DNA of 64,000 bases, taken from positions 1-64,000 of the forward strand of contig CACKGF010000003.1 in NCBI GenBank assembly GCA_902599625.1, in the 5' to 3' direction. Below are positions 1-64,000 of this stretch, one piece after another. The stretch comes from an uncultured Pelagibacteraceae bacterium. Lineage in GTDB: Bacteria; Pseudomonadota; Alphaproteobacteria; Pelagibacterales; Pelagibacteraceae. Each line of letters begins with the position of its first letter. Position 1 is the stretch's first letter. The notes below the pieces were generated by a model. It was not told where the DNA came from. It made no database searches and saw only the letters and a list, made by a program, of their open reading frames with translations. The position numbers and the translations under genes are program-made.

Positions 1-819
1 AATAGACTTACTGAAATAAGTCATAAGCTAGGTATTAGTGTAACAGATTTTAAAAAGTTACTTAGTAGAGTTCAGAAAGGAGAGAAGGAATCAAGGATTG
101 CAAAAAAAGAGATGGTAGAAGCTAATTTGAGATTAGTAATTTCAATTGCTAAGAAATACACTAATAGAGGATTGCAATTTTTAGATTTAATTCAAGAGGG
201 AAATATTGGTTTAATGAAGGCAGTTGATAAATTTGAATATAGAAGAGGTTATAAATTTTCTACTTATGCAACTTGGTGGATTAGACAAGCAATTACAAGA
301 TCAATTGCTGACCAGGCAAGAACAATTAGAATACCCGTCCATATGATAGAAACTATAAATAAGATTGTCAGAACTCAAAGACTGATTTTGAGCGAGTTTG
401 GTCGCGAAGCAACACCAGAGGAACTTGCAAAAAAACTTAGAATGCCTTTGGAAAAAGTAAGAAAGGTTTTAAAAATTTCAAAAGAACCTGTTTCACTTGA
501 GAAACCAGTTGGAGATGAGGAAGATAGTAGTTTAGGCGATTTTATTGAAGACACAAAAGCATTAGCTCCTCTAGAACAAGCTATCAAATCAAATCTCTCT
601 GAGGCAACTACTAAAATTTTATCAACTTTAACTCCTAGAGAAGAAAGAGTATTAAGGATGAGATTTGGTGTAGGAATGAATACAGATCATACTTTAGAGG
701 AAGTAGGATTACAATTTTCTGTGACAAGAGAGCGTATAAGGCAAATTGAGGCTAAAGCTTTAAGAAAGCTCAAACATCCAAGTAGATCGAAACAACTTAA
801 GAGCTTTTTAGAAAGTTAA
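1..819 (+). CDS. rpoD: RNA polymerase sigma factor RpoD (sigma-70), C-terminal part
   Basis: Partial gene, open at the left edge; about 272 residues are visible in frame from base 1. It is the housekeeping sigma factor that directs RNA polymerase to -10/-35 promoters. Seen: region 2 with [13 protein letters not shown] and the linker [15 protein letters not shown], region 3 around [15 protein letters not shown], and region 4 with [20 protein letters not shown] and the typical C-terminal [10 protein letters not shown]. These are the conserved signatures of primary sigma-70, not of RpoH. The ORF-track start at 112 is an internal Met; the reading frame continues upstream. A glycosyltransferase gene begins 16 bases after its stop. 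Confidence 0.96.
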
Positions 820-835
820 AATTTTATTTAACTAA

Positions 836-1582
836 ATGGACTTAGTAAGTGTAATAATTCCATACTACAAGAAAAGAAATTTTATTAAAGAGACTATAGT
901 TTCGATCATAAACCAAAGTTATAATTTTTTAGAGATTTTAATTATCTATGACGACACAAATCTTAATGATCTAGAATTTTTACAAGAAATATCAAAAATA
1001 GATAACAGGATTAAAATTATCAACAATTATAAAAGATTAGGAGCTGGCCTTTCGAGAAATAAAGGTATTGAACAATCAAATGGAAAATATATAGCATTTA
1101 TTGATGCTGATGATACTTGGTCACCAAATAAACTTAAGGATCAGATATCATTCATGAAGAAGAACAACTATCAAATATCACATACATCCTATTTTATTAT
1201 TGATGAAAAAAAAAAAATTGTTGGTCAAAGGAAAGCTAGAGATTTACTATCAATTAACGAAATTTTGAAATCTTGTGATATTGGTTTGTCTACAGTAATT
1301 ATTGAAAAAAAAGTAATAATAAAAACTGATACAAAATTTCCACAACTCACTACTAAAGAGGACTTTGTTTTTTGGTTAAAATTAATGAAAAAAAACTACA
1401 AGTTTTATGCCTATGATGGCAACCTTACAAATTGGACAGACTCGAAAAACTCTCTTTCGTCTTCTACAATCCAGAAGTTGTTTGATGGCTTTAAGGTCTA
1501 CAATTATTACATGAATTATAATATGGTAAAATCTATGTATTATTTGATTTGTTTAAGTTTAAATTATATCAAAAAAAAATAA
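836..1582 (+). CDS. Glycosyltransferase family 2
   Basis: Inverting GT-A type glycosyltransferase of about 248 residues, likely adding a sugar to a lipid-linked surface glycan on the cytoplasmic face of the inner membrane. Seen: the N-terminal SVIIPYYKKRNFIKETI typical of GT2, and a DADD metal/nucleotide-binding motif in AFIDADDTW near residue 90. No convincing transmembrane helix. It sits 16 bases after rpoD and one base before the sugar-phosphate transferase gene, so the pair is probably co-transcribed. Donor and acceptor cannot be told from the sequence. Homopolymer-rich, very AT-rich coding fits a polysaccharide island. Confidence 0.9.
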   Translation: MDLVSVIIPYYKKRNFIKETIVSIINQSYNFLEILIIYDDTNLNDLEFLQEISKIDNRIKIINNYKRLGAGLSRNKGIEQSNGKYIAFIDADDTWSPNKLKDQISFMKKNNYQISHTSYFIIDEKKKIVGQRKARDLLSINEILKSCDIGLSTVIIEKKVIIKTDTKFPQLTTKEDFVFWLKLMKKNYKFYAYDGNLTNWTDSKNSLSSSTIQKLFDGFKVYNYYMNYNMVKSMYYLICLSLNYIKKK

Positions 1583-1583
1583 G

Positions 1584-2603
1584 ATGATTTTTTTCGGTGT
1601 TTATTTATTGCTAGTAACACTTCTGTCTTTAATTTTTAAAAAAAAGGGCATATTTTTAAATTATTCTGGAGACATACATCAATCTTTTTCTAACAAAAAA
1701 AACATACCTTTATCTGGTGGTATTTTTGTGCTTATCCCAATAGTTTTTTTTTTAAATGATCTTTTCACAAATTGCTTTATAATTTTAATTTACTTAGTTG
1801 GTTTTTTTTCTGACAGGAAAATTCTTGTTTCACCTAAAAAAAGATTTTTAATACAATGTGTTTTAATTTTATTGTTTGTAGTAATTTTTGATTTTAGAAT
1901 AAACTCATCTAGAATCGAATTATTTGACCTTGCCTTGGATAATAAGATCTTTGCTGTTCTTTTTTCAGCATTTTGTTTATTAATTTTAATCAATGGTAGT
2001 AATTTTGTTGATGGTTTGAATGGATTATTAATTTTTTATACGATTATTGTTTTTTTCATGTTAACCAAATTAAATTTGATAGATAATTCAATAATTTCAA
2101 ATCAGTCAATTAATCTTATTATATTCGTACTTTTGGTACTTTTATTACTAAACATCTTTAATGTTTTAATGCTCGGAGATAGTGGAGCATATTTGCTAGG
2201 TTTTTTTATGGGATTTGTAATAATTAGTTCTCATATAAAAAATACCGATATTTCACCATACTTTTTTATTTCATTGATTTGGTATCCTTGTTTTGAAAAT
2301 TTATTTTCAATTTTAAGGAAATTAAATAGAGAGTTTTCACCCCTAAAACCAGATAGCAAGCATCTTCATCAACTTGTTTTCTTCCTTTTAACAAAAAAAT
2401 TTAACTTAAAATTAATTATTTCTAACAATTTTAGTAGCGCAATAATATGTTTTTTTAATTTTTTAATTATATATATTTCCTCTTTAAATCCGGGAAGCAC
2501 AATTTTTCAAATAAAATTGATAACCACATCAATTATTTTTTATATTGTGAGTTATATGTTTTTGTTTAATTTTTATAAATTAAATTTAACATCTAAAAAA
2601 TAA
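1584..2603 (+). CDS. WecA/MraY-family undecaprenyl-phosphate sugar-1-phosphate transferase
   Basis: Polytopic membrane enzyme (339 residues, around ten hydrophobic segments) of glycosyltransferase family 4 in the MraY/WecA sense. It would transfer a sugar-1-phosphate from a UDP-sugar to undecaprenyl phosphate, starting a lipid-linked glycan. Seen: NGSNFVDGLNGLL and MLGDSGAYLLG, the Asp-containing cytoplasmic loops of this family, and the later histidine motif in DSKHLHQL. Length suits WecA/WbpL-type proteins. Its 3' end overlaps the convergent gene by 18 bases. The sugar (e.g. GlcNAc, QuiNAc, FucNAc) is not determinable here. Confidence 0.88.
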   Translation: MIFFGVYLLLVTLLSLIFKKKGIFLNYSGDIHQSFSNKKNIPLSGGIFVLIPIVFFLNDLFTNCFIILIYLVGFFSDRKILVSPKKRFLIQCVLILLFVVIFDFRINSSRIELFDLALDNKIFAVLFSAFCLLILINGSNFVDGLNGLLIFYTIIVFFMLTKLNLIDNSIISNQSINLIIFVLLVLLLLNIFNVLMLGDSGAYLLGFFMGFVIISSHIKNTDISPYFFISLIWYPCFENLFSILRKLNREFSPLKPDSKHLHQLVFFLLTKKFNLKLIISNNFSSAIICFFNFLIIYISSLNPGSTIFQIKLITTSIIFYIVSYMFLFNFYKLNLTSKK

Positions 2604-3254
2604 TTTTATCATTGAAAATAATATTTTCAGACCGTCTTTAAATGCATTTACTTTTTTTTCCCCTGCAATTCTTGACCTCTCGTATGATTTGTTTGTACAA
2701 ATTTTATAATCAGCTCTTTTAGCTTTTATTGGTAACTCTACACAAAATGAAAAATCTTTTGCAGTTAGATCGAGTTTTTTTGCACATGAGGTTCTAGCCA
2801 TCACATAAGTATAAAGAATATCAGAGATGCTTAATTTAAAAAAAATCTTTCCTAAATAAGTAAAAATATAATTACCTATAAATGTAACAAATGTATCGTC
2901 ATCACTTCCACAATTTTTCTCATATCTAGAGGCAAAAACAAAGTCATATTTATCATCTCTAAGTTTCTTAATCATCACATCTAATTCTTTTGGATCAAAT
3001 GACCCATCGGCATTAAAAATACAAAAAAATTCTGTCTCAACTGTTTCAATTCCTTTTTTTAATGCATCGCCATATCCCTTAGAGTCTTGGAAAATGATCT
3101 TACAATCGTAAGTTTTTATAGCTTCAATAGTAGTTTCATCTGATGCTTCTAATATGATATTTTTCTTAAAATTATACTTTAAAAGCTCATCCAACACTTT
3201 GGGTAAAGACTCTTTCTCATTTTTAGCTGGTATTATTAAAGTAAGATCACTCAT
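2586..3254 (-). CDS. Glycosyltransferase family 2, dolichyl-phosphate-mannose synthase-like
   Basis: GT2 protein of 222 residues resembling DPM1/polyprenyl-phosphate glycosyltransferases. Seen: LTLIIPAKNEKESLPKVL at the N terminus, a GYGDALKKGI stretch and the NADGSFDP acceptor/metal motif near residue 80, which follow the order in DPM-like enzymes. There is no C-terminal GtrA-type membrane domain, although the last residues are hydrophobic. It is the only minus-strand gene in this left island, converging on the WecA-like gene (18-base overlap) and divergent from the membrane protein downstream by 108 bases. The likely role is making a lipid-linked sugar donor; the substrate is unknown. Confidence 0.86.
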   Translation of the reverse strand: MSDLTLIIPAKNEKESLPKVLDELLKYNFKKNIILEASDETTIEAIKTYDCKIIFQDSKGYGDALKKGIETVETEFFCIFNADGSFDPKELDVMIKKLRDDKYDFVFASRYEKNCGSDDDTFVTFIGNYIFTYLGKIFFKLSISDILYTYVMARTSCAKKLDLTAKDFSFCVELPIKAKRADYKICTNKSYERSRIAGEKKVNAFKDGLKILFSMIKLFFRC

Positions 3255-3362
3255 CTAAATTTGAACACATATAATTGATTAAAAATCAAAAACAACAAAA
3301 TTTATTTATTAGAAGAAAGCTTTTTTAATTCAATATAATTATGAATACATTATAAATACTTT

Positions 3363-5048
3363 ATGGTGAGCAATTATATAATATTTTTTATAAGCTACTT
3401 TTTAATAGTCTTATCTGTAGTTGGACACGGTGTTTTAGCAATTAAACTAACAAAAACCAATATATCAACAGAAGAAATAGGGTTTGTTGGTTTGGTTGGT
3501 ATATTTTTCTTAATATTATACTCTTATGTTACCCATTTTTTCGTAAGTCATGGTTATTTACATAATATAATTTTTATTACTATCGGTCTTGTATCAATTT
3601 ATTATTTCAGATCGAAAATTTTAACAAAAAGAAATGTTGTTTTTTTATTTTCAATTTTCTCGATTATTTTTTTAGCTTTTATAATTTTTAAAACTCACGA
3701 TGACTTTGGATACTACCATTTCCCATATAGCTATTACATAAATAAATTTTCAATGATAATTGGAACTGGACCAATTAATCATGGTTTTAGAACTCCTTCA
3801 TCTATTTTTTATTTAAACTCATTATTTTATTTACCGTATTTAGATTATTATCTTTACCATATGGGCGCTGCACTAGTTTTAGGATTTGCAAATATTATTA
3901 TAATTTCGAATATCAAAAAATATTCTGAAAAAAAGGAAAATAATCAGTTTTTTTTTCTTAATTTACTCGCATTCATTCTTATCAACGTTTTTTTTTATCG
4001 ATTAGCAGAGCATGGAACAGACAGATCGGCTCAAATCCTCATATTTTTATTTTTTATTTATATTCTTTCTATACGAGGATATTATGAAAATTTTGATAGT
4101 ATATTACCAAAATTGATAATTTTATTAAGTATAATAATTTCCTTAAAATCTTTTTATGTCCTATACTTTGTTTTTATTATTCCCTTAATCTTCTACATTA
4201 TTAAAGATAATAAAATGCACCTCATTTATAAAATCTTTAAAAGCCCAATATTGTATTTTTCTATTTTAATGGGACTTTGTGTAATTTTAGTTTATTTTTT
4301 CAATACTGGATGCTTATTATACCCAGTGCAACAAACTTGTATAAGTGGAATAGAATGGGGTATTCCAAAATCAGAAGTAAGCACTCTCAACACCCATTAT
4401 CAATGGTGGGCAAAAGCAGGTGGTGGTCCTGGATATACTCATGAAATGGAAAAGAATTTGTATATTAAAAATTTTAACTGGTTATCAAATTGGATTGATA
4501 AATATTTCTTTAATAAAATGACAGATTTTCTTGCGGGCCTTTCATTTATATTAATCTTTTTGATAATTACTTTTAAATCAAAAAAAAAAGATTCAGACAA
4601 TAGAAATTTTAGCTACAATCTTTTATATTATTGTCTAATAATTTTGTTACTTGTAGAATGGTTTTATAATCATCCCTCCCTAAGATACGGAGGCTATATT
4701 ATTTTTGCACTAATATTTTTTATTCCATTATCTCATTTATTATCAAAATATCAAGTTACTAGAAAATTCTCGCTGAAAACTACTATTCTATTAGTCTTTG
4801 TAATTTCAATTTTTATAGGGAGGAACATTGACAGAATTCTTTACGAGCAGAACTTTTATCAAGCTAACTTTGAACGAAATATGTTTTTTTTCACTGATAA
4901 AAAACATTTTAGAATTGACACAAAACTTAAAGATCTTTCAAAAATATATAATAATTGTAATCCCAGTATTAATAAATGTTCAAATAATCAAGACTTTATT
5001 ATTAAAAAAGGTTATGGAAAAATGATTTTAATCAAGATTAGAAATTAG
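3363..5048 (+). CDS. Polytopic membrane protein, probable GT-C or polysaccharide-assembly protein
   Basis: Protein of 561 residues with many hydrophobic segments over most of its length and a hydrophilic C-terminal tail. I do not recognise a named family with certainty. The acidic loop HDDFGYYHFPYSY near residue 117, after the first membrane segments, is reminiscent of GT-C transferases that use lipid-linked sugars, and of large uncharacterised membrane proteins in polysaccharide loci. It lies between glycosyltransferases and GDP-fucose synthesis genes, so a role in glycan transfer or polymerisation is inferred from context only. A Wzy-type polymerase is an alternative. Confidence 0.7.
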   Translation: MVSNYIIFFISYFLIVLSVVGHGVLAIKLTKTNISTEEIGFVGLVGIFFLILYSYVTHFFVSHGYLHNIIFITIGLVSIYYFRSKILTKRNVVFLFSIFSIIFLAFIIFKTHDDFGYYHFPYSYYINKFSMIIGTGPINHGFRTPSSIFYLNSLFYLPYLDYYLYHMGAALVLGFANIIIISNIKKYSEKKENNQFFFLNLLAFILINVFFYRLAEHGTDRSAQILIFLFFIYILSIRGYYENFDSILPKLIILLSIIISLKSFYVLYFVFIIPLIFYIIKDNKMHLIYKIFKSPILYFSILMGLCVILVYFFNTGCLLYPVQQTCISGIEWGIPKSEVSTLNTHYQWWAKAGGGPGYTHEMEKNLYIKNFNWLSNWIDKYFFNKMTDFLAGLSFILIFLIITFKSKKKDSDNRNFSYNLLYYCLIILLLVEWFYNHPSLRYGGYIIFALIFFIPLSHLLSKYQVTRKFSLKTTILLVFVISIFIGRNIDRILYEQNFYQANFERNMFFFTDKKHFRIDTKLKDLSKIYNNCNPSINKCSNNQDFIIKKGYGKMILIKIRN

Positions 5049-5125
5049 ATATTAAATTTGTTCAAATTTTTTTTAGTTAAAAAATAAGTATTAACAAATG
5101 TTTAAAAAGATTATATTAGGTAAAC

Positions 5126-6175
5126 ATGAATAAAAAAATAGCCTTAATTTTTGGTATAACTGGACAGGATGGTTCATATCTTGCAGAATTTTTGTTAAAA
5201 AAAAAATATATTGTTCATGGAGTCAAAAGAAGGTCATCTTCAATTAATACTTCAAGAATTGATCACATCTATCAAGAGCCCAGTCTTAAATCGAGAAATT
5301 TTTTTCTTCATTATGGTGACATAACAGACTCTACATCAGTTTCAAAGATTATTAGGATGATAAAACCACATGAAATTTATAATTTAGCAGCTCAATCACA
5401 TGTCGCTGTATCTTTTGAAGTACCTGAATACACTGCCAATGCTGATGCGCTCGGAGCTCTTAGAATTCTTGAAGCGATTAAATTTCATAAATTAGAGAGA
5501 AAAACAAAATTCTACCAGGCTGGAACATCTGAAATGTTCGGAAAAGTTCAAGACGTACCTCAGACTGAGAAAACAAATTTTTATCCATTAAGCCCATATG
5601 GTGTCGCAAAATTGTATGCACATTGGATAACAAAGAATTACAGAGAGGCGTATAATATTTTTGGATCAAACGGTGTTTTATTTAATCATGAAAGCCCTAG
5701 AAGAGGTGAGACATTTGTAACTAAAAAAATAATAAAAGCCCTTGTAAGAATTAAGATGGGTTTTCAAAAACAATTAGTCTTAGGTAACTTAGACTCGAGA
5801 AGGGACTGGGGGCATGCGAAAGATTATGTAGAGGCTATGTGGAAAATACTTCAACAAAAAAAACCAGACGATTATGTAATAGCAACTGGAAAACAATATA
5901 GTATAAGACAGTTTATTAACTTTGTGGCTAAAAAGTTAAATATGAAAATTTCATGGAAGGGAAAAGGGCTTAACGAAACAGGTTATGATGTTTTGAAAAA
6001 AAAAAATATAATTTTAGTTGATAAAAATTATATAAGACCTTTAGATGTAAATACTCTTTTAGGGAATGCTGCAAAAGCACGAAGAGAGTTGAAATGGAAA
6101 CCCCAAATAAATATTCATAAACTTATTGATGAAATGATTACAGAGGAAATGAATATTTTAGGTAATGATCAATAA
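5126..6175 (+). CDS. gmd: GDP-mannose 4,6-dehydratase
   Basis: Converts GDP-D-mannose to GDP-4-keto-6-deoxy-D-mannose, the first step to GDP-L-fucose and related deoxysugars. Extended short-chain dehydrogenase fold, 349 residues, full length. Seen: nucleotide-binding GITGQDGSYLAEFLLKKKY at the N terminus, KRRSSSINTSRIDHIY typical of Gmd, the YGVAK (YxxxK) catalytic pair near residue 155, and the family signature NHESPRRGETFVTKKI. An AGG lies a few bases before the ATG. It overlaps the fcl gene by 11 bases, so both enzymes are likely translated from one message. Confidence 0.97.
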   Translation: MNKKIALIFGITGQDGSYLAEFLLKKKYIVHGVKRRSSSINTSRIDHIYQEPSLKSRNFFLHYGDITDSTSVSKIIRMIKPHEIYNLAAQSHVAVSFEVPEYTANADALGALRILEAIKFHKLERKTKFYQAGTSEMFGKVQDVPQTEKTNFYPLSPYGVAKLYAHWITKNYREAYNIFGSNGVLFNHESPRRGETFVTKKIIKALVRIKMGFQKQLVLGNLDSRRDWGHAKDYVEAMWKILQQKKPDDYVIATGKQYSIRQFINFVAKKLNMKISWKGKGLNETGYDVLKKKNIILVDKNYIRPLDVNTLLGNAAKARRELKWKPQINIHKLIDEMITEEMNILGNDQ

Positions 6176-7094
6176 AAAAAGCAAAATTTTTGTTGCAGGC
6201 CACAAAGGTATGGTTGGATCTGCAGTTGTTAGAAAATTAAAAGAAAAAGGCTTTTCTAAAATTATATTTGCAGAAAAAAAAAAATTAAATTTACTTGACC
6301 AGAATAAAGTTTTTAAATTTTTAAAAAAAAAAAAACCTGATTTAGTAATTATAGCAGCTGCTAAGGTTGGGGGAATTCAAGCGAATTCTAATTTTAAGCA
6401 AATATTTATTTATGAAAATCTTCAAATTCAAAATAATTTAATTCATGGATCATTTCTTGCAAAAGTAAAGAATCTCGTTTTTTTGGGATCGAGCTGTATT
6501 TATCCCAAATTTTGCAAACAACCAATGAAAGAGAGTTATTTACTTAGTGGTAAATTAGAGGAAACAAATGATGCTTATGCAATAGCTAAAATAGCTGGTA
6601 TAACAATGTGTTATAATTACTCTCTTAAATACAAATTAAATTACCAGTCTTTAATGCCACCAAATTTATTTGGACCTGGTGATAATTATGATTTGAAAAA
6701 TTCTCATTTTTTTCCGGCTCTATTGAAAAAGATTTATTTAGCAAAAATAAAAAGTAAAAAGAAACTTAATGTTTGGGGTACTGGGAAACCCAGAAGAGAA
6801 TTAATGTTTGTTGAGGATTTCGCAGATGCTCTAATTTACTTTATGAATAAAAAAATAAAAGAGCCTTTTATCAATATTGGTGTAGGAAAAGATTTTACTA
6901 TCGAATGGTACGCTAAATACATTATGAAAAAATTAGGGACAAAATTAAAAATTAGTTACGATAAAAATAAATTTGATGGTATGCCAAAAAAATGTCTAGA
7001 TATAAGCCTTGCAAAAAAATATGGCTGGAAACCAAAGAACAACCTAGACTATGGTTTTGATCTTACTTTAAGAGATTTTCTCAAAAATAGATAA
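6165..7094 (+). CDS. fcl: GDP-L-fucose synthase
   Basis: Epimerase/reductase that converts GDP-4-keto-6-deoxymannose to GDP-L-fucose with NADPH. 309 residues, usual length. Seen: Rossmann motif VAGHKGMVGSAVVRKL, AAAKVGGIQAN, a GSSCIYPK segment, the YAIAK (YxxxK) pair near residue 138, and MPPNLFGPGDNYD. Forms a pathway pair with the overlapping upstream gmd. It is the last protein gene before the 5S rRNA, so the polysaccharide block ends here. The activated fucose probably feeds the glycosyltransferases upstream or beyond the window. Confidence 0.95.
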   Translation: MINKKSKIFVAGHKGMVGSAVVRKLKEKGFSKIIFAEKKKLNLLDQNKVFKFLKKKKPDLVIIAAAKVGGIQANSNFKQIFIYENLQIQNNLIHGSFLAKVKNLVFLGSSCIYPKFCKQPMKESYLLSGKLEETNDAYAIAKIAGITMCYNYSLKYKLNYQSLMPPNLFGPGDNYDLKNSHFFPALLKKIYLAKIKSKKKLNVWGTGKPRRELMFVEDFADALIYFMNKKIKEPFINIGVGKDFTIEWYAKYIMKKLGTKLKISYDKNKFDGMPKKCLDISLAKKYGWKPKNNLDYGFDLTLRDFLKNR

Positions 7095-7113
7095 ATTCGA
7101 GTTAAAATTATTA

Positions 7114-7141
7114 TTTACAAGTTATAAATTTAAAGTATAAG
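7114..7141 (+). promoter_or_regulatory. Candidate sigma-70 promoter of the 5S rRNA gene
   Basis: TTTACA at 7114-7119 and TATAAG at 7136-7141 are separated by 16 bases. The -10 element ends 5 bases before the first base of the folded 5S RNA, so the transcript would start almost exactly at the mature 5' end. Only sequence match and spacing support this. Confidence 0.5.
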
Positions 7142-7146
7142 TCTTA

Positions 7147-7263
7147 TGCCTGGTGATTATTGCGAAGGTGTAATACCCGATCCCATTCCGAACTCGGTAG
7201 TCAAGCCCTTCTGCGCCGATGGTACTTTGTCTTAAGACATGGAAGAGTAGGACGTTGCCAGGC
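7147..7263 (+). rRNA. rrf: 5S ribosomal RNA
   Basis: About 117 nt. The 5' GCCTGG pairs with the 3' CCAGGC to close helix I, and the conserved core CCGATCCCATTCCGAACTCG is intact, followed by GCGCCGATGGTA and GGAAGAGTAGG. No 23S or 16S sequence lies next to it: upstream is fcl and downstream is rpmJ, only 9 bases away. In SAR11 genomes the 5S gene is, from memory, separated from 16S-23S by a hypervariable island, which fits this context. A promoter match lies immediately upstream and no terminator is visible downstream. Confidence 0.97.
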
Positions 7264-7272
7264 TAATAAATT

Positions 7273-7398
7273 ATGAAAATAAAAAGCTCCCTTAAATCAT
7301 TAAAAAAAAGAGATCTTAACTCAAAATTAGTTAAGAGAAGAGGAAGAGTTTACATAATCAATAAAAAAAACCCAAAATTTAAAGCAAGACAGAAGTAA
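7273..7398 (+). CDS. rpmJ: 50S ribosomal protein L36 (cysteine-free type)
   Basis: 41-residue gene too short for the ORF track: it begins [14 protein letters not shown] and ends KFKARQK. The [11 protein letters not shown] core and the C-terminal FKARQ are diagnostic of L36. The zinc-ribbon cysteines of canonical L36 are absent, as in the alternative L36 type common in Alphaproteobacteria. The ATG is 9 bases after the end of 5S rRNA; no Shine-Dalgarno sequence is present in that gap. Three bases separate its stop from the next small gene. Confidence 0.93.
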
Positions 7399-7401
7399 TT
7401 T

Positions 7402-7512
7402 ATGGATAATGAAAACCATAAAAAAACATGGGATAATTTCACGAAGTTCGTTCTTTGGGGGACAATTTCAGTCATTGTTATTTTAACACTTCTAGCTATT
7501 TTCTTACTATAA
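7402..7512 (+). CDS. aa3-type cytochrome c oxidase subunit IV (small membrane protein)
   Basis: 36-residue protein, not in the ORF track: MDNENHKKTWDNFTKFVLWG followed by one hydrophobic helix to the C terminus. The short polar N terminus with H-x3-TW-x2-F, then a single transmembrane segment, matches the tiny bacterial aa3 oxidase subunit IV family found in Alphaproteobacteria. In that group a gene of this type is often found just before pntAA, as here (5 bases before the next start). Its exact role in the oxidase is not known from sequence. Confidence 0.8.
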   Translation: MDNENHKKTWDNFTKFVLWGTISVIVILTLLAIFLL

Positions 7513-7517
7513 TTTAA

Positions 7518-8606
7518 ATGATAGTAGGTTCCATCATCGAAGATCGAAAAATTGAGAGCAGAGTTGCCCTTACTCCAGAGAATGTAAAAAAATTTCTTGG
7601 AATAGGCTTTAAAGTATTAATAGAAAAAAAATATGCCGAACACATTGGAATAAAAGATGACGAATATGTATCATCAGGTGCGGAAATATCTGAAGATAAA
7701 AAAAAAATTTTGGCTAATTCTAATTTCATAGTCCAATTAAATTTACCTTCTGAAGAAAATTTAAATTCTTTAAAAGAAAATCAAAACTTAATTGGTGTAT
7801 TCAATCCTTACTCAAATAAAGAAATTATTTCTAACTTAACAAAAAAGAAAATCAACGTTTTTTCATTAGAACTTCTTCCAAGAATTACCAGAGCTCAATC
7901 GATGGATATTCTTTCGTCTCAAGCAAACTTAGCTGGATACAAAGCTGTAGTAGAAGCTTTTGCAAACTTTAAAAAAGCAGTTCCAATGATGATGACGGCA
8001 GCAGGAACTATTCCAGCGGCAAAAATTTTAGTTGTAGGTGCAGGTGTTGCAGGATTACAAGCAATTGCAACAGCAAAACGAATGGGTGGTATAGTTTTTG
8101 CAACTGATGTCAGAATGTCATCTAAAGAACAAGTTGAGAGTTTGGGGGGTAAATTTTTGACTGTAGAAGGCGCAGAAAATCTTGAGACTTCTGGTGGATA
8201 CGCTAAAGAAACCTCAGATGAATTTAAAAAAAAACAAGAAGATCTTCTTGCTGAAACATTGAAAAAAATTGATATTGTAATCTGTACAGCATTAATTCCT
8301 GGAAAAAAAGCTCCAGTAATTATTAAAGAAAGTATGATTAAAAATATGCAGTCAGGCTCTGTAATTTATGATTTAGCGGCTGTTCAGGGCGGAAACACTG
8401 CTGTAACCAAAGCTGATGAAGAAGTTGATTTAAATGGAGTTAAAATTATGGGTGAAAAAAATATATTAAACAAACTTCCAGTCTCAGCTTCAAACTTATA
8501 TTCAAAAAATATATTTAATTTCGTATCTAATCTTTATGATAAAGAAAAAAAGAATGTTAATATTAATTTAGAGGATGAAATAATAAAGGAAACATTGGTA
8601 AAGTAA
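7518..8606 (+). CDS. pntAA: Proton-translocating NAD(P) transhydrogenase, alpha subunit part 1
   Basis: Soluble NAD(H)-binding domain I of the transhydrogenase that couples proton entry to hydride transfer from NADH to NADP+. 362 residues. Seen: an AlaDH/PNT-type N terminus (SIIEDRKIESRVALTPENV), the Rossmann motif VVGAGVAGLQAIATAKRMGG near residue 175 with an acidic residue after the second strand (FATDVR), and the MKNMQSGSVIYDLA-like region. The three-gene split pntAA-pntAB-pntB is the alphaproteobacterial arrangement. Gaps to the next genes are 2 bases and a 4-base overlap, indicating one operon. Confidence 0.96.
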   Translation: MIVGSIIEDRKIESRVALTPENVKKFLGIGFKVLIEKKYAEHIGIKDDEYVSSGAEISEDKKKILANSNFIVQLNLPSEENLNSLKENQNLIGVFNPYSNKEIISNLTKKKINVFSLELLPRITRAQSMDILSSQANLAGYKAVVEAFANFKKAVPMMMTAAGTIPAAKILVVGAGVAGLQAIATAKRMGGIVFATDVRMSSKEQVESLGGKFLTVEGAENLETSGGYAKETSDEFKKKQEDLLAETLKKIDIVICTALIPGKKAPVIIKESMIKNMQSGSVIYDLAAVQGGNTAVTKADEEVDLNGVKIMGEKNILNKLPVSASNLYSKNIFNFVSNLYDKEKKNVNINLEDEIIKETLVK

Positions 8607-8608
8607 TT

Positions 8609-8920
8609 ATGGAAATAGATCCGTTTATTTTTAGATTAAGTATATTTATATTATCAATATTTGTTGGTTACTATGTTGTATGGAGCGTAACTCCTTCATT
8701 ACACACTCCTTTGATGTCAGTAACAAACGCAATATCTTCAGTAATTATAGTTGGAGCTATTATTGCCTCATTGGCAGGTACAAATTTAAGTGTTTTTAAT
8801 CAATCTAGTATATTTGGATTTTTAGCTATCGTATTGGCAGCAATAAATATTTTTGGTGGATTTTTGGTGACACAAAGAATGTTAGCAATGTACAAGAAAA
8901 AAAAGAAAGATAAAAAATGA
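8609..8920 (+). CDS. pntAB: NAD(P) transhydrogenase, alpha subunit part 2
   Basis: 103-residue membrane subunit carrying the alpha-side helices of the proton channel domain. Three to four hydrophobic segments are seen. The VWSVTPSLHTPLMSVTNAIS stretch is the conserved helix of PntA domain II, and the chain ends in a lysine-rich tail. Overlaps pntB by 4 bases, which suggests translational coupling. Confidence 0.95.
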   Translation: MEIDPFIFRLSIFILSIFVGYYVVWSVTPSLHTPLMSVTNAISSVIIVGAIIASLAGTNLSVFNQSSIFGFLAIVLAAINIFGGFLVTQRMLAMYKKKKKDKK

Positions 8921-10314
8921 TCTCTGCAAATTTATTAGCAATATTCTATCTTATCTCAGGAATTTTATTTATTTTAGCATTAAGAGGCTTGTCTTCACCA
9001 GAAACTTCAAGACAAGGTAATTTATTTGGAATAATTGGAATGGCAATCGCTATAACTGTTACGTTCCTTTCCATTGATAATTTCACAAGTGGATTTCTTT
9101 ATGTCATACTTTTTCTGCTTATTGGGGGTTCAATAGGTGCTTTCATTGCATTTAAAATTCCCATGACTGCAATGCCAGAATTGGTAGCTGGTTTTCATAG
9201 TTTAGTGGGATTAGCTGCAGTGTTTGTTGCTATATCTGCTTTTATAAGTCCTGAAGTTTTCAATTTAGGTACCTCAGGAAATATTAAACTTGCTAGTTTA
9301 ATTGAGATGTCGATAGGAGCAGCTGTTGGGGCGATTACTTTTTCAGGTTCAATAATAGCTTTTCTTAAATTAAGAGGATTAATGTCAGGGTCTCCAATAA
9401 CTTTTCCAGGACAACATATATTGAACTTATTAATTTTAATTTCTATTATAATTCTTACATATTTTTTATGTTTAAATCAGTCCCCTAATTTTTTCTGGTC
9501 ATTAATTGCTATTTCTTTTCTTGTCGGTTTTTTATTAATCATTCCAATAGGTGGCGCAGATATGCCAGTAGTAATTTCAATGCTAAATTCTTATTCAGGC
9601 TGGGCTGCAGCTGGAATAGGTTTTACCTTAGAAAATACTGCCTTAATAATCACTGGTGCTTTAGTGGGTTCCTCGGGTGCAATATTATCTTACATAATGT
9701 GCAAGGGTATGAACAGATCATTTTTTAATGTGATACTTGGAGGATTTGGAGGAACGGATCAAACTTCAAATAAGACAAGTAAAGAACAAAAACCGGTGAA
9801 AAGTGGAAATGCAGATGATGCAGCTTTTTTAATGAAAAATGCATCATCAGTTATAATTGTTCCTGGATACGGAATGGCTGTTGCTCAAGCGCAGCATGCA
9901 TTAAGAGAAATGGTAGACTCTCTGAAAAAAAATGGTGTTAAAGTTTCATACGCAATTCATCCTGTTGCAGGCAGAATGCCTGGGCATATGAATGTTTTAT
10001 TAGCTGAAGCAAACGTTCCTTATGATGAAGTGTTTGAATTAGAAGAGATCAATAATGATTTTGCCAATTGTGATGTGGCTTATGTAATAGGAGCAAACGA
10101 TGTTACAAATCCAGTTGCTAAAACAGATCCCCAAAGTCCGATATATGGCATGCCTGTGCTTGATGTTGAAAAAAGTAAGTCTGTTTTGTTTGTCAAAAGA
10201 AGTTTATCACCAGGTTATGCAGGTATAGACAACGATCTGTTTTATAGAGATAATACTTTAATGTTATTTGCAGATGCTAAAAAAATGACAGAAGATATAA
10301 TTAAGAATTTATAA
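8917..10314 (+). CDS. pntB: NAD(P) transhydrogenase, beta subunit
   Basis: 465 residues: about eight to nine transmembrane helices (residues 1-260), then the soluble NADP(H)-binding domain III. Seen: FKIPMTAMPELVAGFHSLVG in the channel domain, GGADMPVVISMLNSYSGWAA, and the domain III motifs VPGYGMAVAQAQHAL and HPVAGRMPGHMNVLLAEA, which hold NADP in this family. Completes the enzyme with pntAA and pntAB. A source of NADPH fits a cell with reduced central metabolism. Confidence 0.97.
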   Translation: MISANLLAIFYLISGILFILALRGLSSPETSRQGNLFGIIGMAIAITVTFLSIDNFTSGFLYVILFLLIGGSIGAFIAFKIPMTAMPELVAGFHSLVGLAAVFVAISAFISPEVFNLGTSGNIKLASLIEMSIGAAVGAITFSGSIIAFLKLRGLMSGSPITFPGQHILNLLILISIIILTYFLCLNQSPNFFWSLIAISFLVGFLLIIPIGGADMPVVISMLNSYSGWAAAGIGFTLENTALIITGALVGSSGAILSYIMCKGMNRSFFNVILGGFGGTDQTSNKTSKEQKPVKSGNADDAAFLMKNASSVIIVPGYGMAVAQAQHALREMVDSLKKNGVKVSYAIHPVAGRMPGHMNVLLAEANVPYDEVFELEEINNDFANCDVAYVIGANDVTNPVAKTDPQSPIYGMPVLDVEKSKSVLFVKRSLSPGYAGIDNDLFYRDNTLMLFADAKKMTEDIIKNL

Positions 10315-10315
10315 T

Positions 10316-11008
10316 TTGACAAAAATATTTTGTGATATCGCCGACATAAATCTGATCAAAAAATTTGATAGAAAGAAAATTGTTAAAGGTTTTACAACTA
10401 ACCCATCTTTAATGAGAAAAGCAGGAGCAAAAGACTATCAGAATTATTCAAAAAAAATTTTAGGAGTAACCAAAAAACCAATTTCTTTTGAAGTATTTGC
10501 AGATAATCATGAAGAAATGATAAAACAGGGAAAAAAAATTTCTAAGTGGGGAAAAAATGTATTTGTTAAAGTTCCTTATTCGAATACAAAAGGTAAATTT
10601 TCTGGGAAAGTAATTAAAGCTTTAAATTCAAAAAAAATAAAACTTAATATTACAGCTGTTTATAACGCAACACAAACTCAAAAGATTTTAAAGAATATTG
10701 ATAAAAAAACTAAGGTAATAATATCTATATTTGCTGGAAGAATGGCTGATGCAGGAAAAAATCCATTACCTGAATTTAAAAAAAGTTTAAAGATTTCAAA
10801 AAAATTTAAAAACGTCGAAATATTGTGGGCAAGTACAAGAGAAGCATACAATCTTTTACAGGCAAAAGAATTAGGTTGCCAAATTATAACTGTACCTCCA
10901 AAAATAATTGAAACAATAGAAAATTTTGGAAAAACTTTTGATAAACTTACAAAGGATACAGTTAAAGGTTTTCTAATCGACAGTAAGAAGTCAAGATTTA
11001 AAATTTAA
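10316..11008 (+). CDS. tal: Transaldolase, small TalC/fructose-6-phosphate aldolase-like type
   Basis: Class I (Schiff-base) aldolase-fold protein of 230 residues in the short TalC/FSA group rather than the long TalB group. Seen: DIADINLIKKF and GFTTNPSLMRKAG at the N terminus, the lysine strand NVFVKVPYSN near residue 85 (expected Schiff-base Lys), and NITAVYNATQ plus SIFAGRMADAG, which are family landmarks. It starts at TTG one base after pntB. It could act in the non-oxidative pentose phosphate route with the transketolase nearby, or as a fructose-6-phosphate aldolase. The stop codon lies one base from the 3' end of the convergent initiator tRNA. Confidence 0.88.
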   Translation: MTKIFCDIADINLIKKFDRKKIVKGFTTNPSLMRKAGAKDYQNYSKKILGVTKKPISFEVFADNHEEMIKQGKKISKWGKNVFVKVPYSNTKGKFSGKVIKALNSKKIKLNITAVYNATQTQKILKNIDKKTKVIISIFAGRMADAGKNPLPEFKKSLKISKKFKNVEILWASTREAYNLLQAKELGCQIITVPPKIIETIENFGKTFDKLTKDTVKGFLIDSKKSRFKI

Positions 11009-11009
11009 T

Positions 11010-11086
<77 letters not shown>

Positions 11087-11089
11087 ATA

Positions 11090-11296
11090 TTAAATTCTGT
11101 TTTTAAGTTTGTTAAGTTTCTTAACTCTTTTAATATTCTCTTGCAGGATTCTTTTTTTTTTTTCAGATGGTTTTTCGTAAGTGTTTTTAAGTTTGACTAT
11201 CTTAAAAAAACCGTCTCTTTGGAGTTTTCTTTTTAAAACTCTCAAAGCTTGTTCTACATTATTGTCTTTTACGTCTATTTTAATAACATCCTCCAA
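11090..11296 (-). CDS. rpsU: 30S ribosomal protein S21
   Basis: Small basic ribosomal protein needed for initiation, about 64-68 residues. Seen: VKDNNVEQALRVLKRKLQRDG, the S21 signature, followed by FEKPSEKKKR-like text (TYEKPSEKKKRI). The track start is TTG at 11296, but the bases GGAGG lie inside that N terminus (11294-11290). A start at the in-frame ATT (11284-11282), 5 bases after GGAGG, would put the ribosome binding site where expected and give MIKIDVKDNN. No in-frame ATG exists there. Upstream are the regulator and L31 genes; downstream is tRNA-fMet. Confidence 0.92.
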   Translation of the reverse strand: MEDVIKIDVKDNNVEQALRVLKRKLQRDGFFKIVKLKNTYEKPSEKKKRILQENIKRVKKLNKLKNRI

Positions 11297-11344
11297 AAAA
11301 AAAGTTTAAATAACACTTATAAAATTTCATGTCTATCAGTTTTT

Positions 11345-11929
11345 TTAAGAATTTTGACTTTGATTTGCTTTTAAAGCCTTCTCTTTTAATTTTTTCTCTC
11401 TCTTAATACGTCTTTCCGCTTTTTCACTTGCCTCGATAAGGTCTTTTTGAGTGAATAAATTCATTGCAACGGGGTCTTTTGCATTTAAATTATTATAATT
11501 CCAGTAACTTTTATTTCTAATAGATACAACTGAGTTTTTCGTTATTCCAACAAGTTTAGCTATTTGAGAGTCCTTTAATTGCGGATAGCTTTTAATCAAC
11601 CATAAAACAGAGTCTGGTTTATCTTGCCTTTTTGACAAAGGAACATATTTCTTAATTTTCTTTTCATCAGATGTAATTTCCACATCAGTATTAGTAATTT
11701 TTAAAGCTCTATCTTGATCCTTGCTAGATAATTCTATTTCTTCCTTAGTCAGTTGTCCTGATGTGATAGGATTATAAGCTTTAATACCTTTTGCCACCTC
11801 TCCATCTGCGATACCTTGAACTTCTACCTCGTGAAGGTTACAAAAATCAGCAATCTGTTTAAATGTTAAAGTTGTGTTTTCTACAAGCCAAACAGCTGTT
11901 GCCATTGGCATTAATGGCGTTTGTGTCAT
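11345..11929 (-). CDS. DUF1013 family cell-cycle transcriptional regulator (TrcR-like)
   Basis: 194-residue protein of an alphaproteobacterial family (DUF1013; TrcR in Caulobacter). Seen: the N-terminal LMPMATAVWLVENTTLTFKQ, FCNLHEVEVQGIADGEVAKG, and a central helix-turn-helix-like segment around LKDSQIAKLVGITKNSVVSI near residue 120. The C terminus is lysine-rich. It is one base from rpmE on the same strand. In Caulobacter the family member is linked to cell-cycle transcription; the target genes here are unknown. Confidence 0.85.
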   Translation of the reverse strand: MTQTPLMPMATAVWLVENTTLTFKQIADFCNLHEVEVQGIADGEVAKGIKAYNPITSGQLTKEEIELSSKDQDRALKITNTDVEITSDEKKIKKYVPLSKRQDKPDSVLWLIKSYPQLKDSQIAKLVGITKNSVVSIRNKSYWNYNNLNAKDPVAMNLFTQKDLIEASEKAERRIKREKKLKEKALKANQSQNS

Positions 11930-11930
11930 T

Positions 11931-12158
11931 TTATTTGCTCTTAGATTTGAAGTTTTGGAATTTTTTATTGAATCTGCTCACTCTTCCTTTATCCAGCAAC
12001 TTTTGCTTACCACCCGTCCAAGCCGAATGAGATTTTGGATCAATTTCTAATTTTAAAACCTCTCCTTCAGAGCCCCATGTAGACTTAGTTTCAAATTGAG
12101 ATCCATCTGTCATCTCTACTTTAATAGTATGATAGTTTGGGTGAATTTTTTTTTTCAT
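11931..12158 (-). CDS. rpmE: 50S ribosomal protein L31 (cysteine-free type)
   Basis: 75 residues, starting [19 protein letters not shown], with the [17 protein letters not shown] segment and VSRFNKKF near the C terminus that identify L31. The zinc-binding cysteines of the C+ form are absent, as is usual in Alphaproteobacteria. Lies between suhB and the TrcR-like gene with small gaps. Confidence 0.96.
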
Positions 12159-12193
12159 AGGTGAACTTATAGCAAATGAAAATTATAAAACAA

Positions 12194-12934
12194 TTAAAAC
12201 ATAGAAATTTTGTTATTAATTTCCTTTTCAATACTTTGGTTGGATGCAATTAGGCTGATATTTTCAGTTTTTTTTAAATCAATATCACTTAAAACTCCGC
12301 CAGCCTCTCTTACTAATATTGAGCCTGCTGCAATGTCCCATAAACTTAAATTTTTGTGAAAACTTCCATCAAATCTTCCACATGATACGTATGCAAGATC
12401 TAAAGCTGCACTACCCGTAATTCGAATTGTTAAACCGTCTGAGGAAATCTTTTTACTATTAGACGAGAATAAACATTCAGAAATCTCTCTTTTTCTTGAA
12501 ACTCGTATGCTTTTATTATTCATGTATGCACCAGAATTTTTTTCTGCATAATATATTTCGTCTTTAATAGGATCAAATATTACGCCAGAAACAATTTCAT
12601 TATTTAAAACTAAGCCAACTGAAATACAGAAATGGGGTATGCCATTTATAAAATTTGTTGTGCCATCTATTGGGTCTATAACCCAGAAATTTTCTTTATC
12701 TTCATTTTTAATAAAACCACTCTCCTCAGTTAAAAAAGAATATTTTTTTTTTGATTTAGATAGTTCATTAACCAACATATTCTCAATTTTTTTATCTGAA
12801 TTAGTGACAAAGTTTTTTGGCCCTTTAATTGATACTTGAAGCTTTTCAACTTCTCCAAAGTCTCTTATCAACACTTTAGAAGCTTTTTCACAAGACTTTA
12901 TCATTAAATTTAGGTTTGGAGAAATTGAGTTCAT
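12194..12934 (-). CDS. suhB: Inositol monophosphatase family protein (SuhB-like)
   Basis: Mg2+-dependent sugar/inositol phosphatase of 246 residues. Seen: GPKNFVTNSDKKIE, the metal-binding EES near residue 68 (FLTEESG), the diagnostic WVIDPIDGTTNFINGIPHFC, and the second motif LWDIAAGSILVREAGG. Known members hydrolyse inositol-1-phosphate and related substrates; SuhB of E. coli also acts in rRNA antitermination. Separated by 2 bases from efp, so it is in the same run as the glycolytic genes. The physiological substrate is not decidable. Confidence 0.92.
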   Translation of the reverse strand: MNSISPNLNLMIKSCEKASKVLIRDFGEVEKLQVSIKGPKNFVTNSDKKIENMLVNELSKSKKKYSFLTEESGFIKNEDKENFWVIDPIDGTTNFINGIPHFCISVGLVLNNEIVSGVIFDPIKDEIYYAEKNSGAYMNNKSIRVSRKREISECLFSSNSKKISSDGLTIRITGSAALDLAYVSCGRFDGSFHKNLSLWDIAAGSILVREAGGVLSDIDLKKTENISLIASNQSIEKEINNKISMF

Positions 12935-12936
12935 GT

Positions 12937-13497
12937 TTATAATTTTTTTATATACTCAATTGTTCTTGTATCTATTAATATTTCATCTCCACTTTCTATA
13001 AATGGTGGAACTTGAATTTTTATATCATTTTCTAAAATTGCAGGTTTGTAAGATGATGAGACTGTTTGACCTTTTAACGCAACATCGGTTGATTTAATTT
13101 TAAATTGCACTTGATTTGGTAACTCAATACCTATAGCTTTATCTTCATGAAATATCAGATCGACATTTAAGTTTTCTTTAAGTAATTTGCCTTTATCTCC
13201 TATTATGTCTTTTTTAACATCTACTTGTTCGAAATTTTTTTGATTTATAAAGTAGTAATTTATTTCATCATTATACAAATAATTAAATTCAATATTCTCT
13301 ATACTTGCTTTTTCTATCGTATCGTTAGACCTAAACCTCTCATTTAGCTTTGTATTTTTATTTATACTTTTCATCTCAACTTGGCAAAAGGCTCCACCTT
13401 TACCAGGTTTGACGTGTTGAGTTTTTAAGATCTCCCAAAGATCATCTTTGTATTCAATTAACATTCCAACTTTAATTTCATTAGCGTTTATTTTCAT
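12937..13497 (-). CDS. efp: Translation elongation factor P
   Basis: Rescues ribosomes stalled at polyproline. 186 residues, three beta-barrel domains. Seen: MKINANEIKVGMLIEY, then VKPGKGGAFCQVEMKS with Lys33 at the tip position that is beta-lysylated in some bacteria, and the C-terminal domain signature PPFIESGDEILIDTRT. Whether Lys33 is modified depends on genes outside the window. Overlaps the thiE stop region by 4 bases. Confidence 0.97.
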   Translation of the reverse strand: MKINANEIKVGMLIEYKDDLWEILKTQHVKPGKGGAFCQVEMKSINKNTKLNERFRSNDTIEKASIENIEFNYLYNDEINYYFINQKNFEQVDVKKDIIGDKGKLLKENLNVDLIFHEDKAIGIELPNQVQFKIKSTDVALKGQTVSSSYKPAILENDIKIQVPPFIESGDEILIDTRTIEYIKKL

Positions 13498-14099
13498 AAA
13501 AATTCTTTAATTGTTTTTGCTGGTTTTTTATTCCAAATGCCTCCTGAGATAGCTAAAAAGTCTGGTTTATGCAACAGAAGTTTTCTAAAATTTTTATAAG
13601 TTATTCCTCCAATTATAACAAGAGGTAGTTTGGTCAATCTTTTAACCCAAGATATTAAACTTGGTTTTGCAAAGTAATTTATTTTTTTCGTTTTTGATTT
13701 GAAAAAAGCACCTATGGCAATATAATTTGCACCATCTTTAACGGCACGTCTAATCAATTTTTTTGAATTATGACACGTAATACCAATGATTTTCTTTCTT
13801 AAAATTTTTCTTGCTTCTTGAATGACCATATCATTTTGTCCCAAATGACAACCGTCCGCACCAATTTTTTTTGCCAGATTAGGGTCATCATTTATTATTA
13901 ATTTTACCTTATACTTTTTACAAATTTTTTTGATTTTTATTCCAATTTTTTTTTTTTCTATTAAAGAATTTTTTTTTAGTCTTAATTGAAAAAAACTTAC
14001 TAAATTTGAACTGAGAATGATTTTTAAATTATTATAAAAACTCTTATTTATTTTGTTTGGTGAAATTAAATAAATAAACCTTTTTTTATCGACTCTCAA
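13494..14099 (-). CDS. thiE: Thiamine-phosphate synthase
   Basis: Joins HMP-pyrophosphate and thiazole phosphate into thiamine phosphate. TIM-barrel fold, about 200 residues. Seen: IYLISP, FFQLRLKK, LIINDDPNLAKKIGADGCHL, HLGQND, IGITCHNSKK and AIGAFFKSKTK, which follow the ThiE order, and IIGGIT for phosphate binding. The track start (TTG at 14129) overlaps fba by 44 bases; a second TTG at 14099 overlaps by only 14 and still precedes the first strand, so I chose it. No strong Shine-Dalgarno decides between them. A thiD homologue lies at 32895. SAR11 strains are reported to need an external pyrimidine precursor. Confidence 0.87.
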   Translation of the reverse strand: MRVDKKRFIYLISPNKINKSFYNNLKIILSSNLVSFFQLRLKKNSLIEKKKIGIKIKKICKKYKVKLIINDDPNLAKKIGADGCHLGQNDMVIQEARKILRKKIIGITCHNSKKLIRRAVKDGANYIAIGAFFKSKTKKINYFAKPSLISWVKRLTKLPLVIIGGITYKNFRKLLLHKPDFLAISGGIWNKKPAKTIKEFL

Positions 14100-15096
14100 T
14101 TTCTTTAGACCATTTTCCTTGAGCAGCAAGAGTATTCATTTTTGCTCTGTGATTAAATACTTTTTGGGTCCCCTCAATATCTTTAATATTCCTAGACCAA
14201 AATTTAAGAGCACCTTGCTGTAATGCTCGTCCGTAAGAGTAGCTCATTATAAAACTGGTCTTATTCAATTTATTTATCAAATTTAAATTTTCTGTCGCTT
14301 CCAGTTCTGACTGTCCACCAGATAAAAAAGCTATACCAGGAACTTCCGAGGGCACAGAACTTTTTAAGCAATCCAAGGTTAATTTTGCTACCTCTTCATT
14401 AGAGATTTTTTCCTTTGATTTATTTCCAGCTAGAATCATATTTGGTTTTAATATTACTCCTTTTAAATCAACCTTATGAAGAATAAGCTCCTCAAAACAC
14501 CTCTTAATGACCTCGGAGGTTTTTTGAAAACACTCTTTAGCTGAATGGTCTCCATCCATTAAAACCTCTGGTTCAACAATTGGTACCATATTACATTCTT
14601 GTACTAATGCGGAATATCTAGCTAACGCGTGTGCGTTAGAATGAATAGATAATTTGCTTGGGAAATCTTTTGATATATTGTAGACACCTCTCCATTTGGT
14701 GAACTTTGCTCCAAGTTTAAAATATTCCTTTAGTCTATCCCTTAAACCATCTAACCCTTCTGTAATTTTTTCATTTGGTGACCCAGCTAAACTTTTTGCA
14801 CCGGTATCTACTTTTATTCCTGCACAAGATCCCATAGCCTCAATTAATTCTGGTATCTTGTTTTTTTTTGAGGATGTCTGCTTAATAGTTTCGTCATACA
14901 GGATGACTCCACCAATACAATTTTTCATTTCTGATGAACAAAAAAGAGTTTCTCTAAAAAGCAATCTATTTTCCGGGGTTGAGGGCACACCTACACCATC
15001 AAGCCTTTTGGTCATTGTTCCCGTGCTTTCATCTGCAGCCAGAATTCCTTTACCATTTCCAAGAATTTTATTTACAATATTATTTAGATTAGACAT
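14086..15096 (-). CDS. fba: Fructose-bisphosphate aldolase, class I
   Basis: Reversible cleavage of fructose-1,6-bisphosphate to DHAP and GAP through a lysine Schiff base, metal-free. 336 residues. Seen: KGILAADESTGTMTKRLDG and GGVILYDETIKQ at the N terminus, KWRGVYNIS, VPIVEPEVLMDGDH, the GVILKPNMIL strand carrying the expected Schiff-base Lys, and AFLSGGQSELEATENL. These are class I (animal/plant-type) signatures. One base separates it from pgk, inside the tkt-gap-pgk-fba run. Confidence 0.96.
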   Translation of the reverse strand: MSNLNNIVNKILGNGKGILAADESTGTMTKRLDGVGVPSTPENRLLFRETLFCSSEMKNCIGGVILYDETIKQTSSKKNKIPELIEAMGSCAGIKVDTGAKSLAGSPNEKITEGLDGLRDRLKEYFKLGAKFTKWRGVYNISKDFPSKLSIHSNAHALARYSALVQECNMVPIVEPEVLMDGDHSAKECFQKTSEVIKRCFEELILHKVDLKGVILKPNMILAGNKSKEKISNEEVAKLTLDCLKSSVPSEVPGIAFLSGGQSELEATENLNLINKLNKTSFIMSYSYGRALQQGALKFWSRNIKDIEGTQKVFNHRAKMNTLAAQGKWSKEIESR

Positions 15097-15097
15097 A

Positions 15098-16276
15098 TTA
15101 ATTTAGAGCTTTTATACCAGGAAGTTCCTTGCCTTCAAGATATTCTAAAAAAGCTCCACCAGCAGTTGAAACAAAATTAAAATCATTTATTGCATTTATC
15201 TGATTTAATACTGCAATAGTGTCCCCACCTCCTGCAACAGAATAAATTGAATTATCTTTATTTTTTTTAATAATCATCTTTGCTATTTCATAACTTCCTA
15301 AAGCAAAATTTGGATTTTCAAAATAACCTGCTGGACCATTCCACAAAACAGTTTTACTATTTTCAATAATATCTCTGATTTTTTTTAAAGTTTTAGGGCC
15401 AATATCGAGAATTAAATCATCAGCTGATATTTCTGTTAAGTCTTTTATTTGAGATTTGTCATCCATGCTTTTTCCAATTTTGACATCCTTTGGATAAATA
15501 ATTGAACATGAGTGATCATTAGAGATTTTAAAAATGTTTTCTATTTCATTTTCACAATTATCTTCTTTAATTGATTTTCCTATCGAATTTCCTTTATAGC
15601 TTAAAATGTTATTTGCCATTCCACCAACAACAATAATGTTATCAAATTTTGGTATTAAATTTTTAATTAAATTAATCTTAGTTGAAATTTTTGATCCTCC
15701 AATTATACATGTAACAGGTGTTTTTATTTCGCTCGTTACTTTCTTAAGAGCATTTATTTCAGTTTCTAATTGCAAACCAGCAAAAGATGGTAAAAATTCA
15801 GTAATTTTACTAATTGAGGCGTGAGCTCTGTGTGAGCAAGAAAAAGCATCATTTACATAAAGATCCGCAAGACTAGCCAATTGTTTTGAAAAATTTGTGT
15901 CATTTTTTTCTTCTTCTTCATAAAACCTGATATTCTCTAGAAATATTATTCGGCCATCAAAATTTTTAAATAATTTATCTTTTTTAATCTTAAAGATATT
16001 TTCATTAATGAGTTTGATTTTTTGATTAATTTTTCCCTCTAAATTTTCACAAATTGGTTTCAGAGAAAGTTCTTTGTTTACTTTTCCTCTAGGTCTCCCA
16101 ACGTGTGAAATTATAACTATCTTGCAATTTTTCTTTACTAAAAAATTAATTACAGGCAAGATCTTATCAATTCTCGTTTGATCTGTGATAACTCCATTTT
16201 TTAATGGAACATTTAAATCCAATCTTAATAAAATTATCTTTTGATTAATATTTTCTTGATCTTTTATATTGTTCAT
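15098..16276 (-). CDS. pgk: Phosphoglycerate kinase
   Basis: Interconverts 1,3-bisphosphoglycerate and 3-phosphoglycerate with ATP. 392 residues. Seen: LLRLDLNVPLKNGVITDQTR, ISHVGRPRGK, NDAFSCSHRAHAS, CIIGGSKISTKINLI, TVLWNGPAGYFE and the C-terminal SVAGGGDTIAVL, all in family order. It shares one base with the gap gene upstream (stop/start overlap at 16276). Confidence 0.97.
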   Translation of the reverse strand: MNNIKDQENINQKIILLRLDLNVPLKNGVITDQTRIDKILPVINFLVKKNCKIVIISHVGRPRGKVNKELSLKPICENLEGKINQKIKLINENIFKIKKDKLFKNFDGRIIFLENIRFYEEEEKNDTNFSKQLASLADLYVNDAFSCSHRAHASISKITEFLPSFAGLQLETEINALKKVTSEIKTPVTCIIGGSKISTKINLIKNLIPKFDNIIVVGGMANNILSYKGNSIGKSIKEDNCENEIENIFKISNDHSCSIIYPKDVKIGKSMDDKSQIKDLTEISADDLILDIGPKTLKKIRDIIENSKTVLWNGPAGYFENPNFALGSYEIAKMIIKKNKDNSIYSVAGGGDTIAVLNQINAINDFNFVSTAGGAFLEYLEGKELPGIKALN

Positions 16277-17283
16277 TAAGAAATTTTATGAAGATACGCC
16301 GCAATATCACACATTCTGTTTGAAAAACCCCACTCATTGTCATACCAAGCAGAAATTTTACCCATATTTTTACCTATAACATTTGTTAATGATGCATCCA
16401 CTATAGAGGAAGCTGGGTTGTGATTAAAATCAATTGAAACAAGTTTTTCCTCTGTGATTTCTAAAACTTTTATTTTCTGTTTCTTGCTGAAGTTTTTAAA
16501 GGCAGAATTAATTTTTTCAACAGATAGATCTTTTTTGGAGCAAAATATTAATTCAATTAAAGAAACATTTGGGGTTGGTATTCTCATTGCCACACCCTCG
16601 AGCTTTCCTTTTAAAGAAGGTATAATTTCGCCAATCGCTTTTGAGGCACCGGTTGAGGTTGGTACTATTGATTGACTAGCCGTTCTTGCTCTTCTTATAT
16701 CTTTATGAGAATTATCTAAAATCCTTTGATCAGTTGTAAAAGAATGAATTGTAGTCATAAAACCTTTTTCAATTTCAAAATTTTCATTTAAAACATGAGC
16801 AACTGGTGCAAGACAATTAGTTGTACACGATGCGGCAGATATAATTTTATCTTCCTTCTTAAGTTCTTTTTCGTTAACTCCAAATACTATTGTCTTATCA
16901 GCATTCTTGCATGGAGCTGACACAATAACTTTTTTTGCTCCATTACTTAAATGTGGGATTAATTTTTCCTTAGAATTGAATTTACCAGTGCATTCAAGTA
17001 CAAAATCAACATCATTGTCTTTCCAATTAATTTCTTCCAGTTTATCTTTTTGTGAATAATAAATTTTATTACCATTAATATTTAAATGATTTTTTTCTAT
17101 TGATATTTCAGCATTGAATTTTCCGTGAATACTATCTCTTTTCAGTAGAGCATAAGCAGTCTCAATATTAGCTCTATTATTAATATGTTGAATTTTTAGG
17201 TTAGAGTGTTTCTCTTCAAATATTGATCGAACCACCATTCTACCAATTCTACCTAAACCGTTTATTCCAATTTTAGTTTTCAT
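16276..17283 (-). CDS. gap: Glyceraldehyde-3-phosphate dehydrogenase
   Basis: Phosphorylating GAPDH, 335 residues. Seen: KIGINGLGRIGRMVVRSI, the catalytic SAASCTTNCLAPVAHVL (Cys about residue 150), TTIHSFTTDQRILD with the catalytic His, the S-loop RRARTASQSIVPTSTGASK, and WYDNEWGFSNRM at the C terminus. The position usually occupied by Asp32, which favours NAD, reads IQHINNRAN, an Asn-Arg context; this may relax or switch cofactor use. The Pro of the second NAD-specificity site appears retained (IIPSLKG), so the case is not clear. Overlaps tkt by 4 bases. Confidence 0.96.
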   Translation of the reverse strand: MKTKIGINGLGRIGRMVVRSIFEEKHSNLKIQHINNRANIETAYALLKRDSIHGKFNAEISIEKNHLNINGNKIYYSQKDKLEEINWKDNDVDFVLECTGKFNSKEKLIPHLSNGAKKVIVSAPCKNADKTIVFGVNEKELKKEDKIISAASCTTNCLAPVAHVLNENFEIEKGFMTTIHSFTTDQRILDNSHKDIRRARTASQSIVPTSTGASKAIGEIIPSLKGKLEGVAMRIPTPNVSLIELIFCSKKDLSVEKINSAFKNFSKKQKIKVLEITEEKLVSIDFNHNPASSIVDASLTNVIGKNMGKISAWYDNEWGFSNRMCDIAAYLHKIS

Positions 17284-19214
17284 AAATTTTTCTTTATTTT
17301 TTGTACAATATTTTCAACATCTAATTCAAAGTGTTTATAAATATCTTTATAAGGTGCGCTCTTACCAAAATTATCTATTCCTAAATTTAATCCACTGGTT
17401 CCTGTATATTTTTTCCAATAACTAGTTTCCGATGCTTCTATAGAAACTTTAAGCGTATCTTCTTGCAAAATATCTTTTTTATAGTCGTTGTTTTGACTAT
17501 CAAATATTTCATGGCACGGCATTGATATAACTTTTGAATAGATATTTTCTGTGGCTAATTTATGACTTACTTTTATTGCGAGATCAGTTTCAGAGCCTGT
17601 CGCTAATAGTGTTACCTTTATATTATCTCCATTTCTTAAAATTTCATAAGCTCCTTTAGAGCAAAGATTGTTAGTGATCGCCTCTTTTCTTATAGGTTCT
17701 ATTTTTTGTCTTGTTAGAGCTATTACACTTGGTTTATTTTTACTTTCTAAAGCCAACTGCCAACATTCAAAAGTTTCAATGGTATCGGATGGTCTAAATA
17801 CATTTAAGTTTGGTATAGATCTCAACATTGCGAGCTGTTCAACAGGTTGATGGGTTGGACCGTCTTCTCCAAGACCAATTGAGTCATGGGTTAAAACATA
17901 AATTACCCTTTGGCCCATCATTGCAGCCAATCTGATAGAAGGCTTGCAATAATCACTAAATATTAAAAAAGTTCCACCATATGGAATAAGATTACTATGT
18001 AATGAGATTCCATTCATAATTCCACACATTGCATGTTCTCTTACTCCGTAATGAATATAATTTCCTCCAAAATTTCCTGGCTTAATTATTTTATGATTTT
18101 TTGTTTTTGTATTGTTTGAACCTGCAAGATCAGCCGAGCCACCGATTAAATTTGGTAGTTTTGAAACTATATCTAAAAATTTTTCTGAGGATTTCCTAGT
18201 TGCAATTGACTCTAGTGATTTTAAATAATCATTTTTTACTTGCTCTATTTCGCTTGTAATCTCTTCGTTAAAAATATCGAATTCAGGCTCGTATGATTTA
18301 TTTTTTTCTGCTTTTGAAGAGGCGTTTTCTCCAATTTTTCTCCACTCACTTAAAATTTTTTCAGGGATCTTAAAAGGCTCACAATTCCATTTTAATTTTT
18401 TTCTTACTAGCTTTACCTCATCGGTACCTAGCGGGCTTCCATGTGATGATGCTTTCCCACTTTTATTTGGTGAGCCATAACCAATTGTAGTCTTACAAGA
18501 AATAGCAAATGGTTTTTTTGAATTTTGAGCTTTTTTTAATGCGGTAAAAATTTGTTTATCATTATGACCGTCTATTTCTAAATAGCTCCAACCATAACTC
18601 TCAAATCTTTTTTTTGTATTATCAGAAACAGCAAGACTAGTAGGGCCATCAATCGAGATTGAATTATTATCAAAAAGAAGTATCAAGTTTTTTAATTTTA
18701 TATGACCCGCAAAACTTAAGGCTTCATGGCTTATTCCTTCCATAAGGCATCCATCACCTGCCAAGACATAAGTTTTATGATCTATCTTTTTTTTTCCTAA
18801 CCTCTTTTTTAATATTTCCTCAGCAAGCGCAAAACCCACAGCATTTGATATACCTTGTCCTAGTGGTCCAGTTGTAGTCTCTATCCCTGAATTAGAATGA
18901 TATTCAGGATGCCCGGCACAAATAGAGTCAAGTTTTCTAAAGTTTTTAATGTCATCTATGGAAACACTTTTGTAACCAGTTAAATATAAAAGTGAGTAAA
19001 GAAGCATAGACCCATGCCCAGCAGAAAGAACGAACCTATCTCTATTAAACCAACTAGGATCTTTAGGATTAAATCGTAAAAAGTTTTTAAATAAAACTGT
19101 AGCAACATCAGCCATTCCCATTGGCATTCCAGGGTGACCAGAATTCGCTGCCTCAACAGCATCTAAAGATAGAAATCTTACAGCATTAGCTAAATCTTTA
19201 TGTTTTATTTTCAA
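17280..19214 (-). CDS. tkt: Transketolase
   Basis: Thiamine-diphosphate enzyme moving two-carbon units in the pentose phosphate pathway, 644 residues. Seen: DAVEAANSGHPGMPMGMADV, SAGHGSMLLYSLLYL, GHPEYH, the ThDP/Mg motif GDGCLMEGISHEALSFAGH, GLGEDGPTHQPVEQL in the central domain and LATGSETDLAI in the C-terminal domain. First gene of the tkt-gap-pgk-fba-thiE-efp-suhB run. Its own cofactor derives from the thiamine phosphate that the downstream thiE product makes. Confidence 0.97.
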   Translation of the reverse strand: MKIKHKDLANAVRFLSLDAVEAANSGHPGMPMGMADVATVLFKNFLRFNPKDPSWFNRDRFVLSAGHGSMLLYSLLYLTGYKSVSIDDIKNFRKLDSICAGHPEYHSNSGIETTTGPLGQGISNAVGFALAEEILKKRLGKKKIDHKTYVLAGDGCLMEGISHEALSFAGHIKLKNLILLFDNNSISIDGPTSLAVSDNTKKRFESYGWSYLEIDGHNDKQIFTALKKAQNSKKPFAISCKTTIGYGSPNKSGKASSHGSPLGTDEVKLVRKKLKWNCEPFKIPEKILSEWRKIGENASSKAEKNKSYEPEFDIFNEEITSEIEQVKNDYLKSLESIATRKSSEKFLDIVSKLPNLIGGSADLAGSNNTKTKNHKIIKPGNFGGNYIHYGVREHAMCGIMNGISLHSNLIPYGGTFLIFSDYCKPSIRLAAMMGQRVIYVLTHDSIGLGEDGPTHQPVEQLAMLRSIPNLNVFRPSDTIETFECWQLALESKNKPSVIALTRQKIEPIRKEAITNNLCSKGAYEILRNGDNIKVTLLATGSETDLAIKVSHKLATENIYSKVISMPCHEIFDSQNNDYKKDILQEDTLKVSIEASETSYWKKYTGTSGLNLGIDNFGKSAPYKDIYKHFELDVENIVQKIKKNL

Positions 19215-19264
19215 AAATATTCCTATCTAGACTAAGAGACTCATTAATATATAATTATATATAT

Positions 19265-19588
19265 ATGAAATATATCAGCGAAAAAGAAAAAAAACTTGAA
19301 GACGCTCTTAAGAAATTAAAAAAACTTGATCTAAAAAATGACCAGATATCTGGAGACATTAAAGAATTAGTTGATCAAAAAAATCAATTAGAAATTGAAA
19401 AAAATGAGTTGGAAAAAAAATACAAAAATTTAAGTGATGAACACGGCAATCTTCAAGTCAAAATCAAACAAATGATGGTTGAAAAAAAAGAAGATAGAAT
19501 GAAAAGATTAGAGTTTGACGAAAAAATTGATGAATTAAATCAAGAAACAGATACTTTACTTGATGAGATTGAAAAATGGCAAATGTAA
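19265..19588 (+). CDS. Small coiled-coil protein upstream of zapA
   Basis: 107 residues, strongly charged (Lys/Glu/Asp) with heptad-like leucine spacing through most of the chain, so an extended coiled coil. No membrane segment or signal. It ends 13 bases inside zapA. Alphaproteobacteria commonly carry a small coiled-coil protein of the DUF4164 kind directly before zapA, and this may be its counterpart; a ZapB-like role in division is inferred from position only. Confidence 0.72.
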   Translation: MKYISEKEKKLEDALKKLKKLDLKNDQISGDIKELVDQKNQLEIEKNELEKKYKNLSDEHGNLQVKIKQMMVEKKEDRMKRLEFDEKIDELNQETDTLLDEIEKWQM

Positions 19589-20013
19589 ATATTAAATTTA
19601 ATGGAAAAGACTTTCTTCTTTCATGTGAAGATGGTCAAGAGGATCATCTTGAAGAGTTAGCAGCAAATTTAAACGAAAAATTTGAAAAATTAAAAAATGA
19701 CTTAGGAAACATAGGTGAAAATAAATTATTACTGATCACTGCTATTAAAGTGATGGATGAGTATTTTGATACCAAAAAAAATGTTGAGAAAAAAAAGGTA
19801 GAATTAATTAATCTCACTGAAAAATTTAAAGAACTGAAATCTCTTGTATACGGCTACAAGGATGAGAAAGAAGATGAAGCAACTAAATTGAACAATGATA
19901 TCAAAAACTTGCAAAAAGAGCTTGATAAAATAAACAATAATTATGATCAATTAATTTCTAACACTGCAAAAGAAATAGAGGAATTTGTTGAACGAGTTAA
20001 TCTTAAAAATTAG
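19576..20013 (+). CDS. zapA: Cell division protein ZapA
   Basis: 145 residues. ZapA binds and bundles FtsZ protofilaments at the division ring. Seen: the N-terminal beta hairpin NVNIKFNGKDFLLSCEDGQE, LEELAANLNEKFEKLK, and KLLLITAIKVMDEYF, the conserved ZapA globular head, followed by a longer than usual coiled coil. Overlaps the coiled-coil gene before it by 13 bases. The gap to the next gene is only 8 bases. Confidence 0.88.
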   Translation: MANVNIKFNGKDFLLSCEDGQEDHLEELAANLNEKFEKLKNDLGNIGENKLLLITAIKVMDEYFDTKKNVEKKKVELINLTEKFKELKSLVYGYKDEKEDEATKLNNDIKNLQKELDKINNNYDQLISNTAKEIEEFVERVNLKN

Positions 20014-20021
20014 ATTTAGTA

Positions 20022-20564
20022 GTGAACAAATTTCAATTAAGAAAAAAGATATCTAAAATTCGATCAAAATTTTCCAGAAAAAAAATTACAGTAAATTCTG
20101 AGGCAATAATCAAATTGATTGAGCAGAAATCTCCCAACAGAAGGGTTGGCTTGTATTATCCGTTTGGTGATGAGTTATCTACTTTAGAATTAATGGATCG
20201 ATTGACTAAAAAAAATTTTTTAATTTCTCTACCTGTAATTAATAATAAATTTGAGATGTCTTTTTATAGCTGGAGTCGTAATGAGCCTTTAACAATAAAT
20301 AGATTTGGTATCTTAGAGCCTTTTAAGGGAAAAAAAATAACTCCTTCTACTTTAATAATTCCGATGTTAGCTTTTGACTCTAACTTAAATAGACTTGGCT
20401 ATGGAGGAGGTTTCTACGACAGATTTATACAAAAAATTGAGAAACAAAATAACTGTGTTAAAATCGGACTTGCTCTTTCTTGTCAAAAAATTAATAAAGT
20501 GCCAGTTGATAAATATGATAAAAAAATGGATTTCATAATTACTGAAAAAAGAATTTATAAATGA
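20022..20564 (+). CDS. fau: 5-formyltetrahydrofolate cyclo-ligase
   Basis: Converts 5-formyl-THF to 5,10-methenyl-THF with ATP. 180 residues; GTG start. Seen: MNKFQLRKKISKIR, VGLYYPFGDELSTLELMD, PVINNKFEMSFYSW, IIPMLAFDSNLNRLGYGGGF with the following YDRF, which is the family signature. zapA-fau order is conserved in many proteobacteria, where 6S RNA often lies between; here there is no room for it. Overlaps the next gene by 4 bases. Confidence 0.93.
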   Translation: MNKFQLRKKISKIRSKFSRKKITVNSEAIIKLIEQKSPNRRVGLYYPFGDELSTLELMDRLTKKNFLISLPVINNKFEMSFYSWSRNEPLTINRFGILEPFKGKKITPSTLIIPMLAFDSNLNRLGYGGGFYDRFIQKIEKQNNCVKIGLALSCQKINKVPVDKYDKKMDFIITEKRIYK

Positions 20565-21367
20565 AAATTTTATTTTTAGGCGACATTGTAGGACCGTCGG
20601 GTTGCATGGTTGTAAAAAAACACCTTAAAAAAATAGTTGAGAAAAATAAAATTAATTTCGTAATAGCAAATGGTGAAAACGCTGCTCATAACGGAGTAGG
20701 TATTACAAAAGATGTTTTAGAAAATCTAATTAAATTTGGAGTAAATGTACTTACAACTGGAAATCATGTTTGGGATCATAAAGAAACTCTAAAACTCGTT
20801 GAGGATGATAATAGAATTCTTAGACCATTTAATTTAATTGGAATATCGCCAGGAAAAGGATTTGAAATTTATCAAACATCAAAAAATTTTAAAATAGGTG
20901 TGCTAAATTTAATGGGAAATGTTTTCATGAGGAAAAGTGAAGATGTTTTCAAAACAGCTGAAAATTTTCAAAAAAAATACCAACTAAAAAAAGATTATGA
21001 CTTTTTAGTAGTCGACTTGCATTGCGAAACTACTTCAGAAAAAATGGCAATGGGACATTTGTTTGATAGTAAAGCAACTTTAGTTACTGGTACTCACACG
21101 CACATTCCAACAAATGACGCAAGAGTTTTAAAAGGCGGGACTGCGTATATCACAGACTCCGGAATGTGTGGTGACTACGACTCAGTAATTGGGATGAATA
21201 AAGAAAACTCGTTAAAAAGATTCTTTAAACAAGATTCTGAAAAACATTATCCATCTTTGGGGGATGGTTCTTTATCGGGTGTTATGGTAGATTGTGATGA
21301 AACTTCAGGACTAGCTAAAAATATTAATAGTATAATTGTTGGGGGTGTTTTAAATAATTCAAAATAA
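20561..21367 (+). CDS. TIGR00282/YmdB-family metallophosphoesterase
   Basis: 268-residue calcineurin-like phosphoesterase. Seen: ILFLGDIVGPSGCMVVKKHL, FVIANGENAAHNGVGIT, TTGNHVWDHKE, VDLHCETTSEKMAMGHLFD and VTGTHTHIPTNDARVL, supplying the Asp, Asn and His metal ligands in YmdB order. YmdB of Bacillus hydrolyses 2',3'-cyclic nucleotides; the substrate here is unproven. Lies 4 bases into the fau stop and one base before yebC. Confidence 0.92.
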   Translation: MKILFLGDIVGPSGCMVVKKHLKKIVEKNKINFVIANGENAAHNGVGITKDVLENLIKFGVNVLTTGNHVWDHKETLKLVEDDNRILRPFNLIGISPGKGFEIYQTSKNFKIGVLNLMGNVFMRKSEDVFKTAENFQKKYQLKKDYDFLVVDLHCETTSEKMAMGHLFDSKATLVTGTHTHIPTNDARVLKGGTAYITDSGMCGDYDSVIGMNKENSLKRFFKQDSEKHYPSLGDGSLSGVMVDCDETSGLAKNINSIIVGGVLNNSK

Positions 21368-21368
21368 T

Positions 21369-22091
21369 ATGGCAGGACATTCTCATTGGGCTGGTATAAA
21401 ACATAAAAAAGGTAGAGCAGATAAAGAAAGGTCAAAGATATTCTCGAAACTTTCTAGAGAGATTACTGTAGCTGCTAAACTTGGAGACAAAGATCCTTTA
21501 ATGAACCCGAGACTTAGATCTGCTATTCAAGCAGCAAGATCTTCAAACATGCCAAAAGATAACATCGAGAGAGCCATTGATAAATCGAAGTCATTAAATC
21601 AATCAAATTTTGAAAAGATAAGATACGAAGGTTTTGGTAAAGATAAAGTTGCTATAATTGTTGAAGCACTTACAGATAACAAAAATAGAACTGCCTCAAA
21701 ATTAAGAACAATTTTTCAAAAAAATGGTGGTAATTTGGGTACCCAAGGTTCTGCAGCTCACAATTTTAAACAAATTGGCGTAATTAGAATAGACATAAAT
21801 GAAATTAGAGACGATAAAATTTTTGAACTAGCAATTGATGCTGGTGCAGATGAATGCTTTTCCTTGAAAAATTTTCATGAGATACATTGTGGTTTTGAAG
21901 ATATTTATTCTATAAAAAAAAAAATTGAGTCTCATGTTGAAAATTTTATATCTACAAATATTGAATGGATTCCACTAAACAAGGTTTACAGCGAAGGTGA
22001 GAATAAAGAGGACATAAAAAAACTTATAGAATTATTAGATGATGACGATGATGTTCAAAGGGTTTACTCTAATTTTGGGGAAGAAGATTAA
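21369..22091 (+). CDS. yebC: YebC/PmpR (TACO1) family protein
   Basis: 240 residues, three-domain YebC fold. Seen: MAGHSHWAGIKHKKGRADKE, RSKIFSKLSREITVAAK, ARSSNMPKDNIERAIDK, and GNLGTQGSAAHNF. Family members have been described both as transcriptional regulators and, more recently, as translation factors that help ribosomes at certain motifs. In many bacteria yebC precedes ruvCAB; here only a ruvC-like gene follows. Confidence 0.96.
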   Translation: MAGHSHWAGIKHKKGRADKERSKIFSKLSREITVAAKLGDKDPLMNPRLRSAIQAARSSNMPKDNIERAIDKSKSLNQSNFEKIRYEGFGKDKVAIIVEALTDNKNRTASKLRTIFQKNGGNLGTQGSAAHNFKQIGVIRIDINEIRDDKIFELAIDAGADECFSLKNFHEIHCGFEDIYSIKKKIESHVENFISTNIEWIPLNKVYSEGENKEDIKKLIELLDDDDDVQRVYSNFGEED

Positions 22092-22094
22092 GCA

Positions 22095-22583
22095 ATGTTA
22101 ATAATTGGAATAGATCCTGGAATTAATGGTGCAATATGCTTATTTAAAGATGGAAAGATAGTGGATGTATTTGAAATGCCAAAAATGGCTGTAGGAAAAA
22201 AAAATAAATCCCAAGTTAATGCTTCTCAAATATTTAACGAAATTCAAAAAGCTGTAGAAGGAGAAGATAAGACGAAAGTAATAGCTGTGATCGAACAAGT
22301 TTCTGCAATGCCAGGACAAGGAGTTACTAGCATGTTTAATTTTGGACAGTCTTTTGGAGTGTTGAAAGGAATTTTTTCTGCAATGCAAATTCCAATGGAC
22401 TTTGTTTCGCCAGTTAAATGGAAAAAATTCTTTAATTTGATAAATACAAACAAAGACGCTAGCAGGACAAAAGCTATTGAAATTTATCCATACTTTTCGT
22501 CAAAATTGTCAAAAAAAAAAGATGCTAATAAAGCGGATGCGATACTAATTTCTAGTTTTTATTACCAAAACGCTAAATATTAG
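22095..22583 (+). CDS. ruvC: RuvC-like Holliday junction resolvase, phage-type
   Basis: 162-residue RNase H-fold nuclease. Acidic candidates: Asp7 in MLIIGIDPGINGAI, Glu67 in AVIEQVSAMPGQG and Asp148 in NKADAILIS. Canonical RuvC has two Asp three apart here; this protein has Asn145 and Asp148, plus Asp143. The FVSPVKWKKFF, KDASRTKAIEIYP and KKDANKADAILIS motifs match the RuvC-like resolvases of phages better than bacterial RuvC as I know them. It sits where ruvC is expected after yebC, but ruvA, ruvB and ybgC do not follow; tolQ does. It probably cuts recombination junctions; activity needs proof. Confidence 0.8.
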   Translation: MLIIGIDPGINGAICLFKDGKIVDVFEMPKMAVGKKNKSQVNASQIFNEIQKAVEGEDKTKVIAVIEQVSAMPGQGVTSMFNFGQSFGVLKGIFSAMQIPMDFVSPVKWKKFFNLINTNKDASRTKAIEIYPYFSSKLSKKKDANKADAILISSFYYQNAKY

Positions 22584-22639
22584 ATTTATTTGATCTTTAA
22601 GGTCAAATTGATGACACATTTTAGTGTGAAAGATTTTTC

Positions 22640-23314
22640 ATGGAAGCTGATATAGCATCACAATCTGTTGGACTAGGAAGTTCTGTAGACTTCTCTTTAT
22701 GGAGCTTATTTCTTAGAGCAGACATAATTGTAAAATCAGTTATTGTTTTATTAATCGCAGCATCAATTTACACTTGGGCGATAATTATAGAAAAATTTAA
22801 ATTATTTAAGAAAATAAATTTATCAACCCAAGAGTTTGAAGAAAAATTTTGGAAATCAAGATCTGCCGAAAGTTTCTATAATAATTTACCAGCAAATATT
22901 GATGACCCAATGTCAAATGTTTTTAAAAAGACCATGCAAGTTGTTCTTAAATCAAGATCTAGAAGTAATTTAAGTGAAAAGCTTTCAGGTTTATTAGAGT
23001 CTAATATAGAAAATGAAATTAACAAGCTTGAAAAAAATTATTCATTTTTAGCCACTGTAGGTTCAACGGCACCGTTTATTGGTTTGTTTGGAACAGTTTG
23101 GGGAATTATGAATTCATTCCAATCAATTGCGGTTTCAAGAAACACAAGTTTAGCTATTGTCGCGCCAGGTATTGCAGAAGCACTATTTGCAACAGCTCTC
23201 GGTCTCTTAGCAGCTATACCTGCGGTTGTAGCTTATAACAAATTTAATAACGACTCAAAAAAATATTCTCAAAGATTAGAAAATTTTGCCAAAAGATTCA
23301 TCTCTACTATTTAA
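22640..23314 (+). CDS. tolQ: Tol-Pal system protein TolQ
   Basis: Inner-membrane proton-channel subunit of the Tol-Pal machine, 224 residues with three transmembrane segments (about 30-50, 130-150, 165-190). Seen: ATVGSTAPFIGLFGTVWGIM and APGIAEALFATALGLLAAIP, the conserved TM2/TM3 stretches of ExbB/TolQ. The first gene of tolQRAB-pal-cpoB here; the thioesterase gene ybgC that often precedes it is absent. Confidence 0.96.
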   Translation: MEADIASQSVGLGSSVDFSLWSLFLRADIIVKSVIVLLIAASIYTWAIIIEKFKLFKKINLSTQEFEEKFWKSRSAESFYNNLPANIDDPMSNVFKKTMQVVLKSRSRSNLSEKLSGLLESNIENEINKLEKNYSFLATVGSTAPFIGLFGTVWGIMNSFQSIAVSRNTSLAIVAPGIAEALFATALGLLAAIPAVVAYNKFNNDSKKYSQRLENFAKRFISTI

Positions 23315-23317
23315 CTA

Positions 23318-23734
23318 ATGGCTTTTAATTTAAAAAACAAATCTAAAGATCCAATAAGTGAAATAAATGTAACACCATTTGTTGATGTTATGTTGGTGCT
23401 TTTAATTGTTTTTATGGTAACAGCACCATTATTAACTGTTGGTGTTCAAGTAGATCTACCAGAAAGTTCAGCTGACTCTCTTCCTGAAGAACAAGAGCCA
23501 CTAACTTTAAGTATAAATTCAAAAGGAGAGATTTTTATTCAAGAGTCAAAAGTTGAATTCGATAATGTAATTGCCAAAATATTGGCCGTTTCGAAAAATA
23601 GGACAGATACAAGAATATATGTAAGAGGCGACAAGACAATCAATTATGGAAGAGTTCTAGAAGTTATGGGGATGCTTTCTGGTTCAGGATTTACAAAAGT
23701 AGCACTTATTTCAGAACCTTATAAAGAGAGGTGA
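23318..23734 (+). CDS. tolR: Tol-Pal system protein TolR
   Basis: 138 residues, one N-terminal transmembrane helix and a periplasmic domain. Seen: ISEINVTPFVDVMLVLLIVF with the membrane Asp that takes part in proton transfer in ExbD/TolR. Only 3 bases after tolQ. Works with TolQ to energise TolA. Confidence 0.96.
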   Translation: MAFNLKNKSKDPISEINVTPFVDVMLVLLIVFMVTAPLLTVGVQVDLPESSADSLPEEQEPLTLSINSKGEIFIQESKVEFDNVIAKILAVSKNRTDTRIYVRGDKTINYGRVLEVMGMLSGSGFTKVALISEPYKER

Positions 23735-23740
23735 TCGATA

Positions 23741-24553
23741 GTGGCTAATAATATTATTATATCATCTTTACTTCATTTATTTCTTATAATTATAACAGCA
23801 TTGAGCCTTCCTTTTTTAGCAAAAAAACCAATAGATCTTCCGCCGATTATTTCAATAGAACTTATTCAAATTACTGATAAAACATCTATACCTTATGCTC
23901 CTAAAGCGAAAAAGATTATTGAAGAAATAAAGAAGAAAGAAAAAGAAAAACTTGTTTCTGAGCAAGCACCCCCCAAAAAAGTTAAAAAAGAAAAACCAGA
24001 TGCAATACCACTACCGGATCAACAAAAAAATATTGTAAAAAAACCAGAAGAGGATAAACAAAACCCAGAAAAAATTGATGATGAAATTAAACAAGTCTCA
24101 GAATTTGAAAAAAAAGAATTATTTGATCCAAACAATATTGCTGCGTTAATTGATAAATCAAAAGAAGAAACTGCAGAGATGATTAAAAGTGATAACAAGA
24201 TAACTCAATCACAGAGAAAAAGTGTTATTTCTTCTGGATTGACCTTAAATGAGGAAGATGCTCTTAAAGCCCAAATTTTTGGATGCTGGAGTATCCCATT
24301 GGGATTACCTTACAATGAAGATCTTCTTGTAAGAATTAAACTTAATTTAAAACCTGATGGTACAATTATTAACTCTGAAATACTTGACCATGCCAGAATG
24401 AACAAACCAGGACAAGGATTCTATAAAGTTTTAGCAGAAAGTGCTTTAAGGGCAATTAGATTGTGTCAACCCTTGAGAGTTCCAACAACTGGTTATGAGA
24501 GATGGAAAGAAATACAACTAAATTTTGATGCCAGGGAGATGCTTCAAGGATGA
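23741..24553 (+). CDS. tolA: TolA-like protein
   Basis: 270 residues; GTG start. An N-terminal membrane anchor (about residues 4-24), then a long Lys/Glu/Pro-rich linker ([17 protein letters not shown]) spanning the periplasm, and a C-terminal TonB/TolA-like domain starting near residue 165 ([32 protein letters not shown]). Identity rests on architecture and its position between tolR and tolB; sequence is poorly conserved in this family. Overlaps tolB by 4 bases. Confidence 0.88.
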
Positions 24554-25899
24554 GAAAATTTATTTTTTTAATATATGTTTCCTTATTTATTTTTAATTGT
24601 GGAAAAGCATGGTCTCTTATTGAAGTAGATATAACCAGAGGTAATCTAAATCCTTTACCCCTAGCAGTATCGCCATTATCTGTTGATCAAAATTCTAAAG
24701 AAAAATTTAAAGACACATTAAAACTTGAGGACATTGGTGCAGAAATATCAAAAGTTGTTGAGAATAATTTAAGACAATCAGGTTTATTCAATCCGTTGGA
24801 TCCAAAGGCTTTTCTACAAAAACCGGATATTGCTCATGTAAAACCAAGATTTGAGGATTGGGCGTTAATTAAAGCTCAAGCTTTAATAACTGGAGAAGTA
24901 AAGATAGTTGATGAAAAGCTTAGAGTTGAGTTTAGGTTATGGGATGTATTAGCCGGTAAAGAAATTATGGCGTTAGCATTCACCACTGTTTCAGAAAATT
25001 GGAGAAGAGTTGGACATATAATTACTGATAAAGTTTACCAAAGGTTGACAGGTGAAAAAGGTTATTTTGATACTAGAATTATTTATGTTGCTGAAGAAGG
25101 ACTTAAAACAAGTCGTATCAAGAAATTAGCAATTATGGATCAAGATGGATTCAACACGAAGTACTTAACTCTAGGAAATGAATTAGTTTTAACACCAAGA
25201 TTTAATCCAACAAATCAAATGGTCACTTATTTATCTTATTTTAAAAATCTACCTAGAGTGTATTTACTAGATATTGAAACAGGTATTCAGGAAGTTGTTG
25301 GAGACTTTCCTGGTATGACTTTTGCTCCACGTTTCTCTCCCGACGGAAAAAAAATTATTATGAGTTTTGCTAAAGATGGAAACTCAGATATTTATACTAT
25401 GGACCTTGAAAGTAGAGAGGTTGAAAAAATCACAAACCACCCATCAATTGATACATCACCATCATATTCTCCGGATGGTAAATATATTTGCTTCAATTCA
25501 GATAGAAGTGGCTATCAGCAAATTTATGTAATGAGAAGTGATGGTTCAAAAGTTAAAAGGATTTCTTTCGGAAATGGTCTTTACGGAACACCTGTATGGT
25601 CTCCTAGAGGCGATTTAATAGCTTTCACAAAACTTCATAAAGGAAAGTTTTATATTGGTGTAATGAGAACAGATGGAACTGGCGAAAGATTGCTTACAGA
25701 AAACTATTATCAAGAGGCTCCTTCATGGTCTCCTAATGGGAGGGTTTTAATTTTTTATAGAGAGACAAAATCGGACTCTGCAGGCAAGGGTTTTTCAGCC
25801 AAACTTTGGTCTATCGATCTCACAGGATATAATGAAAGAATGGTCAAAACTGAGACTGATGCTTCAGACCCATCTTGGTCGTCATTATTGACTGATTAA
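24550..25899 (+). CDS. tolB: Tol-Pal system beta-propeller protein TolB
   Basis: Periplasmic protein of 449 residues with an N-terminal signal peptide (about 1-22), an alpha/beta domain and a six-bladed propeller. Propeller repeats are visible as [41 protein letters not shown] and [13 protein letters not shown]. It binds Pal and relays TolA. Stop codon is followed by a 100-base gap holding the pal leader. Confidence 0.96.
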
Positions 25900-25999
25900 T
25901 TATGGTATTTTTAAAAAAAATTAATAATTCCTTGATTTTTAAGCTTGAAAGATCTAATTAGTTGTGAAAAAGTATAAAATTAACTTTTAAGGAGCAGTA

Positions 26000-26473
26000 A
26001 TGAGTTTAAACAAAATTTTTAGAAATACTTTGCTAGTATTTTTTGCAAGTATTCTATTATCTGCATGTGCCGTAAAAACTACAGGTAAAATGCAAGGTGA
26101 CGTATATACTGGAAAAGACACAGTTGAGTATTTAGCATCAGGTGTGCCAGACAGAGTTTTCTTCGCAACTAATGAAACAGTTTTAACTACTGCTTCAAGA
26201 GAAACATTAAGAAAACAAGCATCATGGTTAAGAAAAAATTCTAAAATAAATGTAGTTCTTGAAGGTCACGCCGACGAAAGAGGTACGAGAGAATATAACT
26301 TAGCCTTAGGTGAGAGAAGAGCTAATGCAGCTAAAGATTATTTAATGACTTATGGAATATCTGGAAACAGAATTTCAGTGATAAGTTATGGAAAAGAAAG
26401 ACCAGTAGACTCTGGTTCAAATCCTTTAGCTTGGTCAAAAAACAGAAGATCAGTAACAGTAAAAGCTAACTAA
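26000..26473 (+). CDS. pal: Peptidoglycan-associated lipoprotein Pal
   Basis: 157 residues. Lipoprotein signal with lipobox LLSAC, lipidated Cys23, then an OmpA-C peptidoglycan-binding domain: VFFATNETVLTTASRETLRK and GHADERGTREYNLALGERRA. A clear AAGGAG ribosome binding site precedes the ATG, unusually strong for this window, and a terminator follows, in keeping with high expression. Anchors the outer membrane to peptidoglycan. Confidence 0.97.
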   Translation: MSLNKIFRNTLLVFFASILLSACAVKTTGKMQGDVYTGKDTVEYLASGVPDRVFFATNETVLTTASRETLRKQASWLRKNSKINVVLEGHADERGTREYNLALGERRANAAKDYLMTYGISGNRISVISYGKERPVDSGSNPLAWSKNRRSVTVKAN

Positions 26474-26487
26474 TAATTTATAAATTC

Positions 26488-26525
26488 AGACCCCAATAAC
26501 ATAAGTTGTTGGGGTCTTTTTTTTG
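26488..26525 (+). terminator. Rho-independent terminator after pal
   Basis: AGACCCCAATAAC pairs with GTTGTTGGGGTCT (13 bp with one G-U) around a 4-base loop, followed by a run of T. One of only two strong terminators seen in the window. Confidence 0.9.
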
Positions 26526-26551
26526 CCATCATTATAGATAGAAATCAACTA

Positions 26552-27511
26552 ATGAAATTTTTAGGTTATATATATAAAAGTACATTAGTTTTAATAATAT
26601 TTATTTTTTCAACTAATTTTTTTGTCAAGGCAGAAGAAACAAAAACTTTAGAAGTAATTAAAACATTACAAAAAGATTTAAAAACTTTAGAAAAAGCTGT
26701 TTATTCACAATCTTCAGATATAATTACATCTAACAAAACAAAATTAAGTTCAAATGATGAAGATGTGCTTACAAGACATTTATTAAAATTGTCTGAGATA
26801 GAAAAACAATTTCAAGATTTGACAAATAAATTTGAAGAAATAAATTTTAAAATCGATAAATTATCAAGTAGATTATCAAAAGTTCAAGCAGATAATCAAT
26901 TGAGGTTCCAAAATTTAGAAGGCGAGGACATTGATAAAAAAGTTACATCTAAGAAAAAAGTTCTACCTGGCTCTTCTCAACCACAAGATCTTGGCGCAGT
27001 ATCCTACAAGTCATCAGAAACAAATGAATTAATACAACAAACTCAATCAATAGATACAACTGGTACAGTCATAACAGAAAAATTTGTGTCAGAAGAAAAA
27101 ATCTTACCTAATGATAAACCTGACAAACAATACGAGTTTGCCACTAGTTTTTTAAAACAAGGAGACTATACGACTGCAGAAAGAGCGCTTAGAGAATTTG
27201 TAATGACAAATCCTGAACATAAAATGGCAGGTAGCGCACAATATTGGTACGCAGAAACATTTAGAATTAGACAACTTTATACAGATGCTGCTTCTGCTTA
27301 CTTAGAAGGTTATCAAAAATATCCTAAAAGTGAAAAAGCAGCTATAAATTTACTTAAGCTTGGAGTATCATTAGTGCAAATTGGAGAAAAAGATCAAGGG
27401 TGTTTAATGATTACAGGAGTTAAAAAAGAATATCCTGATGCAAAACAATCAGTTCTTCAAAAAGCAAAATATGAAGAAAAAAAGTTCGAGTGTAAAAAGA
27501 AAAAATCTTAA
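26552..27511 (+). CDS. cpoB: Tol-Pal accessory protein CpoB (YbgF)
   Basis: 319 residues: signal peptide (about 1-27), a long coiled coil with heptads (ETKTLEVIKTLQKDLKTL; FEEINFKIDKLSSRLSKV), a Ser/Thr/Gln-rich linker, and a C-terminal TPR domain (QYEFATSFLKQGDYTTAERA, SAQYWYAETFRIRQL, AINLLKLGVSLVQIGEKDQG). This is the CpoB/YbgF architecture that links Tol to cell-wall synthesis in E. coli. Follows the pal terminator, so it may have its own weak promoter or depend on read-through. Confidence 0.92.
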   Translation: MKFLGYIYKSTLVLIIFIFSTNFFVKAEETKTLEVIKTLQKDLKTLEKAVYSQSSDIITSNKTKLSSNDEDVLTRHLLKLSEIEKQFQDLTNKFEEINFKIDKLSSRLSKVQADNQLRFQNLEGEDIDKKVTSKKKVLPGSSQPQDLGAVSYKSSETNELIQQTQSIDTTGTVITEKFVSEEKILPNDKPDKQYEFATSFLKQGDYTTAERALREFVMTNPEHKMAGSAQYWYAETFRIRQLYTDAASAYLEGYQKYPKSEKAAINLLKLGVSLVQIGEKDQGCLMITGVKKEYPDAKQSVLQKAKYEEKKFECKKKKS

Positions 27512-28535
27512 AAATTCAATTTTTAGTCCTCAAATAAGAAATAAAAAAATAAAAAAAATCTATCAAAGATTTGAATTTTTAATTAAACAGAAAGAATTCA
27601 AAGGGTACTTAGTTGCAGTATCTGGTGGTGCAGATAGTCTTGCTTTAGCATATCTCTCAAAATGTTATCAAATTAAAAATAAAGATAATAACTTTCACTA
27701 TGTTCATGTAGATCACAAACTAAGAGATAAATCCTCAAAGGAGGCTGCGACTTTAAAAAAGATCTTAAGAAAATTTAAAATTGAGTGTAAGATAATTACG
27801 TGGAAAAAAAAGATAAATACTAAAAAAAATCAATCAGACTCTAGAGATTATAGATTTAAGGTATTCGAAAGTTTTTGCAAAGCAAAAAAAATCAATACAT
27901 TATTATTAGGCCACCATTTTGATGATTTTCAAGAAAATTTCTTCATCAGATTATTAAGAGGCTCTGGTATTAAGGGACTAGTATCTTTTTATAATTATAG
28001 AAATTTGCAAAGAAATAACATTAATATTGTTAGACCATTACTTGATTTTTCAAAAGAAGATTTATTGTATGTGACTAAGAATACCTTCAATTTCCACATA
28101 GATGATCCATCAAATAGAAGCTTAGAATATTTGAGATCGCGGGTAAGGTTTATGATTAATAATCTTAAAAAAAATGGCCTTGATCAAAAAAAGTTAAAAA
28201 TGACTTTTGAAAATTTAGTATCCTCGAATAACTCAATTGAATTTTTCGTACAAAAAAACATCAGTGAAAATTCTTGTATTGGTCCGTCAAAAAATAGTAA
28301 TAATAAAGCACTCTTATCTTCAAAGTTTTTTAGTAGTACTGATGAAATAATTTTAAGATCCTTTACAAAAATTTTACAAGATATTAGTGGCAGATATTTT
28401 CCCGCTAGAGGCAAGAGTGTCTTAAGGACAATTAATCAAATTAGACAAAAATCCTTAACCAAAACAACTATAGGAGGATGTGTTATTGAAAAAATAGAGA
28501 ATTCAGTAGTTATTTCTAGGGAAAACACAAAATAA
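27471..28535 (+). CDS. tilS: tRNA(Ile)-lysidine synthase
   Basis: Modifies C34 of the CAT-anticodon isoleucine tRNA with lysine so it reads AUA, a codon used heavily in this AT-rich window. Seen: the PP-loop YLVAVSGGADSLALAYL, HVDHKLRDKSSKEA, DSRDYRFKVFE, GHHFDDFQENFFIRLLRGSG and DPSNRSLEYLRSRVR. About 354 residues from the ATG at 27471, which overlaps cpoB by 41 bases; the track ATG at 27438 would overlap by 74. The N terminus is basic either way. Family and function are clear, the start is not. Confidence 0.93.
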   Translation: MKKKSSSVKRKNLKNSIFSPQIRNKKIKKIYQRFEFLIKQKEFKGYLVAVSGGADSLALAYLSKCYQIKNKDNNFHYVHVDHKLRDKSSKEAATLKKILRKFKIECKIITWKKKINTKKNQSDSRDYRFKVFESFCKAKKINTLLLGHHFDDFQENFFIRLLRGSGIKGLVSFYNYRNLQRNNINIVRPLLDFSKEDLLYVTKNTFNFHIDDPSNRSLEYLRSRVRFMINNLKKNGLDQKKLKMTFENLVSSNNSIEFFVQKNISENSCIGPSKNSNNKALLSSKFFSSTDEIILRSFTKILQDISGRYFPARGKSVLRTINQIRQKSLTKTTIGGCVIEKIENSVVISRENTK

Positions 28536-28597
28536 ACTCATTTGTGTAACAATTTAGCACTTGTTAAATTTAGAATAATTCTTAATTTATTGAACGT

Positions 28598-30505
28598 ATG
28601 AATTTAAAGAATCTAGCTATGTGGGTAATCATTGTTGTTTTGACTATAGGTCTTTACAATATGTTCAAGAATCCACAAAATCTTCAAAACAAAAATAATA
28701 AGACAATTATTTTCTCCGAATTTTTAACAGAGGTTGATAATGGAAGAGTTGTAGAAGTACAGATACAAGGTAACAACATTAAAGGCGTTATGGCTGATGG
28801 ATCAGTTTTTTCAACGTACTCACCGAACGATCCAAACTTAATAGAAAAATTAACTGATAAAGGTGTAAGTATATCTGCAGCTCCACTTGATGAGAAAATG
28901 CCATCTTTGTTCGGAGTTCTTCTGTCGTGGTTCCCAATGTTACTTTTAATTGCTGTTTGGATATTTTTCATGAGACAAATGCAAGGTGGTAAAGGTGGTG
29001 CAATGGGATTTGGAAGATCAAAAGCGAAGATGATGAATGAGGTCAAAGGAAAAGTCACTTTTAACGATGTTGCTGGAGTTGAGGAAGCAAAAGAAGAAGT
29101 TCAAGAAGTAGTAGAATTTTTGAGAGATCCAAAAAAATTTAGTAGATTGGGTGGTAAGATACCAAGAGGCTGTTTATTAGTAGGGCCCCCAGGTACAGGG
29201 AAAACTTTACTTGCAAGAGCAATAGCTGGTGAAGCAGGTGTTCCTTTCTTCACAATTTCTGGATCAGATTTTGTTGAAATGTTTGTTGGAGTTGGTGCTT
29301 CAAGAGTAAGAGATATGTTTGAACAAGGAAAAAAACATTCACCATGCATAATTTTCATTGACGAGATAGACGCTGTAGGTAGAAGTAGAGGAGCGGGTTT
29401 AGGTGGTGGCAATGACGAAAGAGAACAAACTTTAAACCAATTATTAGTTGAGATGGATGGATTTGATACAAATGAAGGTGTTATAATTATAGCAGCAACT
29501 AACAGACCTGACGTTTTAGATCCAGCGCTTTTAAGACCAGGAAGATTTGATAGACAAGTTGTTGTCTCAAATCCAGATATTATAGGACGAGAAAAAATTT
29601 TAAAAGTTCATGCTAAAAAAATTTCTATGTCTCCAGATGTTAATTTAAGAACTATAGCAAGAGGAACACCTGGATTTTCAGGAGCAGATCTTGCTAATTT
29701 AGTGAACGAGGCCGCATTGTTAGCAGCGAGAAAAAATAAAAGAATTGTAACATCTCAAGAGTTCGAAGACGCTAAAGACAAAGTAATGATGGGTGCTGAA
29801 AGAAGATCTATGGTTATGACTGAAGATGAAAAAAAATTAACCGCTTACCACGAGGGTGGTCATGCAATAGTATCTTTTAATTTACCAAATTATGATCCAA
29901 TACATAAAGCAACAATCATTCCTAGAGGAAGGGCGTTAGGAATGGTAATGAATTTACCTGAAAGAGATAAGCATGGTCATTCTATTAAATATTTAAAAGC
30001 AAGATTAGCTGTGTGCTTTGGAGGAAGAGTTGCTGAAGAACTTATATTTGGTAAGGATAATATATCCACAGGTGCTGGCGGAGGAAACGGTTCAGACATT
30101 AATCAAGCAACTCAATTAGCAAGAGCAATGGTTACTAAGTATGGAATGAGTGAGGAACTTGGTCCTGTGGAATATGGTGAAAATCAAGAAGAAGTTTTTC
30201 TTGGAAGATCTGTTACACAAACACAAAGTGTTTCAGAGGCAGTGGCTCAGAAAATTGATAAAGAAATTAGAAGACTTGTAGATGAAGGTTATAATCAAGC
30301 AAAAACTATCTTAACAACTAAAATTGACGATTTACATAAGATAGCAAAAGCTCTTCTAACTTATGAAACTTTGACTGGTGAGGATATAGCAAAAATAATT
30401 AACAAAAATGAATATCCGCCTAATAAGGAAGATTTAAAAGTTGAGGATGAAAGTTCTGACTCTGCTTTAGGATCAATTGGTTTAAAACCAAAAATTGTTC
30501 ATTAA
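28598..30505 (+). CDS. ftsH: ATP-dependent zinc metalloprotease FtsH
   Basis: Membrane-anchored AAA+ protease of 635 residues that degrades misfolded membrane proteins and regulators such as RpoH in E. coli. Two transmembrane helices (about 4-21 and 105-125), Walker [21 protein letters not shown], pore/SRH segments ([19 protein letters not shown]), and the zinc-protease motif [10 protein letters not shown] (usual form HEAGH; HExxH is kept). A 62-base gap before it holds possible promoter elements. tilS-ftsH-folP-glmM order is common in proteobacteria. Confidence 0.97.
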
Positions 30506-30511
30506 TATTTA

Positions 30512-31561
30512 ATGTTAAAATATTACACTAGAGCGTGTAATTTCTATTATGGTGACCATTCAACTCTGATGGTCAAAAAAAAATTTGCTCTTCCACTTAA
30601 TGGAAATGATAAAATTTCTTTTGATACAATAGAACTTATAACAAGAAAAAAGAAAAAAAAAATCCACATTTCAAAACTAAATTTTTTAAGTAAAATTTTA
30701 AAAAAAAAAGTACAATTGGATATAAAAAATATAACTAAAAAAAAAAACTTTTCTAAACTAAAGTTTAAGTCTTTACCTCTAATAATGGGAGTTGTTAATT
30801 TAACTCCTGATAGTTTTTCAGATGGTGGAAAATATAATAATCATAAAGATGCTTTAAAAAGAATAAAACATTTTATTGAAAAAGGATCATCAATTATTGA
30901 TATAGGGGGAGAGTCCACAAGACCAGGATCAAATGATGTAAATGAAATAATTGAGTGGAAAAGGATTAAGGAAGTATTAAAAAAAACAAAAAAATTAAAA
31001 AATGTAATATCTATTGATACTCGAAAAAGTGCCATAATGGAAAAAAGTTTAAAATATGGTGCCCATATCATTAATGATGTTTCCGGACTTAATTACGATC
31101 CTAATACGCTAAAAATCCTAAGAAATAAAAAAACCCCCTTTATAATTCATCACACGCAAGGTAATCCAAAAACAATGCAAATTAAACCTTCGTATAAAAA
31201 TGTCTTGCTGGACATTTATGACTTCTTTCAAAATAAAATTTTAGAACTAGAGGCCAATGGTATAAATCATAAGAACATTATTTTGGATCCAGGAATTGGT
31301 TTTGGAAAAAGATTGAAACATAATATTACCTTATTAAGAAACATTTCTATTTTTCATTCACTTGGATTTCCTATAATGTTAGGCACTTCTAGAAAAAGAT
31401 TTATTAAAGACATTTCTGGGATAAACGATAGTAAGGAAAGACTAGGAGGAACTATATCATCTAGTTTGTGTGCTATTATGCAGGGCATTCAGATTTTAAG
31501 AGTTCACGATGTAAATGAAGTTAATCAAAGTATCAAAGTTTTTAAATCACTAAAATTTTAA
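30512..31561 (+). CDS. folP: Dihydropteroate synthase
   Basis: Condenses p-aminobenzoate with dihydropterin pyrophosphate for folate. The TIM barrel starts near residue 90: IMGVVNLTPDSFSDGGKYNN, IIDIGGESTRPGSNDVNE, SIDTRKS, ILDPGIGFGKRLKHN and LGTSRKRFI. The first roughly 85 residues form an N-terminal extension (total 349), basic and poorly conserved, of a kind I associate with alphaproteobacterial DHPS. Six bases after ftsH and adjoining glmM. Confidence 0.94.
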   Translation: MLKYYTRACNFYYGDHSTLMVKKKFALPLNGNDKISFDTIELITRKKKKKIHISKLNFLSKILKKKVQLDIKNITKKKNFSKLKFKSLPLIMGVVNLTPDSFSDGGKYNNHKDALKRIKHFIEKGSSIIDIGGESTRPGSNDVNEIIEWKRIKEVLKKTKKLKNVISIDTRKSAIMEKSLKYGAHIINDVSGLNYDPNTLKILRNKKTPFIIHHTQGNPKTMQIKPSYKNVLLDIYDFFQNKILELEANGINHKNIILDPGIGFGKRLKHNITLLRNISIFHSLGFPIMLGTSRKRFIKDISGINDSKERLGGTISSSLCAIMQGIQILRVHDVNEVNQSIKVFKSLKF

Positions 31562-32893
31562 ATGACTAAAAAATATTTTGGAACCGATGGAATTAGAGGG
31601 AAGGTTAACCAGACCAAAATTAATGGTGAAATGTTCTTTAAATTTGGCCTAGCAGTAGGTACATATTTTAAAAATCAGAAAAAATCAAAACAAACAGCTA
31701 TTATTGCAAAAGATACAAGACTCTCAGGATATACACTTGAGCCCGCATTGGTGTCTGGATTGGCCTCAGCAGGAATGCATGTCTACACACTAGGGCCTTT
31801 ACCAACAAATGGATTAGCGATGTTAACAAAAAAGATGAAAGCTAACATGGGAATTATGATTACAGCATCTCATAACCCATACTATGATAATGGACTAAAA
31901 TTATTTGGACCAGATGGCCTAAAACTCTCTGACAAAATTGAAAAGAAAATAGAAAAACTAATTGATTCTAAAATTACAAAAAATCTTTCTGAACCAAAAA
32001 TTTTAGGAAGAGTAAAGAGATTAGAGGATGCAAATGATAAATATATAAAAATATTAAAAGATAATTTTCCAAGAGGTTTTAAGTTAAAAGGAATGAAAAT
32101 TGTAATAGATTGTGCTAACGGGGCAGGTTATAAATCTGGACCAAAATTATTAAGGAGCTTGGGTGCAAAAGTAATTGAGTATGGGACTTCTCCAAATGGT
32201 TTAAATATCAATGAAAACTGTGGCTCAACCTTTCCGCAAAAGATCAAATCTTTAGTTCGAAAAAACAAAGCTCATATTGGAATATCTTTAGATGGCGATG
32301 CAGACAGAATAATTATATCTGACGAGATGGGGAACATTGTTGATGGTGATAAAATTATTGCAATGCTAGCAACCAGATGGAAAAGAAAGAGAATTCTAAA
32401 AGGTGGTGTAATTGGCACCCTAATGTCAAATTATGGATTACAAAATTTTTTTAGAGATCAAAAAATTAAATTTATCAGAGCTAATGTAGGAGACAGATAC
32501 GTTAAGGAAAAAATGCAAAAAGAAAACTTTAATCTAGGTGGAGAGCAATCTGGACACATTATACTTGGCAAATTTGCAACAACAGGTGATGGGCTATTAG
32601 TTGCATTAGAAATTCTATTTTCAATGAGAAAAGGTAAAAAGGCGAGTGAGCTTTTTGACTTATTTAAATTAACACCTCAAATATTAGAAAATGTAAAGGT
32701 TAAAGATAAATCAATTATTAATTCTACTAAGTGTAAGGTTGCTATTAAAAAATCTGAAAGAATAATTAAAAATTATGGTAGAATGCTTGTAAGAAAATCT
32801 GGCACTGAGCCTAAAATCAGAATTATGGGCGAGTCAAACAATATTCATTTATTAAAAAAATGTATAAATATTGTAAAAAGGTCTATTAAATAA
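31562..32893 (+). CDS. glmM: Phosphoglucosamine mutase
   Basis: Interconverts glucosamine-6-phosphate and glucosamine-1-phosphate on the way to UDP-GlcNAc for peptidoglycan and LPS. 443 residues. Seen: KYFGTDGIRGKVN at the start, the active phosphoserine loop GIMITASHNPYYDNGLK, the metal loop LDGDADRIIISDE, GGEQSGHIIL and the phosphate-binding RKSGTEPKIRIM. Starts at the base right after the folP stop. Confidence 0.97.
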   Translation: MTKKYFGTDGIRGKVNQTKINGEMFFKFGLAVGTYFKNQKKSKQTAIIAKDTRLSGYTLEPALVSGLASAGMHVYTLGPLPTNGLAMLTKKMKANMGIMITASHNPYYDNGLKLFGPDGLKLSDKIEKKIEKLIDSKITKNLSEPKILGRVKRLEDANDKYIKILKDNFPRGFKLKGMKIVIDCANGAGYKSGPKLLRSLGAKVIEYGTSPNGLNINENCGSTFPQKIKSLVRKNKAHIGISLDGDADRIIISDEMGNIVDGDKIIAMLATRWKRKRILKGGVIGTLMSNYGLQNFFRDQKIKFIRANVGDRYVKEKMQKENFNLGGEQSGHIILGKFATTGDGLLVALEILFSMRKGKKASELFDLFKLTPQILENVKVKDKSIINSTKCKVAIKKSERIIKNYGRMLVRKSGTEPKIRIMGESNNIHLLKKCINIVKRSIK

Positions 32894-32894
32894 A

Positions 32895-33707
32895 TTGAAA
32901 CTTAAATCTAAAATATTAGTTATTGCGGGTTCAGACTCTTCTGGAGGCGCAGGTATTCAAGCAGATATTAAAACTATAACAAGTCTTGGCTCTTATGCAA
33001 TGACAGCTGTTACTGCAATAACTTCACAAAATACAACAGGAGTTTTGTCGATCTCAAAAGTTCCAATCAATGAAATTAAAAGGCAAATTGAATTTACCTC
33101 AAAAGATATCAGGCCTGATGCTATAAAGATTGGAATGTTACACTCAAAAAAGGTTATTGAAACAGTGATAAATTCTTTAAAGAAAATTAAAGTAAAAAAA
33201 ATTATTCTAGATCCAGTGATGGTAGCGAAAGGTGGCACAAAATTAGTTGATGATAAATCAATAGAAATAATAAGAACTAAATTAATGAATAGAGTATCTT
33301 TAATTACACCAAATATACCAGAGGCAGAAATACTTGCTAAAATACAAATTAAAACAACAGATGATATGATTATAGCTGGAAAAAAATTATTAAGTTTCGG
33401 AGCAAAAAATGTTTTAATAAAAGGAGGACATTTAAAAGCAAAATATGTATATGATCTTTATTTGAATAAAGGTGAAAAAGAATTTTTTAAAAGTAAAAAA
33501 ATTAAAACAAAAAATACACATGGTACAGGATGTACTTTATCTAGTGCGATAGCGACTTATTTTTCGTGTGGAAAAACATTAAAGAAATCTTGTAAGATGG
33601 CAATTGATTATGTTAACCATTCAATCGGGTCAGGGCCTAATTTTGGAAGGGGGCATGGGCCAATAAACCATATAAGTGTGTTTAATATTAATAATAAATT
33701 TAAATGA
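32895..33707 (+). CDS. thiD: Hydroxymethylpyrimidine (phosphate) kinase
   Basis: Phosphorylates HMP and HMP-P for thiamine synthesis; ribokinase-like fold, 270 residues, TTG start. Seen: [67 protein letters not shown] and [17 protein letters not shown] with the catalytic Asp/anion-hole region. Functional partner of the thiE gene at 13494, although the two are 19 kb apart. Overlaps purA by 4 bases. Confidence 0.94.
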
Positions 33708-34996
33708 AAAATGTAGCTGTTGTTGGATCTCAGTGGGGTGATGAAGGAAAAGGAAAAATTGTTGATTGGCTCTCAAGTGAAGCAGATGTAGTTGTAAGAT
33801 TTCAGGGCGGACACAACGCTGGACATACGTTGGTAATAGATGGAGTTACCTATAAATTAAGATTACTTCCATCAGGAATTGTTAGAAAAAATAAAATATC
33901 AATTATTGGTAACGGGGTTGTGGTTGATCCATGGGCATTATTAGATGAAATAAAAGAGATAAAATCAAAAGGAGTAGAGATATCTGAAAAAAATTTAATT
34001 TTGTCAGAGTCAGCAAATTTAATTTTACCTTTTCACAAAGAAATGGATGAAATAAGAGAAGATGCAGCAGGAAAAGCAAAAATCGGCACCACAAGACGAG
34101 GTATAGGACCAGCATATGAAGACAAAGTAGGCAGACGATCGATCAGGGTAATGGATTTAATTTCTGAAAAAAATTTAGATCATAGGCTTGAAACTGTTTT
34201 AATGCACCATAATGCAATAAGAAAAGGTTTAGGAAAAGAATTGTTTGAAAAAAATAAGTTGAAAAAGGAACTTCTTGAAATTGCACCGCAAATATTGAAG
34301 TTTTCAAAGCCTGTCTGGAAAAAGATTGATGAATTTAAAAACGAAGGAAAGAAAATTTTATTTGAAGGTGCGCAAGGAATTTTGTTAGACGTAGATCATG
34401 GTACTTATCCTTTTGTAACTTCATCAAATACAGTCGCATCTTCAGCAGCAACAGGCTCAGGGTGTGGACCAAATACAATTGGTTATGTTCTTGGTATCAC
34501 AAAAGCCTACACAACAAGAGTAGGCGAGGGTCCTTTTCCAACTGAGTTGAAAAATGAAACTGGAGAACATCTTGGTAAAGTTGGGAAAGAGTTTGGAACC
34601 GTTACTAGCAGAAAAAGAAGATGTGGATGGTTTGATGGTGTTTTGGTAAGACAAACGATTAAAGTCTCAGGTATTAATGGAATAGCATTAACCAAATTAG
34701 ATGTTTTAGACGAACTAGAAGAAATCAAAATGTGCGTAGCCTACGAACTGGATGGCAAAAAGGTCGACTATTTACCCGCTGCGGTAGATGATCAACTAAA
34801 AGTTAAGCCAATTTATAAAAGCTTCAAAGGTTGGAAGTCTTCAACAAAAGGAATTAAAAATTTTGAAAAATTGCCGGAGAAGGCGAAAATTTACATAAAG
34901 GAGCTTGAAAAATTTATCGAAACTAAGGTTTCAAGCATTTCAACGAGTCCCGAAAGAAACGATACAATTTTAATTGAAGATCCTTTTAAAATTTAA
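33704..34996 (+). CDS. purA: Adenylosuccinate synthetase
   Basis: GTP-dependent first step from IMP to AMP. 430 residues. Seen: [73 protein letters not shown], and [11 protein letters not shown]. Full length. Its stop overlaps the stop of the convergent rpoH gene by 4 bases, leaving no terminator between. Confidence 0.98.
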
Positions 34997-35880
34997 TTTA
35001 CTGGAAGTAAATTTTTTGATTTAGCTGAATTAAGCATATGCTTTTGTAGTTTTTCAAAAGCTTTATTTTCAATTTGCCTAATTCTTTCTCTACTAATTTT
35101 AAATTTTTTACTTAAGTCTTCAAGAGTTGATGGATTTTCGTTCAGCCTTCTTGCATAAAGAATCTCTTTTTCTCTATCATTAAGTATTTTTATAGAATCC
35201 TGGAGCAAATCTTTTCTTTGATCAAGTTCCTCTTGATGAGCTATTTTTAATTCTTGATCCATTTCTTTATCTACAACCCAGTCTTGCCATTCATCACCAT
35301 CCTCACCAATCGGAGCGTTCAAGGATTGTTCTTTACCCGACAACCTTCTATTCATTGAGATAACTTCGTCTTCACTCACATCAAGCGTATTCGCAATTTT
35401 TTCTACTTCATCTTTTTTAAGGTCACCTTCATTTTTTGGGGCAATTTGATTTTTTAATTTTTTTAAATTAAAAAATAATTTTTTTTGTGCAGTAGTTGTT
35501 CCAATTTTTACTAAACTCCAAGATCTTAAAATGTATTCTTGTATTGATGCTTTAATCCACCACATAGCATAAGTTGCTAATCTAAAACCTTTTTCAGGTT
35601 CGAACTTTTTCACTGCTTGCATTAATCCAACATTTCCCTCGGAAATAATTTCATTCATCGGCAATCCATAACCTTTGTATCCCATTGCAATTTTTGCTAC
35701 CAATCTTAAATGGCTTGTCACTAGTTTTTCAGCTGATTTAACATTTCCTGTAGTTTTCCAATTTTTTGCAAGCATATATTCTTCTTCAGCATCAAGCATT
35801 GGAAATTTTTTTATCTGGTCTAAGTATACTGATAGACCACCTTCATTGCTTATAGCAGGGTATTTGAATGTAGATGTCAT
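34993..35880 (-). CDS. rpoH: RNA polymerase sigma factor RpoH (sigma-32)
   Basis: Heat-shock sigma factor, 295 residues. Seen: [64 protein letters not shown], and the RpoH box around [15 protein letters not shown] that separates it from RpoD. Region 4: [20 protein letters not shown]. As I recall, Pelagibacter ubique has only two sigma factors, RpoD and RpoH; if so both are in this window. FtsH, which degrades RpoH in E. coli, is encoded about 5 kb away. Confidence 0.96.
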
Positions 35881-35928
35881 TTTATTACTATGTATTTAAT
35901 AAATAATTAATTTTTTGCAATATTGTAA

Positions 35929-36906
35929 TTACTTCGAATTTCTAAGCTTTTTTAACAGCGTATTTAAATCTTGAGGTAAATTTGATGTAAATTCGACTTC
36001 CTTATTTTTTGAGGGATGATTGAACCCAAGAGTTTTTGCGTGCAAGAATTGCCTATCTAGTTTAAGAATTAGATTATTTAAATCATCATTAATATTTCTG
36101 AATTTCTTAAACTTTTTTTTATATTTTTTGTCTCCTAAAATATTGTTACCTTTGTAACTCATGTGAACTCTAATTTGATGGGTTCTACCAGTTTCCAATC
36201 TACACTCAATTAAACTAAAAGTTGGTATTTTTTCATTTTCAAAAATTTCCAAGGTTTTATAATTAGTAATTGCGTTTTTTCCTTTAGTGAGACCAACCTG
36301 CATTAATTGTCTATTTTTTGAGCTTCTTGTAATTAATGTTTCAATTCTACCAGTTTGAGGCCTCAGCTTTCCCCATACAAGAGCGTGGTAAACTCTTTTA
36401 ATTGTATGGTCATTAAATTGACTAGATAATTTTTCGTGTGTTCTATTATTTTTCGCAACCACAACTAAACCAGATGTTTCTTTATCAATTCTATGAACGA
36501 TTCCCGGTCTAAGTTCATCACCAATAGTTGAAAGATTTTTACTATCATAAAATATTAAGGCATTTACCAATGTTTTGTTGTAGTCCCCAGCTCCAGGATG
36601 CATAGATATCCCGGCAGGTTTGTTTATTACCATTAAATCTTTATCCTCATAAATGACATTAAGTTTGAAATCAAATGGTTCTAAAGAAGCTTTCTGTGGT
36701 TCAGGTATTTCAAGTTTTATATTGTCATTTTCACTAACTTTTTTTGATGGGTCGGTACAAATTTTTTCATTTATCAACAATCTTTGGTTTAAAATCAAAT
36801 TTTTAACTCTAGTTCTACTGAGTTCTTTTTTGTTGTTTGATAAAAATAGATCAACTCTCTGATTGTTTTCATTATCCTTAACAATAAACTTAATGATATT
36901 TTTCAT
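35929..36906 (-). CDS. rluD: RluA/RluD-family pseudouridine synthase
   Basis: 325 residues with an N-terminal S4 RNA-binding domain (about 14-65: RVDLFLSNNKKELSRTRVKN) and a catalytic domain containing HRIDKETSGLVVVAKN, whose Asp is the catalytic residue, and GRTHQIRVHMSYKGN. RluD modifies helix 69 of 23S rRNA; other RluA-family targets cannot be excluded, but the S4 domain favours RluD/RluC. Upstream of rpoH on the same strand; order rluD-rpoH is common in Alphaproteobacteria. Confidence 0.92.
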   Translation of the reverse strand: MKNIIKFIVKDNENNQRVDLFLSNNKKELSRTRVKNLILNQRLLINEKICTDPSKKVSENDNIKLEIPEPQKASLEPFDFKLNVIYEDKDLMVINKPAGISMHPGAGDYNKTLVNALIFYDSKNLSTIGDELRPGIVHRIDKETSGLVVVAKNNRTHEKLSSQFNDHTIKRVYHALVWGKLRPQTGRIETLITRSSKNRQLMQVGLTKGKNAITNYKTLEIFENEKIPTFSLIECRLETGRTHQIRVHMSYKGNNILGDKKYKKKFKKFRNINDDLNNLILKLDRQFLHAKTLGFNHPSKNKEVEFTSNLPQDLNTLLKKLRNSK

Positions 36907-36929
36907 AAATTATAATATTAATACTATAT

Positions 36930-37006
36930 GCGCTTGTAGCTCAACTGGATAGAGCGCCTGACTTCGGATCAGGAGGTTCTGGGTTCGACTCCTAGCAGGC
37001 GCACCA
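36930..37006 (+). tRNA. tRNA-Arg (TCG)
   Basis: 77 nt cloverleaf with encoded CCA. Acceptor GCGCTTG pairs with CAGGCGC, D-arm AGCTCAACTGGATAGAGC, anticodon loop CTTCGGA giving TCG, T-arm GGTTCGACTCC. Its 3' end is 2 bases from the stop codon of the convergent ABC permease gene. Confidence 0.96.
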
Positions 37007-37008
37007 AA

Positions 37009-37800
37009 TTATTCCCCTATATTAATTAATGTTCCCTTTTTACGGGCTTTACTGAAAGAGTAGTAAAATAGGCAAATGGAGATAAATAAATATAATCCAT
37101 TTAGATAAAATGCTTTAAAAATATTTTCTACGTTTACAAATCCATTAACTAAAATATTTCTAGCCTCCTCAAATATGTAAACGAGTGGTAGTGCATAAGC
37201 AATTTTTTGAAATATTTCAGGCAATATATCTACAGGATAATAAATACATCCAAAAGGAGCTAACAGGAACATAGTTGACCAGGCAATATTTTCAAATGAA
37301 GGGCCAAACCTAAGTAGACCAGAAGAAACTAGTATACCTAGCGTTATTCCAAAAATGTAGAGACTAAGAAATAAAAAAAATAAACTTAAACCTAAATCTA
37401 ATATAGAAATTCCAAATAGAGGAGAAGTTAAAAGAATTGCAGGAACTAAACCGATTAAAGCTCTTACTAAAGCTGTGAATATTAATGAAATCAAAATTTC
37501 ACTTTTTTTTATTGGTGAGATGAATAAATTTGTAAAATTTCTACTCCAGATTTCCTCTAAAAAAAGCATGTTAAAACCGATACTTGTTCTAAATAGAAAA
37601 TCATAAAGTATCGCGCATGTTAATATTATTCCAACAGCATTATTATAATACGAGCTGTATGTTGTAAAAAAATTTGAGATGAAACCCCATAAAGTAATTT
37701 GAATTGTTGGCCAATATATTAGATCTAAAATTCTCGGAAAAGACCTAGTTATTAAAAAAAAGTGTCGTAGGAACAATCCATACATTCTACCTATATTCAT
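37009..37800 (-). CDS. ABC-2 type transporter permease
   Basis: 263 residues with six hydrophobic segments, membrane component of an exporter. Seen: IGRMYGLFLRHFFLITRSFP at the N terminus, and the conserved C-terminal-half motif LLAPFGCIYYPVDILPEIFQ, typical of ABC-2 permeases (the usual form ends in FPvs-LP). Pairs with the ATPase gene one base upstream. Possible substrates include polysaccharide, lipid or drug-like molecules; nothing here decides. Confidence 0.9.
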   Translation of the reverse strand: MNIGRMYGLFLRHFFLITRSFPRILDLIYWPTIQITLWGFISNFFTTYSSYYNNAVGIILTCAILYDFLFRTSIGFNMLFLEEIWSRNFTNLFISPIKKSEILISLIFTALVRALIGLVPAILLTSPLFGISILDLGLSLFFLFLSLYIFGITLGILVSSGLLRFGPSFENIAWSTMFLLAPFGCIYYPVDILPEIFQKIAYALPLVYIFEEARNILVNGFVNVENIFKAFYLNGLYLFISICLFYYSFSKARKKGTLINIGE

Positions 37801-37801
37801 A

Positions 37802-38524
37802 TTAATTCCTTATAAGTTTTAAAAAAACTTCCTCTAGATTTTGTCTCCCATGTTTTTTAACTAGATCATTTGGTTTACCTTGATCAATTATTAAACCATT
37901 TTTCATCATCATTATTGATGAACACAATCTAGTTACTTCATCCATGTTATGGGATGCTAATAATATAGATACCTTTTTTTCTTTTTTATAATTTTCTAGA
38001 AAAGTTCTTACAAAATCTCCCGTTTCTGGATCAAGTGAAGCTGTAGGTTCATCCAGCAATAAGACAGATGGATTATTGATAATCGCTTTAGCTAAGCTTA
38101 TTCTATTTTTTTGCCCTGAAGATAATTCTCCAGTCACTCTATCAAGCAAATTTTGTAATCTCAGTTCTTCTACCAAATAATCTATTCTACTATTTAAGTT
38201 TTTGACAGAATACAGTTTTCCATAAACAATTAAATTCTGCTTAACTGTAAGTTTTTTTGGTAATTCAATATAAGGAGAAATAAAATTTATCTTTTGAAGA
38301 ATCTCAATTCTATTTTTTTCTAGTTGAAAGCCATTAATCAAAACTTGTCCACTTGTAGGTTTTAATAAACCTAAAATCATACCTATGGTTGTAGTTTTTC
38401 CACATCCATTAGGACCAAGCAAACCAATTATCTCATTTTCTTTAATTTCAAAATTAATATTCTTAACCGCTTCTTTATTTCCATAATTCTTTTTAAGATC
38501 AATTACTTTTATTGAATTTTCCAT
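37802..38524 (-). CDS. ABC transporter ATP-binding protein
   Basis: 240-residue ATPase of an ABC-2 exporter. Seen: Walker A LLGPNGCGKTTTIGMILGLL near residue 35, ABC signature LSSGQKNRISLAKAI (S-S-G-Q), Walker B VLLLDEPTASLDPETG and the switch His in LASHNMDEV. Shares one base with the start/stop of the neighbouring tsaC gene and works with the permease downstream. Confidence 0.95.
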   Translation of the reverse strand: MENSIKVIDLKKNYGNKEAVKNINFEIKENEIIGLLGPNGCGKTTTIGMILGLLKPTSGQVLINGFQLEKNRIEILQKINFISPYIELPKKLTVKQNLIVYGKLYSVKNLNSRIDYLVEELRLQNLLDRVTGELSSGQKNRISLAKAIINNPSVLLLDEPTASLDPETGDFVRTFLENYKKEKKVSILLASHNMDEVTRLCSSIMMMKNGLIIDQGKPNDLVKKHGRQNLEEVFLKLIRN

Positions 38525-39468
38525 TACTTTGCTGAAGCCCTTTTAAGTCTATCATTGATTGCTTCCCCAAATCCATAATTAGGAATTTTTTCTACAGCAA
38601 TACTTTTATAATTTTTATTTTTAATATTTCTTAAAACTTTATACAAATTTTTTGCTGCTTCTTTTAAATCTTTTTTTTTACTTAAATAATAATAATTCTT
38701 TGAAGTTTTTTTTCTTTTTTTAATTAAAATAAAAGCCTCATTCTCTTTTGGTTTTTTCTTGTTTAGCCTTATAGGTATTCCAGGCGAATAGTGTAAACTT
38801 AATTGTCCTGGGACAACAATTGTTTTATCATTTTTTTTATACAGGATTTTTTTTCTCAAAATTTTGTTAATCCTTTTTCTTTCAATTCCTCCTAGCCTTA
38901 ATATTTTTGGCTTTCCTAATAAACTAATTATAGTGGACTCTAATCCGATTTTAGATCTACCACCGTCAAGAATAAATTTAATCCTTTCTCCAAATTCATC
39001 CTTTACATCTTCTTTTGTTACCGGACTTATTTTTGAGGATATGTTTGCACTTGGTGCTGCCAAAGGATACTTCAATATTTTTAAAAGTTTAATAGCCAGA
39101 TGATGTCTAGGAAACCTAATAGCTAGTGTTTTTTTATTATTAGTTACAATTTTTGAAATATTACTATTTTTTTTTAATTTTAAAACAAATGTAATAGGTC
39201 CTGGACAATATTTTTTATATAACTTTAAAAATTCTTCATTAATCATACAGTCGTTATTAAGCATTTTTAAGCTACAATAATGCACTATGAGTGGATTTCT
39301 TTTATTTCTTTTCTTCAGTTTGAATATTTTTAAGGTAGCCTTTTTTGAATAAGCATTAGCCGCTAAACCATAAACAGTTTCAGTCGGAAACCCAATACAT
39401 TCATTTTTATCTAAATAATATTTAGCTTTTTTAATATTTGAAAGATTATAATTCATGTAATAATACAA
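38524..39468 (-). CDS. tsaC: L-threonylcarbamoyladenylate synthase (Sua5/YwlC type)
   Basis: Makes threonylcarbamoyl-AMP for t6A37 of ANN-reading tRNAs. 314 residues: YrdC domain (about 1-205) plus the C-terminal Sua5 domain, so the long Sua5 form. Seen: GFPTETVYGLAANAYSKKA, KKRNKRNPLIVH, ITFVLKL, AIRFPRHHLAIKLL, AAPSANISSKISPV, GLESTII and PGQLSLHYSPGIPI. Starts are divergent with xseB only 8 bases away; an in-frame ATG at 39456 would widen the gap to 20. No Shine-Dalgarno is seen, so a leaderless message is likely. Confidence 0.93.
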   Translation of the reverse strand: MYYYMNYNLSNIKKAKYYLDKNECIGFPTETVYGLAANAYSKKATLKIFKLKKRNKRNPLIVHYCSLKMLNNDCMINEEFLKLYKKYCPGPITFVLKLKKNSNISKIVTNNKKTLAIRFPRHHLAIKLLKILKYPLAAPSANISSKISPVTKEDVKDEFGERIKFILDGGRSKIGLESTIISLLGKPKILRLGGIERKRINKILRKKILYKKNDKTIVVPGQLSLHYSPGIPIRLNKKKPKENEAFILIKKRKKTSKNYYYLSKKKDLKEAAKNLYKVLRNIKNKNYKSIAVEKIPNYGFGEAINDRLKRASAK

Positions 39469-39476
39469 ACTAATAT

Positions 39477-39728
39477 ATGAAACAAAAAAATTTACCAGAT
39501 GATATTGAGTCTAAATCTTTAGATGAACTTAAAGAAATTCTTAATAATTTGGTTGAAAAAATTGAAAAAAATAAAGCTTCAAATCAATCCGAAGAGGATT
39601 ATCTTGAAATATTTAAATTAAATAAATTTATTGAAAAAAAGTTTCAAAATACTTCAAGAGAAATATCTGAGAAAAATAAATTAAAAATAAAACAAATTAT
39701 AAAAAAAGATGGAAAAAAAACTAAATAA
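39477..39728 (+). CDS. xseB: Exodeoxyribonuclease VII small subunit
   Basis: 83-residue, acidic to basic helical protein. The SLDELKEILNNLVEKIEKNK segment and EEDYLEIFKLNKFIEKKFQN recall the two-helix XseB fold; sequence conservation is low and the helices are longer than usual. Its place before ispA and dxs is the classic xseB-ispA-dxs order. Overlaps ispA by 20 bases. Confidence 0.8.
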   Translation: MKQKNLPDDIESKSLDELKEILNNLVEKIEKNKASNQSEEDYLEIFKLNKFIEKKFQNTSREISEKNKLKIKQIIKKDGKKTK

Positions 39729-40572
39729 AACAGGAAAAGATATAAATAAATTTCTCAAGAATTTTTTAAAAAAACAGAGAAGGACTGAATTAGTCACTTC
39801 AATGAATTATGGTTTATTTCCTGGTGGAAAAAAAATAAGATCAAAGATCATTGTTGATGTAGGTAAAATTTTTTCAGTTCCTTATTATCACTTAGTAAGA
39901 GTAGGAGCTGCAGTGGAATGTATTCATGCATATTCGCTTATACACGATGATTTGCCATGTATGGATAATGACGATTTAAGAAGGGGAAAGTTAAGCACGC
40001 ACAAAAAATTTGGCGAAGCAACAGCAGTCCTCGCTGGCAATTCACTGCTTACCTTAGCCTTTGAAATTTTAAGTGAAAAAAGTTTCAAGATTAGTGAAAA
40101 TAAAAAAAGTAAATTAATAAATTTACTTTCAAACACTTCAGGCCATTTAGGAATTGCAGGGGGGCAATATTTAGATCTTAATTTTGAAAAAAAAAGAGTA
40201 AGTAAAAGAAAAATTATAGATATGCAGCTTAATAAAACTGGTAAACTTTTTTCATTTTCAACTACAGCACCGTTAATTATTGCTAATAAGTTTGGGAAGA
40301 TAAATCAGTTTAAAAAGATAGGTTTAGATATTGGACTTTTATTTCAAATTATTGATGATTTTCTAGATTACAGTGGAAGTGAGAAAAAGATTGGAAAAAA
40401 AACTGGAAAAGACAAAAAAAAGGGCAAGGCGACTTTAATAAGTTTACTCGGGTATAAAAATGCTGTTAAATATTCTTCTTATTTAAAAAATAAAATAATT
40501 TCTTCTTTAAGTAAGTACAAAAGTAAAGATTTGATTGAAACTGTAGAGTTTGTGGTAAATAGAAAAAAATGA
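39709..40572 (+). CDS. ispA: Farnesyl (short-chain polyprenyl) diphosphate synthase
   Basis: Trans-prenyltransferase of 287 residues making FPP (or GPP/GGPP) from IPP and DMAPP. Seen: GGKKIRSKI, the first aspartate-rich motif [35 protein letters not shown] and the second motif [12 protein letters not shown]. Product length cannot be read securely. Feeds retinal, quinone and undecaprenyl synthesis. Overlaps dxs by 4 bases. Confidence 0.94.
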
Positions 40573-42476
40573 AAAAATATAAATTTTTAGATAATGTAAA
40601 TTTTCCATCAGATATAAAAAATTTAAAATCCTCAGAATTAATAACGCTGTCAAAGGAGTTAAGAGAAGAATTGATAGAGGCTGTTTCATTTACAGGTGGT
40701 CATTTAGGTGCAGGTTTAGGAGTTGTTGAGTTGACGGTAGCTTTACACCATGTTTTTGATACACCTAATGACAAAATAGTTTGGGATGTCGGCCACCAAT
40801 CGTATCCACATAAAATTTTAACAGGTCGTAAAAATAGAATCAAAACATTGAGACAAGGAAATGGACTATCTGGTTTCACAAAAAGATCTGAAAGTGAATA
40901 TGATCCATTTGGTGCAGCACATAGCTCAACATCAATTTCTGCAGCTTTAGGTATTGCTACTGCAAATAAACTTTCAAAAAAATCAGAAAATGTTGTGGCT
41001 GTTATTGGCGATGGAGCGATCAGTGCTGGAATGGCTTATGAGGCTATGAACAATGCAGGCATATCAAAAACTAAAATGATAGTAATTTTAAATGATAACG
41101 ACATGTCAATTGCAGAACCTGTGGGTGCAATGAGAAGTTATTTAGCCAAACTATTGACTGGTAAAATATATTTTAGTCTAAGAGAGACGTTTAAATTAAT
41201 TATTTCTGCCTTTTCTAAAAGATTCTCAAAAAAAGCTGGAAAGGCAGAAGATTTTCTAAGGTCAGCAGTAACAGGTGGAACACTTTTTAATTCACTAGGT
41301 TTTTATTATGTTGGACCAATAGACGGACATGATATTGATACACTTATTTCAGTTTTAAAAAATGCAAAAGATACTAACTTTGACGGTCCAATAATGATAC
41401 ATATTAAAACTGAAAAAGGAAAAGGTTATCAATTTGCAGAAAACTCAAAAGATAAATACCATGGTGTTTCAAAGTTTAATATAAAAACCGGAGTACAAGA
41501 AAAATCAAATTCTAAAATTCCATCATATACAAGTGTTTTTGCAAATACATTAATTAAACACGCTGAGAGAGATAGTAAAATAATTGGTATTACTGCTGCG
41601 ATGCCATCTGGAACTGGAATGGATTTATTTGCAAAAAAATTTCCAAATAGAATGTTTGATGTTGGTATTGCAGAACAACACGCAGTGACATTTTCTGCTG
41701 GTTTAGCCACAGAAGGATTCAAACCTTATGCAGCAATTTATTCTACCTTTTTACAAAGAGCCTATGATCAGGTTGTTCACGATGTTGCAATTCAAAGTTT
41801 ACCTGTCAGATTTGCTATAGACCGGGCAGGTCTTGTTGGTGCAGACGGTCCTACACATGCTGGATCTTTTGATATAACCTACTTATCAACCCTACCTAAT
41901 TTTGTAGTTATGGCTCCAAGCGATGAGTCAGAATTAGTTAAAATGATTAATACCTCAGTTGATATTAATGACAAACCGTCAGCTTTTAGGTACCCTCGTG
42001 GAACTGGTGTTGGGGTTAAACTTCCTGAAATTAATGAAAAAATTGAAATTGGAAAAGGCAGAGTTATTAAAGAAGGTAAGGAAATTGCTTTAATTAATTT
42101 TGGTGCCCGATTGCAAGAATGCCAAAAAGCCTTAAACAATCTTGGAAAAAAAGGTTTAAATCTTACTTTAATTGACGCAAGATTCTGTAAACCACTTGAT
42201 GAAAATTTAATGTGGAACACTGCAAAAAATCATGAAGTTATTATTTCAATTGAAGAAGGTTCAATTGGAGGCTTTGGATCTCATTTAAGTAAATTTTTAT
42301 CAGAAAAAGGTTTGTTAGAAAAAATTAAATTTAGGTCGATGACTTTTCCTGACAGGTTTATTGATCAAGATAAACCTGATCTAATGTACCAAATTGCTGG
42401 CTTGGATAGCAAAGCTATTGAAGAAAAAGTTTATGAGGTTTTAGACTCTAAAATTGTTGTTCAGAAAAAAAATTAA
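40569..42476 (+). CDS. dxs: 1-deoxy-D-xylulose-5-phosphate synthase
   Basis: First step of the MEP isoprenoid pathway, ThDP-dependent, 635 residues. Seen: [53 protein letters not shown], the ThDP motif [37 protein letters not shown] and [18 protein letters not shown]. Full length. Ends in a 4-base overlap with the convergent aroC. Confidence 0.97.
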
Positions 42477-43558
42477 GACTCACACTGGGCTTTGTGCATC
42501 AAAAAATGATCCAATAAAACACAATGCATCATCGCTTCACCTATTGGAACTGCTCTAATTCCAACGCAAGGATCATGGCGACCTCTCACTGATATATTTG
42601 TATTTTTTCCAAATTTATCAATAGTTTTTCTTGAATTAAGTATGGAAGATGTAGGTTTTACCGCAAAAGATACTTTTATTTGTTGACCACTTGAAATACC
42701 ACCAAGAATTCCACCCGCATTGTTAGATTTAAAAACCGTTTTATTCCCTTTTTGTCTTATCTCATCAGAATTCTGTTCACCTGTTAATTGCGCAACATCC
42801 ATTCCAGTTCCAATATTGACTCCTTTTACAGCATTGATACTCATCATAGCTGAAGCTAAATCCATATCTAATTTTGAGTAAATAGGCGCACCTAGGCCAG
42901 ATGGCACCCCGTCAGCTCTTAATTCTATGACTGCACCACAAGATGAGCCAGACTTTCTAATTGCTAATAAATATTTTTCCCACAATTTTAAAACTTTTTT
43001 GTCAGGACAAAAAAATGGATTTTTTTCTATAAATTTATTGTTCCATGCAGATACATCACAACCCAAAATTCCAAGTTGGATAACCGCACCTTTAACGTAA
43101 TATTTTTTCCCAATTTTTTTTTCTAAAACTTTTTTTGCAATTGCACCCGCAGCTACTCTAGCCGCAGTCTCTCTCGCTGATTGCCTACCTCCTCCTCTGA
43201 AGTCTCTTATACCGTATTTTTTAAAATAAGTTAGATCAGCGTGTCCAGGACGAAATTTATTTTTGATAGTCTCATAGTCTCTTGATTTCATATCCTTATT
43301 GTAAATAATCATTAATATTGGTGTACCAGTTGTCTCACCATTAAATACTCCTGACAAAATTTCAACTTTATCATCTTCTTTTCTTTGAGTAGTAAATTTA
43401 GATTGACCAGGTTTTCGCTTATTTAGTTCTTTTTGTATGTCTTTTTCAGATATTTTTATTCTTGGAGGACATCCATCAACTACACATCCAATAGCTGGCC
43501 CATGAGATTCACCCCAAGTGGTGAAACGAAATAACTTTCCAAATGTATTAAATGACAT
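42473..43558 (-). CDS. aroC: Chorismate synthase
   Basis: FMN-dependent last step of the shikimate pathway. 361 residues. Seen: [76 protein letters not shown] and [11 protein letters not shown], plus [19 protein letters not shown]. Starts divergently from pdxH with 32 bases between the preferred start codons. Confidence 0.97.
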
Positions 43559-43590
43559 TATTCTATTATATAAATTATTTTGTTAAAATT

Positions 43591-44217
43591 ATGAATGAAA
43601 AAAATTCACTTGGACTAGATATTTGTTTTAAAGATGAGGATAATCCAGTAAATCTCTTCAGAGAATGGTTTAAAAGGGCTGAAACTACCGAACCTAATGA
43701 TCCAAATGCATTATCATTAGCAACAGCTGACAAAAGCGGGAGACCTAAAGTGAGAATGGTTCTATTAAAAGGCTTTAGTGATGATGGTTTTACTTTTTAC
43801 ACAAACTTCAATAGTTCTAAAGGCAAGGATCTTAAAATAAACCCTAAGGCATCAATGTGTTTCCATTGGAAAAGTCTTTTAAGACAAATAAGGATTTACG
43901 GTAATGTTGTTCAAGTTTCTGACAAAGAAGCTGATGAATATTATAATTCAAGAGCATATGGGAGTAGAATAGGAGCATGGGCCTCAAATCAAAGTGAAGT
44001 TTTAGAAAGCAGAAAGTCACTTGATGACTCAATTGAAAAATTCAAAAAAAAGTTTCCTGATGAGAAAAAGGTTCCAAGACCACCTAATTGGTCCGGATGG
44101 AGATTGGAACCTGAAGAAATTGAGTTTTGGCGTGATGGAGATAATAGAATTCATGAAAGATTGAAATATGTTAAGAATAATGGAAAAGGCTGGAAAAGAT
44201 TTTTATTAAATCCTTAA
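43591..44217 (+). CDS. pdxH: Pyridoxine/pyridoxamine 5'-phosphate oxidase
   Basis: FMN enzyme that makes pyridoxal 5'-phosphate. From the ATG at 43591 it is 208 residues, the usual length; the track start at 43552 adds 13 hydrophobic residues and overlaps aroC, so I rejected it. Seen: PNDPNALSLATADKSGRPKV, RMVLLKGFSDDGFTFYTNFN, SKGKDLKINPKASMCFHW, the YYNSRAYGSRIGAWAS box and the C-terminal RPPNWSGWRLEPEEIEFW. Ends with a 4-base overlap of the convergent prenyl synthase. Confidence 0.95.
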   Translation: MNEKNSLGLDICFKDEDNPVNLFREWFKRAETTEPNDPNALSLATADKSGRPKVRMVLLKGFSDDGFTFYTNFNSSKGKDLKINPKASMCFHWKSLLRQIRIYGNVVQVSDKEADEYYNSRAYGSRIGAWASNQSEVLESRKSLDDSIEKFKKKFPDEKKVPRPPNWSGWRLEPEEIEFWRDGDNRIHERLKYVKNNGKGWKRFLLNP

Positions 44218-45227
44218 AAGGATCTTTCAATACTAAAAGATGTTAAATTTTTTAGAATATTTTTTTGCTCAGAACTTTCAAAGACATTTAAAGAGCTAGA
44301 TGCTAAAGAAATAAAATGATCAGCTTTTTTGTAACATTGTTTAATAATGTCATATTTTTTTATGATATCTAATGTGTACTTAAGGTCGTTTTCAGTTCTT
44401 TCTCCTTTGGAAAAAAATTCTTTAAGCATATCTCTCTCACCACTTTTACATTGATGATTTAAAATAATTAAAGGTAAAGTAATTTTACCCTCATAAAAAT
44501 CTTTTCCAATTGTTTTTCCAAATTTTTTCAGGTCAGAATTATAATCTAACGTATCATCAGCTATCTGGAAAGTTACTCCAAGATTTTTTCCATAAGAAGA
44601 TAATGCTTCTTTTACCTTTTCATCTTTATTACCCAATATCGCTCCTACCTCACATGCAGCAGAAAATAGCGCTGCAGTTTTTGAAGTTATAATCTTTAAG
44701 TATGTCTCTTCGACTGTATCTATTTCTGATTTGTGTTGAAGTTGTAAAACTTCACCTTGAGCTATTTTTGCAGAAGTTGCTGACAACAACCTTAAAACCT
44801 CCAAGTTTCCATCTTCAACCATCATTTCAAAACATCTACTTAAAAGATAATCACCAACTAAGATTGATGCATGGTTTCCCCAAATGGAATTTATTGTTTT
44901 TTTTCCTCTTCTGATCTCTCCTTTATCGAGAACATCATCGTGCATTAATGTTGCAGCATGAATTAATTCTACGCATGCAGCTAAGTTTATATCTCGACCA
45001 CCTTTTAGGTACCCACATAGTTTTGAACTACTTAAAGTCAACATGGCTCTTAATTTTTTTCCACCTGTTTCTAAATTATAACTAGTCATCTTTTCTACTA
45101 AAGACACGTCACTTATAAGTTTATTCTTTATCTTTTCTTCTACTAAAATAATTTTATCATCGACTGAATTTTTTAAATCCAGGTAAGCGTTATTAACTTT
45201 ATTTTTTAATTGAATTACTGAACCCAT
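44214..45227 (-). CDS. ispB: Polyprenyl (octaprenyl-type) diphosphate synthase
   Basis: Long-chain trans-prenyl diphosphate synthase, 337 residues, probably for the ubiquinone side chain. Seen: GGKKLRAMLTLSSSKL, the first Asp-rich motif LMHDDVLDKGEIRRGKKTIN, GEVLQLQHKSEIDT and the second motif FQIADDTLDYNSDLKKFGKT. Longer and distinct from the ispA product nearby. Upstream is a 111-base divergent gap to the S49 peptidase gene. Confidence 0.93.
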   Translation of the reverse strand: MGSVIQLKNKVNNAYLDLKNSVDDKIILVEEKIKNKLISDVSLVEKMTSYNLETGGKKLRAMLTLSSSKLCGYLKGGRDINLAACVELIHAATLMHDDVLDKGEIRRGKKTINSIWGNHASILVGDYLLSRCFEMMVEDGNLEVLRLLSATSAKIAQGEVLQLQHKSEIDTVEETYLKIITSKTAALFSAACEVGAILGNKDEKVKEALSSYGKNLGVTFQIADDTLDYNSDLKKFGKTIGKDFYEGKITLPLIILNHQCKSGERDMLKEFFSKGERTENDLKYTLDIIKKYDIIKQCYKKADHFISLASSSLNVFESSEQKNILKNLTSFSIERSF

Positions 45228-45270
45228 TGTTAAGAAACTAATATAATTGGAGATATTTTATACTTATCAA

Positions 45271-45298
45271 TTGACGCACCTAAAACTTCAACTATTAG
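45271..45298 (+). promoter_or_regulatory. Candidate promoter for the S49 peptidase gene
   Basis: TTGACG (45271-45276) and TATTAG (45293-45298) with 16 bases between, 40 bases before the ATG at 45339, inside the 111-base divergent gap. Sequence match only; the -10 is weak. Confidence 0.3.
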
Positions 45299-45338
45299 TA
45301 GACTTTATATTAATCTAAAAATTCTGTAAGCATACTTC

Positions 45339-46145
45339 ATGTTATCTTTTTTCAAAAAAAAAAAAATCGTTCCCCACATAAGATTAACTGGTGTTATTGG
45401 AAACGCTGGAAGATTTAAACAAGGAATTGATTTTGCTGGCCAAGAGGAATTAATAAAAAAAGCGTTTTCTATAAAAAAATCTCTAGCTGTTGCCATATCG
45501 ATTAATTCTCCAGGTGGTTCACCAGTCCAATCTCACTTAATATACGACTTCATTAGAGCTCAGGCCAAAAAAAATAAAAAAAAGGTAATTGTTTTCGCAG
45601 AAGATGTTGCTGCTTCAGGAGGTTACTTGATTGCATGTGCTGGAGATGAGATTTATGCTAATTCAAGTTCAATTGTTGGTTCAATTGGTGTTATTTATGC
45701 ATCTTTTGGTTTTAAGGATCTTATTCAAAAAGTAGGTGTAGAAAGAAGAGTTTATACTGCAGGAAAAAACAAAAGTACTTTAGATCCTTTTGTGGACGCG
45801 AAAGAAGAAGATATAAATAGATTAAAAAATATTCAACTTGATTTGCACAAAGATTTTATAAACGTAGTGGAAACGAGCAGGGGTGCAAAACTTAAAAAAG
45901 ATAAAGGAATAGAATTATTTTCTGGAGAGTTTTGGTCCGGATCTAAATCAAAAGAACTTGGCCTAATTGACGGTATAGGAAATGTAAATCAAATTTTAAA
46001 AGATAGGTTTGGTGACGATGTCATTATTAAAAAGTTTGAAAAAAGTAAAGGATGGTTGGCAAAAAGAATTTCATCAGAGAATCAAATCGATAAGATAGCA
46101 AACGTAATTGAAGAAAGATCTATCTGGCAAAGATATGGCCTCTAA
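45339..46145 (+). CDS. S49 family serine peptidase (SppA/SohB-like)
   Basis: 268-residue signal-peptide-peptidase-like protease. Seen: [30 protein letters not shown], the nucleophile region [20 protein letters not shown] and [16 protein letters not shown], with Lys-containing segments after it as expected for the Ser-Lys dyad. Unlike classical SppA there is no clear N-terminal membrane anchor ([13 protein letters not shown]), so it may be soluble or peripheral. Its 3' end overlaps glyQ by 11 bases. Confidence 0.9.
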
Positions 46146-47010
46146 AAAAAAAAATTCAAAAATACAAACATTCCAGGATACAATTTTTAATCTGCAGAAA
46201 TTTTGGGCAAAAAATGGTTGTGTAATTTTACAACCATATGACATAGAGGTTGGCGCAGGTACATTTCACCCCGCAACCACCTTAAGATCTTTAGGACCCA
46301 AACCATGGAGATCAGCTTATGTACAACCTTCGAGAAGACCAACTGATGGAAGATATGGAGAAAATCCAAATAGGCTACAACATTATTATCAGTTCCAAGT
46401 GATTATAAAACCTTCACCAAAAAATATTAAAAGATTATACCTTAGTAGTCTTAATGCCATTGGAATAAAACATAATGACCATGATATTAGATTTGTTGAA
46501 GATGATTGGGAAAGTCCAACGTTGGGTGCAGCCGGACTAGGTTGGGAAGTTTGGTGCGATGGAATGGAAATTACTCAATTTACTTATTTTCAAAAAATGG
46601 CTGGGATGGATTGTAAACCTATTTCTGTAGAACTTACTTATGGTTTAGAACGATTATGTATGTTTACCCAAAAGAAAAAAAATGTATTTGATTTAGTATG
46701 GAACGATGAAGGTATTCTTTATAAAGATGTTTTTTTGCAAGCTGAAAAAGAATTTTCATCTTACAATTTTGATTTTGCAAATGTTGAGAACTTGTTTAAA
46801 TTTTTTGATATGCTGGAACAAGAAACCAAATCTTTGTTAGAAAAAAAACTCTCACTTCCTGCCTATGATCAGTGTTTAAAAGCAAGTCATGTTTTTAATA
46901 TTTTAGATGCTAGAGGAGCGATTAGCGTAGCCCAAAGAGCAGAGTTTATTGCTAGAATTAGAGATTTGACTAAAGGTGTGGGTCAAGTATGGGTAGATAG
47001 TCAAAAATAA
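46135..47010 (+). CDS. glyQ: Glycine--tRNA ligase alpha subunit
   Basis: Class II synthetase alpha chain of the tetrameric bacterial enzyme, 291 residues from the ATG at 46135 (the track start at 46108 lies deeper in the peptidase gene and adds residues not expected in the family). Seen: [60 protein letters not shown], and [20 protein letters not shown]. One base from glyS. Confidence 0.97.
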
Positions 47011-47011
47011 A

Positions 47012-49081
47012 ATGTCTGAATTTTTTTTAGAATTATTTAGCGAAGAAATTCCTGCAACTTTACAGAAAACAGCTAGAGAAAATCTCCAAAAAAATTTTGT
47101 AGATTTTTTGAAAAAAGAGGAAATTAAATATAAAGATAGTATTTCTGTTCTATCAACTCCAAATAGATTGATTATTTACTGTGAAAACGTTTCTCAAAAC
47201 ATTATAAAAGCAGAGGCCGAAATAAGAGGTCCAAGTGTAAATGCGCCAGAACAAGCGCTAAATGGTTTCATAAAATCTAATAATATAACTAAAGATGAAA
47301 CCTTTATAAAAAAAACAGATAAAGGAGAGTTTTATTTTTTTAAAAAGCCCGCTCAGACATTAGAGACAAAATCTATTTTGCAAAAAAATTTACCAAAAAT
47401 TCTTGATGAAATCTCTTGGAAAAAATCAATGAGATGGGGTGATCATGATTTGTACTGGGGTAGACCATTAAAATCCATTCTTGCTTGTTTTGATAATAAA
47501 GTTTTAGAATTTAATTATCATCATTTAACTTCATCCAATTTTACTTACCTGGATAAAGACTTTGAAGAGAAAACAAGTAAATTTTTGAATTTTAAAACTT
47601 ACAAAGAATTTTTCAAGAGCAAAGGCATTATATTGGATCACAATAAAAGAGAGGAATTTATTGAAAATCAATTATTAAAAAAAATTAAATTAGATAGGTT
47701 GAAGTTAACCCAAAACAAAAAATTATTAAGTGAAGTAACAAATATTGTTGAAAAACCCAATATAATTAAATGTAAGTTTGACAAAAAATTTTTAAAGATT
47801 CCTAAAGAAATATTAGTCACAACTATGGAAGTTCATCAAAAGTATTTTCCAACCTTTGACAATAAGGAAAATTTAACGAATGTATTCTTTGTAGTTGCAG
47901 ACAATAACGACCCAAAAGGTTTAATTAGATTAGGAAATGAGCGAGTAGTCGAAGCTCGTTTAAATGATGCTCAATTTTTCTGGGATAAAAATAAAATAAA
48001 AAATTTAGTTAAAGGAATATCAGATCTTAAAAACATAAATTATTTTGAAGGATTAGGAACTTACTTCGATAAAACCCAAAGATTAAGAAAGCTCGGATCA
48101 CTAATTTCTGATGAACTTTTAATTAGTAAAGAAAAAGTTGAAGTAGCATCTTCTATTTGCAAAGTAGATTTAGTGTCTGATTTAGTGGGAGAATTCCCCG
48201 AACTTCAAGGTGTAATGGGGGGCCACTTTGCTAAAGCTCAGGGTTTCGATAACGAAATTTGTTTGGCTATTAAGGAACATTATTTACCAATAGGCCCAGA
48301 GACAAAGACACCAAAAAAACATTACTCAGTCACTTTAGCTTTAAGTGATAAAATAGATACCTTAGTTGGTTTTTTTACAATTAATTTAAAACCATCTAGT
48401 TCAAAGGATCCTTTCGCATTAAGAAGGTCAGCAATTGGACTTATAAGACTAATAATAGAAAATAAATTAGAGATTAAATTAAAAGATTTAATAAATTATT
48501 CTTGTGTTTTGTTTGCTGAACAAGGTTTAGATTTTGATATTAAGACTGTCCAACAAGATCTGTTTAATTTTTTTTCTGAAAGACTTAAATTTTATATGAA
48601 AGAAAAAAAAGTAAGATCAGATATTATAGAATGCTCAATAAATAGTTATAGTGCAGACCAAATTTATAAAATTTATAACAAGGCTTTTATTTTAAATAAA
48701 TTAATCGATAAGAATATTGGTCAAGATGTAATTTTTTCTTACAAAAGAGCGTCTAATATTTTATCAAACGAAATATCAAAAAATAAGATTGAATTAGAAA
48801 ATTTGACTGATCCGGGTTTATTCAAAAATGATTTTGAGAAGAAATTATACAAAAGAATACAAGAAATAAGAAAATATTTTACAAGCCTAGGTAGTCGTGA
48901 GGATTGTAAAAAAACTTTAGAGGTTTTGGCTGATGCAAAAACCGATGTTTCAAACTTTTTTGACAATGTGATAGTTAATGATGAGGATGAAGCAATCAAA
49001 AAAAATCGTTTGGAACTTATGCAATTGTTATGTAAAACGTTCAATAATTATTTAAATTTTTCTAATATTGAAAGTGCATAA
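47012..49081 (+). CDS. glyS: Glycine--tRNA ligase beta subunit
   Basis: 689 residues, full-length beta subunit that binds tRNA-Gly. Seen: FFLELFSEEIPATLQKTAR, AEIRGPSVNAP, ISWKKSMRWGDHDLYWGRPL, VVADNNDPKGLIRLGNERVV, EARLNDAQFFWDKNKI, and KPSSSKDPFALRRSAIGLIR. Shares the last base of its stop with the ppdK start codon, so the three genes glyQ-glyS-ppdK probably form one unit, an order also known from other Alphaproteobacteria. Confidence 0.97.
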   Translation: MSEFFLELFSEEIPATLQKTARENLQKNFVDFLKKEEIKYKDSISVLSTPNRLIIYCENVSQNIIKAEAEIRGPSVNAPEQALNGFIKSNNITKDETFIKKTDKGEFYFFKKPAQTLETKSILQKNLPKILDEISWKKSMRWGDHDLYWGRPLKSILACFDNKVLEFNYHHLTSSNFTYLDKDFEEKTSKFLNFKTYKEFFKSKGIILDHNKREEFIENQLLKKIKLDRLKLTQNKKLLSEVTNIVEKPNIIKCKFDKKFLKIPKEILVTTMEVHQKYFPTFDNKENLTNVFFVVADNNDPKGLIRLGNERVVEARLNDAQFFWDKNKIKNLVKGISDLKNINYFEGLGTYFDKTQRLRKLGSLISDELLISKEKVEVASSICKVDLVSDLVGEFPELQGVMGGHFAKAQGFDNEICLAIKEHYLPIGPETKTPKKHYSVTLALSDKIDTLVGFFTINLKPSSSKDPFALRRSAIGLIRLIIENKLEIKLKDLINYSCVLFAEQGLDFDIKTVQQDLFNFFSERLKFYMKEKKVRSDIIECSINSYSADQIYKIYNKAFILNKLIDKNIGQDVIFSYKRASNILSNEISKNKIELENLTDPGLFKNDFEKKLYKRIQEIRKYFTSLGSREDCKKTLEVLADAKTDVSNFFDNVIVNDEDEAIKKNRLELMQLLCKTFNNYLNFSNIESA

Positions 49082-51741
49082 TGAACAATTTAGTTTTTAA
49101 TTTTAAATCTAAAAGAATAAAAAAGATTAAGAACCCAAAGTTTATCTTAGGTGGAAAAGGAGCAAATCTTGCTCAAATGGGAAAACTTGGTTTACCCGTA
49201 CCCCCTGGATTTACTATATCTACAGAAGTCTGTGAAATTTTTTATAAAAGTAATAAAAAACTCAATCAGAAAATAGTTAAATCTATTAAGCAAGAATTAA
49301 AACAAATTGAACAAGAATGTGGAAAAAAATTTGGTGATTTAGATAATCCATTACTAGTTTCAGTAAGGTCAGGCGCAAGGGTTTCAATGCCTGGAATGAT
49401 GGATACAATTTTAAACTTGGGTTTAAACGATGAAACAGTTAAAGCTCTTGCAAAAAAAACATCTAATATGAGGTTTGCAAAAGATAGCTATAGAAGATTT
49501 ATTCAAATGTATTCCAATGTGGTGCTTGGAGTAGAAAGTTATAACTTTGAAGAATTAATTGAAAATTATAAGTTAACAAAAGGTGTTTTGTTAGATACTG
49601 ATCTAGATGAAAACGACTGGGATGGTCTTATTGATGATTTTAAGAAAGTTGTTAAAGAAAAAACTAAAAAACAATTCCCCCAAGATGTCTACGAACAATT
49701 ATTTGGAGCTATTTCAGCAGTATTTTTATCATGGGAAAGTAATCGAGCAAAAGTTTATAGAAAATTAAATCAAATACCTTCTGCATGGGGAACAGCTGTA
49801 AACGTTCAATCAATGGTTTTTGGAAATATGGGTAATGATTGTGCAACAGGTGTTGTTTTTACTAGGAACCCATCAAATGGAAAAAATGAAATTTACGGAG
49901 AATATCTTATTAATGCTCAAGGGGAGGATGTTGTAGCTGGCACAAGAACACCAAATTATATAACAAAAAAAGCAAACAAAGACTCAAACTCAAAAGGTAA
50001 ATCAATGGAAGAGGCCATGCCTAAGGTTTATACCCAACTTAAAAAAATTCTCAAACTTTTAGAAAAATTTTACAAAGATATGCAAGATGTAGAATTCACA
50101 GTTGAAAATTCTAAATTGTGGATGCTTCAAACAAGATCTGGAAAAAGAACTGCAAAATCTGCAGTAAAAATAGCTGTAGACATGGTCAAAGAAAAATTGA
50201 TAACAAAAAAAGAAGCAGTCTTGAGAGTTGATCCTAACACTTTGGACACACTTCTGCACCCATCATTAGACGAAACAAAAGAAGTAAAGACTATTGCAAA
50301 AGGTTTACCTGCGTCTCCAGGTGCAACAAGTGGAAAAGTTGTTTTTTCATCTGATGAAGCAGAGAGATTAAATGGGATGATGCAAGATACAATACTTGTA
50401 AGAATAGAAACCTCACCTGAGGATATCCATGGTATGCATGCTGCAAAAGGTATTTTAACTGCTCGTGGGGGAATGACTAGTCATGCTGCTGTTGTTGCAA
50501 GAGGTATGGGAAGACCATGTGTTTCGGGTTCAAGTGAAATAGAAATTAATTACGAGCAAAAAATATTTAAAACTTCTACAAACGTAGAAGTAAAAGAAGG
50601 AGACGTGATTACAATTGATGGATCTACAGGTAGAGTTATTTTAGATAAAGTTCCAACATTAAAGCCAGAGATCTCAGGTGATTTTTCAAAATTAATGAAT
50701 TGGGCTGATAGTTACAGAAAATTAAAAGTAAGAACAAATTCTGAGACCCCTCTTGATACAAAAACAGCAAGAGAATTTGGAGCTGAGGGTATTGGTCTTT
50801 GTAGGACTGAGCATATGTTTTTTGATGAGGATAGAATTTTGTCTGTAAGAGAAATGATTTTATCAAAAACTGTTGAGGATAGAAATAGGGCTTTAGCTAA
50901 ATTATTACCCCATCAAAAAAATGATTTTATACAAATTTTTGAAATAATGAATGGTCTTCCAGTAACAGTTAGATTACTTGATCCACCTTTACATGAGTTT
51001 TTACCCAAAAATGATAAAGAAATTGGGGATCTAAGCTCAGTAACAGGTTTAAATTCTAATGAAATAAAATCTAGGACAGAGGAATTGCATGAACATAATC
51101 CAATGCTTGGACACAGAGGATGTAGATTAGGTATTTCTTTTCCAGAAATTTACGAAATGCAATGTAGAGCAATTTTTGAAGCTTTAGTTGAATGTAAAAA
51201 GAAGAAACTCAAGTCTACAATGCCAGAAATAATGATACCCCTTGTATCAACTGAGGCTGAAATCAAAATAATGAAAGATCTAGTAATTAGAGTTGCTAAA
51301 AAAGTTCAAGATGAAAATAATACCAAAATAAGTTTTTTGGTGGGAACCATGATCGAACTTCCAAGAGCTGCACTAAAGGCAAAAGATATTGCAAAACATG
51401 CGGAATTTTTTAGTTTTGGAACTAACGATTTAACTCAGACAACTTTCGGCATTAGCAGGGATGACAGTGGAAAATTTTTAAATGATTACATTGAAAACAA
51501 GATATTTGATATCGATCCTTTTGTTTCAATAGACGATGGTGTGGGAGATTTAATCGAAATAGCTACGTTAAAAGGTAGAAAACAAAATAAAAAAATCAAA
51601 CTTGGAATTTGTGGAGAACATGGTGGGGATCCTAAGAGTATAAATTTTTGTTCGAAAACAGGATTGAATTATGTTTCTTGCTCACCTTACAGAGTACCAG
51701 TTGCGCGTTTAGCAGCTGCTCAAGCAGAGCTAAAAAAATAG
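49081..51741 (+). CDS. ppdK: Pyruvate, phosphate dikinase
   Basis: Interconverts pyruvate + ATP + Pi and PEP + AMP + PPi; reversible, so usable for glycolysis or gluconeogenesis. 886 residues, full length. Seen: LGGKGANLAQMGKLGLPVPP, the nucleotide domain VSVRSGARVSMPGMMDTILN, the phospho-His segment GGMTSHAAVVARGMGRPCV, PEB-domain GIGLCRTEHMFF and the C-terminal LGICGEHGGDPKSINF. Complements the triose-phosphate genes at 14-19 kb. Confidence 0.97.
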   Translation: MNNLVFNFKSKRIKKIKNPKFILGGKGANLAQMGKLGLPVPPGFTISTEVCEIFYKSNKKLNQKIVKSIKQELKQIEQECGKKFGDLDNPLLVSVRSGARVSMPGMMDTILNLGLNDETVKALAKKTSNMRFAKDSYRRFIQMYSNVVLGVESYNFEELIENYKLTKGVLLDTDLDENDWDGLIDDFKKVVKEKTKKQFPQDVYEQLFGAISAVFLSWESNRAKVYRKLNQIPSAWGTAVNVQSMVFGNMGNDCATGVVFTRNPSNGKNEIYGEYLINAQGEDVVAGTRTPNYITKKANKDSNSKGKSMEEAMPKVYTQLKKILKLLEKFYKDMQDVEFTVENSKLWMLQTRSGKRTAKSAVKIAVDMVKEKLITKKEAVLRVDPNTLDTLLHPSLDETKEVKTIAKGLPASPGATSGKVVFSSDEAERLNGMMQDTILVRIETSPEDIHGMHAAKGILTARGGMTSHAAVVARGMGRPCVSGSSEIEINYEQKIFKTSTNVEVKEGDVITIDGSTGRVILDKVPTLKPEISGDFSKLMNWADSYRKLKVRTNSETPLDTKTAREFGAEGIGLCRTEHMFFDEDRILSVREMILSKTVEDRNRALAKLLPHQKNDFIQIFEIMNGLPVTVRLLDPPLHEFLPKNDKEIGDLSSVTGLNSNEIKSRTEELHEHNPMLGHRGCRLGISFPEIYEMQCRAIFEALVECKKKKLKSTMPEIMIPLVSTEAEIKIMKDLVIRVAKKVQDENNTKISFLVGTMIELPRAALKAKDIAKHAEFFSFGTNDLTQTTFGISRDDSGKFLNDYIENKIFDIDPFVSIDDGVGDLIEIATLKGRKQNKKIKLGICGEHGGDPKSINFCSKTGLNYVSCSPYRVPVARLAAAQAELKK

Positions 51742-51909
51742 AAAATTTCTTAAGTACTAGAAATGTCTCATAAGTTGTAATATTGTTTAAAGCACATTTT
51801 AAAGTTGAATAATTGATTTTAAGCTCAAAAAGTACATCAAAGTAATATTTAAATAGTTTTTTTAATTTGATATTGAAGGCATATTAAGTACTTTCCTTTA
51901 AAAGCACTT

Positions 51910-52488
51910 ATGAATATTCTACTAATAATTGCTGCGATTTTTATAGCTACTGAAACTATAAACCCTGAAGTTGATGAGGGGAAAGAAATTCAAAAAAAAG
52001 AAGTGGTTTTAGAAACAATAGAAACCAAACCTTCCGAGGAAATTATTTCTGAAGCAGAAGCTAAAACAGCGGCAGAAGCACAAGCAGCAGCAGAGGCTGA
52101 AGCTAAAGCAGTGGCAGAAGCACAAGCAGCAGCAGAGGCTGAAGCTAAAGCAGCGGCAGAAGCACAAGCAGCAGCAGAGGCTAAAGCAGCGGCAGAAGAA
52201 ATAAATTACTTAAAGATAGCTTTATACATAATTCTTTTCTTAGGTATTTTATCAGGTGCATTACTTTATTTAAGGAAACGAGACAAGTCACCACTAGAAA
52301 GTAAAATCATTCCACCTGAAAAAAAGGAACAAGAACAACCTATTCAAGAAGAAATCCAGCCTGAAACCAAAGAGCAACAATCTATTCAAGAAGAAACTCA
52401 ACCTGAAACTAAAGAAGAACAGCCAATAGATAACGCAAATAAAGAACCCAGTAATTTTGAAGAAACTAATGGGGATGAAAAAAAATAA
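51910..52488 (+). CDS. Unrecognised single-pass membrane protein with alanine-rich and Gln/Glu-rich repeats
   Basis: 192 residues, no family recognised. Residues 1-13 are hydrophobic (short anchor or weak signal), 14-50 acidic, 51-96 an Ala/Glu helix of the repeat AKAAAEAQAAAEAE, 101-121 a clear transmembrane helix followed by RKR, then an acidic Gln/Glu/Pro tail with a second repeat (IQEEIQPETKEQ). By the positive-inside rule the tail is cytoplasmic and the Ala helix periplasmic. The Ala helix resembles TolA domain II, but a TolA is already encoded in the tol cluster. No Shine-Dalgarno is seen; a 168-base gap precedes it. Confidence 0.72.
   Translation: MNILLIIAAIFIATETINPEVDEGKEIQKKEVVLETIETKPSEEIISEAEAKTAAEAQAAAEAEAKAVAEAQAAAEAEAKAAAEAQAAAEAKAAAEEINYLKIALYIILFLGILSGALLYLRKRDKSPLESKIIPPEKKEQEQPIQEEIQPETKEQQSIQEETQPETKEEQPIDNANKEPSNFEETNGDEKK
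52060..52197 (+). repeat. 42-bp tandem repeat coding for 14-residue Ala-rich units
   Basis: Copies at 52060-52101, 52102-52143 and 52144-52179 (the third lacks the last two codons), then a further partial at 52180-52197. Unit GCTAAAGCAGCGGCAGAAGC... with only one or two base changes between copies, so a recent expansion. Confidence 0.92.
52336..52419 (+). repeat. Second 42-bp tandem repeat in the same gene
   Basis: Two copies, 52336-52377 and 52378-52419, encoding QPIQEEIQPETKEQ and QSIQEETQPETKEE, then a short partial. Unrelated in sequence to the Ala repeat, yet the period is the same 14 codons. Copies differ at more positions than in the Ala array. Confidence 0.8.
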
Positions 52489-52515
52489 AGATCTTAAATA
52501 CTCATAAACATTATC

Positions 52516-53349
52516 TTAAATTTCAAGTTTGAAATCTATAGCAGGAGCACTATGTGTGATGCTACCAACAGAGATTCTGCCAACACCTGTTCTTGAAACT
52601 GACCTAATATTTTTTAGGGTTATATTTCCAGACGCCTCAGTTTCATAAAATTTTTTTGCAAGTTTTACACCCTCTTTAAGACTCTTAATATTCATATTGT
52701 CAAAAAGCACTGTATTGAATTTAAATCCCAAAATTGATTTTAGTTGTTTTAAATTATCGACTTCAACTGTTATTTTTCGTCCTTTTTTATTTTTAATTGC
52801 CTTTTGAACTAAAGATTTTAAATCTGAACTTGCGATGTGATTATCTTTAATTAAATACTCATCGCTCAGATTAAATCTATGATTTGTACCACCACCCAAT
52901 TTAACTGCATACTTTTGTATTACTCTTAAGCTTGGAATTGTTTTGCGAGTGCAGCAAATCTTACTTTTGCCTTTAGCATATTTAACAAATTTATTAGTGT
53001 AACTAGCTATACCTGATATATGAGAAAGAAAATTTAGCGCAACTCTTTCACAAATTAAAATATTTTTTGAGTCACCTTTGATCATAGCAATAATTTGTCC
53101 CTTTTTAATTTTAGATCCATCTTTTTTTTTAATGTGAAATTGGATCTTGTTATCAAAAATTTTAAATGTACTTTTAGCAAATTCTATCCCCCCAATTATT
53201 CCATTTTGATTTGCGATTATTTTAAATGTTTTAACACTACTTTTCTTTATAAGATTTGATGTGATATCTCCACCTGGATACAAATCCTCATTTAATGCAA
53301 GTTTAACGGAATTTTTAATGAAACTTTTACTTAAAATTATTTTGGACAC
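52516..53349 (-). CDS. nadC: Nicotinate-nucleotide pyrophosphorylase (carboxylating)
   Basis: Quinolinate phosphoribosyltransferase of de novo NAD synthesis, 277 residues. Seen: LNEDLYPGGDITSNLI, NFLSHISGIASYTNKF, CCTRKTIPSLRVIQKYAVKL, GGGTNHRFNLSDEYLIKDNH, and EASGNITLKNIRSVSRTGVG. Five bases after nadA. The aspartate oxidase gene nadB that often completes the trio is not in this window. Confidence 0.95.
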   Translation of the reverse strand: MSKIILSKSFIKNSVKLALNEDLYPGGDITSNLIKKSSVKTFKIIANQNGIIGGIEFAKSTFKIFDNKIQFHIKKKDGSKIKKGQIIAMIKGDSKNILICERVALNFLSHISGIASYTNKFVKYAKGKSKICCTRKTIPSLRVIQKYAVKLGGGTNHRFNLSDEYLIKDNHIASSDLKSLVQKAIKNKKGRKITVEVDNLKQLKSILGFKFNTVLFDNMNIKSLKEGVKLAKKFYETEASGNITLKNIRSVSRTGVGRISVGSITHSAPAIDFKLEI

Positions 53350-53354
53350 AGATT

Positions 53355-54347
53355 TTATCTGCCTATTTCAGCCATTCTCTCCACAGACTTTCTAGCTTTT
53401 TCGATTGTTTCATCTGACATTATAATTTCATTTGTCTCATTCTTCAAACAATCTAAAATTTTAGGAAGAGTAATTCTTTTCATGTGAGGGCATAAGTTAC
53501 ATGGTCTAATAAACTTCACATTTGGATTATCAACTTGAACATTGTCGCTCATAGAACACTCTGTTACCATCATGACTTTTTCTGGTTGATTATCTTTTAC
53601 ATATTTTATCATTCCACTTGTTGAACCTGTAAAATCACTCGCATTTATTACATCTGGTGGACACTCAGGATGAGCAATAACTTTTATTCCAGGATTATTT
53701 TTTCTAATTTCATTAATTTCTGTATCATTAAACTTTTCATGCACTTCACATGTTCCTTTCCAAGAGATAATTTCAACATCAGTTTGAGAAGCCACATATT
53801 TAGCAAGATAATCATCTGGCAAGAAAATAACTTTTTTGACACCTAATGAATTTACAATTTTAACAGCATTAGCTGAAGTACAACAAACATCTGTTTCTGC
53901 TTTTACATCTGCTGAAGTGTTTACATATGAAACGACCGGAACACCTGGATTTTGTTTTTTAAGCTTTCTTACATCTTCGCCTGTTATCGATGACGATAAG
54001 GAACAACCTGCCCTCATATCTGGCAACAATACCTTTTTATTAGGACTCATAAGTTTTGCAGTCTCAGCCATAAAATGCACCCCGCACATTACAATTATAT
54101 CAGCTTTAGTTTTTGCAGCCTCAACTGCTAAAGCAAGAGAGTCTGCAGAAAAATCTGATATCCCATGGTATATTTCTGGTGTCTGATAATTATGAGCAAG
54201 AATAACCGCGTTCTTTTCTTTTTTAAGTTTATTGATTTCATAAATATAAGGAGCGTGGGTAGACCATTCAATTTCAGGAATAGTCTTCGAAATTTTTTGA
54301 TAAATTGGTTGAGTTGCTTTTTTTATTTCAGCAGTAAATTCCATCAT
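53355..54347 (-). CDS. nadA: Quinolinate synthase
   Basis: [4Fe-4S] enzyme joining iminoaspartate and DHAP into quinolinate, 330 residues. Seen: ILAHNYQTPEIYHGISDFSA, MCGVHFMAETAKLMSPNKKV, DMRAGCSLSSS, VCCTSANAV, AHPECPPDV and the C-terminal CNLCPHMKRITL. Cysteines in the three expected regions are present. Forms a pair with nadC. Confidence 0.96.
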   Translation of the reverse strand: MMEFTAEIKKATQPIYQKISKTIPEIEWSTHAPYIYEINKLKKEKNAVILAHNYQTPEIYHGISDFSADSLALAVEAAKTKADIIVMCGVHFMAETAKLMSPNKKVLLPDMRAGCSLSSSITGEDVRKLKKQNPGVPVVSYVNTSADVKAETDVCCTSANAVKIVNSLGVKKVIFLPDDYLAKYVASQTDVEIISWKGTCEVHEKFNDTEINEIRKNNPGIKVIAHPECPPDVINASDFTGSTSGMIKYVKDNQPEKVMMVTECSMSDNVQVDNPNVKFIRPCNLCPHMKRITLPKILDCLKNETNEIIMSDETIEKARKSVERMAEIGR

Positions 54348-54400
54348 GTGAATGTATCAACTTGAAAGATAATTGTCATTCAATTAATCTGACGCACAGG

Positions 54401-54486
54401 GCGGCCATGCTGAAATTGGTAGACAGGCACGGTTGAGGGCCGTGTGGACCTAGTCCATGAGAGTTCAAATCTCTCTGGCCGCACCA
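54401..54486 (+). tRNA. tRNA-Leu (GAG)
   Basis: 86 nt class II tRNA with encoded CCA. Acceptor GCGGCCA pairs with TGGCCGC; anticodon arm ACGGTTGAGGGCCGT gives GAG; the long variable arm and GTTCAAATCTC T-arm are present. Its 3' end is one base from the stop codon of the convergent cupin gene. Confidence 0.95.
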
Positions 54487-54487
54487 T

Positions 54488-54832
54488 TTATAAAGCTTTG
54501 TTTTTTTTTCTTAAAAATACCAGCAATAAACATCCTTTTTCAGAAAAAGACGAGTGTTGGGAACCTGGTTTATAAGAAATAAAATCACCTTTATTAAAAG
54601 TTGTATGATCTTCATCAATTAATTCTCCATCTAAAACATAAAATTCCTCATAGTTTTGATGTTTATGTTTTAAACTTCTAGTACCTGGAGCCATCTTTAG
54701 AATATAACTTCCCGCTCCAGTATTTTTATCATAAGATATTTTATGCCAACTCATACCTGAAACTGGTTTTCCATAACTATTAAATGGAGTAAATTTTAAT
54801 TTAGTTGGATTTATTATTTTCCTGTTTTTCAC
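54488..54832 (-). CDS. Cupin-domain protein (ChrR-like)
   Basis: 114 residues, a single cupin barrel. Seen: GAGSYILKMAPGTRSLKHKH then YEEFYVLDGELIDEDHTTF, which supply the H-x-H ... E ... and later H (GSQHSSF) metal ligands of the cupin motifs. Such small cupins are often anti-sigma-like or unknown enzymes; no function assigned. Its start touches the ygfZ stop. Confidence 0.83.
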   Translation of the reverse strand: MKNRKIINPTKLKFTPFNSYGKPVSGMSWHKISYDKNTGAGSYILKMAPGTRSLKHKHQNYEEFYVLDGELIDEDHTTFNKGDFISYKPGSQHSSFSEKGCLLLVFLRKKNKAL

Positions 54833-55719
54833 TAGTTTAACCAGCTAGGTTTTAATATTTCGATATTTGCTTCTCCACACTTAAATTCTTTATTAAATTC
54901 AAACTCCTTATCTTTAAATTTGATTAGGGCAAAACTAAATTTATTTGCTATCAAAACTTTACCAATTTCTACATTATTAGATGTAATTGGATCATTATTA
55001 TTTATTGAGCCTTTTTTTACTTGAAGTGGTAATAATCTTTTATTCAATTTATCTTTATTTTTAATACGCGAAGTATTTTCTTGGCCGACATAGCAGCCTT
55101 TTTTAAAGTCGATTGCATTTAGTTCCACAAAATTACACTCTATTCCAAATAATTTATCTTGTAGCAGATCCATGTTATTTTGTGGTATTCCTAGCTCAAA
55201 GCTTAATTTGTAGTATTCATCGATGTTAGAAGATTTAAGTTTCATTTTTTTTAGTGACATGTATAGTTTTTCAAGATTTGAAATAATTCTACCTCCCAAT
55301 TTTTTATTTCTTGGATCAAGAAGAATATGGTCCTCGTTATATTTAATGGTGTGTCCCAACTCATCCTTTGCGCCTTCTATAGATAAGAATTTTTCATGAT
55401 TTAAAGCAGCTACCACAAATTCGTTGCTTAGATTTAAAATCTCTACTTTAGATTTGAGTTTATACATAACTAATTTTTTATACAACTGATCAGCTGTACT
55501 CTTTTCACAATCTAAGAAGTAACCGTCTTTGTGCTTGACTACTATAAAATCAAATAAAAACTTTCCTTGAGGTGAAAGCAAAGATGCAAAACAACTTTTA
55601 CTTTCATTTACCTTTTCAATATCATTTGAGACAAGATTTTGTAAAAATTTTTCAGAGTCTGGCCCATTAATATATAAAATCCCTCTGTCTTCTAAAATAT
55701 AAACTTTTTCTGAATTCAT
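54832..55719 (-). CDS. ygfZ: Folate-binding protein YgfZ (GcvT-like, Fe-S cluster maintenance)
   Basis: 295 residues, tetrahydrofolate-binding fold related to GcvT, needed for repair or assembly of some Fe-S proteins (IBA57 in mitochondria). Seen: GPDSEKFLQNLVSNDIEKV, and the family hallmark KKGCYVGQENTSRIKNKDKL, a variant of the K-G-C-Y-x-G-Q-E motif whose Cys is conserved. Starts 42 bases from the divergent dihydroorotase gene. Confidence 0.92.
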   Translation of the reverse strand: MNSEKVYILEDRGILYINGPDSEKFLQNLVSNDIEKVNESKSCFASLLSPQGKFLFDFIVVKHKDGYFLDCEKSTADQLYKKLVMYKLKSKVEILNLSNEFVVAALNHEKFLSIEGAKDELGHTIKYNEDHILLDPRNKKLGGRIISNLEKLYMSLKKMKLKSSNIDEYYKLSFELGIPQNNMDLLQDKLFGIECNFVELNAIDFKKGCYVGQENTSRIKNKDKLNKRLLPLQVKKGSINNNDPITSNNVEIGKVLIANKFSFALIKFKDKEFEFNKEFKCGEANIEILKPSWLN

Positions 55720-55761
55720 AATTGATTAACATATAAATATAATATATCTACTTTTAAAACA

Positions 55762-57066
55762 ATGTTAGATCTAATCATTAAAAACGGTGAATGTTATATA
55801 AACGGTAATCTTGAAAAAAAAGATATTGGAATATCTAACAACAAAATTGTTGAGATTGGCGACTTGAAAGATAAATCCAAAGAAACATTTGATGCTAAGG
55901 GATTGACTGTTCTGCCCGGTTGTATTGATACCCAAGTTCATTTTAGAGAACCAGGATCTACTGATGCTGAAGATTTAAATTCTGGAAGTAAAGCTGCAGT
56001 TATGGGTGGTATCACATCTGTTTTTGAGATGCCAAACACTAACCCACCAACAACAAATTTTGAAGAATTCGATAAGAAAATTAAGTTAGGTAAAGGAATG
56101 TATTGCAATCATGCATTTTACTTTGGTGCAACAGCTGAGAATTATTCAACACTAGAAAAATTAAAAAATTTGAAAGGGTGTTGTGGAATTAAACTTTTTG
56201 CAGGATCTTCCACTGGAAATTTACTGGTTGATAAGGAAAAAGATATAGAAAAAGTTTTTGAACACGCTTCGAAAGTTGTAGCAGTTCATTCTGAAGATGA
56301 AGAAATATTGAAGGTAAGGAAAAAACTAATTGAAGAAGGCAATGTAGCCAGTCATCCAATATGGCGGAATGAAGAAGTTGCAATGTCTTCAACTAGAAGA
56401 ATTGTTAAAATTGCAAAAAGATTTAATAAAAAAGCTCATATATTACATATAACTACAAAAGACGAAGTAGATTTTCTCTCTCAAAACAAAGGTCTGATTA
56501 CTTTTGAAATAACACCACAACATTTAACTATTTATTCTCCAGACTGTTATAACAAACTTGGAACTTATGCTCAGATGAATCCACCTATAAGAGATAAGTC
56601 ACATTACGATCGTCTTTGGTATGCGATTAGAAACAATTATAATGATACTATTGGTTCAGATCATGCTCCTCACTTAAAAGTTAACAAAGATAAAAAGTAT
56701 CCTAATTCCCCTTCAGGAATGCCAGGAGTACAAACTCTCCTTCCCGTAATGCTAAACCATGTCAACAATAATAAATTAAAACTAGAACAGTTAATAAAAT
56801 TGATATGTGAAAACCCAGTAAGAATATTTGGAATTAAAAACAAAGGTTATATTAAAAAAGATTTTGATGCTGACTTAACTATTGTTGATTTAAATAAAGA
56901 AATTACAATTGATAACAAAATCATTCAAAGTAAATGTAAATGGTCTCCATTTCATGGTGAAACATTTAAAGGATGCCCAGTTGCAACTATAGTATCTGGT
57001 AAAATAAAAATGAAAAATGGATCTTTAATTGGAGAACCTGAGGGAACACCGTTAGAATTTATTTAA
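55762..57066 (+). CDS. pyrC: Dihydroorotase (type I)
   Basis: Zinc hydrolase closing carbamoyl-aspartate to dihydroorotate in pyrimidine synthesis, 434 residues. Seen: GLTVLPGCIDTQVHFREPGS with the H-x-H type site (here QVHFRE), FEMPNTNPPTT, CCGIKLFAGSSTGNL with the bridging Lys position, AVHSEDEEI, AHILHITT, and GSDHAPHLK. These are type I (PyrC/AllB-like) signatures. Allantoinase or dihydropyrimidinase is a less likely reading. Confidence 0.92.
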   Translation: MLDLIIKNGECYINGNLEKKDIGISNNKIVEIGDLKDKSKETFDAKGLTVLPGCIDTQVHFREPGSTDAEDLNSGSKAAVMGGITSVFEMPNTNPPTTNFEEFDKKIKLGKGMYCNHAFYFGATAENYSTLEKLKNLKGCCGIKLFAGSSTGNLLVDKEKDIEKVFEHASKVVAVHSEDEEILKVRKKLIEEGNVASHPIWRNEEVAMSSTRRIVKIAKRFNKKAHILHITTKDEVDFLSQNKGLITFEITPQHLTIYSPDCYNKLGTYAQMNPPIRDKSHYDRLWYAIRNNYNDTIGSDHAPHLKVNKDKKYPNSPSGMPGVQTLLPVMLNHVNNNKLKLEQLIKLICENPVRIFGIKNKGYIKKDFDADLTIVDLNKEITIDNKIIQSKCKWSPFHGETFKGCPVATIVSGKIKMKNGSLIGEPEGTPLEFI

Positions 57067-57075
57067 TGACTTTTT

Positions 57076-57891
57076 TTAAGTAAAATTATAAATAGTTTTA
57101 AGTAGCTTTGTAAATAAATAATCAGATTTAGTTTTTAGAGATAGTGGCTTATTTTTATTGATCTTTCTCATAAATTCATGGGCTTGATTTCTTCTAAGCC
57201 ACCAATTTTTTCCAAACTTTCTAAACTTGGAGTAACTCTCACCTTTCTTGTCTTGAAAATAATAAGTTAAATTTTTATTAAGTAACCTAAAATCATTTAG
57301 GACACTACTTGAAATAGCAGCTAACCTAAAATCTAAAGTTAACATAGAAAAATTTTTCATACTTATTATATTTTTATATTTCTTATAAAATTTTCTTTGG
57401 AAAGATATACAACTTCCAGCGATCGGGAAACTTGGCCAAATATCTCTTCTATTTTTATTTCTAATCATATTTTTTAAATATGTTTTTTTATTTTTAGAGA
57501 AATAGTAAATGGGAAGATCAAAAACTATATTACAATTTTTATTTTTATTAAAATAATTTACTATTTCTTTTACTTTATTTTTTTTAAAAAAATCGTCGGA
57601 GTCTAACAATAATATATACTTGCCTTTTGATTTTGAAAAAGCTTTGTTGTAGTTGCTTATTTGGTAATAAGTATTAAATTTTCCTAAATCTTTTCTATTT
57701 CTGTTTTGAAAAGATTTTATTCCCTCTATTTTTTTTGCTATTTCATAAGAATTATCTTTTGATCCATCGTCATAAAATATTATCTCAATATTATTGTATG
57801 TTTGTGTTTTACATGAATTAATACATCTCTTGACATACTTCTCTTTATTATAGCTAGCTATTAATATCGAAACTAAAGGTTTTTTTTGCAT
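57076..57891 (-). CDS. Glycosyltransferase family 2
   Basis: 271 residues. Seen: PLVSILIASYNKEKYVKRCI, NIEIIFYDDGSKDNSYEI, and the DXD-type motif LLLDSDDFFKKNK near residue 100. Basic, soluble protein with no clear membrane helix. Divergent from the GT4 gene by 69 bases and convergent with pyrC (9 bases). Sugar and acceptor unknown. Confidence 0.9.
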   Translation of the reverse strand: MQKKPLVSILIASYNKEKYVKRCINSCKTQTYNNIEIIFYDDGSKDNSYEIAKKIEGIKSFQNRNRKDLGKFNTYYQISNYNKAFSKSKGKYILLLDSDDFFKKNKVKEIVNYFNKNKNCNIVFDLPIYYFSKNKKTYLKNMIRNKNRRDIWPSFPIAGSCISFQRKFYKKYKNIISMKNFSMLTLDFRLAAISSSVLNDFRLLNKNLTYYFQDKKGESYSKFRKFGKNWWLRRNQAHEFMRKINKNKPLSLKTKSDYLFTKLLKTIYNFT

Positions 57892-57960
57892 TAAAATTAA
57901 TTTATAAAGTTCTAAATTATAACAAAATTGTCATCTAAGTTATAATTAAATTCTACGAAA

Positions 57961-59076
57961 ATGCACAAAAAACTTCTTATATTTATACCTCACATAAATG
58001 TGGGAGGTGTAGAAAAAAACTTTTTTATAATTACAAATTACCTAGCAAAAAAACTAAACAATAACGTATCAGTAATAACCGTTAATAAGAAATTTACAAA
58101 AAAGCTTAACAAGAAAATTAAAATAATTTCTCCAAAAAGTAATAAGTGGGAAAATAGTTCAATGTATACCAAATATACAATTTCACTCCTTTTATTAATA
58201 AAAACTCTAATTTCAGATAGAAGATATTTGATATTTTCATTTCAAGCAAACTGGTATGCAATAATAGTAACTAAATTGTTTGGATTAAAAATTGTTACAA
58301 GGTCAAACACAGCTCCGGAGGGATGGTCAAAAGGTATGATTAAAAATTTTTTTTATAAATCAGTTATAAATTTTTCAGACAAAATAATAGTTAATAGTAA
58401 TGAATTTAAAGAAAGTTTAAAAAAATATTTTAATGTGAATTCAATATGCATTTATAACCCACTAGATAAATCTAGTATGTTAAGACAAAGTAGAAGAGTG
58501 GAAAGATTTAATTTTTTTTCAAAAAAAAAATACTTGAAAATAATAAATATTGGAAGATTTACTAATCAAAAAAACCAAATGTTAATCTTAAAGACAATAA
58601 AGTACTTAAACAATCGTATTCCAATTAAACTTTTAATAATTGGAAGAGGTGAAAATTATATGAATTTGAAAAATTTTATATATGAAAACAAACTTGGAAA
58701 AAATATTATATTGAAAAGATTTGTAAGCAATCCCTATCCATTTTTGAAATCATCTGATATTTTTGTTCTTTCATCAAATTATGAAGGACTACCTAATGTT
58801 TTGTTAGAAGCACAATTTTTCAAAAAAATCATTATTTCTACTAAATGCCCAACCGGACCGAAAGAAATTTTACTAAATGGTAAGGCAGGTCTCTTTTTTA
58901 AGATGGATGATTACAAAGATTTATCTAGAAAAATTATTTATGTTTACAAAAATAAACAAAGATTAAAAAATATGATTAAAGCTGGTTATGATAATTTACA
59001 TAGATTTGATAAAGATACGAATTTAAACAAGTACTACCAAATAATTGTAAGGTTTCTTGAAAATGAAAAAAATTAA
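57961..59076 (+). CDS. Glycosyltransferase family 4 (group 1)
   Basis: GT-B fold retaining glycosyltransferase, 371 residues. Seen: LLIFIPHINVGGVEKNFFII at the N terminus, IINIGRFTNQKNQMLILKTI near residue 195, LLIIGRGENY, and the C-terminal donor-binding SSNYEGLPNVLLEAQFFKKI followed by PTGPKEILLNGKAG, the E-x7-E region. Likely acts on a surface glycan. Overlaps the dehydrogenase gene by about 14 bases. Confidence 0.93.
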   Translation: MHKKLLIFIPHINVGGVEKNFFIITNYLAKKLNNNVSVITVNKKFTKKLNKKIKIISPKSNKWENSSMYTKYTISLLLLIKTLISDRRYLIFSFQANWYAIIVTKLFGLKIVTRSNTAPEGWSKGMIKNFFYKSVINFSDKIIVNSNEFKESLKKYFNVNSICIYNPLDKSSMLRQSRRVERFNFFSKKKYLKIINIGRFTNQKNQMLILKTIKYLNNRIPIKLLIIGRGENYMNLKNFIYENKLGKNIILKRFVSNPYPFLKSSDIFVLSSNYEGLPNVLLEAQFFKKIIISTKCPTGPKEILLNGKAGLFFKMDDYKDLSRKIIYVYKNKQRLKNMIKAGYDNLHRFDKDTNLNKYYQIIVRFLENEKN

Positions 59077-60094
59077 TTGGGGCATTATTGGATTAGGCAA
59101 TATAGCAAATAAATTTGCAGATGCATTCTCATATATCGATAATGCTACTGTTAAAGGTATCGCCAGTTTTAATCAAAACAAATTACATTCTTTTAAAAAT
59201 AAATTTAAAGTAGAGGATAAATTTTGTTTTAATAATTATGAGGATCTTATTCTATCACCAAGTATCGATATTGTTTATATTGCTTTACCTAATTCATTGC
59301 ACGCAAAGTATATTCGAAAATCAATAAATGAAAAAAAAAATGTTCTTGTTGAAAAACCAGCATTTATTAATCCTGAAGATTTAACACTTATAAAAAATTT
59401 GGTTAAAGAACATAAGATTTTTTTTACTGAAGCATTTATGTATAGATATTTACCTTATTTCCAAAAAGTAAGAGATATTATTGATGATGAGTCTCTTGGA
59501 AAAATTGTTGATATGCATTCAACTTTTAATATTAAGGTTTATAAACAAAAAAATTTTTTTGGTATTAAATTTAAGAAACCTAACTATTCTCATCGCCTAT
59601 TTAACAAAAAATTGGGAGGAGGTGCTATTCTTGATGTTGGGTGTTATCCACTATCCTTAAGCACATTCGTCAACTCTCTTACATACAACGTAGAATTAAA
59701 GGACATAACTTTTGAAAAAGTGCATAAGGATTATTGTGAAAGTGAAGTAGATATATTCTCAAAGGTAACACTAAATTTTGATAACAAATTTAAATCCAAA
59801 ATATCTTGTTCATTTAGAGATAATGTTGACCAAAGAACAATAATAAATTTTGAAAATGGGTCCTTATCTATCAATCAGACTTGGGTACCAGATCGATATA
59901 CTATTATCGAACAAAAAAAAGGAAATATAATTTCAAATTTAGATTTTAAAAATAATGAAAATATTTATTCATATCAAATTCAGAGCATATCTGAGCAAAT
60001 TTTAGATAAAAAAATAACTCCTAAATTCCCTTCAATGTCACTAGAAGAAATTGATATTAATACGAAATTATTAAGTGATTGGATTAATTTATAA
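59063..60094 (+). CDS. Gfo/Idh/MocA family oxidoreductase
   Basis: 343 residues from the ATG at 59063 (the track TTG is two codons earlier). NAD(P)-binding domain: NWGIIGLGNIANKFADAF; then IVYIALPNSLHAKYI and the conserved VEKPAFINPEDL (EKP) motif; C-terminal domain with GGGAILDVGCYPLSLSTFVN. Could oxidise or isomerise a sugar for the neighbouring glycosyltransferases; substrate unknown. Confidence 0.91.
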   Translation: MKKINWGIIGLGNIANKFADAFSYIDNATVKGIASFNQNKLHSFKNKFKVEDKFCFNNYEDLILSPSIDIVYIALPNSLHAKYIRKSINEKKNVLVEKPAFINPEDLTLIKNLVKEHKIFFTEAFMYRYLPYFQKVRDIIDDESLGKIVDMHSTFNIKVYKQKNFFGIKFKKPNYSHRLFNKKLGGGAILDVGCYPLSLSTFVNSLTYNVELKDITFEKVHKDYCESEVDIFSKVTLNFDNKFKSKISCSFRDNVDQRTIINFENGSLSINQTWVPDRYTIIEQKKGNIISNLDFKNNENIYSYQIQSISEQILDKKITPKFPSMSLEEIDINTKLLSDWINL

Positions 60095-60116
60095 TAGTTT
60101 TTTATTTTTTTGCCTA

Positions 60117-62012
60117 TTATTTAATAATATTATTCTTTATTAAGTCCTCTTTTATCTCACTCAAAATTGCTGGGTCATCAATTGTTGCTGGCATTTTATA
60201 CTCTTCTTTATCAGCAATTTTTCTAACAGTTCCTCTTAAAATCTTTCCTGACCTTGTTTTTGGCAGTCTTTTTACAACAATAGCAATTTTAAAAGCAGCA
60301 ACAGGACCAATTTTATTTCGAACCATCTGAATACATTCTTTTGATATAGTATCATTATCTTGACTCACACCAGCTTTTAAGGTGAGCAAGCCGATTGGTA
60401 ATTGTCCTTTAAGTTTATCAGCAATTCCAACCACAGCACATTCAGCAACAGATTTGTGCTCCGATAAAACTTCCTCGATCGCGCCTGTTGAAAGTCTGTG
60501 ACCGGCAACATTGATTATGTCATCTGTTCTTGACATTATCCAAATATAACCATCTTCATCAATATGACCTGCATCGTAGGTTTGGTAAAATCCATCATAG
60601 TTAGTCATATAATTATCTTTATATCTTTTATCGGCATTCCATAATGTAGGAAAAGTACCTGGTGGCAAAGGAAGCTTGACTACTATATCTCCCATTTCAT
60701 TAGCCTTTGCTATAGATTGATCTGGTTTAATTATTTTTACGTCGTATCCGGGGACAGCTTTACATGCTGAACCATATTTTGTTTTCATCATTTCTATTCC
60801 AGTACAATTAGAACTTATTGCCCAACTAGTTTCTGTTTGCCACCAATGATCAATTACTGGAACTTTGAGTAAATTTTCAGCCCATTTAATTGTATCCGGA
60901 TCTGCTCGTTCTCCTGCTAAAAATAATGACTCAAAAGAGCTTAAGTTATATTTTGAAAAAAAATTTCCTTCTGGATCTTCCTTTTTAATAGCTCTAAATG
61001 CAGTCGGTGCCGTAAATAAAGATTTAATTTTATAGTCTGAAATCATTTTCCAGAATGCTCCAGCGTCTGGAGTGCCAACTGGCTTTCCTTCAAACAAGAC
61101 TGTTGTGCAACCTTTAAACAAAGGAGCATAAACAATATATGAATGACCAACGATCCAACCAATATCACTGGCAGACCACCAAACGTCATCCTCATCAATG
61201 TTATAAATGTTTTTCATTGTCCATTTGAGAGCCACTATGTGACCCCCTATATCTCTCACAATTCCCTTTGGTACCCCGGTAGTTCCTGATGTATAGAGAA
61301 TATATGCATATTCATTTGAATTCATCTCTACACAATTAGTGTCTTTTGCATTTGACAAAGCTTCGTCCCAGCTAATTTCTTTTGGAGCGTTTAGTTTTAC
61401 TTCATGACCTTTTCTTTGAAAGAATATGACTTTTTCAACTGAGTGTTTAGCAAGTTTCAGCGCTCCATCTACAAGCGGTCTATATTCAACCGTTCTTCCA
61501 GGTTCAAAACCGCATGACGCAGTTATCAAAATTTTGGCTCTACTATCATCTATACGACTTGCAAGTTCATTAGAGGCGAATCCTCCAAACACAACTGAGT
61601 GAATTACACCTATTCTTCCACATGCCAACATAGCAACAACGGCTTCAGGCACCATTGGCATATAAATTATAGCCCTATCACCTTTTTGAAGTCCTTGATT
61701 TTCTAAAGCTCCTGCAAATTTTGAGACTTTTGATCTTAGTTCATTATAAGTAAACTTTGCCTTATTACCTGTAATTGGACTATCATAAATAAGTGCAATT
61801 TTTTCTCCTAAACCATTATCGATATGAAAATCAAGTGCATTATAGCAAGTATTTGTTGACCCATCTTCAAACCATTTGTAAAACGGGGGATTAGTTTTGT
61901 TTAAAATCTTTGTTGGTTTTTTAAACCAAAATATATCCTCTGATATTTCTCTCCAAAATTCCTCAGGTTTAGTTATAGATTTATTGTAAATTTGCTCAAA
62001 TTTATTGCTCAT
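60117..62012 (-). CDS. prpE: Propionyl-CoA synthetase
   Basis: AMP-forming acyl-CoA synthetase, 631 residues, closer to PrpE than to Acs in length and motifs. Seen: FWREISEDIFWFKKPTKIL, IHSVVFGGFASNELASRIDD, the P-loop YILYTSGTTGVPKGIVRDIG, DIGWIVGHSYIVYAPLFKG, VIDHWWQTETSWAI, RTDDIINVAGHRLSTGAIEE, and the acetylatable Lys region KTRSGKILRGTVR. Activates propionate (possibly acetate). Divergent from the proteorhodopsin gene across a 214-base gap. Confidence 0.93.
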   Translation of the reverse strand: MSNKFEQIYNKSITKPEEFWREISEDIFWFKKPTKILNKTNPPFYKWFEDGSTNTCYNALDFHIDNGLGEKIALIYDSPITGNKAKFTYNELRSKVSKFAGALENQGLQKGDRAIIYMPMVPEAVVAMLACGRIGVIHSVVFGGFASNELASRIDDSRAKILITASCGFEPGRTVEYRPLVDGALKLAKHSVEKVIFFQRKGHEVKLNAPKEISWDEALSNAKDTNCVEMNSNEYAYILYTSGTTGVPKGIVRDIGGHIVALKWTMKNIYNIDEDDVWWSASDIGWIVGHSYIVYAPLFKGCTTVLFEGKPVGTPDAGAFWKMISDYKIKSLFTAPTAFRAIKKEDPEGNFFSKYNLSSFESLFLAGERADPDTIKWAENLLKVPVIDHWWQTETSWAISSNCTGIEMMKTKYGSACKAVPGYDVKIIKPDQSIAKANEMGDIVVKLPLPPGTFPTLWNADKRYKDNYMTNYDGFYQTYDAGHIDEDGYIWIMSRTDDIINVAGHRLSTGAIEEVLSEHKSVAECAVVGIADKLKGQLPIGLLTLKAGVSQDNDTISKECIQMVRNKIGPVAAFKIAIVVKRLPKTRSGKILRGTVRKIADKEEYKMPATIDDPAILSEIKEDLIKNNIIK

Positions 62013-62226
62013 ATTTAGTGACTCAAAATCTTGTTATTTAAGGCTTTTTCTACGTGTTAGTTGCATTTAATTTCAAAAAGCAAGTAAAATCAACCTAAAT
62101 TAGTCCTAAATAACTCTTCTAATAACCCTTTATATTTGGTATTAGGACCCAACTTTGATCTAAATTGAGTTTAGGTCGTAGTTTAAATTTAAACTAACAA
62201 AAAACTAACTAAAGAGGGAGTTTTTT
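62013..62226 (+). promoter_or_regulatory. Proteorhodopsin leader with alternative base-pairing
   Basis: Longest gene-free stretch in the window. GTCCTAA (62103-62109) can pair with TTAGGAC (62142-62148). Alternatively GACC-AACT (62146-62154) pairs with AGTT-GGTC (62168-62177). The two share 62146-62148, so they exclude each other. A strong GAGGGAG ribosome binding site (about 62213-62219) precedes the ATG. Whether this is a promoter region, a structured leader or both is open. Confidence 0.4.
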
Positions 62227-63000
62227 ATGAATAAACTAAAACTGTTTGCATTAGCAGCATTAGCTCTAGTGGGCTTTGCTGGTACGGCAAACGCAGCAGA
62301 CACTGTTCTGTTAGCTACGGATGACCTTGTAGGAATATCATTTTGGTTGATTTCTATGGGTATGGCTGCAGCAACTGTCTTTTTCTTCATGGAAAGAGGT
62401 TCAGTAGCTGGTGGTTGGAAAACATCTATAACAGTTGCAGGTCTAGTAACAGGTGTTGCATTTGTTCACTACATGTACATGAGAGAAGTATGGATCATTA
62501 CAGGTGACTCACCAACAGTGTACAGATACATTGACTGGTTAATTACAGTACCGTTACAAATGATTGAGTTTTATCTAATATTAGCAGCGATAAGAAAAGT
62601 ACCTTCAGGAATTTTCTGGAGATTACTAATCGGATCAGTAGTAATGCTAGTAGGTGGATACTTAGGAGAAGCAGGTTACATCAACGCTACACTTGGTTTC
62701 GTAATCGGTATGGCTGGATGGATCTACATCTTATATGAAGTATTCTCAGGTGAAGCTGGTAAAGCAGCATCTAAGAGTGGTAACAAAGCACTTGTTACAG
62801 CTTTCGGTGCAATGAGAATGATCGTAACAATTGGTTGGGCAATTTACCCATTAGGTTACATTTTTGGTTACCTAACAGGTGGAATTGATGCAGCTTCATT
62901 GAACATCATTTACAACTTAGCTGACTTTATTAACAAGATCGCATTCGGTCTAGTTATTTGGGCAGCTGCAGTTTCAAGTACACCAGCGAGAGCTAGATAA
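62227..63000 (+). CDS. Proteorhodopsin (blue-tuned, light-driven proton pump)
   Basis: 257 residues: signal peptide (about 1-23, ending ANA), then seven helices. Proton acceptor Asp103 and donor Glu114 lie in RYIDWLITVPLQMIEFYLIL; His81 matches the counter-ion partner; Lys237 in FINKIAFGLVIWA is the retinal Schiff-base lysine. The spectral tuning position is Gln111 (equivalent to residue 105), the blue-absorbing variant. C-ending codons (ATC, TAC, AAC, TTC) are unusually frequent. It has a strong ribosome binding site and is followed by a terminator. Retinal synthesis genes are not in the window. Confidence 0.98.
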   Translation: MNKLKLFALAALALVGFAGTANAADTVLLATDDLVGISFWLISMGMAAATVFFFMERGSVAGGWKTSITVAGLVTGVAFVHYMYMREVWIITGDSPTVYRYIDWLITVPLQMIEFYLILAAIRKVPSGIFWRLLIGSVVMLVGGYLGEAGYINATLGFVIGMAGWIYILYEVFSGEAGKAASKSGNKALVTAFGAMRMIVTIGWAIYPLGYIFGYLTGGIDAASLNIIYNLADFINKIAFGLVIWAAAVSSTPARAR

Positions 63001-63015
63001 TTAAAATTATCTTAA

Positions 63016-63395
<380 letters not shown>

Positions 63396-63396
<1 letters not shown>

Positions 63397-64000
63397 TGAT
63401 AAAAACAGATGCATTAATTATTGGAGCTGGACCAACCGGTCTTTTTACTGCACACCAATTAAAATTAATTGGTTTAGATTGTGAGATCGTTGATAACTTA
63501 GATAAAATAGGTGGACAATGTATAGAGCTTTACCCTGACAAACCAATTTATGATATACCAGCGGTTCCAGAATGCACAGGTGAAGAGCTTACTAATAATT
63601 TAATCAATCAACTAAAACCATTTGATATTAAATTTCATTTATCTGAAAGAGTTGATGAAGTAAAAAAAGATGGTGAGAAGTGGATTGTTAAAACAAATAA
63701 AGGAACTTCGTTTACTACCCCAAATGTTATTATTGCTGGCGGAGTTGGATCATTTGAACCAAGAAAATTTTCAGTTGAAGGACATGAGAAATTTGAAAAT
63801 AAATCAATTTTATATTCAATAAAGGATAAAAATATTTTTAAAGGCAAAACAGTTTCAATTTTTGGTGGCGGAGACAGTGCTTTAGATTGGGCTGTTGAAT
63901 TGGCAAATAATTGTAATGTCAATCTCATACATAGAAGGGATGAGTTTAGAGGTGCCCAGGCAACTGTTGATAAAGTTCATGAGTTGACAAAGTCAAATAA
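63396..64000 (+). CDS. Ferredoxin--NADP(+) reductase, TrxB-like (5' part)
   Basis: Partial gene, runs off the right edge, so not in the ORF track; about 201 residues are visible. Start ATG shares the last base of the ferredoxin stop. Seen: FAD-binding LIIGAGPTGLFTAHQLKLIG, DKIGGQCIELYPDKPIYDIP, IIAGGVGSFEPRKF, and the NADP-binding VSIFGGGDSALDWAVELANN then HRRDEFRGAQ. The dinucleotide domain lacks the CxxC of thioredoxin reductase in the part visible, which fits type-2 FNR rather than TrxB. Electron exchange between NADPH and the adjacent ferredoxin is likely. Confidence 0.93.

Follow-up and report, generated by a model that had tools for sequence, protein, structure and literature searches.

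RuvAB has been reported to accompany RecA almost everywhere (PMC1193525). In Firmicutes, RuvC is replaced by an unrelated resolvase, RecU, but RuvAB is kept (PMC1193525). A lone phage resolvase can do the job of RuvABC in the laboratory: the RuvC of phage bIL67 alone restores the UV survival of E. coli ΔruvABC (0.60, versus 0.0016 with the vector) (PMC3864405), and RusA acts in both ΔruvAB and ΔruvC E. coli (PMC2716532). Plants are without RuvAB; their chloroplasts use the resolvase MOC1, and RecG and RadA orthologs are present (PMC6981420). In Wolbachia, ruvA decays and recG is conserved, and redundancy between RecG and RuvAB has been argued (PMC4224334). SAR11 are among the most abundant bacteria of the ocean. 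The recombination-gene section of a 2025 paper, in which SAR11 are reported to recombine promiscuously and to be without RecBCD, RecF and MutSL, leaves RuvABC unmentioned (PMC12374537). No paper describing a replacement of ruvCAB in SAR11 was found in a literature search covering mostly titles and abstracts, and there may be an earlier mention.

The DNA considered here (the window) is a stretch of 64,000 nucleotides from contig 3 of an uncultured Pelagibacteraceae assembly (1.08 Mb, 13 contigs, 93% complete). Comparison of its yebC-tolQ interval with other genomes makes it very probable that, in the ancestral Pelagibacteraceae, the entire ruvC-ruvA-ruvB cassette was replaced in situ by a stand-alone, dimeric, metal-dependent RNase H-fold resolvase of the phage/MOC1 type. 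As with RecU, RuvC has given way to another resolvase, but here the motor is lost as well and the replacement lies in the old ruvCAB slot; unlike the laboratory situation of RusA or bIL67 RuvC in E. coli ruv mutants, this is a chromosomal replacement fixed throughout a family.

The ruvCAB slot and the loss of the motor

The canonical gene order, reconstructed from 13 ruvB-positive alphaproteobacteria, is fthcl-ymdB-yebC-ruvC-ruvA-ruvB-(ybgC)-tolQRAB-pal-ybgF-tilS, with occasional members missing; these 13 are the genomes for which the stretch retrieved spans yebC to tolQ, the neighbours being partly out of range, or the order different, elsewhere. The arrangement remarked on in an earlier note on this DNA, a single RuvC-like gene followed by tolQ where ruvC-ruvA-ruvB would be expected, is therefore a real departure. 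In the window (Table 1), the resolvase gene starts 3 bases past the stop codon of yebC; about 55 bases separate its end from tolQ, and this gap contains a short inverted repeat, ATTTGA...TCAAAT (22584-22639). In SAR11 loci, the start of this gene often abuts or overlaps the yebC stop. The order tolR-tolA-tolB-pal-ybgF is identical in canonical and replaced lineages. Elsewhere in the window, there is an Rfam pntA sRNA at 7398-7459 (62.4 bits), downstream of a 5S rRNA (7149-7263), and there are tRNAs at 36930-37003 (+) and 11013-11086 (-).

Table 1. Coordinates in the window of the resolvase gene, its predicted functional residues and its neighbours
Feature	Position	Strand	Evidence or remark
5-formyltetrahydrofolate cyclo-ligase	20022..20564	+	Pfam PF01812; conserved upstream neighbour, order kept
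ymdB-like metallophosphoesterase	20561..21367	+	Pfam PF13277; conserved upstream neighbour, order kept
yebC, upstream border of ruvCAB slot	21369..22091	+	Pfam PF01709/PF20772
phrog_1770/MOC1-type Holliday-junction resolvase gene (predicted)	22095..22583	+	162 aa; PHROG, PDB and AF2/Foldseek matches, dN/dS
Predicted catalytic Asp7 codon (MOC1 D115/D116)	22113..22115	+	Invariant in 16 SAR11 rows and MOC1; 49/50 phage rows
Predicted catalytic Glu67 codon (MOC1 E174/E175)	22293..22295	+	Invariant in all rows
Base-recognition loop Met72-Pro-Gly-Gln75	22308..22319	+	Replaces MOC1 Y180/F179 (Met72) and D183/D182 (Gln75)
Lys120 codon (MOC1 K229)	22452..22454	+	16/16 SAR11, 49/50 phage rows; role of K229: PMC11183143
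C-terminal acidic motif Asp143-Ala-Asn145-Lys-Ala-Asp148	22521..22538	+	Asp148 = MOC1 E257
tolQ, downstream border of slot; ybgC lost here	22640..23314	+	Pfam PF01618
tolR, tolA, tolB, pal, ybgF block	23318..27511	+	ORFs; names by position and homology

The replacement is a trait of the whole family, and the nucleases with which the sister family and other lineages have refilled the slot are different ones. The gene occurs in six genera of the Pelagibacteraceae, and the 162-aa protein of the window has exact copies in uncultured Pelagibacteraceae single-cell genomes, AG-903-K07 among them, which makes the source cell a SAR11 bacterium. In all 92 Pelagibacteraceae loci, the resolvase gene adjoins yebC and/or tolQ, and it is still followed by ybgC in four of them (L070, L071, L072 and L076, from genera g2, g3 and g4), so it fills the exact ruvCAB position. 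The loci read from genera g1, g5 and g6 lack ybgC. Compared pairwise with relatives, the gene has dN/dS values of 0.07-0.14, within the range for yebC and tolQ, which indicates strong purifying selection, and these values together with the 92 syntenic loci exclude a chance filling of the slot. Apparent stop codons in the resolvase gene of one genome (G136, locus L078) look like sequencing or assembly errors, the adjacent tolQ and tolR being interrupted too.

The earlier note had reported ruvA and ruvB to be missing from the locus, and this extends to the entire source assembly: both were absent from HMM searches, and tblastn of the whole assembly gave nothing for RuvA or RuvC and only weak AAA+ cross-matches for RuvB, so intact copies do not lie elsewhere in this genome. 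RecA is present (66% identity to the E. coli protein by tblastn). RuvB (TIGR00635) scored above the cut-off in none of 197 Pelagibacterales genomes, of which 149 are at least 90% complete, but in 342 of 385 genomes of the class; RuvA and RuvC were each found in none of the 19 Pelagibacterales tested. More distant SAR11 matches to ruvB (E 1e-5 to 5e-9) were discarded as partial AAA+ cross-matches, far under the cut-off and mostly in frames of 420-800 aa, the length of which is consistent with ClpX, Lon, FtsH or DnaX. It is scarcely conceivable that this loss is an artefact of assembly or detection. The source assembly is 93% complete, and the resolvase itself has no match in eight family genomes and only a contig-edge fragment in one, as incomplete sequences might give, but the source assembly was searched as a whole, the RuvB search was positive in 10/10 bacterial controls, and the genomes without RuvB include several single-contig assemblies 99-100% complete. 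A true absence of the resolvase from the eight genomes was itself rejected, since in the resolvase-negative genomes yebC too is missing or lies at the edge of a contig, so that the locus is unassembled.

RuvA and RuvB being absent, the SAR11 system is not a RuvABC resolvasome. RecG was found at full length in 19/19 Pelagibacterales; its scores (598-656 bits) lie under the equivalog cut-off of 659 bits, and it was identified by near-complete coverage of the model instead. RadA was found in none of 26 genomes (14 Pelagibacterales and 12 other ruvB-less genomes), with 10/10 bacterial controls positive; among the three junction translocases tested, RecG is thus the sole survivor. This universal retention of RecG fits the suggestion that branch migration must be done another way in these cells. 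Next to recG, an Mfd-like helicase (an open frame of about 790-804 aa) was seen in four genomes of the sister family, f2 (G002, G004, G006 and G018); no comparable match was seen in the Pelagibacteraceae, which may have lost mfd.

Family, predicted active site and probable origin of the resolvase

The resolvase protein has no Pfam match, and its score against the NCBIfam RuvC model (12.6 bits, E 0.09) does not reach the cut-off of 163 bits. Residues 1-159 match phrog_1770 (E 8.9e-37), a family named "Holliday junction resolvase" in PHROG, where names are annotations, so that family functions are known here from annotation rather than from assays. The only PDB matches to the single protein sequence are chloroplast MOC1 resolvases (3e-16), and a 61-row profile retrieved MOC1 at E 9.5e-34 and one RuvC at 7.7e-4. 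An AlphaFold2 monomer model (pLDDT 93.5, pTM 0.89) had MOC1 chains as all of its top 12 Foldseek matches (TM about 0.86, E 2.8e-12; 6kvo, TM 0.86), followed by bacterial and phage RuvC (TM 0.5-0.7). With a profile match over its full length and a predicted RNase H-like RuvC/MOC1 fold, the protein is, judged from sequence and model, of the phrog_1770/MOC1 type and not a bacterial RuvC (PRK00039, PF02075). Its best characterized relative is chloroplast MOC1 rather than bacterial RuvC, with which it shares the chromosomal slot and the RNase H fold but neither the clade nor a RuvA/RuvB partner. Holliday-junction resolvase function is predicted from the family and the fold.

Phage relatives are numerous. 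INPHARED contains 97 records (best about 42% identity), including epsilon15 (AAO06106.1), and IMG/VR at least 595 stretches, the best at 44-49%; no phage relative above about 50% identity was found in these two collections. The phage proteins are 40-49% identical to the SAR11 protein over the full length and share its loop and catalytic motifs, but the SAR11 gene is chromosomal, lies directly after yebC in the same direction, occurs in six genera and carries an Asn145/Lys146 signature. The phage-type motifs quoted in the earlier note are present, and invariant or nearly so.

The predicted active site was read from an alignment of 16 SAR11 rows, 50 phage proteins and MOC1, the roles of the MOC1 catalytic residues being taken from published work (PMC7078210; PMC11183143). 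The catalytic acidic residues and lysine of MOC1 (D115, E174, K229 and E257) correspond to D7, E67, K120 and D148, all invariant in SAR11, as are Asp143, Asn145 and Lys146. The proposal that the paired Asp of RuvC has become Asn145/Asp148 is right by RuvC spacing, in which Asn145 occupies the site of the first Asp, but D7, E67, K120 and D148, with the invariant Asp143 two residues upstream of Asn145, describe the catalytic set better. Asn145 is found in 16/16 SAR11 rows versus 1/50 phage rows, most phage relatives and MOC1 having Gly. Met72 and Gln75 are present in 16/16 SAR11 and 47-48 of 50 phage rows, whereas MOC1 has Y/F and D at these positions. MOC1 D117, an analog of which is absent from RuvC too, is Gly9 in the SAR11 protein, and MOC1 H253, a metal-C ligand, is not conserved. 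MOC1 (Zea/Nicotiana; PDB 6kvo, 6jrf, 8kfr) is thus the best match in sequence and fold, with aligned catalytic residues, and it also operates in a RuvAB-less compartment, but Gly9, Met72 and Gln75 replace D117 and the cytosine-reading Y/F...D loop, making the SAR11 protein MOC1-type and not a MOC1 ortholog. Its sequence preference is therefore predicted to be unlike the cytosine preference of MOC1, and catalysis may differ in detail, given the lack of D117 and H253.

In a tree of 79 proteins (phage resolvases, SAR11, RuvC and the protein of another family, f119), the SAR11 proteins form a clade (100/96) nested among phage resolvases. RuvC forms a clade of its own (100/100), set apart by a branch of 2.39 changes per column, so that the SAR11 protein does not group within alphaproteobacterial RuvC. 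The possibility that it is nonetheless the native alphaproteobacterial ruvC, which diverged rapidly once the loss of ruvAB lifted constraint and came to resemble phage and MOC1 proteins, seems very improbable. The gene does occupy the same chromosomal slot, and a clade uniting SAR11 and RuvC was not rejected (AU p = 0.25), but identity to phage proteins is 45-48% where almost every comparison with alphaproteobacterial RuvC gave roughly 14-26%, the Met72-Pro-Gly-Gln75 loop and a KDxSR motif are held in common with phages, and divergence cannot explain the unrelated PD-(D/E)XK fold found in the slot of f2. The most likely history is that, in the common ancestor of the Pelagibacteraceae, ruvCAB gave way to a phage resolvase. 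The suggestion that a phage-derived gene had replaced the native one, with loss of the motor, is supported to this extent; as the attachment of the RuvC outgroup is not firmly fixed by the tree, we infer the direction of transfer, from phage to SAR11, from the nesting, the synteny and the different enzyme in the sister family. With an unrelated or separately acquired gene at the syntenic slot and the originals absent, the case is one of in-situ non-orthologous gene displacement, likeness of function being taken from family annotation and fold.

Other refilled slots and a proposed motor-independent scheme

All seven genomes read from f2, sister to the Pelagibacteraceae within the order, have an unrelated nuclease of 123-127 aa in the slot (Pfam PDDEXK_15; phrog_244 resolvase; PD-(D/E)XK fold, with D50...E60-x-K62 invariant), 50% identical to a gene annotated as a Holliday junction resolvase in Roseobacter phage CRP-810. 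The slot was also surveyed in 34 non-SAR11 genomes of the class without a ruvB match at E 1e-40, in 29 of which the yebC locus was available. Families f25, f32 (probably the HIMB59 lineage) and f142 have, ahead of tolQ, a PD-(D/E)XK-like protein of 97-122 aa matching phrog_2002, "Holliday junction resolvase" (E 2e-6 to 2.5e-10). The 15 best PDB matches to a model of the f32 protein (pLDDT 82) are archaeal Hjc, all weak (E 5e-3 and up, TM about 0.4-0.5), and relatives of these phrog_2002-type fillings, 64-73% identical, lie on contigs classed as viral. Family f51 has a distant 168-aa phrog_244 protein (PDDEXK_15, 2.7e-22), directly followed by tilS; a scan of viral contigs gave a single relative of it (31%), and INPHARED phages give 45%. 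The f2 and f51 nucleases both match phrog_244 and are 29% identical over 118 aligned residues, with no direct link in phmmer. Family f119, represented by one genome (80% complete), has a second MOC1-type protein in the order yebC-X-ybgC-tolQ; it groups with marine phages (95/90), away from the SAR11 clade, and a single clade of SAR11 and f119 was rejected (p 1.8e-6), consistent with a separate acquisition.

All of the single-gene nuclease fillings found have a match to a PHROG family named Holliday junction resolvase. Full-length RecG is present in 13/13 non-SAR11 genomes (12 in which the replaced slot was seen and G464, a relative of f51 in which it was not), and every replaced genome tested has kept recG and lacks radA. 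In a concatenated tree of eight genes, in which Pelagibacteraceae and f2 are sisters (100/100), the slot label requires at least five changes. The grouping of the AT-rich replaced lineages has weak support (80/70) and there are strong differences in composition; refillings, about five in number, can therefore be counted with more certainty than losses of ruvAB. These data make it likely that a rule holds for streamlined marine Alphaproteobacteria: a motor-independent phage resolvase between yebC and tolQ renders RuvABC dispensable, with about five refillings by three nuclease types (phrog_1770 twice, phrog_244 twice and phrog_2002 once or more) and RecG always kept. Several unrelated nucleases in one slot would be natural experiments on what the motor is for.

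In the proposed scheme for SAR11, RecA would make the junctions and the resolvase, acting as a dimer, would cut them; junctions would be moved by RecG, the candidate by elimination among the three translocases tested, or by spontaneous migration, without a docked RuvAB motor. A nuclease evolved to work without a host motor would have made RuvAB dispensable, so that a streamlining genome could drop it, and in several other streamlined alphaproteobacterial lineages the slot would have been filled likewise by phage-type resolvases of other kinds. The rescue of E. coli ΔruvABC by a phage enzyme makes a lone resolvase plausible. Phage resolvases are often active on branched DNA of other kinds, forks and flaps included (PMC3864405), and domestication in SAR11 should therefore have raised junction selectivity. 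The same breadth of cleavage, together with the nucleoid segregation defect of MOC1 mutants (PMC7078210; PMC6981420), could instead suit a nuclease of branched DNA or replication forks serving debranching or chromosome segregation outside recombination, with junctions removed by RecG and topoisomerases. This role seems improbable given that the gene occupies the ruvCAB slot, that each unrelated filling elsewhere is also resolvase-like, and that SAR11 recombine very actively and so need junction resolution (PMC12374537). The recombination scheme would explain how such SAR11 cells could resolve junctions and predicts a different cleavage-site preference. It would make SAR11 a bacterial parallel to the chloroplast, which uses MOC1 and has no RuvAB, with the difference that plants keep both RadA and RecG, and SAR11 only RecG. 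If this scheme and the wider rule hold, some of the most abundant and most recombining cells on Earth complete recombination with no more than RecG and enzymes domesticated from viruses.

Some minor observations were made in the survey. Several other members of the ruvB-less set keep an ordinary ruvC, and the missing ruvB may therefore be an assembly gap. One 0.6-Mb genome (G344, locus L302, family f19) has a RuvC-like gene near yebC although no match to ruvB was found at E 1e-40; it may represent an intermediate or have a divergent ruvB. In f51 (L408, L409 and L415), the tolQRAB-pal-ybgF block is absent between the slot nuclease and tilS, which suggests that Tol-Pal has been lost or relocated. 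MOC1-type matches in G389, G440 and G505 (L259, L261 and L258) were rejected as slot replacements, having phage-like 3-kb neighbourhoods in genomes that keep ruvB. The weak class matches in G279, G399 and G467 are RuvC-like proteins, with ruvA and ruvB directly beside them in G399 and G467.
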